Notes under the pieces: generated by a model | What the model was told of the DNA's origin: nothing | Seen by the model: only the letters and a program-made list of their open reading frames with translations | Databases searched by the model: none | Position numbers and translations under genes: made by a program | NCBI RefSeq assembly: GCF_000400935.1 | Contig: NC_021280.1 | Coordinates: 744,001-808,000, forward strand | Direction of reading: 5' to 3' | DNA: 64,000 bases | DNA from: Spiroplasma chrysopicola DF-1 | Lineage (GTDB): Bacteria; Bacillota_I; Bacilli_A; Mycoplasmatales; Mycoplasmataceae | Part shown: positions 1-64,000 of the stretch, piece by piece | Position numbering within the stretch: position 1 is the stretch's first letter | Layout of the letters: each line of letters opens with the position of its first letter

Positions 1-363
1 TGGTCGTCCTTCATAATGTTCTTTGATATATTTACTAGTTTTTTGGTCAATATTAAATGGGGGATTCATTATTATTAACACAGGGGCAATATTGTTTAAA
101 TCATTTTTTGTTAATTCCAAATAATTAATTAAATAATCAATTTCTCATTCCCCATTTGGTTCAATATCAACCCCAATTGTTTCTCACCCTTGTTCTTTTC
201 ATGGTTTTAATAATGATCCTGCTCCCACACAAGGATCAAAAATAACACCTGATTTAATTGCTGGTTTTAAGATTTTATATAAAAAATCAGAAACATGTTC
301 GGGGGTATAAATACTGGCCTTTTTTTCATTTGTGTAAAAATTGTTCCGGTCAACACGGTACAT
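1..363 (-). CDS. DNA N6-adenine methyltransferase, N-terminal part (gene runs off the window)
   Basis: Only the first 121 residues are inside the window; the 3' part is missing. Start ATG at 363 is chosen because GGAGGG lies just upstream. Two SAM-dependent methyltransferase motifs are visible in the expected order. DPCVGAGS at about residues 43-50 is a motif I (DPxxGxG) variant for SAM binding. MNPPF at about 98-102 is the motif IV (N/D)PP(F/Y) catalytic loop of amino-methyltransferases acting on adenine. It could be a restriction-modification or orphan methylase; the recognition domain is not seen. The upstream leader carries a run of 17 T on the coding strand (positions 419-403), about 40 nt before the start codon. 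Partner restriction genes, if any, lie outside the window. Confidence 0.8.
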
Positions 364-402
364 TTTTTCCCTCCTTCTTTTTTCAAAATATATTCTTATT
401 TT

Positions 403-432
403 AAAAAAAAAAAAAAAAAGCAAGGTTTTCAC
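403..432 (-). terminator. Probable terminator of the ABC operon with a 17-nt T tail; also the leader of the methylase
   Basis: On the minus strand an imperfect hairpin (GGT-GAAA-ACC core flanked by AAAG/CTTT) ends in an uninterrupted run of 17 T. It lies downstream of the permease stop at 453 and directly upstream of the methylase start at 363. The stem is weak, so the terminator role is tentative; the homopolymer itself is certain. Confidence 0.45.
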
Positions 433-452
433 CAAACTTTTTAAAATACTTT

Positions 453-1322
453 TTATAAGAAAAAATCTTTACGACAAATAATCCACTCTCCTAAGACATA
501 AAATCCAATTGTTGTAACCAACATTACTGGAATTTGCCATGCATAATCTATCGCTTTTGGACCACTAAGAATTTTTCCAGTGACAACACCAATAAATTCG
601 GGGGGTAATTCAACATCTCTTGGTGGTTTATCAAAATGAAATGGTGAATTAAGTAAGGATTGAATTGAAAAATATTTTAAATACTTTAATTGCTCAAATC
701 CTGGCAGAACTGAAAGAAGAGCAATACCTGAACAAATACTAAAAAAACCTAAAATCGCAACTGCAATAGAAATACCAGTTGTTGACTTATTAAAATAGAT
801 AATAATTACTCAATTAATAGATATTCAAAATAAAATTAAAATCATAAAAGCAAAATTAAATAATAATAGAGATCCAATATGATCAGACATTAAATCTTTT
901 GTTAAAATTCCTAAAAAAAGAAATTGAATAATTATAAAAGCAATCTGAATAACAAAAATTGAACTTAAAATTGTAAATAACTTCGAATTTAATATAGTAC
1001 GCCGTGACATTGGGGTTGTTAGCCAAGAACCAAAATATCCTTTCTCAACTTCCCTACTAAATAAACGGTGAATTAAGATTATACTTAGTGCTATATATAA
1101 AACAGACCCCGGGACTCCAAAATAAAAATATTCTAAAACTTGTGCTGCTCCACCCTTAGAACCCGTGCTTGATGAACCTCCTGTCTTTTCAATCATACTG
1201 TACGGTGCCAAATAACTGTAGAAAAAAGCTGGAATTAAAAAAGTAAATAATAGAATTGAAAAAATGATTAAAGGAGTTTTAATACTCTTTAATTGTGACT
1301 TAACAAATTTAAAATTAATCAT
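453..1322 (-). CDS. ABC-2 type transporter permease
   Basis: Membrane component of an ABC transporter, about 289 residues, with several hydrophobic segments: near the N-terminus (after MINFKFVKSQL), then LYIALSIILIH, an IFVIQIAFIIIQFLFLGIL stretch, a central FAFMILIL segment and a C-terminal one ending in CRKDFFL. The segment RSREVEKGYFGSWLTTPMSR-like between membrane helices resembles the coupling region of ABC-2 permeases. ATG 1322 is preferred to TTG 1325 because GGAGAG sits 8 nt upstream. The start overlaps the last 8 nt of the ATPase gene, so translation is probably coupled. An in-frame TGA is read as Trp. The substrate cannot be told. Confidence 0.8.
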
Positions 1323-2220
1323 CAAATAAGCTCTCCTCTTTATAATAACTCATAACAAATTCCTCCAAATTAAATGGTAACTCTTTAAAATAGTCAACTT
1401 TATAATCAGATACTATTTTTAAAAAGTCATTAACATTGTCATTATGAACGTTAATAATAACTACTTTTGTAACATTATTTTGCTCCAAAATATTTCATTC
1501 TGCTTTAATAAAATCAGTATAATTATCTGAAGATGCGAATTTAATTTCATATTTTTTTTCAAAATTATTTTTTACATCATCCATTAAAATTTCTGAAATT
1601 ATTTTACCTTTTTTAATTACTCCAACTTTATCGCAAAGATTATCAATTTCCCCAAAAATATGTGAGCTCATAAAAACAGCTGTTCCTTCATTCTTTACAT
1701 TTTGGATTAATCTATTAAATTTTTGTTGCATCAATGGATCAAGGCCAGTTGTTGGCTCATCTAACACTAGAATCTTTGGCTTATGCATCACAGCAGCAAT
1801 AATAGCAACTTTTTGTTTCATTCCTTTTGACATTTTTTTTATTTTTGTATCAGCATTTAATTCAAAATAGTGCACTAATTTTTGAACATAATGCCAATCA
1901 ATATTGCCACGAATTTCAGATAGTAATTTTAAATAAGCAATTCCAGTCATAGAATCTGGTAGAGTTACTTCTCCAGATAAATAACCTAAATTTTTCATAA
2001 TAATACTACTTTTTTCTCAAACATCATAACCCAAAATTTTGCCTGCCCCACTGTCTGACTTAATAAAACCAACCATTTGTCTAATTACTGTTGTTTTTCC
2101 TGCTCCATTTGGTCCAATAAAACCATATACTTCTCCCGCTTTTACGTCAATATTAATATCAAATGCCCCTGTACCAAAAGTAAATGTTTTTGTTAAATTT
2201 CTCAGTTCAATAACATTCAT
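1315..2220 (-). CDS. ABC transporter ATP-binding protein
   Basis: About 301 residues. Walker A GPNGAGKTT (about 36-44), signature-like MSKGMKQK, Walker B ILVLDEPTTGLD and the switch histidine in SSHIFGE are all visible, so the ATPase should be active. It energises the permease that overlaps its 3' end. AAGGAGG precedes ATG 2220. Two in-frame TGA codons (after ILGYDV and after DFIKAE) are read as Trp. The C-terminal 90 residues are a short regulatory extension typical of ABC-2 export ATPases. Export of a drug, peptide or lipid is possible; no substrate is indicated. Confidence 0.9.
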
Positions 2221-2597
2221 TTCTATTTTTTACCTCCTTAAATATTTAATTTTAAAATAACAATTTAAGATTAAATTGTTATTTTGTTTAATTAATTTAA
2301 TATATTTTATTTTTAATTAATTTATTCATAAATTGTAGTTGTAATTAATTTCTAAAATAATTAGTTATAACATGGTAATTTTGATACTGATAAAATTATA
2401 ATATAAGAATAAGCAAAATGCTAATAATTTATTTATTTAAAAATAATTTTTATAAAGCTTAAAAAATTTTATAAAATAAAATGGAAAATTAATTCTACCA
2501 TTAAATAATATTTTTAATTAGAATAATAAAAGTATTAATTTGCTAATTAATACTTTTATTATTTAAATATTATTGGTTTTATATTTTTAAAAATTAA
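2221..2597. other. AT-rich intergenic region between the ABC operon and the first secreted paralogue
   Basis: No gene is seen in these 377 nt. It holds a strong 19-bp hairpin (2522-2563) and otherwise low-complexity A/T sequence, which must also contain the promoter of the ABC operon starting at 2220. Confidence 0.6.
2522..2563 (-). terminator. 19-bp near-perfect hairpin terminator
   Basis: Left arm 2522-2540 and right arm 2545-2563 are complementary with a TGCT loop. It follows the stop of the secreted protein at 2598 on the minus strand. The stem is nearly all A/T and a T-rich stretch follows. Confidence 0.7.
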
Positions 2598-3710
2598 TTA
2601 GAAAAAATTAAGTTCAGAAATTTTTATTTGAGATTCCACTCTTGCTCATTGGGCATTTCACGCTGTTGCATAAGCTCAAGTATTCACAGTTAATTTAATC
2701 TCTAATTTATATTCAGAAACTCATCTTGTATATAATTGCGCTCAACTTTTCATTTGATTAACATTATGATGTCCACGATTAAATAATAAGACATTATCAT
2801 TTGAAAATAATGATAAATCTTTGTAATCAATTTTTCTTGCTTTACTACTATCAAATTCTTCTGTGCCATCATGGTTATTTCAATTATAACCTGTTACTTT
2901 ATAACTCATTTTTGAATATTTTTTCAAAAAAACATCGCGACCCAGGGAAATATCTACATTTAAAACTTTACTATCACTATCTTCTCGTACTGAATTATAT
3001 GCATCTGATCTAACAACTTTACTTTCTAATTCACCTAATCCTTTGAAAATATTTTTATAAGTAATCGCTACATTACCTTTATAATTAGATTCTTCAGTAG
3101 CACTTGCTATTGCATAAGAATAATTAATTTCTGTAATTTTAAAATCTTGGCGTTTAACTCCATATTTAGTATTTTCTTTAATAATTTCATCAATAATAAG
3201 AGTTTCAGATATAGTTATTAAATTATCAAAACTTGTTTTTTGAATAACTGTATTCAAATCTTTTTTTTCTATTAGGGAATGATTACTTAAAATTAAATTA
3301 TCAATTGTTAAATAATTTTCAAATGCATAATCTGAACCAATATATAATAATGTCATCGATGTGTCTGTTACAACTTGTTCAATTACTGGTAATTCTGGTA
3401 AATCAATGATTCAATTATCAAAATTACGAGTAACACTAGCAATAATGACTTTTAGTTCAGCGTCATTGTCTTTATTATAAGGTAATAATCCCATTAAAAT
3501 AGTTCTTGTTACTAGTTCTTCATCATCTAATTTATCCTTAATTTTAAATAAATTAATATCTCCTGTTTTTAACTCAATAGCTGATAAATCAATTGTTGAA
3601 GCTCGTGAAGATAATTTTTGCTCTTCAACATTAAAGTCTTTTGATAAAATTGCGCTAGTACTACTTGTTGCTAAAGTAAGCACACTAAAAATATTTAATA
3701 AGTGTTTCAT
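2598..3710 (-). CDS. Secreted protein of unknown function, paralogue 1 of a three-member family
   Basis: About 370 residues. An N-terminal signal (MKHLLNIFSVLTLATSSTSA) has no lipobox cysteine, so the product is probably released or held by a signal anchor rather than lipidated. Regions shared with the paralogues at 3903-5018 and 9624-10751 are an N-terminal (T)IDL...INL(F/Y)KIKDK segment, a WIIDLPELP linker, a central module with DFKITEI and SNYKG, FLKKYSKMSYKVTGY, and a C-terminus rich in W/A ending ISELNFF immediately before the stop. ATG 3710 is chosen because all three copies start MKHLLNIFS. Trp is encoded by TGA at many sites. I do not recognise a known enzyme or toxin. The central module resembles the beta-rich repeat of the spiralin-like gene in this window. 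Confidence 0.75.
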
Positions 3711-3787
3711 TTTTTTACATCTCACTTTCTTAAATTATTATTGGAATTCATTTGGAAATACATATAGTTATATTTGATACTATCTTT

Positions 3788-3815
3788 ATTATAGAATTAT
3801 AAAAATAAAAAGCAA
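3788..3815 (-). promoter_or_regulatory. Promoter of secreted paralogue 1
   Basis: On the minus strand TTGCTT (3815-3810) and TATAAT (3793-3788) are separated by 16 nt. The same pair precedes the two paralogues. Confidence 0.65.
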
Positions 3816-3902
3816 TATTTTTTTATTTAATCTTTATTTTGTCAATATATAGTATAAGCAAATTTTAAGTAATATTTTTAATTAAATTAATAAAAGTATA
3901 TA

Positions 3903-5018
3903 TTAGAAAAAATTAATTTCTGATATTGTTACTTGGGCTTCAGACTTAGCTCAATAGGCATTTCATGCAGTTGCATAAGCTTTAACTTGAACAAATAACT
4001 TGATTTCTAACTCATAATTAGAAACTCATCTTGTTTCTAATTTCGCTAAACTTATCATTCAATTAACATTATGATATTCACGATTAAATAATAAAATATT
4101 GTCATTTGAATTTAAAGATAAATCTTTGTAATTAACATTTTCACCATTAGAACTATTTAAATTTCAAGTACCACCATTATTATCTCAATTATACCCAGTT
4201 ACTGAATATGACATTTTTGAATATTTTTTTAAAAAAGTGTCTTTACCAAGGCTAATATCTAGATTTAAATACTGATAATCTTCATCTCATTGTATTGAAT
4301 TATAAGCATCTGCCCGAGCAACTTTACTTACCATATTTTTAATTTCCTTAAAAATATAACGGTAAAAAACTATCGTAGTTCCTGTATAATTAGAATTTTT
4401 TCTTGCAATTAAAGTAGCTGAACCATATGAAAAATCTGTAATTTCAAAATCTGCAATAGTAATATCATATTCAGCATTAACTTCTATTACTTTGTCAGTA
4501 ATTCCATATATTGTTAAATCAGAAATATCACCAAGATTTTTGTTTTTAATTGCTTGATCCAAATCATGTTTTGATTCTGATGAAACATTTTTTAAAACTA
4601 AATTATTGATTGTTAAAAAGTTTTTAAACTGATAATCATTCCCAATATATAACATTAATAATGTTCCTTCAGTAATCATGCCTGTATTCATTGGTAATTG
4701 TGGTAAATCAATAATTCAATTATTAATATTTTGATTTACATTTGCTATAACTTTTTGCAATTCATATGTATTCCCCGTATTTACAGGCAATAGACTCATT
4801 AAAATTGTTTTTACAACTAACTGTTGATCTTCTAATTTATCTTTGATTTTATATAAATTAATTTCTCCTCCCATTAAGTTTAAGTTTTCTAAATCAATTG
4901 TATCTTCTTGTTGTAAAATAGTATTACTTTCTTTATAAGTATAATCTTTTACTAATGTTGTACTAATACTAGTTGTTGACAAAATAAACACACTAAAAAT
5001 ATTTAATAAGTGTTTCAT
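3903..5018 (-). CDS. Secreted protein of unknown function, paralogue 2
   Basis: About 371 residues, tandem neighbour of paralogue 1 with the same architecture: signal peptide starting MKHLLNIFSVFILSTT, TIDLENLNL, GGEINLYKIKDKL, a WIIDLPQLP linker, a central module (DFEITDF, NSNYTG), FLKKYSKMSYSVTGYNW, and a C-terminus with AYATAWNAYWA ending ISEINFF at the stop. ATG 5018 has GAGAT upstream as in paralogue 1. It has its own TTGCTT/TATAAT promoter, so the copies are separate transcription units. The function is unknown. The tandem arrangement and divergence suggest a surface-exposed family expanding by duplication. Confidence 0.75.
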
Positions 5019-5094
5019 ATTTTATATCTCGCTTTCTTAAGTTTTTATTTTAATTCATTTGGAAAAACATGCGGTTATGGTTAATAATATTAAT

Positions 5095-5122
5095 ATTATA
5101 GAATACTTAAAATAAAAAGCAA
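5095..5122 (-). promoter_or_regulatory. Promoter of secreted paralogue 2
   Basis: TTGCTT (5122-5117) and TATAAT (5100-5095) on the minus strand, 16-nt spacer. Nothing else is recognisable in the remaining intergenic sequence up to 5320. Confidence 0.65.
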
Positions 5123-5320
5123 TTGTTTTGAAGTTATTTAACTAAATTATTTATTGAATTTATTATACTTGAATTTTTGTTATCTTTTTTTGTGAAGTTA
5201 ATTTTTCTCGTTTGTTCTTATAAACTAAAAGCAGAAGTATACAATAAAATAAAAAATAATTGTTTTTGTACCTTTATATAAATTCTATAGTAATTAAACT
5301 TAATTTAATTATAAATTTAA

Positions 5321-5890
5321 TTATAATAAAAAATAAGAAAAATGAATATTTGTTAATAAATTATTTTGTTTAGAAGGTAAATATTGATTTGATATTTCTG
5401 TTAATTTCATTAATTGTTTAACTCCACAAATTGAATATCGAAGATTAATTTTATAAATAGGTTCCGCAAGATTAATTACTTTTAATGACGCCGAAATAAA
5501 CTCAACATTATCGGCATTTACTAAATCCAAAATACTTATAGCAGCTTCCATATCAAATTGCCCTAATCCTACAAGTTCTTTATTATCGCTAATAAAAGCA
5601 AACTCTGGTAAATTATAGCCACTAATAATTTTACCTGTTTCAAAATGAATTTTCTGTAAATCATTAAATAACGTTAGTAAATTTGATAAATCAACTTCTT
5701 CAATATATCCTGGTCAGACATCAAACCGATTATAATCACATGATATAATACTATATGCATTTAATTGACTATCTCAATTCAAATTTATATTAGATAATTG
5801 ACTTTTAGTATTTTCTAGGTGTTCAACAAAAAAAGCCCCACTCAAATTTGAAAGCCCTAATATCGCTAGCATTGTAATTAACTTTTTCAT
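5321..5890 (-). CDS. Small exported protein of unknown function
   Basis: About 189 residues. N-terminus MKKLITMLAILGLSNLSGAF is a signal peptide like those of Spiroplasma lipoproteins, but no cysteine follows, so lipidation is not expected. ATG 5890 has AGGAGG upstream. Two in-frame TGA (Trp) occur near NLNW and DVW. The body is mixed alpha/beta with no motif I recognise; it ends in a hydrophobic HFSYFLL tail. It shows no clear similarity to the flanking paralogue family. It probably forms part of the same accessory surface block. Confidence 0.6.
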
Positions 5891-6307
5891 ATTACCTCCT
5901 AATAGATTATTCCCACCCAAAACCCTACCTATTTTAATAAGTATTATTTCTGTATAAATTAATTTTTATTATCTAAGATGTAAATAATTTAGTTACATTA
6001 CTATCTTAATTTTACACTTAAACCTAGTTTTTTAAAACTTAGCTATTTATTTTAGTTTGAATAGGATAAAGTTTTTAACAATGTAATCTGGTTTTTTTGA
6101 TTTTTTTAATCTTTTAATTACCCCGTTAGTATAGTAACTCAACTTTTTATTTGTAATATTTTCTTTAGAGCCCTTATTATTTGTTATTTTCCATTAAATA
6201 AAAACTAATTTTGCTTGCCTTATTCTTGTCTGAAAATACGATTTTTGTTGCTTTTAATAAAAAAATAATGATACTATTAAACGGAAAGAAAAAAAGGAGA
6301 ACATTGA
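5891..6307. other. Intergenic region between divergent genes
   Basis: These 417 nt separate divergently transcribed genes at 5890 (minus) and 6308 (plus). No open frame with a ribosome binding site was seen. A plausible plus-strand promoter lies at 6248-6277. Confidence 0.5.
6248..6277 (+). promoter_or_regulatory. Putative promoter of the YwaF-like gene
   Basis: TTGCTT (6248-6253) and TACTAT (6272-6277) with an 18-nt spacer, 30 nt before the start codon region of the gene at 6308. Confidence 0.4.
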
Positions 6308-7102
6308 ATGGAAACAGCAGCATATATTTTCGCTATTTTTGGATTATTTTTGTTACCTCTGACATTATATATTTTCCCTAATTTTTATTTAAAAATCAGG
6401 GAAAATAAGAAATATGATCTGAGCTTTCGCTATTTTCTATTTTTTTTAGTATTGATTACTGAAATTTGATTTTATTTAAATCATTTATATCTTGATGATA
6501 AACAACATGCCTGACAACATTGACAAAATTATTTTTGATTAGAGTTTTGTAATTTCTCGGCAGTTACAATCATGATCTTATTGATTAAACCAAATAAGTT
6601 ATTTATGGATTGTACTTTGCCATTAGGATTAATTGGCCCTTGTGCAACAGTATTTTTTCCAGCAAACTTAAGTAATATGAGTTTTACAAATTATTGATAC
6701 TGACAAGATATGTTTGGGCATATTACAATTTTCTTTTCTTATTTATTCTTATATACTTACGGTTATACTAAAACCCGCTTTGATAAAACATTTATCCAAA
6801 GAAGTATTGTTTATACGACAATTATCGGTCTTGGAATTGAAGTGTACAACTTAGGATTTGGAACTTCTTTTGGTTATAAAGCGGTAGCTGAAATATTTAT
6901 CGGGCAACAAAAAGAGATTTATTATTTCTTATTTGTTATTTCATGAATATGGCCACTGTTATTTACAATATACTATTTAATAGTTTGGTATTTTAAACCA
7001 ATTTATTCATTAGAATTAAAACAAAAAATTAATGATAGTTGATTTGAAAAAATCAGCAAAAAAATCGTTAGACAATCAAGAAAAATAAAACAAAAACAAT
7101 AA
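6308..7102 (+). CDS. YwaF/TIGR02206-like integral membrane protein
   Basis: About 264 residues with seven or so hydrophobic segments and short loops, a Lys/Arg-rich C-terminus and Trp codons mostly TGA. Length, the HWQNYFWLEFCNFSA-type second segment and the GHITIFFSYLFLY segment match my recollection of the YwaF family of conserved membrane proteins in Firmicutes, whose role is unknown. AAGGAG precedes ATG 6308 by a normal distance. It is the only plus-strand gene in the first 10 kb and stands alone between a promoter and a terminator. Confidence 0.6.
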
Positions 7103-7150
7103 AAAGGTATTTAAAAGCAAGCAATTAGCCTATTTTTAAATACCTTTTTA
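7100..7150. terminator. Bidirectional hairpin terminator
   Basis: Complementary arms about 7101-7115 (AAAAAGGTATTTAAA) and 7135-7149, between convergent genes ending at 7102 (plus) and 7165 (minus). Confidence 0.75.
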
Positions 7151-7164
7151 ATAAACATTAATAA

Positions 7165-7896
7165 TTAATTACTTGTAAATACTGACAAATTAATTTTTTC
7201 GCTACTACTTATTGTTACATCTTGATAGATTTTTCGAATATCAGTAGTTTTATTAATAACGTCCTCAAAAACCTTCTCCCCTTTTTCAATAATAACAAGA
7301 CGATTAATAATTTGGGCCAGCTCATCAATTAAATGGGTAGTAATAATAATAGCCATTCCTTGTTCAGCCAAACTTTTAAGCAAATCTAAAAATTGTACTC
7401 TTGTTTTAACATCAAGATTGGCAGTTGGTTCATCAAGAAATAGGACTTTTGGCTTAGTAATTAAAGCATTAGCTAATAAAGCTCTTTTCTGCATCCCGGC
7501 TGAAAGATTTTTAAAAGTTTTATTCTTGTATTCTAAAAGATTAACAGCCTGTAGGGCTTTTAAAACAATTTCCTTAATTTCTTTATTTTTTATTCCCGAT
7601 AAACTAGCTGTATAATACATAAAATCATAAATTGAAATTCCACTCGGATAAATACTTTGATCTGGAAATAAAGAAAACTTCCGTAAATCTTTTATTTGCA
7701 TGTTTTCTCCATCCAAATAAATTTCTCCTGTATCTTTTTCATATTCCCGGAAAATGCATTTAATGAAAGTTGATTTTCCTGCCCCATTATCTCCAATTAG
7801 TCCAACAATATCACCACTGTTAAATTCCATTGAAAGTTCGTTAATTCCAGCTCCATTTTTGAAAAGTTTACTATAATTTTTTATTTCAAATTTCAT
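7165..7896 (-). CDS. ABC transporter ATP-binding protein, coupled to a secreted paralogue and permease
   Basis: 243 residues, complete. Walker A GDNGAGKST (about 36-44), signature-like LSAGMQKR, Walker B VLFLDEPTANLD and the switch His in TTHLIDE are present. It lies 15 nt downstream of the permease at 7912-9624; GAAAGGG upstream of ATG 7896 serves as ribosome binding site and overlaps the end of the permease gene region. It is the last gene of the operon secreted paralogue 3 - permease - ATPase. It should power the permease; the operon context suggests a link to the secreted protein. Confidence 0.9.
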   Translation of the reverse strand: MKFEIKNYSKLFKNGAGINELSMEFNSGDIVGLIGDNGAGKSTFIKCIFREYEKDTGEIYLDGENMQIKDLRKFSLFPDQSIYPSGISIYDFMYYTASLSGIKNKEIKEIVLKALQAVNLLEYKNKTFKNLSAGMQKRALLANALITKPKVLFLDEPTANLDVKTRVQFLDLLKSLAEQGMAIIITTHLIDELAQIINRLVIIEKGEKVFEDVINKTTDIRKIYQDVTISSSEKINLSVFTSN

Positions 7897-7911
7897 AAAA
7901 TTAAACCCTTT

Positions 7912-9624
7912 CTATATTTTTGTTTTTCGTAAAAATATCCCATAGCCAGCCCCCATTAAGGCAATGCCCGTAATTGACCAGATAAGATAAATAATTGCAA
8001 TGTTAAATGGCCGTTCTGTGTCTTGATATCCAGTTATTTTATAGATAATATTTTCTCCTTGAGAATCAACGGGAACAAAATTAAATTTAACTGTTCGAAA
8101 ACCAGGAAGCATAAAGTCATAATTATGAATTTTATTATCAGCTAAATAATCATTATTAGCAGTATATAATGATGTTAAGATTAAATTTGTAAACGGATTT
8201 AACATAAATTTAAGTTTAAAATTATATTTTTTTAAATCCTCAATTGTTTGTAAATTAATATCAACAGTTGACTGTCAAATTGGCTTTTGCTTTACATTAA
8301 ATAACTGACTTAACATATAAATCATCATTTTTGTTCCCAAATTATGTTTTGTACTAAAACTTATTTTTTCTTGTGAAAGAGCTAGTCAGTATAATCCTTT
8401 ATCATTAGGATTAGTTTTTTCCCTTGTATCTTTAATTGTAAAATAATTTGAATAATAACTGTTTAATAAATTTGTTATTTCTAATAATTCATTTTTATTA
8501 ACACCATCTAATTGGACGTGTGGTAAATTTGCAAGCGCGTCTCCCAATTGACCAGGACTATTATAATTACTAATATTTTTACCATTAAACCAACTTTTAC
8601 TAAAATCACCTTGATTTTTAATACTATTATTTACTGCTGCAAAAAATTGATAAGAAAAAGTATTTTTAAAATCTTCTGTTAACTCTGTCACATACTTATA
8701 TGTTTTATCTTGCGTTTCAGTAAAAACATTATTATTAACAATATTTTCAAGATCTAAAAAGACTCCTTGGTCATATGCCATTTGAAAATCTATTTTATCA
8801 AAATATGCTATGCAATCCTGCTTAGTCTCTTGATTAGCATCACAGTTATTACTGATTAATTTAAGTGGTTTAATGCTGTTAGTTTTAAAATCTTTATATA
8901 AATTATCTAAAACTCCATTTGGATATTTTTCTTGAATTTGTTCTAAATCATACATATGAGTATAATCAACATATTGAAGGTTAAAAGAACGATAACTTGA
9001 TGGACTATCAGCAAAAATTGTAAACTGAATCATTCCTAAAAAAGGGAAAATCATGAAAATAACTGTTAAAGCCCCAGCGAAACTAGAAGATAATTTAATA
9101 TTTTTTGTTGCAACTAATATTAAAACAATCCCAGAAAATACTAAGTCAAAAATAATTTGAGTAAATAATCCTGGTAAAACTTTACTAAAAAAGAACCCTG
9201 ATTCACTCTTGGTAAATATTCCGACAAAAAATAGAAATAATAAAACACTAAATAAAAATCAAAATAAGATAATAATTTTATTAGCAAATAGTCTCGTAAA
9301 AAAGTAATTATTTTTTGAAACTCCCATTCGTTTTTCTAAACTATAAATCCCATTTTCTTGGTCTTTAATATAAATCTGAATCAAAGAATAAATGTTAAAA
9401 ATCGCGATAAAACAAATTCCAGTGGCATTTGTAAAAATTATTAATAATACTAAGCTATTATCAGAAAAAGTTACTAATTTAGCCGATAATGATCACAAAA
9501 TAATAATATTAATAGCACACATAATTGCAAAAATAATTCAGAATGATTTTGACTTAATTCATCTTGTTAATAGAAAGCGTAAAATTTTAAAAGTTAAAAT
9601 TTCTTGGAATACTTGTTTTTTCAT
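7912..9624 (-). CDS. ABC-2 type permease with a large extracytoplasmic domain
   Basis: About 570 residues. The N-terminal third has several membrane segments (after LLTRWIKSKSFW; LLIIFTNATGICFIAIF; IILFWFLFSVLLFLFFVGIF; IIFDLVFSGIVLILVAT; LTVIFMIFPFLGMI). A soluble insert of about 300 residues follows, and a final helix (IAIIYLIWSITGIALMGAGY) ends RKTKI. This layout (membrane - big outer domain - last helix) resembles ABC exporters that handle surface substrates. The ATG at 9624 overlaps the TAA of the upstream secreted gene (TAATG), and there is no other ribosome binding site, so translation is probably coupled. Confidence 0.75.
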
Positions 9625-10751
9625 TAAAAGAATTTAATTTCTGAAATTATTGTTTGTGCTTCTACACGTGATCAATATGCATTTCATGCTGTGGCCCATG
9701 CTTCTGTGTGTACTACTAATTGAATCTGGATTTGCTTCTCGGAAATTCAACGAACTGAAATTTCTCCATGAGCTTTATTTCAGTTCGTTGAGCTATAGTC
9801 TCTAGTAAATATAACATTATTATCTGAATTGGATCTTAAATTTAATTCTTTATATGTAACATTTTCACCTGTAATACTATTAAGTTCTCTTCTTCCACCT
9901 TCTTCACCACGACCATTATTATCAGTATATCCTGTTATTACATATGACATAGTTGAATATTTTTTTAGGAAGGCTTCTTTCCCCAAAGCAACATCAACGT
10001 CTAATGTTTTAACTTCTGTATCCTCAGCATGTGAATTATATACATTAGATTTTACAACTCTACTTTCCATGTGACCAACTTGTTCATACACATCATTATA
10101 AGTAATCGTTACATTTCCTTTATAATTTGACGTTTCTGTGGCCGAAATAATTGCATAATCATATCAAATTTCCGAAATTTCAAAGTCCTCTCTTTTAACC
10201 CCATATTTGCTGTTTGCTTTAAGAATTTCATCAGTTAAACTTGTTTCTGATAAAACTTTAAGATCATTAAATATATTTTCTTTAATTACATTATTTAAAT
10301 CTTGTTTTTCATTTAAAGAATAATTCGTTAAAATTAAGTCATTAATTGTTAAATAATTCTCAAATTCATAGTCACTTCCAACATATAATAATGTCATTGA
10401 TACATTATTTATCACATGCTCTAATTCTGGTAATTCTGGTAAATCAACTATCCAATTATCAAAATTTTTTGTTGAATTTGCAATCACTTTTTTTAATTCA
10501 GCATCGTTACCTTTATTAAGAGGTAATAAACCCATTAAAATTGTTTTTGTTACTATTGCTTCATCATCAAATTTATCCTTGATTTTATACAAATTAATTT
10601 CTCCTCCATTTAAATCAACATTTTCTAAATCAATTGTTGAAGATAGATTTAGTAATGTATTTTCGCTAAAATTATAGTCCTTTATTAGTGTTGCACTAGC
10701 AGTTGAAGTTACTAAAGCAACAACACTAAAAATGTTTAATAAATGTTTCAT
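9624..10751 (-). CDS. Secreted protein of unknown function, paralogue 3, first gene of an ABC operon
   Basis: About 375 residues with the same plan as the two copies at 2598-5018: signal MKHLLNIFSVVALVTSTASA, STIDLENVDL, GGEINLYKIKDKF, a WIVDLPELP linker, a central module (DFEISEIWYDYA, SNYKGN), FLKKYSTMSYVITGY and the W/A-rich C-terminus ending ISEIKFF directly at the stop. Its TAA shares bases with the ATG of the ABC permease. That overlap ties expression of the secreted protein to the transporter. It is the upstream and therefore probably most highly translated gene. It could be a substrate of the transporter, a substrate-binding partner, or simply a co-regulated neighbour; the sequence does not decide. 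Confidence 0.75.
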
Positions 10752-10832
10752 ATTTTTTTATCCTACTTTCTTAATTTATAATTAATATTTTGATATATTT
10801 TTAATACAAGAGTTTGGTTAATACATAAAATA

Positions 10833-10861
10833 ATTATAGATTTTAAAATTTCAAAAAGCAA
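10833..10861 (-). promoter_or_regulatory. Promoter of secreted paralogue 3 and its ABC operon
   Basis: TTGCTT (10861-10856) and TATAAT (10838-10833) on the minus strand, 17-nt spacer. The insertion sequence begins 34 nt further upstream and leaves the promoter intact. Confidence 0.65.
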
Positions 10862-10866
10862 CAATT

Positions 10867-10894
10867 AAATTAATAATTCCTGTAAAAACCACAC
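10867..10894. repeat. 28-bp direct repeat, left copy, abutting the IS at 10895
   Basis: Matches 12041-12068 at 26 of 28 positions. This copy ends exactly where the left inverted repeat of the IS begins. Confidence 0.75.
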
Positions 10895-12024
10895 ACATTT
10901 AAGACCACTAAATTCTTTAGAATAAATTTAGGAGGATTAAAAATGATAACAAGTATTATTACTGAAAATGAATTATATAAATTACATCGTGGTTTTAAAA
11001 AGTGGTATGGGCGTGTTGAACCAACTAAAGAAACAAATTATATCTATCATCATTTGTCAAATTATTTTAATTTATGCCATAAATACTATTTAAAAAGTCA
11101 CTCATTAAACCAGTTAATTAAATTATTTTATAAAGGCAAACAAACATTTTATACATGATCAAATAAAATTAAAGAATTTTTATTAAATTCTTATGATTTT
11201 GAATGATTTAAAAAGACTTCAACACGACCAAAAACTATTCATTATCATTATAGTAAAATATATAAAAGAAAAATTGCTAAGATGATTAAAACATACCGAG
11301 AAAAATATGGCACAGGGATATATGAGTTTTATAATTTAACATTAGCAAATTATTTTACCTACCAAAATATGCCAATTAAACATAACATTAAAACATTAAT
11401 AAAATGAGATAAAACATTTAATAATTATTCTAAGCGTAAAAATATAAAGAAAATATATCAACGTTATGAAATGCCCGAATTAGGACATGTTCAACATGAT
11501 GTTAAAATATTAACTAAAAATATGACAGGTTACAAAAAAGATTTGTATATTTTTGATTACATTGATGAAAAATCACGTTATGCAGTGGCTTATGTTTCTG
11601 CGCATAAAACACAAGATATTGCTGCTAAACTATTTGAAAAAGCTTATTTTGAATTTAAAAATATTGGCATTAACATTAAGAGAATTCGAACAGACAATGG
11701 AACTGAATATGTATATAATCATCGTTCAAATTATGCTCATCGAAAAAGTGAATTTACAAAAGCAGTAAATAAAAAAGGAGTTGCTCATCAGACAACTCCA
11801 GTGCGTTCCCCACAGTCAAATGGGAAAATTGAAAGATTTCATCGTAACTGAAATAAGTTTTTTGAATATTTACCAAGATATCTTAAGGAAATTGATGATA
11901 TTGAAAAACAAATTAAAATCTTTCTAAATTATTATAACAATATTCGACGACATAAGAGCATAAATCTTTTAACACCTGCTGAAGCTGTGTTAAAATTTTT
12001 AAAAGACTAACTGGTCTTAAATGT
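10895..12024 (+). mobile_element. Insertion sequence with a DDE integrase-type transposase (IS3/IS481-like)
   Basis: 1,130 bp bounded by a 13-bp inverted repeat: ACATTTAAGACCA at 10895-10907 and its complement at 12012-12024. One transposase gene fills it. No obvious short target duplication is seen. A 28-bp direct repeat touches the left end and recurs 16 nt beyond the right end. Confidence 0.75.
10943..12010 (+). CDS. Transposase, DDE integrase core (rve type)
   Basis: 355 residues from ATG 10943 (AGGAGG upstream) to TAA 12010. The N-terminal half is basic and probably DNA-binding. The C-terminal half has an integrase core: D in GHVQHDVK (first Asp), D in RTDNGTEY (second Asp) and E in SPQSNGKIERFHR (catalytic Glu), followed by the typical YYNNIRRHKSINLLTPAE end. 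All three catalytic residues and an intact frame (with TGA as Trp) suggest the element can still move. Confidence 0.85.
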
Positions 12025-12040
12025 CTATGGTACCTTACAT

Positions 12041-12068
12041 AAATTAATAATTCCTATATAAACCACAC
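12041..12068. repeat. 28-bp direct repeat, right copy
   Basis: Partner of 10867-10894 with two mismatches. It lies between the two insertion sequences, 2 nt before the left end of the IS30-like element. Confidence 0.75.
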
Positions 12069-12070
12069 TG

Positions 12071-13167
12071 TGTAGATTATCATAATAAGTGCAAGTTCTG
12101 AAAAATGAAAAATTCATATGTTATACTTTTATCACTAAATAGAAAGTAAAAACATATGAATTATAAACATTTTATCACAAATGAACGAGCTTTATTAGAA
12201 AGTTATAAAATTCAAGGATTAAAAAATCGTGAATGTGCCAGAAGATTAAATAAACATGAATCTACAATTTCAAGAGAATTAAAATGTTGTAAATTAAATA
12301 AGTATACTGCAAAACAAGCAATATTAGATTATAAAAAACAACGTAGAAAATGTGGCAACAAGAAAAAACTTTCTTTTAATCAGCGAAAATATATTAATTA
12401 CGGATTAAAAAATTTATGATCCCCCGAACAAATTATTGGCCGTTTTAAACAACTAACTAATTTTGAAAAAGGGAATTTCGGTTTTAACTATTCTGATATT
12501 TCCTTAGGAAAAAGTATTTCAACAATTTATCGTTATATCAAAATTAAAGCATTTTCATTAGCGCAAACTACCTTACGCCATTATAAAACTCACACAAAAC
12601 CAAAGTTTACCAATGATAAAAGACATATTTGAGAAATTAAACGCGATAAATTTGACTTTGGTCATTTTGAAGCTGATTTAATTGTTGGGAAAAACAATAA
12701 AAGTTATAAATTAACTATTACGGAAAGATTAACAAATTTGAATTATATTTGCCATCTTGATGATAAAGCATCAAGCAGCATAAATAAAAATTTAATTAAT
12801 TTCTTTAAAAATTCAACAATTCTAAAATATGCCAAATCTTTAACTTTAGATAATGGCTCAGAATTTGCAATGTGAAAAGAATTTGAACAAGATACTGGAA
12901 TTCCAATTTATTTTACAGCACCAAGTTCTCCTTGAAAGAAAGGAACTATTGAACATGAAAATAAACTATTTAGACAAAGATATCCCAAGCATAAAAACTT
13001 AAATAAATATAGTGAAAAGTATGATAAAGAAAACATTATTCTCCTAAATAATAGACCAAGAAAAAAACTAAACTTTAAAACACCAGTTGAAGTATTTCAA
13101 ATGTTTAGTCCATATTTTGATTTATTAAAAACTTGCACTTATCTTGCACTTATTATGATAATCTACA
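12071..13167 (+). mobile_element. IS30-like insertion sequence
   Basis: 1,097 bp with perfect 25-bp inverted repeats at 12071-12095 and 13143-13167. An 11-bp piece of the right end (CTTGCACTTAT) is repeated directly at 13132-13142. The encoded transposase reads out through the right end. Confidence 0.85.
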
Positions 13168-13175
13168 TAATTTAA
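12156..13175 (+). CDS. IS30-family transposase
   Basis: 339 residues from ATG 12156. The N-terminal helix-turn-helix (NRECARRLNKHESTISREL, about residues 27-45) is typical of IS30. The catalytic core shows D in FGHFEADLIVGK, D in LTLDNGSEF and E in PWKKGTIEHENKLFRQ, i.e. a complete DDE triad, with GTIE(H)EN as in the family. The last 11 codons run through the right inverted repeat, and the TAA at 13173-13175 lies outside the element, so this copy uses a stop from flanking DNA. Trp is coded by TGA. Confidence 0.88.
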
Positions 13176-13251
13176 ATTGTGAAAAATTTTTTTAAAATAG
13201 AAAATATTGATGTTTTAAAATATTTATGATCTAATAAATGTGGTGATAAAA

Positions 13252-15264
13252 ATGGAAGAAAAAATTAAATATGAAGTTGAAGCGAAACCTCTTAGTAAAA
13301 TAATTGATGATCTAATTGATAAATCATTTGAAGAAAAAAATTTAAAATCAAAAATAGTTGTACCAAGATATCAGCGCAGTAGAGTTTGAAAAAAAGAAAA
13401 TCAAGAAAGATTTTTAGATAGTTTAAAAATGGGCTATCCTTTTGGAACTTTTATTTTTTACGAAAAAAATGATGGTAGTTTTGATATAGTTGATGGTTAT
13501 CAAAGACTATCAACAATTAAACTATTTATTACAAATCCAAATAAATTTATACGACATGAAGATATTGATCCGGATAATGAAATTAATGAATTAATGAATA
13601 ATGCAAATATTTCAACTAACAAATCAAAAGTTTATGATGAACTATTAAGGTATATTAAGGATTATTTAATTAATCTATCAAAAGAAAATTTTGAACATAT
13701 TCAAATTGCAGAAATTGTAAATTATTTAAAAAGTAAATTAAGTTTTTTAAATGCAGACACTGAATTAACAGAAAAATTAAATGCTGCTTTAAAAGAACCT
13801 ATCTTAAACTTTACTAGACAAGTTTCTAAATTAAATAATATAAAAGTTCCAGTAATTACTTGTTCTGGTAATCCAGGTGCTTTACCTTTTATTTTTGAAC
13901 AAGTTAATACAGGGGGTATAAAACTAAATAAATATGATATTGCTGGAGCTACATGATCAAATAATAAAGTTAAATGCTTAAATACAGATATTATAGACAA
14001 TATCATAAAAAAATATGAGGCTGACTATGATGATGTTGAAAAAAATGATAATTCAAATGATGATACAACGACAAGCGGACAAATTAATAGAGATATTGAT
14101 TTAAACAGTATAAAAAAAGGGAGAAATTTAAATTTATACGAATATATTTACGGATTTGCAAGATTATTAGAATCAAAATACCCTGAATTATTTAAACCAT
14201 CGAAAAAAGATAATTCAATAAATGAAGCAGGTTTTATAATTTTTAATGCTTGTGTTGGAAATAAAATACATAATATATCAAATTTAAATGCTGTTATAGA
14301 AAAAAGATTAGAAAATTGAAATAAAGGTGAAATGCTAAATGCTTTTACAGAAAACATCTTTGAAGCTATTAATATTGTAAGAGATAGTTTAAAAGTAATA
14401 AGTAATTTTAAAAATAATAAACAAAAACATGATTATTTTAGACCTCATACAGTTACTCAACTTGCTTCTATTATTACTGATGTATTTTACTCCCTTTATG
14501 GTTTTGAAATTAATAATGAAACTCCTAAATTTAATAGCCAAGGAATATACAGTGTTAAAATTAGTGAAATTAAAAATAAAGACTGAAAAATAATAAAAAA
14601 CAAATATAAAAAAAATTTAATCAAAAAATATATAATTGATATTTTGGGAAATGACTGGCAAGGAAGTGGAGATAATAGATTAGTATCAATCATGCAACAG
14701 CCTGGATATTATATGAGAGACATTGCAATAGAAGATGTTGTTACATCAGCTAACTATTATTTTGAATCTTCTTTATCAAATGATGACATAGTTAAAAAAA
14801 ATCCAACAGAAAAAGACAAGGTAATATTATCATTAATTTATTCAAATGCTTATTCATTTTTAGAGGCTAATAGTTCACAAAAATATGAATTTGACCATAT
14901 TGTTTCAGGTAATTATTTAATGAATACAATAAGTGAATTTAAAAAACAAAATAAAGGTTTACCTATTAATTCAATTGCCAATTTTGCATTAGTTACTAAA
15001 GAAATTAATATTTTAAAGTCAAATGAAAAATGGGCAAATATAAAAGAAGAAATAAAGAAACTTTTAGAAAAAAAACCAGAATTAAAAGAAAAGACAAATG
15101 CTGAATATTTAGAAAAGTCAATTTTTTTAGTAAATAATGTAGATTTCTCATTTTATAATGAAAAAGAAAACTTTGATAATTTTAGTAAAAAATATAAAAA
15201 TTTCCTAAAAACAAGATGGAATAATATGAAAATAATTTTTGAAAATTCATTAAAAAAACTTTAA
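13252..15264 (+). CDS. GmrSD-like protein: DUF262 (ParB-like) domain fused to a C-terminal HNH-type (DUF1524-like) domain
   Basis: 670 residues. The N-terminal DUF262 signature is clear: VPRYQR at about 37-42, W at about 46, LDSLKMGYPFGTF, and VDGYQRLSTI (80-89) in place of the usual DGQQR motif; FEQVNTGG follows near 220. Near the C-terminus YEFDHIVSGNYL (H at about 549) and NSIANFALVTKEIN with a following Lys look like the H-N-K elements of DUF1524 nucleases. This domain order is that of single-chain GmrSD type IV restriction enzymes, which use nucleotide hydrolysis to cleave modified phage DNA. ATG 13252 is the best start; GTG 13240 is an alternative and the ribosome binding site is weak. 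The adjacent IS and isolated position suggest an acquired defence gene. The target is unknown. Confidence 0.75.
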
Positions 15265-15295
15265 GATTACTCTATAAGTAGTCTTAAAGTTTTTT
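15253..15295. terminator. Bidirectional terminator between the GmrSD-like gene and lepA
   Basis: 19-bp stem (15253-15271 with 15277-15295, one G-U pair) with A and T runs on both sides. It overlaps the stop of the plus-strand gene and abuts the lepA stop. Confidence 0.85.
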
Positions 15296-15297
15296 CT

Positions 15298-17100
15298 TTA
15301 ATCATCCAGCTTCAAAACCGCCATAAATGCTTCTTGTGGTACTTCCACTGAACCAATGGCTTTCATTCTTTTTTTACCTTCTTTTTGTTTTTCTAATAGT
15401 TTTTTCTTGCGGGTAATATCTCCCCCATAACATTTAGCTAAAACATTTTTACGCATCGCTTTAATATCTTCACGAGCAATAATCTTTTGATTAATTGCCG
15501 CTTGAATTGGTACTTCAAAGTTCTGACGGGGAATAATTTCTTTTAACTTGCTACATAAAGCTTTTCCACGATGAAACGCAAAATCACGGTGGACAATTGT
15601 TGATAAAGCATCAATGATATCCCCATTTAATAAAATATCCATTTTAACTAATTTATTTGGTCGATATCCAAGAAACTCATAATCAAAAGAAGCGTAACCT
15701 TTACTAATTGATTTTAAGCGATCAAAGAAATCAAAAACAATCTCATTTAACGGCATTTCATAGGTTAAAATTCGTCGCGTATCATCAATATATTCTAGGT
15801 TAACATAAGTTCCCCTTTTATTTTGACATAATTCCATTAATGCCCCAATAAAATTATCGGGAGTCATAATTGTTGTTTTAACATATGGTTCTTCAATTCG
15901 GGCAATCCGTTGTACTTCTGGTAATTCACTAGGATTATCAATTTTAATCATTTCTTGATTTGTTAAATAAACATTGTAAATTACCGATGGCGCTGTCGCA
16001 ATTAATTCTAAATTATATTCACGTTCTAAACGTTCTTGAATCACATCCATATGTAATAATCCTAGAAAACCACAGCGAAACCCAAACCCTAATGCTTGTG
16101 ATGTTTCTGGTTCATAAACTAATGATGCATCTGATAATTGGATTTTTTCTAACGCTTCTTTTAAGTCTTTATAACGCGCTGAATCAATCGGATAAATTCC
16201 ACAATATACCATTGGATTTAATTTTTTATACCCCGCTAATGGTTTACCAGCAGGATTATCAACTAACGTAATTGTATCTCCAACATTAACATCCTTAATT
16301 GTTTTAATACTTGCCGCTAACCAGCCTACTTCACCAGCTGTTAATTCCTCTTTTTTAACTTCTTTTGGTGTTTTAACCCCTAATTCTGTCACATGATAAG
16401 CAGCTTCACTATTCATTAATTTGATTTGATCACCAATTTTAACTTTTCCCTGCATAATCCGAATTGAAACAGTAACACCCCGGTATTTATCATAATAAGA
16501 ATCAAAAATTAGCGCTTGTAAGGGATTATTATCATCAGCAGTTAATGGTGCTGGAACTTTATTAACGATTGCTTCTAAAACTTGATCAATATTAAGACCT
16601 GTTTTGGCACTGATTAATGGGGCATCATCACAAGGAATCCCAATTAATTTTTCAATTTGTTCTTTTACCCGTTCAGGATCAGCTGAAGGTAAATCAACTT
16701 TATTAATAACGGGAATAATTTCTAAATTATTATCAATTGCTAAGTAAACATTCGCTAAGGTTTGCGCTTCAATTCCTTGTGAAGCATCAACAACTAAAAT
16801 TGCCCCTTCACAAGCCGCTAAACTACGTGAGACTTCATAAGTAAAATCAACATGCCCAGGAGTATCAATTAAATGAAAAATGTAATCTTGCCCATCTTTG
16901 GCATGGTATTTTAACTGCACAGAATTTAATTTAATGGTAATTCCCCGCTCACGTTCTAAAGCCATTGAATCTAATAACTGTTCTTGCATTTCACGTTTTT
17001 CAACCGTTCCTGTTGTTTCCAAAATGCGGTCAGCTAATGTTGATTTACCATGATCAATATGGGCAATAATACAAAAATTCCTGATTTTTGACTTTTCCAT
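15298..17100 (-). CDS. lepA: Elongation factor 4 (back-translocating GTPase LepA)
   Basis: 600 residues, full length and complete without TGA. G1 motif AHIDHGKST at about 13-21, switch with RERGITIK, G3 DTPGH, G4 NKVD, then EF-G-like domains and the LepA-specific C-terminus ([13 protein letters not shown]... [10 protein letters not shown]). LepA acts on the ribosome at the membrane and favours back-translocation under stress. AAGGAGA lies 12 nt before ATG 17100. It is the single gene between two terminators. Confidence 0.97.
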
Positions 17101-17207
17101 TATCCGATTAATTCTCCTTTTTTTACTTCTTCAATTACTAATTATAAAGGAATAATTCTGATTTTGCTATGAAATCAAATACGATTGCTATTTTTCTTAC
17201 CATAATA

Positions 17208-17234
17208 AAAACTCACCAATCATTGGTGAGTTTT
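17208..17234. terminator. Hairpin downstream of the rhodanese gene
   Basis: Perfect 13-nt arms AAAACTCACCAAT / ATTGGTGAGTTTT with a central C, so the real loop is a few nt. It follows the stop at 17244 on the minus strand. Confidence 0.8.
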
Positions 17235-17243
17235 GTTGTTATT

Positions 17244-17549
17244 TTAACCTTGGTAACTACTCATTCCCCCAGCAACATCAACAACATTATGATAACCATT
17301 GCGAGTTAAGACATTACACACTTGTTGAGAACGTCCCCCACTATGACAAGTAATCATTAGTTTTGTTGTTTTATCTGGAAAAAAATCTTCAGGATTAAAA
17401 ACTAGCCCCACCATTGGAATATTTTGCGCCAACGGATGTTTTGCTAACATTGTTAATTCCCCTGGCTCACGAACATCAATTAATTGGTAGCCTGCTTGCA
17501 CATAGTTAGGCACTTCTTTTCAACTAATTTGTTTAACTGTTGAATCCAT
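17244..17549 (-). CDS. Rhodanese-like domain protein
   Basis: 101 residues, a single rhodanese domain. YQLIDVREPGE is the substrate-side motif and CHSGGRSQQ carries the active-site Cys and the CxxGxR loop, so sulfur transfer is likely possible. ATG 17549 restores the usual N-terminus (MDSTVKQISW) once TGA is read as Trp. Small single-domain rhodaneses pass sulfane sulfur or detoxify thiols; no partner is adjacent. It is cytosolic. Confidence 0.85.
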
Positions 17550-17603
17550 TTCAATTTCCTTTCTGAAATAACTGCTATTCTTATTATACTAAAATGATAG
17601 CTA

Positions 17604-18413
17604 TTAAAATACTGTTTTAATTATTTCTTTTAAAAAGGTAATTGTGCGAACTTCCGCTTGTTGGGCAATCATTAGCACTTCTTCATGACTTAAATTACCC
17701 CCAATCCCAGCGGCTTTATTGGTAATCAAACTAAGGCCTAAAATCTTCATCCCGGCATGTTTAGCCACAATTGCTTCGGGAACTGTACTCATTCCAACAG
17801 CATCGCAGCCTAAGCGTTGATACGCCCCAATTTCTGCTGGTGTTTCATACATTGGGCCAGGAAAGTAACCATAAACCCCCGTTTGGACGGCAATGGTCAA
17901 TTTTGCGGCCACTTCTTGAGCTTTAGCCAATAATTCTGGATGATAGATATTTGTCATATCAGGAAAACGGGGACCAAATTCATCATAATTCTCACCCCGT
18001 AATGGACTTGGACAAAACAAACTAATTTGGTCTCGAATCAACATTAAAGTTCCAGGTAATAAATAATCGCTAATTCCTCCACAAGCATTTGTTAAAATTA
18101 GATTTTTAACTTTTAATTTTGCTAACACCCTGATTGGTAAAACAACTTGATCAATGTCATGACCTTCATAATAATGAAAACGCCCTTTCAAGGCTAATAC
18201 TCTTTTTCCCATCAATGTTCCATAAACAAGTTTTGATTCATGACCAACAACAGTTGATGCTGTAAAATGAGGAATTTCGGTAAAAGAAATTTCTTTAATA
18301 ATTGTCATATCATTAACAAGATTGGCTAACCCAGAACCAAGAATAATTGCAATATCAATTGGCCCATTAATTTCTTTTGCTAAATATGCACTAACTTGAT
18401 TAACTTTTTGCAT
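17604..18413 (-). CDS. punA: Purine nucleoside phosphorylase (trimeric, PunA/PupG type)
   Basis: 269 residues. IILGSGL, the VVGHESKLVYG phosphate region, GRFHYYEGH, NACGGI, FGPRFPDMTN and VGMSTVPE with ITNKA..G match the low-molecular-mass trimeric PNPs that split inosine and guanosine. It gives purine salvage, essential in an organism that cannot make purines. GGATAAG near AGAAAGGAT precedes ATG 18413. It is downstream of an ECF S component gene, which may supply a nucleoside or vitamin. Confidence 0.93.
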   Translation of the reverse strand: MQKVNQVSAYLAKEINGPIDIAIILGSGLANLVNDMTIIKEISFTEIPHFTASTVVGHESKLVYGTLMGKRVLALKGRFHYYEGHDIDQVVLPIRVLAKLKVKNLILTNACGGISDYLLPGTLMLIRDQISLFCPSPLRGENYDEFGPRFPDMTNIYHPELLAKAQEVAAKLTIAVQTGVYGYFPGPMYETPAEIGAYQRLGCDAVGMSTVPEAIVAKHAGMKILGLSLITNKAAGIGGNLSHEEVLMIAQQAEVRTITFLKEIIKTVF

Positions 18414-18437
18414 AATATCTTATCCTTTCTTTAATTC

Positions 18438-19007
18438 TTATTTTTCTATTATTAAATCTTGGGAAACCTTTGGTTTTATTTTTTTATAAATCAGAAACTC
18501 TTCATCATTTCATAACCGTTGTTGATAGCGGCGATTTACTTTTTCTAAGCCTAACGAAATTATTATCGCCAACACAATTGAAACACCAATTTGAATACTA
18601 TCGTTAATTACTTCCACAACCCCAACAGCTGGCCCAAATAAGAAGTACGCGGGAATAACATATAAATATGTCATTAAACTACTTAGGAAAAAAGCAACAT
18701 AGCGTGTTAAAATTTTATAGCCAAAGGCGGTGATGAAAAACATTAGCATTCGAATCGCCATTGAAATAGGAATATAAACAAAAGAACCAGTAAGTAAATC
18801 AATTACTCCAACATAAATAATACCACTGATTAACATCATTGGTCCAGGAATTAAAATAATTAGACTAAGAAATAAACCATCAGCTAATTGGAGAATACTT
18901 TGGGTTGATCCAATCCGAATAAACTGGGTAACATATGCCAAAGCGATTAAAAGACCCGTGATTACACCAGTTGTAACTAAATATTTGAGCGATTTCAAAC
19001 GATACAT
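18438..19007 (-). CDS. ECF transporter substrate-specific (S) component
   Basis: About 189 residues with five to six hydrophobic segments, an N-terminal short basic part (MYRLKSLKYL) then GVITGLLIALAYV, and SILQLADGLFLSLIILIPGPMM, all typical of ECF S components that use a shared EcfAAT energy module encoded elsewhere. The family pattern does not give the substrate. The gene lies between fmt and punA on one strand with short gaps, suggesting an operon. The last 24 residues after the TGA-encoded Trp form a hydrophilic tail. AGGGAG precedes ATG 19007. Confidence 0.75.
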
Positions 19008-19022
19008 TATTATGCACTCCCT

Positions 19023-19985
19023 TTATTGAAATTGATAACCAATTTGCAATTCTTTATTTTCATTAATATTATAATAATATTTTTCTGCTAATTGTGGTTT
19101 TTTACCAGCGCGTTGTAATTCGGTAATTATTAAATAACCATCAGCAGTTTTAACTTTAATTCCTGTTTTTTCAATTGCCATAATTATCCCCGGAGCAACC
19201 TTACTATCCGCTGGATTTAATGGTTCTGAACTCATCATACTATGATAAATTTTATAATTAATTCCTTGCAAAGTAGTATAGGCAATTGGTCAACTATATA
19301 ATCCCCGAATTTGATTATAAATTGTTAGCGTTGGTTTATTTCAGTTAATTTGTTCTTCACTGCGAGAAATATTATAACCAAAAGTGACTTTCCTTTCATC
19401 TTGGAGAACCCCAATTAATTCACCATTGATTACTTTTAATAATTGCTCAGCAATAATCTTTTCTCCTAACACCATTAATTTGTCATGGAGACTACTTGCT
19501 GTGTCAGTTAAACTAATTGCTATTTTTTCTTGATAATAAACTACTCCCGCATCCATTTTTTTAATCATTTGCATTAAACTAACACCAGTTTCCGTTTCAC
19601 CATCAATAATTGCTTTATGAATTGGTGCTCCTCCCCGTAATTTTGGTAACAACGAAGCATGAATATTTAAGGCATTAATTTTTGGAATAGCTAAAATTTT
19701 TTCCGGAATAAATTGACCATAAGCACAGGTTAATAAAATATCTGGGGCAAGGTTAGTGATTGTTTCGGTTAAATCACCAATCTTTTCTGGTTGATAGACT
19801 GGAATATCATGTTTTAAAGCAAATTGTTTAACAGGAGAAAACTGAATTTCTTGTTTGCGCCCAATCTTACGATCAGGTTGTGTTATGATGGCAATCAAAC
19901 TAAGCTCAGATCCTAAAGTTTGTAATCCTTGTAAAACACCTAAAGCAAAGGTTGGTGTACCCATAAAAATAATTTTTTTCTTCAT
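19023..19985 (-). CDS. fmt: Methionyl-tRNA formyltransferase
   Basis: 320 residues. IIFMGTPTFA (about 4-13), QPDR, the SLLPKLRGGAPI formyl-folate site and MDAGVVYYQ mark the Fmt catalytic domain; the C-terminal tRNA-binding domain follows (LQRAGKKP...). One in-frame TGA (after SEEQIN) is Trp. ATG 19985 is preferred over upstream starts because it gives the normal Fmt N-terminus; the stop of the preceding gene is only 1 nt away, so translation is probably coupled. No def gene is adjacent. Confidence 0.96.
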
Positions 19986-19986
19986 T

Positions 19987-22008
19987 CTATTCCTCTTTTC
20001 TAAGTTGTTGTAATAATTTAGCAACATGTTGAAAAATAACAACCATTGCTAATGTATCCCGATTACAGTATTCTAACATTGGCTCACGAAAATATTTTAA
20101 TCATAACGGTAAAGAAATGTTATTTTCAGCACGGCGACGAAAGGTTTCACTAGCCATATCTCCTTTGCGAATTTTTAAAGCTTGGTAACTGAAATTATTA
20201 TCAAAAGCTGGCTGGGTTTTTTTAATTGACTTTGATCCATAAAACTCTTTTTGATAAATCATAAAATCTTTAAAAAAATCCATTAAATCAATTGTATGAC
20301 TACGAATTCTTAATAATTTTTGTTGTAATAACTCTAATTCTATTTTTTCTACCGAGTCTTGACTACGTGAAACTAATAAACTAACAAATTGCGCCAATTC
20401 TCATAACACTTTACATTCAAAACTTTTGTAGTAAGCAACATATACCCCATGACCAGCTACTGATAAATCAGTTACGAGTTGCTTTGCTAATCCTAAGCGT
20501 GGATCCTCTTCACCATCGGCTAAATAAGCGAAATGTTGCATTGTTGTTTCATTATTATAGTCATAATTGTCATCTTTAATAATATGAACTGAATACTGAA
20601 ACGGGATTTGTTGATATGAATAACTATGATCAAAACGAGGGACAGCTGATTTCATAGTTTCAAAATCATACATATAAATTGGATATTGATATTCCCCAAA
20701 AACTTTTGTTACTTCAGTAATTTTACTTGGATCAATAATGGGCGCCAAATTTTGAACAGCTTTAATTTGGCGAACTTGGGCTTCACTAAAAGTAATTGAT
20801 TTTTGCTTTTCCTGTTCCATTTTAAAAGTAAATGGTAAATGAATATCTTGTAATAAATCAATCCCTTCATCATATTTTAGCAGCGTTTTTTTTGTTCGGC
20901 CTTGAACTAATTCAAAAACACTATGATGTTCTGGCAAAAAGGATGTCATATGGGCACAATAACCGTATGAATCTCCTTTAAAATTAAAACATTGCTCAGC
21001 TGCTAACATCTTTTTGATGTTCTTTTCATCTTCGTTAAAATATTTTTTAATTGTTGCTAAATCTAGTTCAATTGGACGATTATTTTTTTGAACGCGAGAA
21101 TTAAATTCTCCCGTTAGCATTTGCTGGCAAAATTCTAAAAGTGTTAGCGCAGGTAATTTTTTTGTTGCATGTTTATAAACATCTTGGAATAAAAACAACT
21201 GATCATAATCAAGATCTCCCTCACGATAATAAGCAGAATTTATTAGCATCATTGAGACACGACTAACTTTTAATCCTAAACCAGTTAAAATATAATACTG
21301 GTAAGCAACATCATATGCATATTCATCCTTGACATCTTTCATAATGAAGGCCTGTTCATTTTTATCAAATTTACAGCCAGTTGATGCTTTAACCTCAATT
21401 AAATGATAGGTTCCATCTGATAATTTTTTTAAAATATCACATTTTGTAATACAATCATTAAATTGAAACGATGGTTCAAAGTAAATTTGATAACGGTCAT
21501 TCGCTAAAACTTCTTGGGTTTTAGCAAATGCAATTTTTTTACTATATAAATCAAGATTAAAATAGTTACCATCGCGCATAAAAAACTCGCGGGCTTTTTG
21601 GCCAATTTCTTCCCCATCAGCTAAAGTTTCTCCGGGGTAAAACGGGATGGGATTATCTGTAATTTTTGTTTCTTGAATTTTATCAATGGCAAGAAGTTTT
21701 TTAGTTTCATTATCATCGCTTTGACCAGCTGATGGTCAAAAAGTTTCTAAGGTTAAATCATAAAGATTGGGGTCAAACAGTAGCGAATCATCATCTTCGT
21801 TATTATTATCTTCGGTTAAAAAATCATCATCACTAATTTTAGCCCCATTAATATTATCTTTTAAGTCAAAAAAAACTGATAATTCTTTGCTAAGAACTCA
21901 ATTTCGAACAGCCGCCAAATTTTCACGTTTAGCTAAAGTTCAGGCAATTTTAAAGCATTTTTTAAATCTTTTGTAATCTTCTTTTTTTAGTGTTAACTTG
22001 CTTGCCAT
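19987..22008 (-). CDS. DUF2779-type nuclease-like protein: PD-(D/E)XK region plus RNase H-like C-terminus
   Basis: About 673 residues. KCDIL (D about 191) and HLIEVKAS (E 205, K 207) form a PD-(D/E)XK-like nuclease core; IYMYDFETM (D 448, E 450) and CNRDT near the C-terminus look like the acidic residues of a DEDD/RNase H-like exonuclease. This combination matches the DUF2779 family. An acidic Glu/Asp/Asn-rich linker lies at about 45-75. It ends 1 nt before fmt, in the fmt - S component - punA operon. A role in DNA repair, RNA processing or defence is possible; none is proven. The start ATG 22008 has only a weak ribosome binding site. Confidence 0.75.
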
Positions 22009-22059
22009 TGGTGCTAATCCCCTTGCTCTTGTTTTATCTTATCATATTTTTCAAGAAAA

Positions 22060-22084
22060 AAATGAACTCATTGTGAGTTCATTT
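22060..22084. terminator. 11-bp hairpin upstream of the DUF2779 gene
   Basis: Arms AAATGAACTCA / TGAGTTCATTT with a 3-nt loop, preceded by A-rich and followed by T-rich sequence. Confidence 0.55.
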
Positions 22085-22196
22085 ATAAAAAATTGTTTTA
22101 ATTTAAAGGGTTTATCCTAAAAACAAAGAGTTTGTTGATTATTATTTTTGCCCGAAATTAACAGGTAAATAACTTGATTACTCTAATTTTCAAAAA

Positions 22197-22227
22197 AATA
22201 AATGAACTTTTAAAAGGTTCATTTATT
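22197..22227 (-). terminator. Terminator downstream of the membrane coiled-coil gene
   Basis: Arms AATAAATGAAC.. / ..GTTCATTTATT, followed on the minus strand by a T run. It follows the stop at 22241. Confidence 0.7.
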
Positions 22228-22240
22228 AAAATTACCTATT

Positions 22241-22858
22241 TTATTTACGTGGTGAAAACTTTTCAGCTTTTGGTCGGGGAGCAATTGGCTCAGAAGGCAA
22301 TGTTCCTTCTTTGCGCATTTTTCTTTCTTCTGCTCTTTTTTTGGCCATTTCTTCCCGTTGACGTTGAAATTCTTTTTTAGAATTAATTTTTTGCTCTTTT
22401 TGTTGTTCTTTTGTTAATTTAACTTTTTTCTCAATAATGTCAATTCTTTTTTTTGCTTCTACCAAATCAATTTCTTGATTAACAATTCAAGTTGTTTCAT
22501 ATTGCTTTTTCCCAACTTTTTTTGAAATTCCTTCAATTTCAAAAGCTTTTTGTTCTAAAAAAGAATTAGTTTTTGCTTCATAAATATCAACAATAACATC
22601 AAAAAGATCACGATATTTATATTCTTTCCCTTTACGCGCAATAACTTTCTCATATTCTAGGCGTAAGTTTTTACGATTGTCGGTTTCTTTAATATATTCT
22701 TTAATTTTATCTTTTACCTGTTTTTTTCGCTTTTCACGTTCTAATTTTTGGGCTTTACGACCCATAATTGAGGAAACAATTGCAAAAATAATTACCGCTA
22801 AGACAATGATAATTAAAATAATATTCATTGTTGCTCCGCCACCTAAAAAATCTGACAT
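22241..22858 (-). CDS. Single-pass membrane protein with a long charged cytoplasmic region
   Basis: 205 residues. A short outside N-terminus (MSDFLGGGATMN) precedes one hydrophobic helix (IILIIIVLAVIIFAIVSSIM, about 13-32), then a strongly basic, Glu/Lys-rich region likely to form coiled coil to the C-terminus (KKEFQRQREE, KKRAEER). One TGA-Trp joins the two halves. AAGGAG precedes ATG 22858. I do not recognise the family; the layout suggests a membrane-tethered scaffold. It lies upstream of the spiralin-like gene region but ends in its own terminator. Confidence 0.65.
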
Positions 22859-22978
22859 TATTAAAACTCCTTTTTATATTTCCTATATCTTTCTTACATT
22901 ATGCACTAATCTTGCCAGTATTTCAACTAAAAAATTGGCAAGAATTGAAAAATATGGTAACTATCTTAAATATAAAAA

Positions 22979-23011
22979 AACAGATACTATATATTTATTT
23001 TAGTATCTGTT
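22979..23011 (-). terminator. Terminator of the spiralin-like gene
   Basis: Arms AACAGATACTA (22979-22989) and TAGTATCTGTT (23001-23011), followed by T7 on the minus strand. Confidence 0.8.
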
Positions 23012-23107
23012 AAAGGCCCAATTTAAACATTATATTATTATTAAGTAAGACTAATTTATATAATATATATTAAGTTAATACAAATATTTTATAAAATACT
23101 AAATATG

Positions 23108-24994
23108 TTAAATATTAGCAATTTCAGTTAAAGTAACTTTAAAAGTAAATTCTCCTGTAATTAATTCTGATGTAGCTTTTGCAGTAACTGTAAATAATAC
23201 TTCCCCAGGCACTTGATTTGCATTTTCATCTTGATTATTTGTCAAATCAAAATCAGCAGTTGTAACTGTTACTTCACCATCTTCATTAATTGCAGCTATT
23301 ACACTATCAATAATTGTTTTATCTTTATTTAAATCACCATATTTTTGATCAGACTTTGCTTCTCTTTGGGAATCAACTACTTTAATGTCAGTAATATCTT
23401 TTTGCAAAACTTCTGGTTCAGTTAAAGTAACTTTAAAAGTAAATTCTCCTGTAATTAATTCTGATGTAGCTTTTGCAGTAACTGTAAATAATACTTCCCC
23501 AGGCACTTGATTTGCATTTTCATCTTGATTATTTGTCAAATCAAAATCAGCAGTTGTAACTGTTACTTCACCATCTTCATTAATTGCAGCTATTACACTA
23601 TCAATAATTGTTTTATCTTTATTTAAATCACCATATTTTTGATCAGACTTTGCTTCTCTTTGGGAATCAACTACTTTAATGTCAGTAATATCTTTTTGCA
23701 AAACTTCTGGTTCAGTTAAAGTAACTTTAAAAGTAAATTCTCCTGTAATTAATTCTGATGTAGCTTTTGCAGTAACTGTAAATAATACTTCCCCAGGCAC
23801 TTGATTTGCATTTTCATCTTGATTATTTGTCAAATCAAAATCAGCAGTTGTAACTGTTACTTCACCATCTTCATTAATTGCAGCTATTACACTATCAATA
23901 ATTGTTTTATCTTTATTTAAATCACCATATTTTTGATCAGACTTTGCTTCTCTTTGGGAATCAACTACTTTAATGTCAGTAATATCTTTTTGCAAAACTT
24001 CTGGTTCAGTTAAAGTAACTTTAAAAGTAAATTCTCCTGTAATTAATTCTGATGTAGCTTTTGCAGTAACTGTAAATAATACTTCCCCAGGCACTTGATT
24101 TGCATTTTCATCTTGATTATTTGTCAAATCAAAATCAGCAGTTGTAACTGTTACTTCACCATCTTCATTAATTGCAGCTATTACACTATCAATAATTGTT
24201 TTATCTTTATTTAAATCACCATATTTTTGATCAGACTTTGCTTCTCTTTGGGAATCAACTACTTTAATATCAGTAATATCTTTTTGCAAAACTTCTGGTT
24301 CAGTTAAAGTAACTTTAAAAGTAAATTCTCCTGTAATTAATTCTGATGTAGCTTTTGCAGTAACTGTAAATAATACTTCCCCAGGCACTTGATTTGCATT
24401 TTCATCTTGATTATTTGTCAAATCAAAATCAGCAGTTGTAACTGTTACTTCACCATCTTCATTAATTGCAGCTATTACACTATCAATAATTGTTTTATCT
24501 TTATTTAAATCACCATATTTTTGATCAGACTTTGCTTCTCTTTGGGAATCAACTACTTTAATGTCAGTAATATCTTTTTGACCTGTTTGTGCTTCAGTTA
24601 AAGTATTAGTAAAATTAAAAGTTCCTGTAATTAATTTTGAATCAGATTTTGCAGTAACTGTAAATAATACTTTTCCAGCTACTTGTTTATCTTTTTCATC
24701 TTTATCATTTTTTAAATTAAAATCAGCTACCGTAACAGTTGATTTTAATTTTTTTGATAAACCAACATTAATTGCATCGATTACACTTTTAAGAATTGTT
24801 TCATCTTTATTTAAATCTCCATATGTCTTATCATAATCTAAAATTGTTTTTGGATCATTTACAACAGTTTTTGAAATATCTTCTTTTTCAACTGCTGGAT
24901 TATTGTCATTGTTGGGTGTTTTACAAGCGATAACACTTGTTGCACCCGTCGCGGTAAGACCAAAGGCTCCTAATATTGCTAGTAATTTTTTCAC
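23108..24994 (-). CDS. Spiralin-like surface lipoprotein with one diverged and five near-identical repeats
   Basis: 628 residues. Signal peptide MKKLLAILGAFGLTATGATS with lipobox VIAC (Cys about 24), so it is lipid-anchored on the outer face of the membrane. The mature part is a diverged N-terminal module followed by five repeats of 98 residues (DITDIKV ... YGDLNKDKTIIDSVIAAIN ... VTTADFDLTNN ... LFTVTAKATSELITGEF). Spiralin, the main surface lipoprotein of the S. citri group, has the same (A/S)DF...(V/L)TVTAK...(I)(S/T)GEF pattern in a shorter protein of about 240 residues, so this is an expanded relative. The start is GTG 24994, with AAAGGAT upstream. No Trp is present in the repeats. A 17-nt T run lies about 90 nt upstream. 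Spiralins are linked to binding insect glycoproteins and vector transmission. Confidence 0.88.
   Translation of the reverse strand: MKKLLAILGAFGLTATGATSVIACKTPNNDNNPAVEKEDISKTVVNDPKTILDYDKTYGDLNKDETILKSVIDAINVGLSKKLKSTVTVADFNLKNDKDEKDKQVAGKVLFTVTAKSDSKLITGTFNFTNTLTEAQTGQKDITDIKVVDSQREAKSDQKYGDLNKDKTIIDSVIAAINEDGEVTVTTADFDLTNNQDENANQVPGEVLFTVTAKATSELITGEFTFKVTLTEPEVLQKDITDIKVVDSQREAKSDQKYGDLNKDKTIIDSVIAAINEDGEVTVTTADFDLTNNQDENANQVPGEVLFTVTAKATSELITGEFTFKVTLTEPEVLQKDITDIKVVDSQREAKSDQKYGDLNKDKTIIDSVIAAINEDGEVTVTTADFDLTNNQDENANQVPGEVLFTVTAKATSELITGEFTFKVTLTEPEVLQKDITDIKVVDSQREAKSDQKYGDLNKDKTIIDSVIAAINEDGEVTVTTADFDLTNNQDENANQVPGEVLFTVTAKATSELITGEFTFKVTLTEPEVLQKDITDIKVVDSQREAKSDQKYGDLNKDKTIIDSVIAAINEDGEVTVTTADFDLTNNQDENANQVPGEVLFTVTAKATSELITGEFTFKVTLTEIANI
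23123..24592. repeat. Five tandem 294-bp repeats inside the spiralin-like gene
   Basis: Units begin at 23123, 23417, 23711, 24005 and 24299. I saw one single-base difference in the body (near 24269), plus different sequence at the last few positions of the outermost units. The near identity at DNA level points to recent expansion or gene conversion. Confidence 0.92.
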
Positions 24995-25081
24995 TATTTA
25001 TTATCCTTTCTTTGCTTAAAATAAGCTACTTCAAGTATATAATTTGAAAAAATCCATATCTAGCGAATTTTTTAGTTTTTG

Positions 25082-25098
25082 AAAAAAAAAAAAAAAAA
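25082..25098 (-). repeat. Homopolymer of 17 A (T on the coding strand) upstream of the spiralin-like gene
   Basis: Uninterrupted A17, 88 nt upstream of GTG 24994. No convincing hairpin precedes it on the minus strand. A TATACT box lies between it and the gene, at about 25040. Confidence 0.85.
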
Positions 25099-25162
25099 TG
25101 ATAAATATTGGTAATTTAAGGATGTTTACCCTTTGTCTACCTTTAACTAACTAATATTGCCC

Positions 25163-25211
25163 AAAAAAAAAAAAAAAAGTTACTCTTTAAAATTAAATTA
25201 TAATGAGCAAC
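25163..25211 (-). terminator. Terminator of the racemase-like gene, with a 16-nt T tail
   Basis: GTTGCTC (25211-25205) pairs with GAGTAAC (25185-25179, one G-U) on the minus strand and runs into T16 at 25178-25163. Confidence 0.65.
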
Positions 25212-25275
25212 TTTGCGTAATATTTTTATATATTAGTATTTCTATATCTTGAACAGTAAGTCTTATATTATCATT

Positions 25276-26334
25276 TTAAATTAAATACTCTTTAACAACA
25301 TATTCACTATTCATTAGCGCTAGATTTGCTAAGTAGGTCAAATTAAATTTAATGACATCTCCAACTTGATAATCTTTTTCGCTATTAGTTACATCCAGAA
25401 TAGTATAATCTGGTCCTTGGCGTAAAATTTTAATATTATCGTCAGTGGCAATTAAATCATTACTATAACAATCTTGGTGGCCTAGAGCAATAACAGCCTG
25501 TTTATGATTTGGGTTGCTATCTCCTGCAAGAAGTTGATGATCACCACCAGTAACTGTAATTTTAGTTGATAAAGTTGATGGATAAACTTCAATAATTTGA
25601 GCTTCTAATCAACTTGTTTCTTGTTCTAAAAATGGAATTGGTTCATGATTTAATCCCACACCCATTAAAATTCCAGCACCACTGCGAATTTGATTATTAG
25701 CCCTATCAAGATTTTCACTATCTCAAATACTAATATGATTTGAGCCCCCACAACTAATCAATGAAATGTTAATCCCCATCTTTTCTTCAAGAATTCTTTT
25801 AAAATGAGCTAAATTATTTAGTTTATTAATAACAATTTCTGGTTCATCATATTGGCTAAGATTTGTTCCTAACCCCGCTAAAATTAAATTTGAAAAAGTA
25901 GTAATTTCTGTTAATTCCTCAATAAAATGATACTCACTGTCAAAAGCTGTATGTAATTCCTTTTCATTAATCATTAAAATAATCTCCACATGCTTATTTT
26001 GTCGAATTGCTTCTTGGTTTAAATTTCGCATTGTTTGTAAATCCGAAATAAAAGTACAGTCAGCATATTCAACTAAATATTTTAATTCTTTTAGCATTGG
26101 TGCCCGTAAAAGCATTTTTTTAATTGGAATATCTTGATATTTTTTTAAATTTAAAACGCGTGAATCACCAATTGTTTTGATTCCTTGGATTGCCAAGGCT
26201 CACACGATTTCTTCATGACCAGCCGCTAAATTTACAACACTAACTAAGTCTAAATTACGGTTAGCTGTTTCTTTTAACAATTCGCGGCAATTACGACGAA
26301 TTTTTGATAAATCTCATGTAATTTTTGGATACAT
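25276..26334 (-). CDS. Alanine/ornithine racemase-like fold-type III PLP enzyme, expected lysine not conserved
   Basis: 352 residues. MYPKITWDLSKIRRN and GIKTIGDSR followed by NLKK match the start of YhfX/ornithine-racemase-type proteins, which are TIM-barrel PLP enzymes (alanine racemase N-terminal family). In those proteins the strand after WDL..I..N carries VxVxK, with the Lys that binds PLP; here the place reads VSVVN, with codon AAT, so the lysine appears replaced by Asn. Later ILAGLGTNL, SCGGSNHIS and RSGAGILMG match the phosphate-binding regions. Thus the fold is probably kept but racemisation is doubtful. GGGAGG precedes ATG 26334. With no cell wall, D-alanine or D-ornithine would not be needed for peptidoglycan. 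Confidence 0.72.
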
Positions 26335-26425
26335 TTTTTCCCTCCCATGTTAATAGTTATTAATTGATGTTAATAATTAATATGGTTGCCTTGTAACTGC
26401 CTGGTATTAAATTAAAACCTAACCT

Positions 26426-27028
26426 TTAAAATGTTTTAACTGCTTTTTGAATTTGTTCATCATACTGATCCACTAATTGTTCAGGAGTTAATTCCTTCAT
26501 TGGACTAACTTTTGTTCCTGCAATTAGAATTGGTTCATTAACTTGTGCGCCAACAAATTCTCATGTTCCTCTTAAGTATTCCGTATGATTTCCTCATAGA
26601 TATCACCCATAAGGAGCTCCTTGAGTTGTCAAAATTTGTACTTTTAAATGTGGTAATAACCCAATTGCATCTCCTTTTTTTGAGTATTTATATGAAAATG
26701 TTTTATCTGCTACTAAAATATGGTCAAAATAATTTTTAACTAAACCACTAACATTAAAATTATTCATTGGGCAACTGATAATTACTTTATCAACACTTTT
26801 TAATTGATCAACGTAAAAATCAGTATCTTCTGCATTAAAAAAAGTTCCAAAGTTATCAACTGTTAAAGTTTTTAATGCCATTGCTGTTTTATTTAAATCT
26901 AAATAAATAAACTCGTCTTGGGGATTTAAAGTTTGATAATGTTTAATAAAGCGTTTTGTTAATGCGATTGAATATGAAGTTTTTTCTGGACTAACTGTCC
27001 CATTTATAACAAGAATTTTTTTGCTCAT
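26426..27028 (-). CDS. azoR: FMN-dependent NADH-azoreductase (AcpD family)
   Basis: 200 residues. Flavodoxin-like fold: N-terminal ILVINGTVSPEKTSYS (FMN phosphate loop), CPMNNFNVSGLVKNYFDH and LTTQGAPYGW with Trp encoded by TGA. These are typical of AcpD/AzoR quinone and azo reductases, which work as FMN dimers with NAD(P)H. ATG 27028 is chosen because AGAAAGGAT lies about 10 nt upstream. It is monocistronic or with the racemase-like gene 91 nt downstream. Confidence 0.88.
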
Positions 27029-27118
27029 TGCTATTGCATCCTTTCTCATAGTGATATTAATATTTTACCACCTTGCCAAATATTCGATTAGATAAAATTT
27101 AATTTTTAGCAAAATTAA

Positions 27119-27145
27119 AAACTAGATTAAAACTTAATCTAGTTT
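27119..27145 (-). terminator. Terminator overlapping the end of yebC
   Basis: Perfect 12-bp arms AAACTAGATTAA / TTAATCTAGTTT with a 3-nt loop, the right arm containing the yebC stop codon. Confidence 0.8.
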
Positions 27146-27850
27146 AACATTATGATAGACTTCTTGGACATCATCACACTCATCAAGCATATTTAATAAT
27201 TTTTCAAAACGTTCTTTTTCTTCCCCAGCTAAAATAATTTCTTCTTGCGCTAGCATTGTAATTTCAGCTATTGCAAAATCACTAATTCCCATACCATCTA
27301 ATACTGTTTTAACAACATTAAAAGCAGTTGCAGGAGCATAGACAACAACTTGGTCTTCTTCATTAACAACATCATTAACATCACAATCTGCCAATAATAA
27401 TTGTTCAAATACTTCATCAACACTATGCTTTGTAAAAGCAAATAAAGCTAAATGATCAAATAGATGTGTGACAGCCCCTGATACACCAAGCTTACCTCCT
27501 GTTTTAGTAAAACAATTACGAACTTCTGCTACTGCACGATTAACATTATTTGTTAATGTTTCAACAATAATTGCACTACCCCCAGGACCGTATCCTTCAT
27601 AGCGAATTGCTTGGTAATTATCATTATCATTACCACTGGCCTTTTTAATTGCCCGTTCGATAACATCTTTTGGTACTTGTTTTGATTTAGCTTTATCAAT
27701 TGCATTACGCAAAGCTAAATTAGCGGTTGGATCAGGACTTCCCTCACGAGCCGCTAAATAAATTTCTCGGGCCATTCGATTATATAATACAGCTTTTTTA
27801 GCCGATGTTGCGGCCATTGATTGTTTACGAACTTCAAATGCTCTTCCCAT
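27134..27850 (-). CDS. yebC: YebC/PmpR family protein
   Basis: 238 residues, full length and free of TGA. MGRAFEVRKQSMAATSAKKA, GSPDPTANLALRNAIDKAK, YEGYGPGGSAIIVETLTNN and the C-terminal acidic domain are diagnostic. YebC-type proteins act as DNA-binding regulators in some bacteria; related proteins help translation of difficult polyproline stretches. Purely cytosolic. GGAGAAAA lies upstream of ATG 27850. It stands alone. Confidence 0.95.
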   Translation of the reverse strand: MGRAFEVRKQSMAATSAKKAVLYNRMAREIYLAAREGSPDPTANLALRNAIDKAKSKQVPKDVIERAIKKASGNDNDNYQAIRYEGYGPGGSAIIVETLTNNVNRAVAEVRNCFTKTGGKLGVSGAVTHLFDHLALFAFTKHSVDEVFEQLLLADCDVNDVVNEEDQVVVYAPATAFNVVKTVLDGMGISDFAIAEITMLAQEEIILAGEEKERFEKLLNMLDECDDVQEVYHNVKLD

Positions 27851-27893
27851 TGTTTTTTCTCCTTTTTCTTCCTTACTTATTATACCTTAAAGT

Positions 27894-28322
27894 TTATTTT
27901 TTATATTCCATAACAATCGCATTACTTTGCCCATAATAATTATCAATTGTCCGAATTATGTAAAAACCATTATCTTGATATAACTTTTGGGCAATTATGT
28001 TTATTGTATTTACTTCTAAAAACATTTTTTCAAATTCAAGTGTAGTTAAAAGATATTGTAAAAATCATTTCCCATAGCCTTGATGCTGTTCTGATTTTTT
28101 AATTGTTAACCTAATTAATTCCAAATCCGGACCACTTTTTAATAACAAAGCATAACCAATTACTTTATCATTGAAAAGCAGTTTTAGACAATAATAATTT
28201 TGATCATTTATCATTAAAATTAAATTACGATATTTATAATACTGTTCACGATAGTTCTCTTTTTCTAGCAAAAAAATCAAAACACCATCGCTGTTGTTAA
28301 TTGGTCTAACGGTTAGTTTCAT
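27894..28322 (-). CDS. rimI: RimI-like GNAT acetyltransferase
   Basis: 142 residues. The acetyl-CoA loop is seen in IRLTIKKSEQHQGYGKW with FLQYLL after, and the LEVNTINIIAQKLYQDNGF end is that of the RimI group, which acetylates the N-terminus of ribosomal protein S18. ATG 28322 lies inside the last codons of tsaB, so the two genes overlap by 17 nt. This tsaE - tsaB - rimI order is common in Firmicutes. TGA encodes the Trp after GYGK. Confidence 0.8.
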
Positions 28323-28896
28323 TACTTTCAACCGCTTTTTTGAAATATAATGGTATTAAATCATCTACTGTTTCATTAAGGATAAAATAAGGTTTTAAAT
28401 TTAAATAATTATTTAAATAATCAAATTCAAGCAAATCTTCACGGATTTCATAACCTGAAAACTGTTGACTAATTTCCCGACAATTTTCTAATGTTAACAA
28501 CTGGATTGGAATAATTTCTTGGCCATTCTGATAAATCGCAAAATAAAATTGACCACCTTTCGCATCAATCATTGAAATACAATTATCTAAACCAGCTTGG
28601 TATAATAGACTATTAATTGTATAAACTTTGAAATCAGGATTAATTGTTTTCAGAATCTTTGCGATTGTGATTGGAACGCGAATTCCCGTGTAACTTCCTG
28701 GCCCCATAGTTAAATATAGGGCTGTAAGGTCTTTTAACTTTAAGTGTTGTTCATCAAGTAACTTTTTGATTGTTGGAACAGTTAATTCTGTGTGTTTTCG
28801 TTCCCCATCAAGATGATAATGACCAAGAACAATATTATTTGATTCTAAAATTAAGGTTAAATATTTTCCTGTTGTATCAATAAATAAACTATTCAT
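28306..28896 (-). CDS. tsaB: tRNA threonylcarbamoyladenosine biosynthesis protein TsaB
   Basis: 196 residues. MNSLFIDTTGKYL, HTELTVPTIKKLL and the glycine-rich MGPGSYTGIRVPITIAK are the YeaZ/TsaB signature. TsaB is the non-catalytic partner of TsaD in making t6A37 on tRNAs that read ANN codons. It overlaps tsaE upstream and rimI downstream, so the three are translated together. TsaD is not in this window. Confidence 0.93.
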   Translation of the reverse strand: MNSLFIDTTGKYLTLILESNNIVLGHYHLDGERKHTELTVPTIKKLLDEQHLKLKDLTALYLTMGPGSYTGIRVPITIAKILKTINPDFKVYTINSLLYQAGLDNCISMIDAKGGQFYFAIYQNGQEIIPIQLLTLENCREISQQFSGYEIREDLLEFDYLNNYLNLKPYFILNETVDDLIPLYFKKAVESNETNR

Positions 28897-29356
28897 GATA
28901 AAATTCCTCTTCTAATTTTGCTAATAACTCGGGGTTTGTTGTGCTAATATTAATTAATCGCCCAGTTGATAGTACTTCAATCGTAAGTTCTGTAATGACT
29001 CATGTTAATGGTAAATATTGTTTAATCGGTGCTGGTCATTCAATAATATTATAACAATCATTAGCAGCATCCAAATACATTTCTGCTTCTTCCGGAGAAA
29101 TTTTATCTAATAAACGGTAAAAGTCAAAATGATTAACAATTAATTCATTTGGACATTGATATTGATTCATAATGACAAAAGTTGGTGAAGTCACTAATCC
29201 CTTATAACCAAGGGCAGTTAAAAGTAATTTTGTAATTGTTGTCTTACCAGCTGCTAAAGGTCCATTAAATAAAATTGCTTGGTTTGGACCAGCAAATTGC
29301 GCCAGAATTTGGGCGAGATTTTCACTGTCTTTTAAACTATTTATCTTAATTTGCAT
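28889..29356 (-). CDS. tsaE: TsaE, ATPase for tRNA t6A synthesis
   Basis: 155 residues. Walker A FNGPLAAGKTTITK (about 31-44), VTSPTF and VNHFDFYRL (switch and Walker B region) identify TsaE. It uses ATP to reset the TsaB-TsaD complex. An in-frame TGA (after CYNIIE) is Trp. It is first in the operon; its stop overlaps the tsaB start. Confidence 0.93.
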
Positions 29357-29465
29357 TTACTTCCTACTTTCTTTTTTAATTATACCGAGAAAATAAAATA
29401 ACCCTTACTTTTTTTGAAAAATATGTAATAATAATATAAAAATACAATGAAAGGTTTATTTATAA

Positions 29466-30452
29466 ATGAAAGATTTACTAATTATAGGCGCTGGTCCAGT
29501 TGGATTATATGCATGAAGTTGTGCTGGATTAATGGGCTTATCTGGATATATTATTGAAGGCAATTCTGTCCCCGGGGGACAGCCTGCCGAACTATTTCCC
29601 GACAAGGCAATTTATGATCTTCCTGGTATTGATAAAATTACAGGTCAAGATTTTGTTAATAACTTGTTAGCAAAAACCGAAAAATACTGTGGTAAGATTA
29701 CCCTTTTATTAGAAACAAAAGTCGTGGAACTAACTGAAATTAATGATGGCTTTGCCGTTAAATTAACAAATAATACTGTGATTAAAGTCAAAACTATTCT
29801 AATTACAACTGGAAATGGGGTTTTTACCCCAATTAAATTAGAACAACTTGATAGTAGTTTTACCTATCAGAATCTAACTTATCAAATTACTAACCCCACC
29901 CAGTATCACAATAAAACAATTGCCATATTAGGTGGTGGTGATTCAGCTCTTGATTGAGCTAACCATTTTGTTGAAGAAAAAATTACCCCCCATGTCACAA
30001 TTGTTCATCGGCGCGAACACTATCGAGCAAAAGATAGTAGCGTTGAAAAGTTAAAACAAAATCAAATCAAAGAATATAAAAACTATCATATTGAAGCAAT
30101 CACAACTAATGGTGATTTAATCACTGAAATGAATCTTATTCATAATGCGGATAATAGTTTAATCCCTCTTCGTGCTGATTATTACTTAGTTCAATATGGA
30201 GCAAAAATTATGCCTTCAATTATTAGTCAATGACCATTAACATTTACACGAACAAATAAAATTATCATTAGCCCCAGTGGTCAAACTTCCCATCCGCGCA
30301 TTTTTGCCGCTGGTAATATTGCGACATATGAAGGAAAATACTATAATATGGCAACTGGTTTTGGTGAAAGCATCAATGCCTTATATAATATTACAAAAAT
30401 AATTCATGGTGAAAAATATCATCCTGGTTATTTAGGTGCTGATTTAACATAA
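29466..30452 (+). CDS. Ferredoxin-NADP+ reductase-like flavoprotein (YumC type, thioredoxin reductase fold)
   Basis: 328 residues. FAD site LLIIGAGPVGLYA (about 4-16), NAD(P) site IAILGGGDSALDWA and the second FAD motif FAAGNIATY are present. The CxxC redox pair of true thioredoxin reductases, expected just before GGGDSA, is missing, so the protein fits the two-domain ferredoxin/flavodoxin-NADP+ reductases of Firmicutes rather than TrxB. GAAAGG precedes ATG 29466. It is transcribed alone on the plus strand, divergent from tsaE, and ends in a hairpin terminator. Confidence 0.88.
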
Positions 30453-30456
30453 TATA

Positions 30457-30485
30457 AAAAAAGGAATTATTATAATTCCTTTTTT
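30457..30485. terminator. Bidirectional terminator between the reductase and flippase genes
   Basis: Arms AAAAAAGGAATTAT / ATAATTCCTTTTTT with a 1-nt centre. It overlaps the stop of the minus-strand flippase gene. Confidence 0.85.
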
Positions 30486-32343
30486 AACCTTTTAAGACAT
30501 AAATTTCTTCTTCCCCACTTGGTCCGACATCAATCTCAAGATTAGTAATATGACTTTTGACTAAAACTTCTTCGCGTTCTCACATTTCTTGGTATGGATC
30601 TGTTGGCTCGGTTAAGTTAATAAAATCATCTTCAAATTTTGATTTACGAATTTTACGAGCTTTTTCTTGTTTTTTCATTCAAATTCGGTGAATAATTGGT
30701 AATCGTAAAATAATCCCTTTGACAGATCGAGGCGCTCATAAAATTGAATTTAGCAAAATTAACATAATTGAACTAACAATTAACCCAAAAAATATTGATA
30801 ATAAAATATTTCATCCCCACTGATAATTAAATTTATCATCATAAATATTATTAGGATTATAGGAAACATTTATAAATAAATAGTTCACTAAAATCGCAAT
30901 AATAATTGGAATTAATAGAATCATTCAATTACGAAGGACTCCTTTAAAATTACTATTATAAGTTAGATACATTCAATTATAAATTCATAAGTAAACAAAG
31001 CGGATAAAAGTTACTATACAAGTAATTATTAAAATTCCGTATAAAGCACTTTTATAATCATTAAAGGCAAACCGCGAAACAATCGCAACAATAACAGAAA
31101 TAACAACATTAGCAATTCCTAGGTAAAAAATCGGCATTGCCACTTTTTGGTAGTTTCCTTTCGCATAAATTAAGACATTTGCCGGTTCTCCTAAAATAAT
31201 AAAAACAGAAGAAATCGCAATTAATAACGAAAAAGTTGGATAATAAAAAATATCATTAAAAATAGCTATTTCTTGGGCTGTTCACCCCGAAAAATCACCA
31301 CCAATTTGGGGAGCATATAATGCTGTCACAAAATATGGGGATAAAATGAACTGGTTAATAAATAAGAAGGCACCAATCATAAAAGCATATGTTTCAAACT
31401 TAATATAAGTATCCCAATTAATCCGGCCATTCTTTACTGTTCAAGCGGCAAAAAACTCACGGAAGGAATTAATTAGAATTAACATAATACTACGAACCCC
31501 AACCGCAATTGTCATATACAATGACAAACTTGAAGAAATATTCAAGCCTAACAATATCGCTACAATAATAGCATCTAAATTAATAATTAAAGTTTCCCCA
31601 ATATTTTTAAAAACAATAATATTACTTTTTTTAACTAGTTGCATATTATCTTTTTGTTTCATAATTCTAATTCATGGATAATTTAATTTTACAAACAGAT
31701 AAACTAAGACTCCCTTCATTAAGGAATACATTAGGAAAATTAAAAAAATAAAGAGTGGGTCAATTGTTACCGAAATTGCATAGAAAATAATTGAATATGC
31801 AACTAAATCACAAATCATCATTACTAGACGACGAATATGGTTATTTTGATCAGCTTGCATTAAATTTTCATAACAAGCTGTTCAAAATAACCCAATTAAA
31901 TTTTTAGAACCAATTAAAACAACAATTATCATCATTTTCCATAGGGCATATTTTTCAGACACGCCATTAACGGTTACTAAAAAATCTTTTTCAAAAATAT
32001 ATGTGTAACTACTATATGCTAATGAAATTCCTAATAATAAAAATATCCCAATAATTCCAGCAATTCGATATTGATGCTTTGTTGTATTTAAAATTTCATT
32101 AGCGCGAATGTAATCCTTTTGTAATAAGGGTTTTAATAAAAAAATAACAGTTAAAGAGCCTAATGCTCCCTCAACACTTCCTAAAAAAGCAACAATTGCA
32201 ATGGTATTCTTCACAAATCCGTTAAACTGTGAGCCATAACTTGAAATTAGTAAATACATTAAAATAAATTGGAAAATTGTCCCAATTAAAGAAGTTAATG
32301 CTCCAATTAAAATTGCAAAAATCCCTTTTTGTGTTGACAACAT
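30484..32343 (-). CDS. Polysaccharide-flippase-like (Wzx/MOP superfamily) membrane protein
   Basis: About 619 residues with some 12-14 hydrophobic helices: an N-terminal AILIGALTSLIGTIFQFILMYLL and repeated pairs of helices, as in the MOP superfamily flippases that move lipid-linked glycans. A soluble C-terminal tail of about 70 residues (KKQEKARKIRKSKFEDD ... EEEIYVLKG) is acidic. Seven or more TGA-Trp codons interrupt it under the standard code. AAGGAG precedes ATG 32343. In a wall-less cell the cargo could be a capsule or a glycolipid precursor. Confidence 0.75.
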
Positions 32344-32369
32344 AATGTTCTCCTTTTTTCTATTCTTTC

Positions 32370-33305
32370 TTATTTTATAATATTTTCATCAACTTTAATA
32401 ATCTTTTCATTTAAATATGCTAAATTACCTGAAAAATGATGAAATTCAATTTGATAGGCATATAGGGCAATCATAAAATTAGGGTTAACCCTTTTTGCAC
32501 CATATTTTTGATCATTTACAACAGGATGCTTTAAATAACTTAATGTTGCTCTGATTTGATGTTTCCGCCCAGTTGCCAAGGTAACTTCTAATCACGTAGA
32601 ATACCCTGCCGTTTGTATTATTTTAAAGCTTGTTTGACATTCTTGGCTTTGCTCAACTTTTTTGGGGCTGAAAACCATCCGTTTTCTTACTTCATCTTTA
32701 TAAAGATGCCCAGTAATTGTTGTTAAGTCAGCGGGAAAAATACCTTCACAGTGAGCTAAATATTTTTTAACAATATATTTTTTATCATTAATTTTTGTTA
32801 ATAAAATGTCTAGCGTTGGTTTGTTTTTGGCATAAATTACTAAGCCTCGGGTAAATTTATCTAACCGATGAATATGTGAAATTAAAAATGACTGCTCATA
32901 GTCAGGATCATATTGGTTGGTATTGATTAGATAATTACGAACCTCTTGGTCTAAACTATTATGGAGCGTTGAATGCATTTCAACACCATGGGGTTTATCA
33001 ACAATTAATAAGTTTTCATCTTCATAAACAATTTTTAAAGTACTCTTATTACCGTCTCCCTGTAATTTAACAGTTGATCGGTGAATAACTTCAATATTTT
33101 TATCAAAAATTAAAATTTTATCATTAACAGCTAAAAGATATTTACGATCTTTCACACTTTTATTATTTACTTTGATTTTTTTGTTACGAAATAATTTATA
33201 AATAACCGACAAACTTGTTGTTGGCAACATTTTTTTTAAAAAATTAAATAATGTTTGGCCAGCATCATTGTGCTTTACTGTTAATTCTATAATTTGACTA
33301 CTCAT
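32370..33305 (-). CDS. RluC/RluD-like pseudouridine synthase
   Basis: 311 residues. An N-terminal S4-like domain (about 1-90: NFLKKMLPTTSLSVIYKLFR, IKVNNKSVKDR) precedes the catalytic domain with HIHRLDKFTRG (catalytic Asp in HRLD), LIVDKPHGVEMH, TGRKHQIRATL and DQKYG. It isomerises uridines, probably in 23S rRNA; which position cannot be told. TGA-Trp lies after AGYST. It is 26 nt upstream of the flippase on the same strand. Confidence 0.88.
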
Positions 33306-33359
33306 AATGCTCCTACTAAATCTACTATAATTCTACTAAGTTATTAAACAAAAAGAAAG

Positions 33360-33395
33360 AAAAATTTAAGAAGTTAACAGTTAACTTAAATTTTT
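33360..33395 (-). terminator. Hairpin terminator of the membrane protein at 33381-34550
   Basis: AAAAATTTAAG(AAG)TTAAC pairs with GTTAACTTAAATTTTT around the stop codon, with a 3-nt bulge. Confidence 0.6.
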
Positions 33396-34550
33396 CTGAT
33401 GTTGTTTTATTTTTTTTGATTGTTTTTGTTTTGCAACAGGCGGATAATCCCCAATAAAAATTTCCTTACTATTAAAAATCATAATGGCAGTTGCTAAACA
33501 TAAAATTGGACCAATTAATCAAATTCAAGTAAAAAACATTAAACTCATCATTAATAATCCCGCAGCGATTCGGGCCATTTGTCGTCCCCGTAAGATGAAA
33601 ACATAACAAATAATCATCGCCACCAACATTATTACAGAAATTGCAAAAAAGGCAACTAGCGTTAATTTATTAGTAAAACTTAAATGCAGATATTCAAAGT
33701 CTTCTAAATTAGCAAAAATTATTAATGCACAAATGACAAGGTTCCCAACAGCAATTGCAATTGCAATTGCTCCCCCAATTTTTGCCGAACGAGCTGGTTG
33801 ATAACAGCGTTTATCACAATTTGTTTTTGGTTGAGGATTTACTGGTTTATGATAACGATTATATAGTAAGTTGTTAATTCAAATATAGAAATATTGTAAT
33901 AAGATTGCTACTGTAAAAATAACAACAAGGGAAATAACTAGTAATTCTTCGCCAAATTCTTTCGTATAATCCAAAAAGCCATAAGGAAATCATGAAATTG
34001 GTTCTTTACCATCTCATTGTCGTAACGTTCCTCGAATAATTGTAAAAGTAAAATACAATAACATGTAAAGCATAATTAGTCATAAATATAAATAATGATG
34101 TTTTAAACCATCATAGTTTTCATCCCCAGCGGTTAAAACATAACTTGTAATCATTGCAACAGGCATTACTAAATGTAAAATAACCGTCGCAATTCATCGT
34201 CATAAGTCATACTGATTTGGTTCTGAGGCTTGACTAAAAATACCAATTCAAAAAACAAGCATAGTAATTGTAATATAGGTTGTAACTGCCAAACGAATAA
34301 TATAGTGTGGTTTAGTATTTTTAAATTTATTTTCAAATAAATAAATTAAAAAATAAAACGCTACTAAATAATTTGTTTGCGTTGTAAAATAAGCAAAATA
34401 AACCGAAGCACGATCTCCATATCCTAAATTAGCAAATTTTGGCATTGGATGAAAAATTGCTCAATAACAATCAAAAATTAAAAATAACACTAAGCAAATC
34501 AATGAAACTAATCGTAAGTAAAAATGGGTCTTGGGATTTCAAGTAAACAC
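33381..34550 (-). CDS. Multipass membrane protein of a family also found at 58270-59112
   Basis: 389 residues, about ten hydrophobic helices. GTG 34550 is used as start because AGGAGG lies 9 nt upstream and no ATG fits. Near the N-terminus ASVYFAYFTTQTNYLVAFY follows the pattern FxFFTxQ(T/S)N, shared with the protein at 58270-59112 and reminiscent of FAR-17a/Pr6Pr-type or Mollicutes DUF1600 proteins. The C-terminus is basic (KQKQSKKIKQHQ). The function is unknown. Many Trp are TGA. Confidence 0.65.
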
Positions 34551-34579
34551 TGGCTAATTCCTCCTAATAATTTTTAAAA

Positions 34580-35227
34580 TTAATGGTCAGGGCTAATTTT
34601 ACCAGCCGCAAGGGCTGCTTGAATTGTAAAACTTTTATTATGGCCTGGTAAAACATGTCATTGTGGTTCCAAATTGGTCATTTTAACTAGTTCTTTAACA
34701 AAATATTGATTGTTACATAATTTTCCCGTATAACCTGGGGCATTACAATCTGGTAACAAACTAAATCCTGTTGTAATAAGATTTAGTTTTTTAATTCGCA
34801 ATAACTGGGTTCCTTTTGTATGACCCGGAGCACTAAAAACTTCAACTTCATAACCAATATCATTTGTTGTAACATTACCATCTAATAATTCTAAATTAAC
34901 AAGAGGATAATTAATAACTGGGCCAATAATGTCACCAGTAATATCATCAATACGTTTCTGGGCTAATAATTTTTCATCACTACGTTGTAAATAAATTTTA
35001 ATATCTGGATATTTTGCTAAAACAAAATCTAACCCATCAAAATGATCAATATGACCATGACTAATAAATAATGCTTTTAAATTAATATTACGCTCTGCTA
35101 AATATTCGACAGCTTCTTTTGCCGCATTAGAAGCATCAATCATAATTGCTTCATTAGCATCATTAATAATTAAATAAACATTTTGATTATCATATGTTTG
35201 ATCAATAAAATTTTTCATTTTTGCCAT
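34580..35227 (-). CDS. Metallo-beta-lactamase-fold hydrolase (glyoxalase II-like)
   Basis: 215 residues. The zinc motif is FISHGHIDHFDG (H-x-H-x-D-H), followed by SAPGHTKGTQL (next His), NLITTGFSLLPDC (bridging Asp position altered or nearby) and VLPGHNKS (last His). This is the pattern of small hydroxyacylglutathione-hydrolase-like or polyketide-related MBL enzymes. Cytosolic. ATG 35227 with GAAGGG upstream. The substrate is unknown; the gene is 19 nt downstream of the next entry, suggesting an operon. Confidence 0.85.
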
Positions 35228-35246
35228 TTTTTATTATTCCCTTCTA

Positions 35247-35930
35247 TTATTCGCTAAATTCATCAACTAAATATGAGCTATCTTCTAAATACATTACAAA
35301 ATCATCAATTATTTCCATATAGGTACTAATACTTTCAAAACTATTATCATTTGTTAATTCTTGATAGTATAAATAAAGACGTTCTACAAAGGTAATTCCT
35401 AATTCCTTATTTAAAAATATATAACCAAATCAACGGCCAACACCAGCACAAGCTCCGGCTAAAATTCAAGAGATAAAACTTAAAATATGAGGATTATCTA
35501 AATTTTCATGATAAAATTGTGGACGAATAAAACCAGCTTTAATAATTTCAGATAATAAACTTAATAATAAATTAATATAATCTGTTGCTTCTCCTTGTGA
35601 ATCACTGTCTTCTTCTACAGCATTGCTTACTTTTGTAAAACTATTCATCACTGCTTTATATAATGCTTTAAAAGATACAACATCTTCTAACTTTACTCCC
35701 GGAAAAAAATCATCTTCATGCTTAAAACCAACTTTTGTCCCTCAAACAGCTGAAGTATAAATACTATCAAATACTTCAATGCTTGGGCGATATCATTTAA
35801 AACGTAAGGTTACTTTTGGCTCTGTCATACCTTGTGCCTGTAATTGTTCATTTGTTAATTTTAAAATTTTTTGATAATTAATTTTAACATCTTTTTTTGC
35901 TAAAACTTTTACTATATATGTTTTTTCCAT
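35247..35930 (-). CDS. Conserved-looking cytosolic protein of unknown function
   Basis: 227 residues, no signal or membrane helix. N-terminal part (MEKTYIVKVLAKKDVKIN...) is basic and could be a small alpha/beta domain; the C-terminal half is helical and acidic, ending ILAGACAGVGRWFGYIFL ... YLVDEFSE. No family is recognised. AGGGG upstream of ATG 35930. It probably forms an operon with the metallo-hydrolase. Confidence 0.6.
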
Positions 35931-36044
35931 CAATAAATAACCCCTTTTTTATGTTGCCTATAATTTTGATATATCTAGATAAAAATATCTATGCAATATG
36001 ATTATAGCACTATTTTGTGTGATTAGTATATTCTAGGCCTGATT

Positions 36045-36890
36045 TTAGAATTTGAAATATTTTTCAAGCGCCTCAGCTACTCCATCTTCATCATTTGATA
36101 AACATGTTATATTCGCATGTTTTTTAATATGGTCCCCAGCGTTAGCCACTGCTATTCCAATTCCCGCTCATTTTAACATTTCAACATCATTTTGTTCATT
36201 TCCGAAAGCCATTACTTCAATGGCCTTAATATTACTTAATTTGCATAACTGTTTTAATCCCCACGCTTTATTTGTTCCTTTTTTTGTAATTTCAACAATT
36301 GCATGGTCGGTTTTTACTTCATGGGAAATTTCTAAGCGTCCTTCTCAAACCCTAGCAATTGCAGCAATTGCAGCAATTGGTCCAGCCATAAATAATTTTC
36401 CAATTTTTAAATTATCTTCCCCTTGATATTCTACTAATACTACTTCTGTTGGTGATTTTGATTTAAAATTAGCAAAATAATGGGCAGTTATTTCATCATT
36501 AAAGTTTTGACAATAAATTTGTAAAAAATTAAAAGTTGATTGCTGATTTTCAAACATAATAATTGTTGAAATCCCTAATTCTTTAGCATCAGCAACCAGT
36601 TTGTCCACAAAATTAGTTGGTAAATGATCTTCATATAGTACTTCACCATTAAAGTTATTTCCAACCACAGCCCCATTTAAGGCAATTGAATAGTCATTTT
36701 CATCTTTTAAGCCAACTTTTTCAACTAAATGATTAATTTGATAAAGCGGTCGTCCCGAGGCGATAACTAATTTAATTCCTAATTGATTTAACTTTTGAAA
36801 AGTATTAACAGTTCGTGGTGATAATAATCCTTTTGAATTTAGTGATGTCCCATCTAAATCAACAGCAACAAGTTTAATTTTTGTATTCAT
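36045..36890 (-). CDS. Cof-type HAD-IIB sugar phosphatase-like hydrolase
   Basis: 281 residues. HAD motif I VAVDLDGTSLNSKG (D about 10 and 12), motif II IASGRP, motif III Lys in ITKKGTNKAWGL and motif IV MAFGNEQNDVEMLKWAG are all present; the cap domain is of the C2 type. Such enzymes dephosphorylate sugar phosphates, FMN or PLP. A short 9-nt repeat (GCAATTGCA units near 36354-36380) gives IAAIAAIA in the cap; length otherwise fits the family. TGA-Trp occurs twice. Confidence 0.9.
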
Positions 36891-37039
36891 ATTTTTATAC
36901 TCCTTTATAAAAACTATTCTATTATTAATTATTGCTTTTATTATATCTAAAATTAGCCCATAAAAATATTGAAAATTAATTTTCTAGAAATTTTAAAACT
37001 CGGTTATAATTAATTATAAGAAAGCATCTGCTTTCAAAT

Positions 37040-37205
37040 TGTTTTATTAGTTAATAGTCTCAGACTATTTTAAAGGGAATTGAGTTAAAAGCTCAAGCTG
37101 CCCCAGCATCTGTAAGGATGATGAACATTGCATAAACTCACTGAGAATTTTCTTGGGAAGAGGCAATAAGTAAAGTGATTCCAAGCCAGAAGACCTACTG
37201 ATAAA
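37040..37205 (+). promoter_or_regulatory. Cobalamin (B12) riboswitch
   Basis: Consensus elements are in order: AAAGGGAA at about 37071-37078, then GCTGCCCCAGCATCTGTAA (close to GCCCCCGCAACTGT), and near the 3' side AAGCCAGAAGACCTACTG, the B12 box (AAGCCAGGAGACCTGCC). A TATAAT -10 lies at 37005-37010. An intrinsic terminator follows at 37302-37331, with possible alternative pairing TTATGAG/CTCATAA in between. Ligand-bound RNA should end transcription before the two transport genes. Boundaries are approximate. Confidence 0.93.
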
Positions 37206-37301
37206 AGAAATAAAAAGTAAATATCCCTGGGGGTGTGATATTTATGAGCAACGTTAAGATTTTATTGTGATAATATCTTTTTTTAACTCATAAATAAAAA
37301 C

Positions 37302-37331
37302 AAAGGGCCCTGATTTTCTTGGTCCTTTTTT
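37302..37331 (+). terminator. Riboswitch-controlled intrinsic terminator
   Basis: AAAGGGCC (37302-37309) pairs with GGTCCTTT (37321-37328) with one G-U, followed by a T-rich stretch, 37 nt before the first start codon. Confidence 0.8.
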
Positions 37332-37367
37332 ATTTTTTTAACCTAAATATTAGGAAAGGAGTATCTT

Positions 37368-37850
37368 ATGAAAAATTTTTCATGAAAAAAATATTTAATG
37401 TTTTTAAGTCTAGCAATCGTAATTCTTGGCGCAATTATTTTAAATATCATTTATATTCCAAAATATTATGATCAAGTCCATAAAAATAACAGTGTAGCTT
37501 ATAAAAATGTTGAGATTCGGGCAACTAATCATAATGGAAAAGAGGCTTTTAATAAAACCTTAATTTTTAATAATGTAACAACATTAGCAGATGTGATTGA
37601 AAAAGACACAAAAGATTTTGGTTATTCAGTATCACCTGGAATTGGTATTTTTATTATTCGCATTGGCAACATTAAAACTGATATTAATTCAGAGTACTTT
37701 GACCTTCGCAGTGGTGATAGTAATGATAAAGATGCCCAAAACATTAATCCAATTTGTAATGGTAACAATAATAGTTGTCAAAAAGGAGCAACTGATATTA
37801 TTTTAGAAGATATTAATGTTTTTCGTTTTATCTTAACGGCAGTTAATTAA
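37368..37850 (+). CDS. Membrane-anchored extracellular DUF4430-like protein, putative B12-binding partner
   Basis: 160 residues. N-terminal helix YLMFLSLAIVILGAIILNIIY (about 9-29) serves as uncleaved anchor; the rest is outside. The body (NKTLIFNNVTTLADVI, GYSVSPGIGIFIIRIGNI) resembles DUF4430 domains, which are related to the C-terminal domain of transcobalamin and are found beside B12 ECF transporters. A Cys pair (ICNGNNNSC) could form a disulfide. Position between a B12 riboswitch and an ECF S component supports cobalamin capture. AGGAAAGGAG precedes ATG 37368. Confidence 0.7.
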
Positions 37851-37862
37851 AGGATTAAGAAA

Positions 37863-38483
37863 ATGAAAAAAGATATTTTTTGAACAAGTTCAATTAAATT
37901 AACAATGAAAATTACAATAATTGCTGTTTTTAGTGCCCTTGGATTAGCTTTAAAAGCTGCTTTTGCTTTTTTACCAAATATTGAATTTGTTACCTTTATT
38001 TTAATGTTTAGTATTTTTTTCTTTAGCCTTGAAATTGGATTTGGTATCGTTAATGTTTATTGTACTTTAAATATGATAACCTTTGGAATTGCGGATTGAA
38101 GTTTAATGTATTTTGTTATTTTCAATTTATATGCGGTAATTATCCTTTGATTAAAACCCTTAATTAGTAAGTGATGGTGAACAATGATTATTATCAACGG
38201 TTTATTTGGATATTTATTTGGTAGCCTTTATGCCCTTCAAACTGTTTTTTTATTTAATTTCAGTGTTGGTTTAACTTATTGAATTAATGGATTAGTCTTT
38301 GATGCGATTCATGGGACCGGAAATATTATTATCACAGCACTGTTGTTTCCCGCCGTATATAAACTAATGGAACAACTAGCACAAAAATGACCATTTATTT
38401 TTAATAACCGTTTTATTATTAATAGCGAAATAAACGTTTGGCAAAAAAATAAACTGGCAAAAAAAGAATTAACATTAAGTTAA
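37863..38483 (+). CDS. ECF S component, predicted cobalamin-specific
   Basis: 206 residues with about six membrane helices; MKITIIAVFSALGLALKAAF is the usual first helix of S components, and LFGYLFGSLYALQ with FDAIHGTGNIIITALLFP resemble later ones. It begins 12 nt after the DUF4430-like gene in the same riboswitch-controlled transcript, so B12 or a precursor is the predicted cargo. It would need an EcfAAT module from elsewhere. The C-terminal tail is hydrophilic. TGA codes Trp at several sites. Confidence 0.75.
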
Positions 38484-38491
38484 TTCTTTTT
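38461..38491. terminator. Bidirectional terminator between the S component and ribA-like gene
   Basis: AAAAAGAATTAAC and GTTAATTCTTTTT arms around a 5-nt loop; convergent genes end at 38483 and 38497. Confidence 0.8.
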
Positions 38492-38496
38492 TTGTT

Positions 38497-39087
38497 TTAT
38501 AATAAATGTCCCATTTTATCTTTTTTGGTTTGAAAGTATTTTTCATTAGTTTGATTTTTACCAACAACTAATGGGGTTCTAACTGTAACATTAATTCCAT
38601 TCGCAATTAACTGTTGAACTTTATCAGGATTATTTGTTAATAAATTAACTTCATTTATCCCTAATAACATTAAAGTTGCACTAGCACTATCATAATGTCT
38701 TAAATCAGGGGCAAAACCTAATTGCTCATTTGCTTGAACAGTATCATAACCTTCATCTTGGAGATTGTAAGCTTTCAGTTTATTAACCAAGCCAATCCCC
38801 CGTCCTTCTTGGGGTAAATATAAGACAACACCCGTATTAGCATTAATTGCTTGTAAAGCAGTTGCTAACTGTTCACCACAATCACAACGTAATGATCCTA
38901 AGACATCACCAGTAAAACACTCTGAATGTAAACGGACCAAAACTGGTTGGTTTACATTCAGTGGTTCTTTAATAATAGCTTTAATTATCTCGCGACCATT
39001 TTGATCGCTAAATAATTTTAAGGTAAAAGTTCCATATTTTGTTGGCAACTTTGTGCTGACAACATTAGTTAAGCTATTTTCGCCCAT
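38497..39087 (-). CDS. ribA: GTP cyclohydrolase II (RibA), standalone
   Basis: 196 residues. VRLHSECFTGDVLGSLRCDC gives the zinc cysteines (C-x10-C-x-C) and YLPQEGRGIGLVNKLKAYNLQD the catalytic region; NNPDK and GINV are the C-terminal signature. It should open GTP to the first riboflavin intermediate. It is not fused to the RibB domain, as in many bacteria. No other riboflavin gene is in the window. ATG 39087 is preferred to 39096 because AAGGA then lies 9 nt away. Confidence 0.9.
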   Translation of the reverse strand: MGENSLTNVVSTKLPTKYGTFTLKLFSDQNGREIIKAIIKEPLNVNQPVLVRLHSECFTGDVLGSLRCDCGEQLATALQAINANTGVVLYLPQEGRGIGLVNKLKAYNLQDEGYDTVQANEQLGFAPDLRHYDSASATLMLLGINEVNLLTNNPDKVQQLIANGINVTVRTPLVVGKNQTNEKYFQTKKDKMGHLL

Positions 39088-39141
39088 AAATATCATTCCT
39101 TACAATTAGTTCATCATTATATCTCGTAATTTTGATTTATT

Positions 39142-41676
39142 TTATAAACCACATTTTAACTGGACATTACAGTTATTACATGTAACACATCCTCCAGCAT
39201 CAATCATTGTTCCTTCTTTACAAATTGGGCAAACGTCACCAACCTCAGCACCAATTTTACGGTCTTGGTTAATTCCACGCATTTTTCCAACAGTATGTAA
39301 TTTTTCATCATCTTGTTGACCACTACGGTTATCAACTTCAACACCTAATTGATCAAAATTTAATTGTTCTAACGCTGGATGTTGTTCATCAGTTGTTAAT
39401 GATAAAACTTGCGCATCACGAGAACCATCAACATAAACAGTTCCTCCTTTTGCCCCTCCTTTATATAAACGGGTATAAATTTTTTCAACATCTTTAACTG
39501 AGTAACCACGAGGGGCATTAACAGTTTTTGAAATTGATGAGTCAACTCAACGTTGAATAATACATTGCGTATCAGCATGGTCTTCAGGAGCTAAATCCAT
39601 TGCGGCTACAAAAATATCTGGTAAGCTTGTCGCACTATAGCCGGGATTATATTTTAATCATTCATCAACAATTTTAGCATTTACTTCAATATTTTTTCCT
39701 AATCGTCCTGAACGATAGAATTTAAAGCCAAAGTATGGTTCTAATCCTGTTGATACTCCAACCATTGTTCCTGTTGAACCTGTTGGCGCAATTGTTAATA
39801 AGTGTGAATTACGAATACCATATTTTAAAATATCTTGACGAATATCTTCTGGCATTTTTTTCATATATCCAGTATTAATGAAACGTTCGGGACTAACTAA
39901 GAATGGGAATGACCCTTTTTCTTTTGCTAATTCAATTGAAGCACGATAAGCTTCTGTTGCCATTAATTCAAAAATTTTATCAACAATTTGATTACCTTCA
40001 ACACTACCATAACGAACGCCATGGTAAATTAGTAAGTCATGTAACCCCATTACTCCTAATCCAACACGACGTTCTCCTAACGCTTGTTTTTGATTTGCTT
40101 CTAGGAAATATGGTGTTGCATCAATAACATTATCTTGCATTCTGACACAAGTACGAACTGTTTGGCTTAATTTGTCATATAAAATTTCTTTTGTTGTTTT
40201 ATCAACAAAGTTTGCTAAATTAATTGCCGCTAAGTTACATACTGAATATGGTGCTAATGGTTGTTCACCACAAGGGTTTGTGGCAACAACTTTCATATCG
40301 TAAGCTTTCGCATTTGTCATATCATTTGCCGTATCAATAAAGAAAATTCCTGGTTCGGCTGAATAATTAGCACAGAAATTAATTAAATCTCATAAATCCC
40401 GAGCCTTCATTTTATAGTATGTTTTAACTTTATATCCTAAAGCTTTCCATTCATTGATATCCCCAATTTTTGACCAGTTTTCATCATAAAAAACTTTTTC
40501 CTCTTTTGTGTAATTATCCAAGTCCGGGAATTGTAATTCTCAATCTTCATTGTTTTCAACTGCTTGCATAAATTTATGGGTAATTGTCACTGAGATGTTA
40601 GCCCCTGATAAAAAGGCGGGGTTATTTACTTCTCATGTTCCCCCTTCATCTAATTTAATACGCGCTTCACGAACAACGGCACTATCATTAATATCCGCTT
40701 CTTTATTAACAGCATATTCATACAGTGTACGATCAAGACTTGTTAGTGGTGAAAACTTAATTTTACGACTAGCTTCATCACGAATTAGTTTATCATTACC
40801 ATTTTCTTTTAATCAACGTAAAATTTTTGGATTTTGCATTTTTGAAATAATAAATTCAACAATATCAGGGTGTCAGTCAGCCATCATAATCATTTGGGCC
40901 CCTCTTCGTGACCCTCCTTGTTCAACTAAATGGGTCAAAGTCGATAAGTCATTTAACCATGATACTGCTCCCGATGAACGGCCACCAACTGTTTTTGCAA
41001 CTGTTCCACGTGGGCGTAAAGTCGATCCATTCGTTCCAACTCCACCCCCATGAGACATAATTTCCATTACTTCTTTTCGGTGAATTGAAATTCCTTCCCG
41101 TGAATCTTTAATAAAGGGCATTACAAAACAGTTAAAGAATGTAACATCACTATTACTTCCAGCCCCATATAAAACTCGGCCAGCTGGAACAATATTTAAG
41201 TCCTTTAACTCATTGTAAAAACTTTCTAAATGTGATTGATGGTTTTGCTCTTGGTTACTTAAAGCGTTGGCAACTCTTCAAGCAATTTGTTCATAAAAGA
41301 TTTCTAAAGGTTTTTCAACCATGTGTAAATTTTTACGAATTATATTATTACTATTATTAATTAATAAGTCTTTATCGATACTATGAACGTATTCTTCCTC
41401 AATTTTAATACCACAAGTTCCATTAATTCGATCAACTTCAACAATGTTTCCAATTCCGCGCGTTGGGAATCAGCCATCATCTTTAATAACTGTTAACACT
41501 AAATCGTTCTTTTTTAATGTTTTTAAAGTATTATCTTTTTGAGCATAGCGGTCTAAAACAACCATTCTTGAAACTCCATCAAAAACCATTTGATAACTAT
41601 CCTCAATTTCTTTTAGATATGGGAAATGTTCACGAATATCTTGATTTAAACTTGCTATTAATTCTTTTGCGTACAT
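39142..41676 (-). CDS. nrdJ: Vitamin B12-dependent (class II) ribonucleoside-diphosphate reductase
   Basis: 844 residues. ATNPCGEQPLAPYSVCNLAAINL is the active-site region; NCFVMPFIKDSREGI, GGGVGTNGSTLRPRG and PTGSTGTMVG fit the class II barrel. No NrdB small subunit follows. The C-terminus ends in a zinc-ribbon-like CPICKEG ... CVTCNNCNVQLKCG, the terminal cysteine module of the TIGR02504-type enzyme. It makes deoxynucleotides using adenosylcobalamin without oxygen. It contains about a dozen TGA-Trp codons. AAAAGGAG precedes ATG 41676. Dependence on B12 explains the riboswitch-controlled transporter nearby. Confidence 0.93.
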
Positions 41677-41775
41677 TTTAAACTCTCCTTTTTGTCAAAT
41701 TAGTGGACATAATTAAGTATACCAAAGTTTTTCATAGTTTTTAATTTGAAACACTTTTCTTTTTTGGTAAAAAAA

Positions 41776-41799
41776 TGCTTTTGTTATTATACAAAAGCA
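41776..41799 (-). terminator. Terminator at the end of mupG
   Basis: TGCTTTTGT / ACAAAAGCA arms with a T7 tail on the minus strand, overlapping the mupG stop. Confidence 0.8.
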
Positions 41800-42827
41800 A
41801 TTGGTTGGCCAGGTTTTAATAATTTAATTAAAATCCCTTCTTTTTCCAGGTTTGCAAGGTAATTAGTTTTTTCATCAATTTTAATTGGTAATTTTGTGAG
41901 ATAAATCTCCCCATTATAACGGTGATACTTCTCATTATCAATTAATAATGTATATGGTTTAACTTCGCCGCTAATTTCATTCTGAAATGGTACGACTGGG
42001 CTATTATTTTGTTCTAATCCCCGGCTTTCTAAAAACCTTAAAACATAAGAATTGCTATCTTCGCGCAGATGATAACGCTGATTTTTTAATTTTGCGATAA
42101 TCTCTTTTGGCAGATTAGCATAATCTAATTTTATCGTAATATCATCCGATTTGTTAATTTTTGTTAAAAATTTTAATTCTTCTTCACTAACATTTAAATC
42201 ACCAATAATACAAGTATCAATATTGTGTTTTTTGTATCATTGTAACTGAACATATGGTTCTAAAAAGCGCATTTTTTCAACTGTTGGTAATCCTTGAAAA
42301 ACTGGTTTACGCGGATGAGTTTGAGATGCAATAAAAGCATTTGTTTTAATCCCATATTCTTTGATAATTCGATTGCGATAAATTAATGTTCCTTCATCCA
42401 TCCCAGTATATGGTTTTGGATAAAAGTTATAAGAAACTGATAAACGACTACTACCACGTAATTTAATAATTTCAATAATATCTTCTAAACTATTATCACT
42501 ACCATTGATTTGAATATCAAATGGTAATGTGTCAATTATTGTAATAACTTCATCAAGACTAAAACCAAAATCTAACCGAATAGCATCTGGCTTTCAAGTC
42601 ATAATTTTAGCTTGATCAAAGTATTTTTTACTTAAATCAAGACAAACATACATCCCTAATTTTTGGGCATAACTAATTAAAGTTGCTAATTCAGTTTCGT
42701 TTTGCCTTTCCACCAAATGGCCACTACAAAAAACATAATTAAAACCGGCCCCCTGCGCTGTTTTTAAATAAACTTGGTTTTCGGCCAAACTCATTTCCCC
42801 GGTTGTATAAATTGAAACTCCTAGCAT
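41787..42827 (-). CDS. mupG: MupG-type (DUF871) 6-phospho-N-acetylmuramidase-like TIM-barrel protein
   Basis: 346 residues. MLGVSIYTTGEMS, DAIRLDFGF, INGSDNSLE, YNFYPKPYTGMDEG and ASQTHPRKPVFQGLPTVE are the pattern of the DUF871 family, which includes MupG, the hydrolase of MurNAc-6P-GlcNAc. The barrel occupies about 1-240, followed by a C-terminal beta domain. A strong AGGAGG precedes ATG 42827. It lies downstream of murQ, separated by a hairpin. It would release MurNAc-6-phosphate from the phosphorylated disaccharide brought in by the PTS. Confidence 0.85.
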
Positions 42828-42849
42828 GCTGACCTCCTGTTATAGGAAT

Positions 42850-42877
42850 AAAAGACATCTCAAAGGAGATGTCTTTT
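42850..42877 (-). terminator. Hairpin between murQ and mupG (terminator or attenuator)
   Basis: Perfect 12-bp arms AAAAGACATCTC / GAGATGTCTTTT with AAAG loop; T-rich on the minus strand. It would reduce read-through into mupG. Confidence 0.75.
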
Positions 42878-42886
42878 ACCTTCAAA

Positions 42887-43792
42887 TTATTGATTTTTTA
42901 ATACTGCATCAATACTGTTATTAGCAGTAGCTAGTAAAGTAATACTCTCCTCGTAGTTAACATTACAGAAAATCATCACTATTGCATGTTTACATGAATA
43001 ATTAGCTTCCACTAATACGGCATTGATTTTTTTATCATCTGCCCCAGTGATTTCTTTAATAATCCGTGCTGTTCGTACTTTTAACTTCTCATTTGAAGCT
43101 TTTAAATCAACCATTAAATTTTGGTAAACTTTTCCTCATTTAATCATTAATGTCGTCGAAATCATATTACATACTAACTTTGTTGCTGTTCCGGCTTTCA
43201 TTCTTGTACTTCCGGTCACAACTTCTGGTCCGGTAACAACAGCAATTGTTTGGTCGGCAACTTGACTCATTTCTGAGTTTTTTGTCATACACATTCCAAC
43301 TGCTAAAGCCCCAACTGTTTTAGCATATTCTAAACCAGCTAAAACATATGGTGTTCGTCCTGAAGCGGCAATCCCAATTACGGTATCTAATGGCCCTAAG
43401 TTAATTGCTTTTAAATCCGTAACCACTTGAAGTTCATCATCTTCGGCTCCTTCAACAGCATTACGAATAGCATAATCCCCACCAGCCATAATGCCAATAA
43501 TAAGTTGATCACTAACACCATAAGTTGGAGGCATTTCTGAAGCATCTAAGACCCCAATGCGCCCTGATGTTCCGGCTCCAATATAAATAACTCGACCATT
43601 TTGTTGAAAGCGAGGAAAAATTAAATCAACAACAGTTGTAATTGTTGGTAATTCACTCTTAATAGCATCAGCAATTTTACCATCTTCATTATTAATTATT
43701 GTTAAAATTTCTAATGTACTTTTTTGGTCAATATCCATACTATTTAAATTTCTTTGCTCAGTATCAATTTTTGACAAATCAATTTTTTTCAT
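42887..43792 (-). CDS. murQ: N-acetylmuramic acid 6-phosphate etherase
   Basis: 301 residues. SIS domain with VIYIGAGTSGRIGVLDASE (about 60-78), PPTYG, GAEDD, GIAASGRTPYVLA and VTGSTRMKAGTATKL identify MurQ, which cleaves the lactyl ether to give GlcNAc-6-phosphate. A TGA-Trp joins the last 75 residues. ATG 43792 has AAGGAG 6 nt upstream. It follows the PTS gene by 22 nt. Confidence 0.95.
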
Positions 43793-43814
43793 AAATAACT
43801 CCTTCATTTAACTT

Positions 43815-45536
43815 CTATTCTACTTTTGTTTTAGCAATTTTTAAGCGCTCAGCTTTTGGTAATTGATAATATGATACTGTTCAATACACAAAAATCCCAA
43901 CTACTGTGCAAAAAGCTGCTGTTCATAACATTTGTTGTCAAAGTTTATATTTACCATTTTTTTTGTATAAATCTTTCATGTCTTTGCCACCAATTTTAAC
44001 AATTCGTGAATATCCAAATAAGGTTACTAATAGTCCCCCAGCAATGGCAATTCCACAACCAATTAAATATAGCATTACTGCTAAAACAATATTTCCTGAA
44101 TCAGTAGTCATCATAAAGGCTGCTAAAATTCCTGATGGACCAAACATAGCGTTAAGACCAAAAGTAATGTTTCCTCACATTGACATTGCACCAATAAAGA
44201 ATCCAGCAAAACCAGCACCAATTGATGAAGTAATGAATGGACGAACACGAGGTAAAGTTACTCCATAAATCATTGGTTCCCCAATTCCAAAGAACGCCGG
44301 AATTAATGATCCTTGGATTTGACGACGTAATAAACTACCTTTATCAGCTAATAATCATAAAGCAATTCCAGTACCAAACTGAGCCATTCCAGCCATTGCT
44401 AAAATTGGGAATAATCCATTAACACCAGTTTGTTGAATCATCATTGCATAAATTGGAACAAATCCTTGGTGAATTCCAAACGCTACCGCAGTTAAGAAGA
44501 TTGCGGCTAAGACGAAGGCCCCAAATGGATTTGTATGGAGATGAAGAAAGAATCATGCCACTCCCATGTATAAGTATCCCGAAACTGGAATTAATACAAA
44601 GATATTTAAAATTAATAAAGCAAATAAGACTATTGTTGGTGTTCCAATTGTATCAAGAACCCCCGGCATAAACTTACGAACCCCACGTTCAATTCAAATT
44701 GAGGCTGCTGCTGTTAATAACGCTCCTAAAATGTTTCCTGAAGCATAACCAAATACTCATTGGCCACTCTCATTCATTTCGGGACGGAAACCAACTGTTA
44801 ATCAGTTACTTGCTGGATTATGAATTGGAATTCCTAAAAAAGTAATATTATTTGGATCAGTATTCATAATTAATTTAATTAATTCTGAACCAAAAACTGG
44901 AGAATAAATTGAAGCAACCATTGCTCCTAATACTCCACTACCTCCAAAAACTTCGGCTGTTCTTCAACCAACAATAATAATAAAGGCATTTTTTCAAATA
45001 TTTAATAATAAGTTTAGTGCATTGAATCATGATTGAACAGCTGGTGAAGCAGTTGTAATATCGCCCCCAAAAGCTGATTGCATAATTCCAGCAATTCCAG
45101 CTAGAATCCCAGCTCCAATGAAACCAATAATCATTGGCGAAAAAATTCGTGAAAACTTCGTAAAGAAGTTTTGTAATCAATTTGATTTCCCTTTAATTGC
45201 TCCTTTAACTTGTTTTGCAACGTCAGCAGCACTAACAAAGTCAACACTTTGTTCAGCACCATCAACTGGACTAGTTTGTTGGGCATTAACTAGTTTCCCA
45301 AATTCTTGAGTAACTGTACCAACAAAACCAGGTCCTAAAACGATTTGTAATTCAGTTGCTGAGGGTGTTAAAATTCCCATTACATTTGTTACTGTTTTTA
45401 ATTTTTCTAAATCTACGTTAACGCCAGGTTTGATGTTTAAGCGTAGTCTTGTTAAACAATTTGTAAATGAAACAACATTCTCAGGCCCAATTACAACGAC
45501 AAGATCTTGTGCGGTTTGTTTTGGATTTTTTGCCAT
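43815..45536 (-). CDS. murP: MurNAc-type PTS transporter, EIIBC
   Basis: 573 residues. EIIB domain at 1-90 with the phospho-cysteine in TNCLTRLR (C27), a linker of about 30 residues rich in Ala/Gln, then EIIC with about ten helices (FSPMIIGFIGAGILAGIAGI, GIGEPMIYG, the conserved GE site). No EIIA domain is attached, so a separate Crr-type EIIA is needed. The genomic order with murQ and mupG supports MurNAc or MurNAc-GlcNAc as the sugar. GGAGG precedes ATG 45536. Confidence 0.85.
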
Positions 45537-45573
45537 TTTTCTATTCCTCCTGATATATCCATTATTATCATAA

Positions 45574-45610
45574 AACAACTGCCCTTAATTCACAATTAAA
45601 AACAGTTGTT
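45574..45610 (-). other. Interrupted palindrome in the murP leader
   Basis: AACAACTG and CAGTTGTT separated by 21 nt, between the regulator and murP. It could be an operator half-site pair for the RpiR-type regulator or a weak attenuator. Confidence 0.4.
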
Positions 45611-45646
45611 CTGTAATTTCACATCAAAAATTGTAAAATTTCCTAT

Positions 45647-46483
45647 TTAAAATTTATTAATAATGGTATTTTCTAAAATATGGTGGTATTTTTCCATATC
45701 GGTTGTTAATAAACTTGAGTAAAGCATATCTAATGCAAATAATAATGCAAAACGACTTGTTGTTGAAATTAATCGTTCAATTGATTCATTACTTGAAATG
45801 GTAATAGCATAATTAGCAATTGCTGCTAAACTGTTATTGGCATTCTTACAAATAACAGTAATAGGGGTTTTATTATCATGACAAACTTTTGCTAATTTAA
45901 TTAAATCTAAAGTTTCACCTGAATAACTAATAAAAATTGCTAAATCATCGGGTGATAATTGTTTTGCTAGAAAATAACCACTATGAAAATCGTTGACAAC
46001 AAAAATATTAAATCCTAGCCGTAATAATTTTTCTTGAAAATCCTTGGCAACGTTATATGTTCCCCCCACGGCAAAAACAATAATTTTGTGGCTTTTTTTA
46101 ATTAAGGTAATTATTTCTTCAAAACTCGCTTTTTGCTTAATTACTAAACGAAAAGTATCATGTAAAGTTTTAACAGTATTGTGGTATCCCTTAATCATAA
46201 AACTATTATTATTTTGTTCATTTAAGAGAAATTCTTCCCCCGTTAAATTAAAATTAAAATACTTAATAACATGAATTAATTCTTTGTAACCATCTAAATC
46301 AAGGTATTTGGTAAAACGATTGATTGTTGCAACAGAAGTGTAAGTATATTCTGCCATTTCGGTAATTGTAATATCAGGGATAATAGCTAAATTTTGAATA
46401 ATATACTTTGCAATAAATGAAAAGCGATGATCACTGTTTAAACTAATTTCCTTGATTTTCCGAATAATATCATTTTCTGTCAT
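45647..46483 (-). CDS. RpiR/MurR-family transcriptional regulator
   Basis: 278 residues. N-terminal helix-turn-helix (ITITEMAEYTYTSVATINRFTKYL, about 40-62; read here as a domain) and a C-terminal SIS domain with IVFAVGGTYNVAKDF and IFISYSGETLDLIKLA, which would bind a phosphosugar such as MurNAc-6P. It heads the PTS - murQ - mupG genes after a 110-nt gap. AGGGG lies near ATG 46483. By analogy it represses the operon without ligand; inference. Confidence 0.85.
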   Translation of the reverse strand: MTENDIIRKIKEISLNSDHRFSFIAKYIIQNLAIIPDITITEMAEYTYTSVATINRFTKYLDLDGYKELIHVIKYFNFNLTGEEFLLNEQNNNSFMIKGYHNTVKTLHDTFRLVIKQKASFEEIITLIKKSHKIIVFAVGGTYNVAKDFQEKLLRLGFNIFVVNDFHSGYFLAKQLSPDDLAIFISYSGETLDLIKLAKVCHDNKTPITVICKNANNSLAAIANYAITISSNESIERLISTTSRFALLFALDMLYSSLLTTDMEKYHHILENTIINKF

Positions 46484-46492
46484 AATTGCCCC

Positions 46493-46693
46493 CTAATGTT
46501 TTTTATTATATCGTTCAAAAATAAACCATAAAATCATTAATCCAAAAAAGCCTAATCCTGCTAGTGATAAAAGAACAATCGCGACAATGATAAAATCAAA
46601 TAAATAAAATATTGTCCCGATTCCTGCTAATACTGCTAATCCAAATAATGATCAACTAATAATTCATTTTTGCTTTGTTGAAAAACTAAACAT
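46493..46693 (-). CDS. 66-residue two-helix membrane protein
   Basis: MFSFSTKQKW start, then SWSLFGLAVLAGIGTIFYLF and IIVAIVLLSLAGLGFFGLMI helices, and a basic end (FERYNKKH). GAAGGTG lies upstream of ATG 46693 and the stop is 9 nt before the regulator start, so it is first in the MurNAc operon. A TATAAT box is at 46728-46723. No family is recognised; the two Trp are TGA. Confidence 0.6.
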
Positions 46694-46786
46694 CTTTTTC
46701 ACCTTCCAATTAATATAACTATATTATAACTAATTTATTGCTATTTTGATACTTAGTTTAATATATAAATTTGGCGTTATAAAAAA

Positions 46787-46809
46787 CAAAGTTAGCATAT
46801 TTAACTTTG
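46787..46809 (-). terminator. Terminator upstream of the MurNAc operon
   Basis: CAAAGTTA / TAACTTTG arms with a 7-nt loop and T6 on the minus strand, downstream of the surface protein gene at 46997. Confidence 0.7.
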
Positions 46810-46816
46810 CTTTTTT

Positions 46817-46914
46817 AAAATTTATTACTTATTTCTTAACTGGTAAATGTTTATCATAGAATTTAAGAATATCGGCCATTAACTACTTTTTTAATTGCTT
46901 CAATTGTTAAAATA
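46817..46914 (-). pseudogene. Remnant of a second alpha/beta hydrolase gene (3' end only)
   Basis: About 98 nt closely match the 3' end of the hydrolase gene at 49346 (both encode DILKFYDKHLPVKK then a stop). Upstream codons are out of frame and degenerate (VVNGR instead of EVMD), so only a tail fragment remains. Together with the paralogous surface proteins it shows an old tandem duplication. The rest of 46915-46996 holds no gene. Confidence 0.75.
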
Positions 46915-46996
46915 TTTTCAAAATAATATCTAAAAGACTAATTATTTTAGTATCTTAAAATATTTAGATAATTTGAATTATCTAAATATTAAAATG

Positions 46997-49117
46997 CTAA
47001 TCAATATTTAGGGTATACATTCCTTCTGTTGAGAAACCAACAAATTTTCCATTTTTTAATCTAAGTCTAACCGTTATATCACCAAAATTTCCCTTTCCTT
47101 TTTCTTTAAAACTTAAATCTGAATATAAATGATAAATATTATTGTGTTTGTCGGCTAAAATAATACCCAAGTTTTCAAATTCATAAAATGAAAAGTCTTT
47201 ACCATTACCATAATCAAAACATAATCGTTTTTGAACACTATAATCACTATTTAATGTAGCAATTTCTTTCCCAGAATTACTTACTAAAAAAATTGCTCCA
47301 TTTTTCAACTGCCATAAGTTATCAAAAAAAGCGTTATCAATAATTTGGAGGATTTTTTGAAAAGTTCCATCGGGATTTAATTGAAATAATGTAGAAGTTT
47401 TGGTTCCATCATTAGCCTGATTTAACCCCAAAATATTTCCATTTTGTAAAAAAATAATGTCTATTGGACTAGCCCCAGGGCTGTTAGGGTTATCTTTTAC
47501 TTCTTTTAATATTTTTCCAGTACTACTATCTATTAAATAGCGGGAATAAGTCAAAGAACTAGTATTAAACCGTAAGGCAAGTAACTTATCATTATCAGGT
47601 GTTCTTATAATTTTTGTCCATTCATACTGATAGATTCTGTCAATATATTTACCATCAAAACTAAATAAATGTGTTCCTCATAATACCCCTTTTTCAGAAG
47701 TTACTGCTCCTGATAATAATATTAACTTAGAATCTAATTCAAATGCTGTCTTTATACTCGGAATTTCTCTAAAATTCTGTTCTAACTTTTCTTTTATTGT
47801 GCCTATTTTATCATTAAAACTTCGAAACTCTACTTTAATAAAATAACTATCAATATAATAATCTTTACTATCACTTTTAACTTTAATATTTGCTTCCTTA
47901 TCAAGAACAGCCCCTGGCAAAACTTCAATTTGTTCAGTAAGAACATTACTATTTTTTAATTTAACAGCTTCTAAAATGGTACTAGATTTATAATTTTTAA
48001 TATCCCCTAAATTAATTTCAGTTAAATCATTTGATAACATTTTTCTACCAGTATTACTAAAATATAATTCTAACGAATCACCAAAAACATAAATTGATTT
48101 GCTTTCCCGTTTCGAAACTAAATTTCCTTTTAAGATAATTTGATTATTTTCAACTGTAATAATATCTTCAATATTGACATATTCTAATTTTAAATTTGGA
48201 TTTCCTAATTCAATAATTTTCAATAATTGTTTTAGAGTTGGTGAATTAGTATTGATAAAAAAATTTCTTTTTGTGACATGGGTTAATAAAGAAATCTTTT
48301 GAGGTAAAAAAGAAACTATTATTGTTGAATCATTTTTATAGATGTTACTTGAAGATTTTACATAAATAATTGCATTTTCCCTAGTTATATTTTTAACTAG
48401 TAAATTATCAATTTTTAAATCCGGATTTTTATCCTTTGCTACCGTTAAAATTGTTTCAGCCCGATTATCAGCAATAACTCCTAATTGAGAATTATCAAAA
48501 TGCTCAGATAAATCAATTCGTTGCTTATTTGGAGGAATTATTGATCCGGAATTGTTTTGCCCTGATAAAAAATATCATCCTAAAAGCCCTCCCATTGCTC
48601 CAAACATTAAAATAAAGACTAAACTAAGTAGCATAATTGTTTTTCTCATTTTTGACATATGCAAAAAATGTTGACGATTAATTACCATTATTTGGCGATT
48701 AAAACTTTGTTTTAAGGCGTGATTATTTTTTTCAATTATTTTTGGAATTAATGTTTGCTGTTTTTTTGTAGTTGTTAAACTATTTGAAATTAAATTATAG
48801 CCCTTAATTTTATGAATTGTTTGTTGTGATAATAAGATAGTATTATTAATAACTGGTATTTTGGTAGTGCCATCACCATTATAAATTGAATCTTTTCAGA
48901 TAAAAACATATGAGTCCTGGCGACAAAAAATTAATGCCAAAGGCAAAATGTTTTTATCGTCTAATACATCACGGGTTTTATCAACTTTACATTTAAATAA
49001 ATCTAAGTCATTTAAATTCTTTTCTGGATTATCTTTAACATATTCGATAACGTTTCTAAATTTAAATTGACAATCATAGCACATTTTATTGTAAATTAAT
49101 TCAATTTTATTTTTCAT
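46997..49117 (-). CDS. Surface protein A: cytoplasmic four-Cys domain, one membrane helix, extracellular modules and a propeller-like end
   Basis: 706 residues, no signal peptide. About 1-75: thioredoxin-like small domain with CYDC (C13, C16) and C43, C65, P59. About 76-159: basic linker. About 160-184: one membrane helix (MLLSLVFILMFGAMGGLLGW) with positive charges before it, so the C-terminal 520 residues should be outside. About 200-270: a module with DNRAETILTVAKDKNP and SSSNIY; more such modules to about 430. From about 470: repeats like LFQLNPDGTF and LNSDYSVQK that suggest a beta-propeller. No propeller or redox activity is proven. ATG 49117 with AGGAG upstream. Paralogue at 51419-53494. 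Confidence 0.75.
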
Positions 49118-49345
49118 ATTTAATTTTCTCCTAAAACGATTTACAAACTTTTTAATTATTTGTAATAATAATTATAGCAAAAAATATTTTTTTCGCAAAC
49201 ATAAAGTTTCGTCAGTTCGAATAAGATGGAATAAATTATTTGGTTGTTCAATCGTTTGGACAACTATCTTTAAAAAATAAACAAAATATAAAAAGAATAA
49301 GTTTAACATTAAACTAACCCTATTCTAATTATTTAAATTTATTAA

Positions 49346-50287
49346 CTATTTCTTAACTGGTAAATGTTTATCATAGAATTTAAGAATATCATCCATTACC
49401 TCTTTTTTAATTTTTTCATTTAAAATTTCATGACGAGCACCTGGATATAATTTTATTTCATCATTACAATGGTGTTTTTTATATAATTTAAATGTTTTTT
49501 TAACACTTTTCCCAAAGTTTCCAACAGGGTCATCTTTTCCGGCAATAAATAATAGCGGCAATTTATTAGGTGTTTTAGCAATATTTTTTGTATTGGTAAT
49601 AAAAATTAATCCGTTAAACATATCCTTAAAAGCACTTGTTGAAAAGATTTGTCCCGCTAATGGGTCGCGCTGAAACTTTTCTTGAACTTTTAAATCAGAT
49701 GATAATCATTCTGTCCCGCTTTTCCCCTCTTTACGAAATTTTTTATTTAATGGGGCATATGATAAATTATAGATAAATTGGTCTTTTGCTTTTGGACCAT
49801 ATTTTTTTTGGTGCTTTTCAGCTAAATGGGCTGAAAATTTTAATAACCCTTTTTTATGATGGGCTGTTCCACAAACAACTAAAGCCGCCAAATTATCTCC
49901 ATATAGCATTGCATAATGGCGAACCATAAATGATCCCATTGAGTGTCCAAACATCATAATTGGTAATTCAGGATAATGTTTTTTAATATAAGTTGTTACT
50001 TCATTTAAGTCTTCAATTAATTTTTCTCACCCATTATCTTCTGCAAAAAATCCTAAATCCTCTTTTGCTAATGCTGTTTTTCCATGACCACGGTGATCAC
50101 TTGCTATTACTATATAATGATGTGCTACTAAATATTCGGCAAATTCTTGATATCGCAAAGCATGTTCACAACTACCATGAACCAATTGAATAACCCCTTT
50201 AACTGCACTTAAATTTTTGGGCTTTCATTCATACATTTGTAATTCTGTTTTATCACGTAAAATTTGTTTTCATTCTTTAAATTCCAT
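49346..50287 (-). CDS. Alpha/beta hydrolase, monoacylglycerol-lipase/lysophospholipase-like
   Basis: 313 residues. Catalytic Ser in MFGHSMGSFM (about 117), preceded by ASDHRGHGKTA; Asp in AGKDDPVGNF and His in GARHEIL complete the triad of monoacylglycerol lipase-like enzymes. Cytosolic or loosely membrane-bound; no signal. AAAGGAG precedes ATG 50287. It lies between surface proteins A and B; the 46817-46914 remnant shows that a second copy once followed surface protein A. It may free fatty acids from host lipids, needed by organisms that cannot make them; inference. Confidence 0.85.
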
Positions 50288-50379
50288 TTTAACTTATCTC
50301 CTTTTAATGAGATTATTATACCGCAGTTTTGCTTATCATTCAATTTATAAAAATATTCCTCAACAACCAGCTAATTTAT

Positions 50380-51072
50380 TTAAACAAATTCTTCGATTAT
50401 TGATTGATTTTTTTTATAAAAGCCTGTATGGGCATATGCCATCCGGATTGTACTTTTAGCAATTTCTTTCTTCCGTAATTTCTTATTATAGTTAAAGATA
50501 TTAGTATAAATATCATCAGTGCCAACATATAGATATTTACCTTTAAATTTAATTTTTTTCTTATCAAAATTAGTACAAAAAATATTATATTCTTGTAAAT
50601 TAATACTTCGATTAATGTTTGAAATTGTCATTAAACTAATTTCTGAATATTTATATTTATCTAAAATATCCCGGTAACGCTTACCACTATCTAATTCTTT
50701 TAAGATTTTAATATATAAATCAAAGTGCAAACATTGATATGATTTTCGATCAATTTCAATATCTAACAAAAATACATATTTATATTTATACTACTTTTGA
50801 TTATAATAACGGAATCTTGTTCTTTCATAAAAAACTGGTGCTCATTCAGTAATTAAAGTGACTGGACGTTTACCGTAAAGAATATAACCTTTATTGTTAT
50901 TTGAATATTTTTGGCGTAAACGTAAATCCAATTGTTCATAATGTTCTTGAATAGCTTTTCTAGTTTTATTTTTAACTTCTTCTTCAAAATTCTTAAACAT
51001 TTCAATTTGTTTAAAAATATTTTGTGAATAGTCATTTTGATACAAAGAAAAATTAATACTATTTTGGTACAT
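50380..51072 (-). pseudogene. Decayed ISLre2/UPF0236-family transposase fragment
   Basis: The two parts (51072-50842 and 50769-50380) are in one frame, joined across a TAG at about 50790 after FRYYNQK, then YKYKYVFLLDIEIDRKS. The sequence follows the UPF0236 pattern (long coiled N-terminus, RTRFRYY, then a FLLD block, KYLYVGTDDIYTN with an Asp pair, RMAYAHTG). It also stops well short of the usual length of 400 or more residues. A TGA-Trp is present. It is a dead remnant of a mobile element, marking the surface block as accessory. Confidence 0.6.
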
Positions 51073-51418
51073 AATATTTTTTACCCCTATTCTGATCTGA
51101 TTGAATCCTAATATTTTATTTTCTTTGATATATTCTGTAATCTATAATTGTCTGTAATTTTCTGTAAATAGTCATTTTTATAATAACATAAAATAAAAAA
51201 ATCCTATTTAAATAAATAGGATTAAATGTTTTAATTATCATCGTAAAATTTGATTTATTAATAATCAAGAATGTATGCAATTCTTGGTACCTATTATTGT
51301 TACAAAATAATTTTAGTTAAAATAATACGAATATTCAAAAATACTTAACTAAAATTTAATAATACATTCATCAAAATTTAACTAAAAAATAAAGGAGAAT
51401 AATAAAAATAATTATTTT
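51073..51418. other. Intergenic region downstream of surface protein B
   Basis: 346 nt without a gene. It holds the hairpin at 51200-51223 and a second pair AATTTTAGTTAA / TTAACTAAAATT at about 51309-51356 with a third partial copy nearby. Confidence 0.55.
51200..51223 (-). terminator. Hairpin, 11-bp arms
   Basis: AATCCTATTTA / TAAATAGGATT with a 2-nt loop and a T7 run on the minus strand. A very similar, less perfect hairpin recurs at about 53633-53655. Confidence 0.65.
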
Positions 51419-53494
51419 CTATTCAGTTCTTAATTTATAAACTGAAGCACTACGAGATATCATAAAGAAATCTCCATTTGGAAGTTGAACTGTTCCTAAA
51501 CCGTAGTCTCAAAAACCGGGAACTTGCTCTTTAACAGTACCATCATCATTTAGTTGAAAATTTTCAGACTTACTTGTTGCTAAAATGGTTCCATCATGCA
51601 ATTCAATTATCGAAAAAATACCTCTTTTAAAATCACCAACCTTTTTAATAAAAGTTCCCGCCATTGTTAACTGAAAGATTTTCCCTCCAATACTATCATT
51701 TCATCCTCCAGCTAAAATAGTATTATTTGATAAGTTTATTAGTGTTCCAATGGCCATTGACTCTAGTTCTTCTTTAACTGTTCTAATTATTTCCCCTTTT
51801 TGATTTAATTGGAAAATTGTTCCATTTCATCCCCCAGCTAAAATGGTACCATCTACAATTAAAAATGAATAAATTATAGAAGAGTTATTAATTTTATCAA
51901 TCGTTGAACCATCTTTATGTAAATGTCAAACCGTTCTCCTTTTCGTTGATACTAAAATAGTATCATCATTTAATTTCCCAATTGCAAGGATATCATTATC
52001 ATCCCCCATATCGTCATTAATTTTTGTATTAATTGTTCCATCTGAATTAAGTAAATATAAACCAGTATTTGTTCCAATTAATATCTTATCTATACTATCT
52101 AAATATAATATTCCATAAGCAATTGTAGCATTATTAAAGTGAGTCGCATTTGTAGTTTTTTCTATTACTTTACCAATATTAGGATTAAAAACTCGATAAT
52201 TAACTTGAATTGGGACACTATTTAAAATGTAATCTTTACTATTTCCCGTTACTTGAATTAAAGCACCAGAATTAGAAATTGAATCCGCTTTTACTTCAAT
52301 TTCATTTAAATTTACTTCTGAATTCTTTTCCCCAATTTCAGTAATAATTGTATTTTCTTTTTTATTTAAAATATCATCAAGATTATGCACAGTTAAAACA
52401 TCTGATAATAATTTACGATTACTGTTACTAAAATATATTTTTAAAACATCATCGTTTAAATAAACCTCACTATCTTTAATAACAGTTAAGTCAGCTTGTA
52501 AAATACCATCAATCATTTCTGATTTTTTTATTATAACATTGCTTCTAACCAAATAATCATTTTCATAAGATCCTGCAACAATATCTAATAGTTCCTCTGG
52601 TGTACCTTCTATGACAGTCTTTGGAAAATTTACTTTTTTAACATCAGTTACCAATGTTTTTAAGTTAGATAAATAATGAACTTCAACCGACGAATTATAA
52701 TCATAAATATTACTTGATGATTTTACAAGAATAGTTGCTGATGTTTCGCTAATATTTGTAAGATATAAATCTTCAATTTTTAAATCCGGATTTTTATCCT
52801 TTGCGACAGTCAAAATTGTTTCTTCGCGATTATCAGCAATACCTTCCAATTGGGAATTCTTAAGATGTTCAGCCAAATTTATCCGTCAATTATAATTTGG
52901 TAACTGCCCATTAGAAATATTATTTCTACTTGAAAAATATCATCCTAAAACACCACCAGTTGTTGCAAATAATAAAATAATCACCAAAACAATACTTAAA
53001 ATCATTTTTTTAATTTTGATTATATGCAATAAATTTTGGCGATTCATAATTGCCATTTGCCGATTAAAATGTTTTACAATTGAAGTATTATTTTCACTAA
53101 TAAGTTTTGAAGTAATATCTTGGGTTTGTTTCTTTTTAACTACTATTAACTCATTATTATTAGCATTATGCTCTTTAATCCGATCAATTGTTGTTTGGGA
53201 TAATATCAGTCTATCATTAACAATTTTAATTTTAGATGAACCATCACCATTATATAAATCTTCTTTTCAAAAGAAAACATAAGAATCTTTTTTACAAAAA
53301 ATAAAAGCTAATGGAACAAGGCCATTATCATCATCAATACTTCGATTTTTATCAACAGTACAAAGAAATACTTGCAAATCATCTAAGTCTTTTAAAGCAT
53401 TCTTTTTAGCAACGCTAATAACTTTTTTAAACTTATACTGACAAGTATTACACATGCTATCAAAAAAAACTTGCACTTTGTTTTCCATATTCAA
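51419..53494 (-). CDS. Surface protein B: paralogue of surface protein A, with a clearer propeller-like C-terminus
   Basis: 691 residues. The N-terminal domain keeps C13, C16 (CNTC), P59, C43 and C65 and then FWKEDLYNGDGSSKI. One membrane helix (MILSIVLVIILLFATTGGVL) lies at about 162-181, C-terminus outside. A DNREETILTVAKDKNP module and two further DL..I modules reach about 430. The rest has repeated (H/L/Q)LN.(D/K)G-type strands: LLNSDGTINTKI, LHKDGSTIDKI, QLNQKGEIIRTV, QLTMAGTFIKKV, QLNDDGTVKEQV, i.e. five or more blade-like repeats. ATG 53494 has GGAGGTG upstream. A 15-nt T run sits 63-77 nt before the start, close to an extended -10 (TGTATAAT). Confidence 0.78.
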
Positions 53495-53802
53495 TTCACC
53501 TCCAAATAATACAATAAAAAAATAAATAACTATTTTTAATTATACAGTAATCTTTGAAAAAAAAAAAAAAACTTAATAAGCATTTTTTATTCAAATTATT
53601 TGGTAAATTATGATAAATTTTTAAAGATAAAAATCCTATTTATTAAATAAGATTAAATACTTTAATTATCTAATTTTTTATGGAAACAAATAATAGAGTA
53701 AATTATAAATATTTTTACACCTAAAATTGGTAACAGTTATTGGTAGTAATCATAATAAATATTTACTATGTAAAAAGTAACGCAGTAAATCATTTTATTA
53801 TT
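53495..53802. other. Intergenic region upstream of surface protein B
   Basis: 308 nt without a gene: promoter with the T15 tract near 53545-53571, and a hairpin at about 53633-53655 (one mismatch) that probably ends the upstream operon. Confidence 0.55.
53557..53571 (-). repeat. Homopolymer of 15 A (T on the coding strand) in the promoter region of surface protein B
   Basis: Reading the minus strand, T15 is followed after about 12 nt by TATAAT, so the tract covers the -35 and spacer region of the likely promoter. No good hairpin precedes it. Confidence 0.8.
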
Positions 53803-54318
53803 TTATTGTAATTGCTTAATCTTTTGCAAATTTTGATATACTTTTGCAGGAGCAAAATAAATCTGATAAAAAAATCTTTTTTTTAAAATTAAAACCTGAT
53901 TTGTTTTTTTAACTACTGTCATTTTTTCTATTTTTAATAAACTTCCAAATAAATAAACTTGATCATTTTTTTGATAAAAACTAAAATAATTGGAAGTTAT
54001 TAAGCAGTAACTTGTAATTAATAGGGTTAAAATAAAACTACTAATAGCAAAACTAACAAAATTTAAAATTACTTTTTCGGTAGCAAACGAGCCATCCCCA
54101 AATAGTTCTGAATTAAAAAGCGATAAAAAGGCTATAATAATAATTCCCAAATTAATTAACATTAAAACAAAGTTAATCCCTAAAAAATAATAAGAAATAA
54201 CTTTTACGGGTTGAAGCCAAGTTTTAAGATACCCAAATAAAAGATAACATACTAAGATAATGTAAATTGCTAAAGCAGCATACATTAATATTTCAACAAT
54301 GATTAGATAAAACGGCAT
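53803..54318 (-). CDS. Four-helix membrane protein following the GH123-like gene
   Basis: 171 residues with four hydrophobic helices (IVEILMYAALAIYIILVCYLL, FLGINFVLMLINLGIIIIAFL, VSFAISSFILTLLITSYCLI among them) and a basic cytosolic C-terminus of about 55 residues (LKKRFFYQIYFAPAKV). ATG 54318 with AGGAAAGGAT upstream. It begins 22 nt after the glycosidase gene, so the two probably share a transcript. No family is recognised. Confidence 0.6.
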   Translation of the reverse strand: MPFYLIIVEILMYAALAIYIILVCYLLFGYLKTWLQPVKVISYYFLGINFVLMLINLGIIIIAFLSLFNSELFGDGSFATEKVILNFVSFAISSFILTLLITSYCLITSNYFSFYQKNDQVYLFGSLLKIEKMTVVKKTNQVLILKKRFFYQIYFAPAKVYQNLQKIKQLQ

Positions 54319-54340
54319 ATTATCCTTTCCTTTCTGTAGA

Positions 54341-56470
54341 TTATTTACTATACAAATCAACTAAATTACTAATTGTTTTAACAACTGTAATTTCATCAAT
54401 CCCACTTTTTGCAATTGATTGATAAATAAAAGATTTTGAATTAATAACATTATATTTTAAACTAGTATTACTATAATTAAAATCAAACTTAGTGTGACTG
54501 GTAATTTTACTTAGTTTAACACGTTGATCAACATATTGTGTTAAAGTTTGATACAATTCTGAACTAATTTTATTAATTTTTTTTAAATACATTAATTTAT
54601 TGTTTAATTTAGTTCCTCACGCAATTGCGTCTAACCGCGTTGATGGATTAAATTGAACTGGGGTTGGGAAATTGTTTGTAATATCATCATATGCAACACT
54701 AGGGTAAGCATACATTGTATCTCCCGAAATATAAACTATTCCAGTATTTTCAACATAATCTGATGTTCAATAAGCATTTTTTTGAACTCAACCATTCAAT
54801 AGATAGCGCATATAATGCGGGGCGCCTTCTTTTAATAAAGCTAATTGTAAATAGGATGAAACCCCTGGTTCCGAACGAATTAAATTAAAAGTATTATCTG
54901 CATCTAAAAAGTATTGTCCCGTAAGATAATTTTGTTCATTACGGATTTTAACTAAATTAGTAAAATTACTATTATTAGAATTGTAAATATCAAAAAAGAA
55001 AATATGTAAAATATCAACATCATAAAGGGCAGGATCACTGTAATCAACAGCACGATCAAATTCACAAGCTGCTAATTTTATATACTGGCGATTAAAATCA
55101 TATTTTTTTATTAAATTTAAATATTCACTAATTGCCCCCCGTTGTAATTCATCCAAATAAACATAGGGCGTAACTTTTCCAACTCAAGCTGGTTCATCAT
55201 TTTTAATATGTTTTAATAATTCTTGTAAAAACCACTCATTATTTTGATAACCTTCATCATTAAAAATATTCATACTAATTGCTTCATAATCTTGCGTTTT
55301 TTCATTTCAAACCTTATTTGTTCTTCAACTAGTATTTCATCCCGCTTGCCAACCCCCTAATAAAGCTTTGGTGAAGCCAATATCAGCCATTTTATTCATA
55401 TAATAATCTCAATTATCTCAATCTTCTCTAGCAATATATAATTGATGATTTTCATCATATCGTCATGGCAAAAAAGTCTGCACCTTGTTCCCATCTAATC
55501 AATTATTATGTCATTCTTTATTTTCTCGTTCATTTAATGAAATTGGATTTTGAAAATATTCCATCCCTAAAATATTATTGGTATAACGGTACTCTGGTTC
55601 TCAATATCTTGATCAATTATAGTCAATGTACTCACGATTATCAAACCGATCTTTAATCCCAGGGGGAACAGCATAATTATTATAGTAAGCTGCTGTTCAA
55701 CCAAAAAATGAATAAATGTCAAAATCTGCTTTTACATCATTTTCTGGAACTATTAAGTCCGAAACCATCAAATTAATCATATTTGTGCTTAATATAAGTG
55801 GTGCTGCGGTTGGTTGACCAATTTGACCTTGCAATTCAATATTAATCTGATAATCCCCAACCGGAACTACTTCTTGCGCAATTAACTTAATTCATAAAAT
55901 ATAAACCTTATTACTATAAGCAATTGTTTCAACACTTGTTGTTGTAATTGCATCAGGGACTAATAATTTTTCATTAATCCCATACGGATTTAAAATACCA
56001 GAATTAGTGTTTGAATTAGATGCATAAATAAAACGATTAAAACCAAATTGTACTTCCAAATTTTTCGCTTTTAATTCTTCTATATTTGTAATTTGAGCTG
56101 ATAAATTATAAATATCCATGGCATTTGTTTTTATTACTAACTGGGTATTAGTAAAATCATTTTGTCATAATGTTGCAGTTGTGGTTGGCTTAATACAATT
56201 ATTATAGTTATCTAAATTACCATAAAACTTTGCATTAACAAGACTATTACTTTCTGTTTGAGGCGAATAAAGTGCATAATTTTCAAATTGTGAGCCAAAA
56301 AAAGTATGCAGATATTCTGTTCGATCGGTAGGCTTTTTGTTTTGTGCTTGACAACCAATTAACCAAACATTACGTTTATTCCAATTTTGATGGGTAAAAA
56401 GTAGAACTGAAATAATTCCAGTTAAAATAACAATTAATAAAATTCCTAATAAAACAATTTTTTTATACAT
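54341..56470 (-). CDS. Membrane-anchored GH123/DUF4091-like glycoside hydrolase
   Basis: 709 residues. An N-terminal helix (IVLLGILLIVILTGIISVLLF, about 5-25) anchors or exports it. The N-terminal half has beta-rich character (about 60-290), followed by a TIM-barrel-like catalytic domain. KVTPYVYLDEL places an Asp-Glu pair at about 440-441, the position of the substrate-assisting Asp and acid/base Glu of GH123 N-acetylgalactosaminidases. Towards the end GWVQKNAYW ... SGDTMYAYPS matches the W..N.W...GD...YP signature of DUF4091, and a helical tail follows. Assignment rests on motifs only. It could trim host glycans (GalNAc). Many TGA-Trp codons are present. Confidence 0.65.
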
Positions 56471-56844
56471 TAACTTTTACCTCTTTTCTAAAAAATACTT
56501 AATTAAAAATTTTTCTAGGGGCTTGCTATTTAACTTAAGTAAAACTAAAGTTATCTATTTAAAGCGTCACTTCTTTGAAATTTGATAGCATCACGGAAAG
56601 AAATTAAAATGCATAATTACGTATTAGATTTTAGCATTAAAAATATAGCAGTGCAACTTTAACTACTACTTGATTAATAGTAATTTCATAAATAGTTTCC
56701 CTTTCTCTTGAATTTCCACCATTCACCCTTTAATACGATTGCTATGGTTAATATTATTTAATTTATTATATTTTATTTTATAATAAAATTTTGATTTAAA
56801 ATAAAAAAATGGCTCTTACAGCCATTACTTTTAGGGTTTATTAA
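56471..56844. other. Intergenic region upstream of the GH123-like gene
   Basis: 374 nt, no gene. It contains the promoter region of the glycosidase operon, which I cannot place with certainty, and the terminator at 56808-56826 of the next gene. Confidence 0.5.
56808..56826 (-). terminator. Terminator of the His-rich membrane protein gene
   Basis: AATGGCT / AGCCATT arms with a 5-nt loop and a T7 tail on the minus strand. Confidence 0.75.
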
Positions 56845-57714
56845 TTAAACATATATTCCATAACGATCAATTAATTGGCGACTTCGTTGTTCTAAAACAA
56901 TGAATAAAATTGCACTAATTGTATACTTTCCAACAAAGATTCCAAAGAAAATTCCGATAAAAATTAACGTATTTTTTCATGAAGCAAATATTGGAGATAA
57001 ATCATTACTTCCTCCATGATTATGATAAAGACCACTATCAAATGGTAAGCCCCCACTAATATGTTCAACTGTTTCCGAATGCACCTCAAATCCAGCAGCA
57101 CCTGTGCTCAATAATATCTTGGCAACAAATAAAACTGCTAAAGCTTCAACTATTGCACATAACGGCACAATTAAACTAAATGCTAAGATTTTTTTTCAAA
57201 ATTTTACTTTAACAATTCGGTGATGATGATCATGTGATGATTTTGTTAAGTGCGGATTATGAATATTGTGGTCATCAACATTTTCCTCAACAAACTCCTT
57301 ACGATAAGCACTAAATAAAATATAATAAATAAATCAAGTAATAAATATTACTAATATATTTGATAACATAAAGAACGCCATTTCTAATCATGAATGGTGT
57401 CCGTCAACTAAATTATGTAATCATGGTAATGCAATTCCATCCAATAACGCAAACCATAAGCCAATAATAGCAACTGAATAAATTAAAACTAAGGTGTCAA
57501 AAAAACGAATGCCAAATGTCGCTCCTCACGGCATTGGAATATCAAAAATTTCTAATAAACTTAAACCAACAGCAATTGCTAGAAAAACACCAGCAAGTGT
57601 GATTTTAAAAACTAAACTTTTTTGATTATACAATTCCTTTTTAAAAATTGATTCTTTAACCCGGTTTCAAAGCAAATCTCGTTTTACTTTAATTTCTGCT
57701 TCTTTTTTTTCCAT
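56845..57714 (-). CDS. ECF S-component-like membrane protein with histidine-rich loops
   Basis: 289 residues with about six helices (FKITLAGVFLAIAVGLSLLE, FFMLSNILVIFITWFIYYIL and others). Its first helix resembles that of S components. Two loops are rich in His: DDHNIHNPHLTKSSHDHHHR between helices 4 and 5, and EVHSETVEHISGG ... YHNHGG before the last helix. Such loops often bind Zn, Ni or Co. ATG 57714 has GGAGG upstream and a canonical promoter. The substrate, perhaps a metal or a metal-bound vitamin, is inferred only from composition. ECF membership is tentative. Confidence 0.6.
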
Positions 57715-57742
57715 TAATATTTTCCTCCAATTATTTATAAAA

Positions 57743-57771
57743 ATTATAATTTATTTTATAACAACAGTCAA
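57743..57771 (-). promoter_or_regulatory. Canonical promoter of the His-rich membrane protein
   Basis: TTGACT (57771-57766), 17-nt spacer, TATAAT (57748-57743) on the minus strand. The T17 tail of rnpB ends 11 nt upstream of the -35. Confidence 0.85.
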
Positions 57772-57782
57772 CCTTTTTTTTG

Positions 57783-57799
57783 AAAAAAAAAAAAAAAAA
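57783..57799 (-). repeat. Homopolymer of 17 A (T on the coding strand) at the end of rnpB
   Basis: Immediately follows the last paired bases of RNase P RNA (CATAAC) and acts as its terminator tail; also lies upstream of the -35 of the next gene. Confidence 0.85.
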
Positions 57800-58181
57800 G
57801 TTATGACTTCATAACCCACGTTCTGTTTTTTTATTCTCACGAATAAAAATACTAGTTATTTATCTATTAAAAGTTTCCTTTTAATTCTTGTATTTCTTCT
57901 GAATTAAAAATACAAAAGTCCCTTACCAATATTTAGGTTTCTCGCTTGTGGGGTTTACCCGTTCCATCTCCCTAAATTTCTTTAGTTCCCCGTTTCTGTG
58001 GCACTTTTACAGAAAATATCCATATTACATTGTAACTTAGGAATCTTTTCAGCCGTCATAAGAAAGTTCTTATGCTTAATCTTATTTTTTCGATTAACAC
58101 AAACACTACAATCATCCCAGATTGTGCGAGCGTGGAGTTTCCTCTACTATTTGGTATAGCAGCAACTAGTTCGGCCATAAC
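57800..58181 (-). ncRNA. rnpB: RNase P RNA
   Basis: About 382 nt. On the minus strand the universal core AGAGGAAACTCCACGCTCGC is seen near the 5' end, preceded by GTTATGG, which pairs with CATAAC at the 3' end (P1). GAACGTGGGTTATG is the usual 3' element. The length and AT-rich helices fit the type B RNA of Mollicutes. A TATAAT box lies at 58193-58188, 7 nt before the predicted 5' end. It cleaves tRNA 5' leaders. Confidence 0.95.
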
Positions 58182-58229
58182 ATTATTATTATACTATTAA
58201 ATAATCAATTTTAAAATTGTTCCCAAAAG

Positions 58230-58259
58230 AAAAATCACTGTTTTATAACAGTGATTTTT
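58230..58259 (-). terminator. Terminator of the membrane protein gene at 58270
   Basis: AAAAATCACTGTT / AACAGTGATTTTT arms, 4-nt loop, T-rich downstream. Confidence 0.8.
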
Positions 58260-58269
58260 GTGAAAGTAA

Positions 58270-59112
58270 TTATTTACTTGCTAGCGTTAATTGTTTCTTC
58301 TTGTTTAAGCGGTTAAAAGCAAAATTGTATAATGTTGCAAACCCTAAAATCATTGCTAATAAGACAAAAACAACTATAATAAATCAAGCATATCCTGGTA
58401 ACCCTAAAATTTTTGGGACCGTTACTTGTAAAAAAAAGTACGGATATGCTGTTGAAACTAGTTTACCACTAAATTCTCTTAACAACCCACGGATAATAGC
58501 ATATACACCATAAACTAAAATATAAATAACATAATAACCATAGTATTTTTTAATAAATTGTTTATTTGAAACTAAGTTATCTTTTTTCAAGAAAAAAATC
58601 ACATAGATAATGCATAACATTGGCACAATAAAGTGTAAGAAGGTTTGAATTACTCAACTAAAAACGCTTAAAGCTGATCCTTTCCCACTACCACTATTGG
58701 CTAAACCAACTGGTAATAGAACCAAGTTATAAACAATACATGTAATTGAAATATAAACGGCAACAGCTAAACTAAAGTATGGTTTTAAAAATTTATGAAC
58801 ACCTTCTTTAGTGTGCCATATTGCGGCAAAAATAAATCATAATACTACTAAAATATTAGTTTGAATTGTAAAAAATGATAAGAAAAAGACCGTATAACCC
58901 GCATAATCTCAATATGCATTGCCATTTGCATCAAAAAGTTTTCAAACATAAACTTTATCTGTTGAGCCATCCGGAATTTTTCAAACATTTGAAATATTGA
59001 CCATTCCATTAATATATTCACCTAAAATAGCAAATAGCCCAATAAAAATTGCGGCAATTTTAAATCAAAATCGTCAATCTTTAATGTATAAGTTACGTTG
59101 TTTTAATGACAT
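58270..59112 (-). CDS. Multipass membrane protein, family member of 33381-34550
   Basis: 280 residues, about seven hydrophobic helices. The segment FLSFFTIQTNILVVLWF resembles YFTTQTNYLVAFYF of the other member, i.e. FxFFTxQTN, and the C-terminal helix FIIVVFVLLAMILGFATLY is followed by a basic tail. It resembles the FAR-17a/Pr6Pr type or Mollicutes DUF1600 proteins. AAAGGA precedes ATG 59112. The function is unknown; it lies upstream of rnpB and downstream of gpsB. Confidence 0.62.
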
Positions 59113-59151
59113 AAAGGATATTCCTTTCTAAATTAATCCAAATATTGAAAA

Positions 59152-59478
59152 TTAGTCATTTTTTAATTTACCTTCTAAATTATGAATCCGTTTTATTAAA
59201 TCTGCTTTTGAAAAACCTTCCTCTTCTAAACGTGCTTTTTGGGCTTTTGTTTCATCTAGTTGGGCTTTTAAAACATCATTTTTATCTTGGAGATCATTAA
59301 TTTGTTGGCGAAGATATTTAATTTCCTTATTAAAATCATTAGTAATTGCTTCAAACATTTGATAATCAACAGCAATCATATCTAAAAAAACATCGACTTC
59401 ATGGGGATCATATCCCTGATAATCAACTTGAAACTCTTTATTGACAACATCAACTGCTCTTAATTTAATTGTTTTCAT
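59152..59478 (-). CDS. gpsB: GpsB/DivIVA-family coiled-coil protein
   Basis: 108 residues. N-terminal DivIVA-type domain (LRAVDVVNKEFQVDYQGYDPHEVDVFLD, read as a domain; key residues Y and D in GYDPxEVDxFLD) and a coiled-coil C-terminus rich in Gln/Lys/Glu. In Firmicutes GpsB links cell division to penicillin-binding proteins and sits near rnpB and recU, as here. The C-terminal domain is shorter than in typical GpsB. In a wall-less cell the role is open. AGAGGTGAG precedes ATG 59478. Confidence 0.88.
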   Translation of the reverse strand: MKTIKLRAVDVVNKEFQVDYQGYDPHEVDVFLDMIAVDYQMFEAITNDFNKEIKYLRQQINDLQDKNDVLKAQLDETKAQKARLEEEGFSKADLIKRIHNLEGKLKND

Positions 59479-59498
59479 TACTAACTCACCTCTTTTAA

Positions 59499-60053
59499 AT
59501 GATAAGGAAAAATAAAATACTAATGGTAATAATAGATTGGAAAGGAAGTGAAATTATTCACCTAACTGCCAATCGGGGTATGTTTCTTGAAACACTAATT
59601 AATTATACCATCAATGAATATCAAAGCAAAAATATTGCATTATTTAATAAAAGGCCCGTAAACATTATTCCTTTAGTAAAAAATGGGGCCATAATTGAAA
59701 AAGGTTATTTTAAAGAAAAGTCAACTTGTGACTACTATGGGTTATTTCGGGGCACGTATGTTGAATTTGAAGCAAAAGAAACTTTTAAAGAAAAATTCAA
59801 CCTAGCTCTATTAAAAAAACACCAGCTTGAACAATTATTTTCTGTAACTGATCATGGGGGAATTAGTTTTATTGTCGTTTATTTTCATCTTTATCATCGT
59901 TTTTTTCTTTTATATAGCGAAGAAATAAAAAAATGACTAAGAACAATAAAATCAAGACAAATGTCAATCACTTATTTTGAACAATATGGTCATGAACTAT
60001 TTATCACTTATCCGTATATTCTAGATTTTTACCAGCATTTAATTATCAAGTAG
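59499..60053 (+). CDS. recU: Holliday junction resolvase RecU
   Basis: 184 residues from ATG 59499, or 176 from ATG 59523; the latter has AAGGA upstream, but too far for certainty. ANRGMFLETLINYT, FNKRPVNI, STCDYYGLFRGTYVEFEAKET (D and E-x-K of the PD-(D/E)XK core) and LKKHQLEQL identify RecU. It resolves Holliday junctions in recombination. The two divergent genes gpsB and recU start only 20-45 nt apart, so their promoters must overlap. One TGA-Trp near the C-terminus. Confidence 0.92.
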
Positions 60054-60602
60054 TCAATTATATTTAGTTAAAGATTTTGGTTTAGTTTTAATATATCCTT
60101 CAATTAATTTCAATAATTCTTTGAAAACAAGTTTTTTACCTTGATAGTTATTTAGAATCAATGTTAATTGAAAATCAGAAATTTCATTATTAAGATAATT
60201 ATTTAAAACAATTTTTTCTTCATTTGTTAATGGGTTTTGTAATAATATATCAACTTGTTGATACAAAAATTGTTTTTCTAAATTTGTTTCATTATTTTCA
60301 ATAATAATCATAATTTTTTTAAAAATTGGGGATAAATCCATTTCAAGAGCCCCTTTTTTCATTGTGATATTAATGAAACCTTGCTGTTTTAACTCATCAA
60401 GCATTGCTTTAGCTTGCGTTTCGGTAAAATTTGAATGATTTGAGATTTCTAATGGTGTAATAAACCTTTTATCAGAAGAAGAACAGTTCATTATTAACAT
60501 AATTAATACTAACTGTTCTTCTGATAAACTTATTAACTTGTAATGATTTAATAAAAATCTTCACTTATTGATACTACCATTATTAAATAAAATATTTAAC
60601 AT
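60039..60602 (-). CDS. dnaD: DnaD-domain primosome protein
   Basis: 187 residues when the TGA after LTKYN is read as Trp. The N-terminal part (LLNHYKLISLSEEQLVLIML and the winged-helix-like FITPLEISNHSNFTETQAKAMLDEL) is DnaD-like; a helical C-terminus (LTNEEKIVLNNYLN, NYQGKKLVFKELLKLI) fits the DnaB/DnaD C-domain. It overlaps the recU tail convergently by 15 nt. DnaD near recU is classic Firmicute synteny. The start ATG 60602 has no strong ribosome binding site. Confidence 0.75.
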
Positions 60603-60631
60603 ATATTATTTATTTATTTAATTAAATGATC

Positions 60632-60904
60632 CTAGTTTAAAGCATCTTTTAATTGTTTTGCTGGTTTAAATTTAGCTGCTTTTGATGCTGCAATTTTAAT
60701 TGTTTCACCAGTAGCTGGGTTTCTTCCTTCTCTTGCTGCACGTGCTGTAACTGAGAATTTTCCAAATCCAGCAATAGCAACTTCGTTCCCTTTTACTAAA
60801 TTTGCTGAAATTTTATCAAACACAAAATCTACGATTTCAGCTGATTCAACTTTAGTTTTGTTAAATTGTCCTGCTAATAATTCTACTAATTCTTTTTTTG
60901 ACAT
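60632..60904 (-). CDS. hup: DNA-binding protein HU
   Basis: 90 residues. MSKKELVELLAGQF, IAGFGKFSV, RNPATGETIKI and FKPAKQLKDALN are the HU signature, with the Pro-containing beta arm (NPATGE). It bends and compacts DNA as a dimer. AGAGGTG precedes ATG 60904; the upstream alternative start is not used. Confidence 0.97.
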   Translation of the reverse strand: MSKKELVELLAGQFNKTKVESAEIVDFVFDKISANLVKGNEVAIAGFGKFSVTARAAREGRNPATGETIKIAASKAAKFKPAKQLKDALN

Positions 60905-61011
60905 ATTTACACCTCTTCTAATTAAACCCATTTCATTAGGTTTATCGTTATTTTACTCTATTTTATTGAAAAAGTATATAAAAATGGGAAAAAAAGTCCG
61001 AAATATCGCAT

Positions 61012-61042
61012 AATAAAACCCTTATTTTATAAGAGTTTTATT
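61012..61042 (-). terminator. Hairpin downstream of the aldose epimerase-like gene
   Basis: AATAAAACCCTTA / TAAGAGTTTTATT, one mismatch, 5-nt loop. It ends the operon running from 63.6 kb. Confidence 0.5.
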
Positions 61043-61102
61043 AAAAGTATTAACTTTTTTTTAAAAAAATATAAATAATTTTCTTTAGAAAAAACAAAAT
61101 TG

Positions 61103-61939
61103 TTATTTTTTAACTGTAATAACTAACTGATAACTTTTATTTTCTTGTGATTTTAAATGATTAATTCATGGTTTTTCATTAAATGGAATTTTTGCAAAAT
61201 TATAATCATCATGATGGCCATCTCACGGTTCAACACAAATAAACTCAGCGTCATTATCAACTTTTCAAAATAGTAAATTTGGGTAGTTTTTAGTCCCAAT
61301 TTCAAGTTTACGAATATCATCTTCAACACAAACCTTTGTTAATTTGTGGTCAAAAATCGCATAACACTGTCCTTGATCAAAATCATGACCCTTGATATCA
61401 AACTCTGTAAGAATTTCACCAAACAATTCTTTTCCTAAAAATTGCCCCCCAGGAATCTCTAATACTTTGGCAGGATGATCAAAAGTAATTTTTCCAATCA
61501 TTGGATTAACTTTAAAAGCGGGATGTCATCCAAAATTATATGGTAAATCTTCATTACCCAGATTTGTCACTTTAACAGTATTAATTAAACCATTGGTTGT
61601 TAATTCATAAGTTACTGTTAAACAGAACCGAAAAGGATAAATTGCCAAAAAATCATCCCCATCATATTTAACAACTAATTTTGTTGCACTATGTTCAAGC
61701 AATTGTCATTTTGTAATGGCACGGAAAAAACCATGGCCTGTCATTTTATAGACTTGATTACGATATAAGTATTGATCATCAATTAATTTCCCTACAATGG
61801 GAAAACAAATTGGTCATGATTTTTTTCAACTATTGTTTTGTTGATAAATATATTCCTTACCATTTTTTGTAAGCGAAAATAGTTCAAAGGGTTCTTGTGC
61901 TATTTTAGCTTGCAAATCACCATTTTCTAAAAGATACAT
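61103..61939 (-). CDS. Aldose 1-epimerase-like (GalM/LacX family) protein
   Basis: 278 residues, beta-sandwich. KEYIYQQNSWKKSWPICFPIVG, GHGFFR, the PYNFGWHPAFK catalytic-His region and VCVEPWDGHHDDYN (Glu and Trp of the substrate pocket) are visible, as in the LacX subgroup. It interconverts anomers of sugars or hexose-6-phosphates. It follows deoC by 15 nt. ATG 61939. Confidence 0.85.
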
Positions 61940-61954
61940 TTTATAGTTCCCTTT

Positions 61955-62617
61955 CTAATAACCATCATTGTGCTGTTGATTTTGAACAATCGCAACTCCA
62001 CCACTTGTTCCAATTCGACTAGCACCAGCCGCAATCATTTCCAGGGCATCTTCTTTTGTGCGAACTCCCCCAGCCGCTTTAACTTTAATCTGGTCACCAA
62101 CCGTTGTAGCCATTAGTTTAACATCTTCAACTGTTGCTCCGCCTTTATTAAAGCCAGTTGAGGTTTTAACAAAATCCGCTCCAGCTTGTAAAACTATTTG
62201 AGAAGCTAAGACAATTTCTTCTTTTGTTAATAAGCATGTTTCAATAATAACTTTTAAAACGTTATTTTTTAGCACCGCTTTACAATTAGCAATATCTGTT
62301 CGCACTGTATTAAAGTCTTGTGATTTAAAAGCACTGATATTCATTACCATATCAATTTCATCGGCGCCATTTTCAAGCGCATTAGTAATTTCAAAAACTT
62401 TTGTTGGGGTTGTATTTGCGCCTAATGGGAAACCAATTACAGTGCAAACTTTAACATCACTATTTTTTAATAATGTTGCTGCTAACTTAACATATGTTGG
62501 ATTAATACAAACCGAAGCAAAATCAAATTTTAGTGCCTCTTTACATAAAATATTAATTTCTTTGGCGGTTGCTTCTGGTTTAAGTAGGGTATGGTCAATA
62601 TATTTATTTAATTTCAT
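61955..62617 (-). CDS. deoC: Deoxyribose-phosphate aldolase
   Basis: 220 residues. [30 protein letters not shown] and [13 protein letters not shown] (Schiff-base Lys in VKTSTGF), then [13 protein letters not shown] mark DeoC. It cleaves deoxyribose-5-phosphate to acetaldehyde and glyceraldehyde-3-phosphate in nucleoside catabolism. ATG 62617 with AAGGAG upstream; the gene overlaps the oxidoreductase by 14 nt. Confidence 0.96.
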
Positions 62618-63599
62618 TAATAAATTCTCCTTGCTGATTTTGATTGCGGTCAATAGCTTCCAATGCTGCGATTGCATTAATTGTTAAATCTAGTAACCGT
62701 TCCATTTCTTTAAAATTATTTGTATTAATAAGACTAAGAAAAGCATTTAATTCATATACCATTTTATTAGTACTACTAGATGATGTTGTTAAATATTGAT
62801 AATCATCTTGCTCTCGGCTATGGAGAGCTAAGTTATTAAGGCTAGTTAAATTATTAAAAGTAATTGTATAATCATAACTTAAAATTTCACTATCATTTTT
62901 ACCATTTGTTGCCTTTGAACAAACGATACTTGTAAAAATATTATTTTGATGACGTAATAAAACAATATTATTGATATCAACACCATTTTTTAACTTATGA
63001 CTCATGGCTTTAACTTCTTTAATCGGGCCAAATAATGCCCCTGCTAACTCAACAGGATAAATTAAGGCATCATATAATGAACCTCGTCCTAATATTTCAT
63101 CAAAAATTGATGGATATTCATCATTTAAGACATCTTTCATCCGGCTCGAATATTTACTCCAGTTAAAATTAGCTAAAAATGGTTTAATTTCATCAACGGT
63201 TTTTTTTAAAATTTGAAACTCAGGTAAATGAATTGGTTTAAAGGCCTCCATTAAAATAACATTATTCATTAAAGCAATATTTTTTAAATCAATAATTTCA
63301 TTTTGTAAAAAAGTTGCTGGTTTTTCCAGTAAAACATGTTTTTGTTGTTGTAAAAAATACTTTGCTTGCTGATAATGTAACCCATTTGGTGAGGCAATGT
63401 AAATTATATCAATGTAATCTAACATTTCCTCAAAATTATCAACCATTCGGACTTGTAAATTATTTTTTAAACTGAAAATTTTTGCTTTATCTAAACTACG
63501 CGAATAAAGACAAGTAAATTCAACTTCCTTATTTTCCCGGCAGGCATTAATAAACTCACTAACGATCATCCCAGTTCCAATTGTGCCAATTCTTAACAT
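62604..63599 (-). CDS. Gfo/Idh/MocA-family NAD(P)-dependent oxidoreductase
   Basis: 331 residues. Rossmann motif [14 protein letters not shown] (about 4-17), [14 protein letters not shown] and HVLLEKPAT (the conserved EKP) are the family signature; the C-terminal domain ([13 protein letters not shown]) is the dimer/substrate half. It oxidises a sugar or sugar-alcohol; substrate unknown. It precedes deoC with a 14-nt overlap. Confidence 0.9.
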
Positions 63600-63629
63600 T
63601 TTATCACCTCAAATAATCCTGGTAATTTC

Positions 63630-64000
63630 TTATTCTTTTATTTTACTCTCTGTGTCATCTAAAAAGGGATTTGCATTAGGGCTTTTACTTTTAACGCTAG
63701 TAAAGGGTGAATCATTTTTCGTTTTTAATTGTGTTTCTTCTCAATCAGCTGAATCTTTTCACGCTTTTTTAACTAAAAAGATTTTTTCTTCTACTCTAAC
63801 AATCGATTCTAAAATTGAAATAGCAATTGATAAAACGAACACGATTGGAAATCAAACATATCAAAAAATAAGAATTCCAGTTTGATTTAAAATATTGGTA
63901 TTTGCCAAAATTAAATAAAATAAGGTTATTCCAAAAATAATATACTGGCCAATATAGAAAATTTGCATATAAACCAAGTGTTTTTTTGTTAATTGAAATG
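63630..64000 (-). CDS. C-terminal part of a membrane protein (runs off the window)
   Basis: About 122 residues are visible. Two or three helices (YMQIFYIGQYIIFGITLFYL, PIVFVLSIAISILESIV) are followed by a hydrophilic, Lys/Ser-rich cytosolic tail of about 50 residues (KAWKDSADWEE ... TESKIKE). The frame contains four TGA-Trp codons. Family not recognisable without the N-terminus; it might be an RDD-type protein. It ends 31 nt before the oxidoreductase gene, likely the same operon. Confidence 0.6.

Follow-up and report, generated by a model that had tools for sequence, protein, structure and literature searches.

Spiroplasma surface proteins joining a cytoplasmic CxxC domain to an extracellular propeller resemble switchable receptors or adhesins rather than redox sensors

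Phase-variable and recombining families of surface proteins are well known in mycoplasmas. In Mycoplasma hyorhinis, homopolymer tracts in the promoters of the Vlp lipoproteins switch their expression (PMC10502178). Regarding domain order, one helix connects a cytoplasmic domain to a six-bladed propeller outside the cell in PknD of Mycobacterium tuberculosis (PMC3601408), and in NHLRC2 and plant SOQ1 a thioredoxin-like domain and a six-bladed NHL propeller are found in one chain, forming a cleft on one side (PMC6107167). In the published account of Spiroplasma genomes, propeller genes are counted as 'PQQ' genes of unknown function.

We analysed a window of 64,000 nucleotides from the complete genome of Spiroplasma chrysopicola DF-1 (1,123,322 bases), in which codon use follows table 4. 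Two of its genes, A and B, need TGA to be read as Trp to keep their frames open. The start of B is the ATG at 53488, with the Shine-Dalgarno sequence GGAGGTGA upstream, and its product has 691 residues if counted from an upstream TTG. The features discussed below are as follows, in window positions.

46997-49117, minus strand: coding sequence of protein A, 706 aa, architecture as in B
48800-49117, minus strand: A residues 1-106, cytoplasmic four-cysteine domain
48581-48637, minus strand: A residues 161-179, transmembrane helix
47000-47782, minus strand: C-terminal part of A (from about residue 446), repeats of propeller type judged by sequence, with 22% identity to B in this part
51419-53488, minus strand: coding sequence of protein B (ATG start, 689 aa, translated with table 4)
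53171-53488, minus strand: cytoplasmic domain of B (residues 1-106), containing C13, C16, C43, P59 and C65
52946-53002, minus strand: the only transmembrane helix of B (residues 163-181), with its positive flank inside
52187-52891, minus strand: B residues 200-434, three tandem extracellular modules of about 75 aa, by hhalign
51422-52168, minus strand: B residues 441-689, predicted six-bladed NHL-like beta-propeller, from the model and the Pfam propeller matches of paralogues
53539-53544, minus strand: TATAAT, the -10 box of the presumed promoter of B, which follows the T tract after 12 nt
53557-53571, minus strand: poly-T tract T15 upstream of B

A hydrolase and a broken transposase-like remnant (50380-51072, minus strand; Pfam gives no confirmation) lie between A and B, and no sign of a function shared with A and B was seen for them. 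Elsewhere in the window there are three proteins of about 370 aa, paralogous to one another and apparently secreted (2598-3725, 3903-5018 and 9624-10751, minus strand) and, beside two transposase-like genes at 10943-13175, a plus-strand gene (13240-15264) whose protein start is by eye of the DUF262/GmrSD type. When A was searched against Pfam and NCBIfam, nothing but one sub-threshold NCBIfam line was returned (E 0.0012), and B likewise returned sub-threshold lines only.

The overall architecture is consistent in the two proteins and their relatives. B has four cysteines in all, at 13, 16, 43 and 65. A shares these and has a fifth, C633, and both proteins keep P59. A single strong hydrophobic helix was found in each of the 22 aligned relatives; the preceding 15 residues contain 2-5 Lys or Arg and the stretch that follows 0-2, and at least three cysteines precede the helix, compared with no more than two in the outer part. 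From the charge bias and the cysteines before the helix, the N-terminal end is therefore predicted to be inside and the C-terminal end outside. The three modules of B are copies of one unit of about 75 residues (hhalign Prob 98 for modules 1 and 3, 97 for 1 and 2, and 88 for 2 and 3), and A likewise carries three such modules. They are not spiralin repeats: the comparison with the spiralin repeat stayed at background level, and there was no Pfam Spiralin match for the modules of A and B.

For the C-terminal part, B residues 441-689 show six repeats of about 40 residues each, and some of the Pfam propeller families matched by relatives score above their cut-offs. A single-sequence AlphaFold model of B residues 422-689 has pLDDT 81 and pTM 0.81 and contains 25 strands, including the end of module 3. 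Foldseek aligned this model to propellers with E 1.5e-10, and with VIA-align, six-bladed NHL domains and a Campylobacter protein reached Z of 22-24, the alignments spanning about 230-245 residues. The C-terminal domain of B is thus predicted to be a six-bladed NHL-type beta-propeller, on one single-sequence model of B alone. The first-pass annotation had proposed four shared cysteines and P59, one membrane helix with the ends on opposite sides, extracellular modules and a C-terminal propeller. The alignment, the topology of all 22 relatives and the repeats of one unit agree with this description, as does the structure prediction in the case of B. In two relatives, L064 and L069, near-identical blades stand in series in the propeller, a sign of recent blade amplification. 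Another propeller-repeat protein of about 838 codons (L031, on the 38.7-kb contig G006:C3) resembles the outer part of B only.

The inner-domain profile hits 14 places in the same genome, corresponding to about 14 copies, of which about eight are intact and the rest are broken or partial. With the searches pooled, the domain was found in 12 of the 14 sampled genomes of the genus, while among 198 genomes of the order only chance matches occurred outside the genus. Two of these matches (L051 and L052) are phosphoglycerate mutases by eye. Scans of genome contigs and viral contigs found no further relatives of the domain. One relative resides on a plasmid of S. citri, where it is listed as a hypothetical protein. 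With about 14 copies in this genome alone, and with most other genomes of the genus also encoding homologues, the architecture of A and B is not a product of chance. Judged from these comparisons, A and B belong to a previously unnamed, clade-specific, multi-copy family of predicted single-pass surface proteins of Spiroplasma.

Different outer parts are attached to the inner domain and helix within this family. For example, the propeller alone follows in L037, modules and propeller in A, B and L017-L019, and spiralin-type domains and propeller in L064 and L069. The two spiralin domains of L064 score 28 bits against Pfam Spiralin (cut-off 25), and L064 matches a spiralin-like lipoprotein by blastp at 1e-20; L035 also has a spiralin-type domain outside the helix. 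In L020, L021, L028, L029 and L040, the outer parts are not propellers. The first four of these, from about five genomes, share another kind of outer part and have no T tract, and L020 and L029 adjoin a ruvA-like gene; this type is perhaps the ancestral member.

When the copies are compared region by region, identity changes abruptly along the proteins. Between B and the paralogues L003 and L004 of the same genome, identity is 91-94% for the inner domain but only 34-35% for the propeller; between B and its presumed S. syrphidicola orthologue (L016), the two figures are 68% and 71%. The synonymous distance (dS by NG86, for which values near 1 are rough) between B and L003 is 0.18 at residues 1-186 and about 1.0 beyond. 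Between L003 and L004 it is about 0.1-0.2 up to residue 440 and then 1.2. The pattern is reversed for B and L016, with 0.79 inside and 0.42 beyond. As the synonymous distance steps in the same way as the identity, selection alone is an insufficient explanation. Breakpoints fit best at residues 194, 177, 440 and 363, which adjoin the helix or fall on module boundaries, and none of 1000 permutations reached the observed value. By these patterns the paralogues are mosaic, their breakpoints coinciding with domain boundaries, where recombination between copies gives rise to new ectodomains. The orthologous pair A and L036 has a dN/dS of about 0.08 for the inner part and 0.6 for the propeller, which indicates purifying selection on the former and fast divergence of the latter.

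B and six paralogues carry tracts of 15-17 T upstream (T16-T17 in the six paralogues), starting at -80 to -99, and a perfect TATAAT follows 12 nt after the tract in six of the seven copies. A and several other members have a promoter without such a tract. The whole genome contains 26 runs of at least 14 T. Seven are upstream of this propeller family, six are before five lipoprotein genes, two are before membrane proteins and one is before a methyltransferase-like gene; the remainder are before other or no recognised genes, including one resembling ffh. A binomial estimate for the seven family tracts is 4e-16, which is overstated since the paralogues inherited their tracts together. Runs of T12 number 27 in the window compared with 4.5 in shuffles, and none of 100 shuffles was as high. 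The tract length also differs among close relatives: the presumed S. syrphidicola orthologue of B has T17 compared to T15 in B, and sister copies of another species have T16 and T24. Tracts precede relatives in presumed S. syrphidicola (G013), presumed S. eriocheiris (G002) and a further genome (G010) as well.

Some tracts of the window are upstream of other genes. A T17 (25082-25098) and a T16 (25163-25178), both on the minus strand, are upstream of a repeat lipoprotein gene (23108-24994, minus strand). Its product contains near-identical tandem repeats of about 90 residues, by eye like the second half of a spiralin-like lipoprotein, and four other lipoprotein genes of the genome have similar T tracts upstream. 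Another T17 (57783-57799, minus strand) is 68 nt upstream of a membrane protein gene (56845-57714), and a third (403-419, minus strand) is upstream of the left-edge gene, DNA methyltransferase-like by eye, which is possibly part of a phase-variable restriction-modification system. A literature search combining Spiroplasma, homopolymer tracts and phase variation found no paper devoted to the subject.

We account for these observations by a family of modular surface receptors or adhesins that recombines, is probably phase-variable and keeps its cytoplasmic domain constant; to this explanation we assign a probability of roughly 0.6. Outside the cell, the six-bladed propeller on its three-module stalk would bind a ligand, probably of the insect host, as its fold and location suggest. 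Inside, the constant CxxC domain of about 106 residues, common to relatives with quite different outer parts, may engage one common cytoplasmic partner or anchor. The promoter tracts would probably switch expression by slipped-strand mispairing, so that different cells could display different members. On the other hand, A and B could be ordinary diversified surface proteins without any switching, with the poly-T tracts as AT-rich promoter elements and the mosaics as neutral gene conversion. The genome is indeed AT-rich, and T tracts are also found where no downstream gene was recognised and before the ffh-like gene. Moreover, the tract of B covers the place of the -35 element, and a change in its length would therefore leave the spacing between -35 and -10 unaltered; this, like the tractless promoters of A and several other members, weighs against our preferred explanation. 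Nevertheless, the excess of T12 runs over shuffles, the concentration of long tracts upstream of the propeller family, lipoproteins and the methyltransferase-like gene, and the length differences among orthologues and sister copies all argue against this reading, and we regard it as unlikely, though by no means far-fetched.

The remaining alternatives concern the inner domain, which the first-pass annotation had called thioredoxin-like and linked to a transmembrane redox sensor; in such a sensor, a CxxC switch of thioredoxin fold would be coupled to ligand binding by the outer propeller. Among Pfam families, Thioredoxin and Erv1/Alr tie for the largest number of matching inner domains, 2 of the 19 tested, and thioredoxins outrank 142 control pieces for three profiles in the expected register, with the CxxC falling on CxPC and P59 near the cis-proline; the thioredoxin profile score is 22.9 compared to 10.4 (sd 2.0) for column shuffles. 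However, significance was not reached in any calibrated search, with a best E value of 0.035 for Pfam Thioredoxin (PF00085) and 1.1 for thioredoxin in the PDB profile search. The score is also sensitive to the choice of rows, with Prob 80 for ten rows and 24 for eleven, and the signal of the window-type subset falls to background when the cysteines are masked. The AlphaFold model of the inner domain from the two-row alignment of A and B has a pLDDT of only 45, and an ordinary thioredoxin is already encoded by the same genome. The thioredoxin likeness is thus weak, standing as a ranking over controls but not as a significant match or a confident model.

Conservation was compared over 41 distinct copies of the inner domain. 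C13 is present in every domain covering that position, and C16 in all except one decaying copy, L050, in which C65 is lost as well. C65 itself is kept in 37 copies and replaced by His in three. C43 is found in 24 copies, with Ile, Val or Tyr in the other 17, and P59 in 30, being missing from whole subfamilies. The E. coli thioredoxin fold has no position matching C65, and this residue was ruled out as a thioredoxin feature; a near-invariant cysteine there, where thioredoxin has no catalytic need of one, and a proline absent in a quarter of the family both speak against the redox sensor. Neither P59 nor C43 is conserved through the family. The redox sensor finds no support of its own, and we consider it quite improbable. 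Alternatively, the inner domain could be a zinc-binding interaction domain with C13, C16, C65 (or His) and a variable fourth ligand, while the outer part works as in our preferred explanation. Other bacterial surface proteins have a cytoplasmic zinc ribbon before the membrane helix. The near-invariance of three positions, the exchange of Cys for His, which is usual at a zinc ligand, and the joint loss of C16 and C65 in the decaying copy are all consistent with it. Against it are the frequent replacement of C43 at the fourth position and the zinc-finger families, none of which matched significantly in the Pfam and PDB profile searches. The anti-sigma zinc domain (HxxxCxxC) was ruled out, as there is no His at the required position. 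We would give the zinc-binding domain a little less than even odds. By sequence, the near-invariant cysteines fit metal binding as well as redox chemistry and, in terms of the whole pattern, the metal-binding reading fares somewhat better than the thioredoxin-like one, though both stand; a structural or metal-binding role of these cysteines seems more likely than redox sensing.

Overall, A, B and their relatives look like switchable surface receptors or adhesins, not redox sensors. That a propeller head is joined to a cytoplasmic domain under such strong conservation points to signalling or a common anchor, not to mere coat change. A more ambitious version, which we think rather unlikely, is a clade-wide Spiroplasma platform, in which exchangeable, phase-switched outer parts (propellers, spiralin domains and others) would all report to one conserved cytoplasmic CxxC domain with its helix, and this domain would signal inward via a shared partner; a wall-less bacterium would then possess what amounts to a modular repertoire of receptors. 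The named genes and their tracts offer targets for testing how an insect-associated bacterium adheres to its host and hedges its bets.

Finally, we compare the family with the known systems. The first-pass annotation held that no described protein has this order of domains. This has to be qualified, as PknD shares the order of inside domain, helix and outside six-bladed propeller; it differs in that its inside domain is a kinase, whereas the inner domain here is a small CxxC domain without a Pfam kinase match, and the present family is multi-copy and recombining, with extra stalk modules. In NHLRC2 and SOQ1 both domains are on the same side, while those of A and B are on opposite sides of the membrane and the thioredoxin likeness of the inner one is weak. 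The 'PQQ-like' account of Spiroplasma propeller genes does not, in its accessible part, describe the inner domain, the topology, the mosaicism or the promoter tracts. Spiralin (PF05215) is a lipoprotein without the helix or the inner domain and does not match the modules of A and B, but spiralin-type domains are placed outside the helix in L064, L035 and L069. The Vlp system differs in having poly-A tracts and lipoproteins, compared with poly-T tracts and type II membrane proteins with a propeller here, whose switching is presumed; nevertheless, both are multi-copy surface families with a homopolymer tract in the promoter region, present as T15-T17 in seven copies of our family (in B, but not in A).
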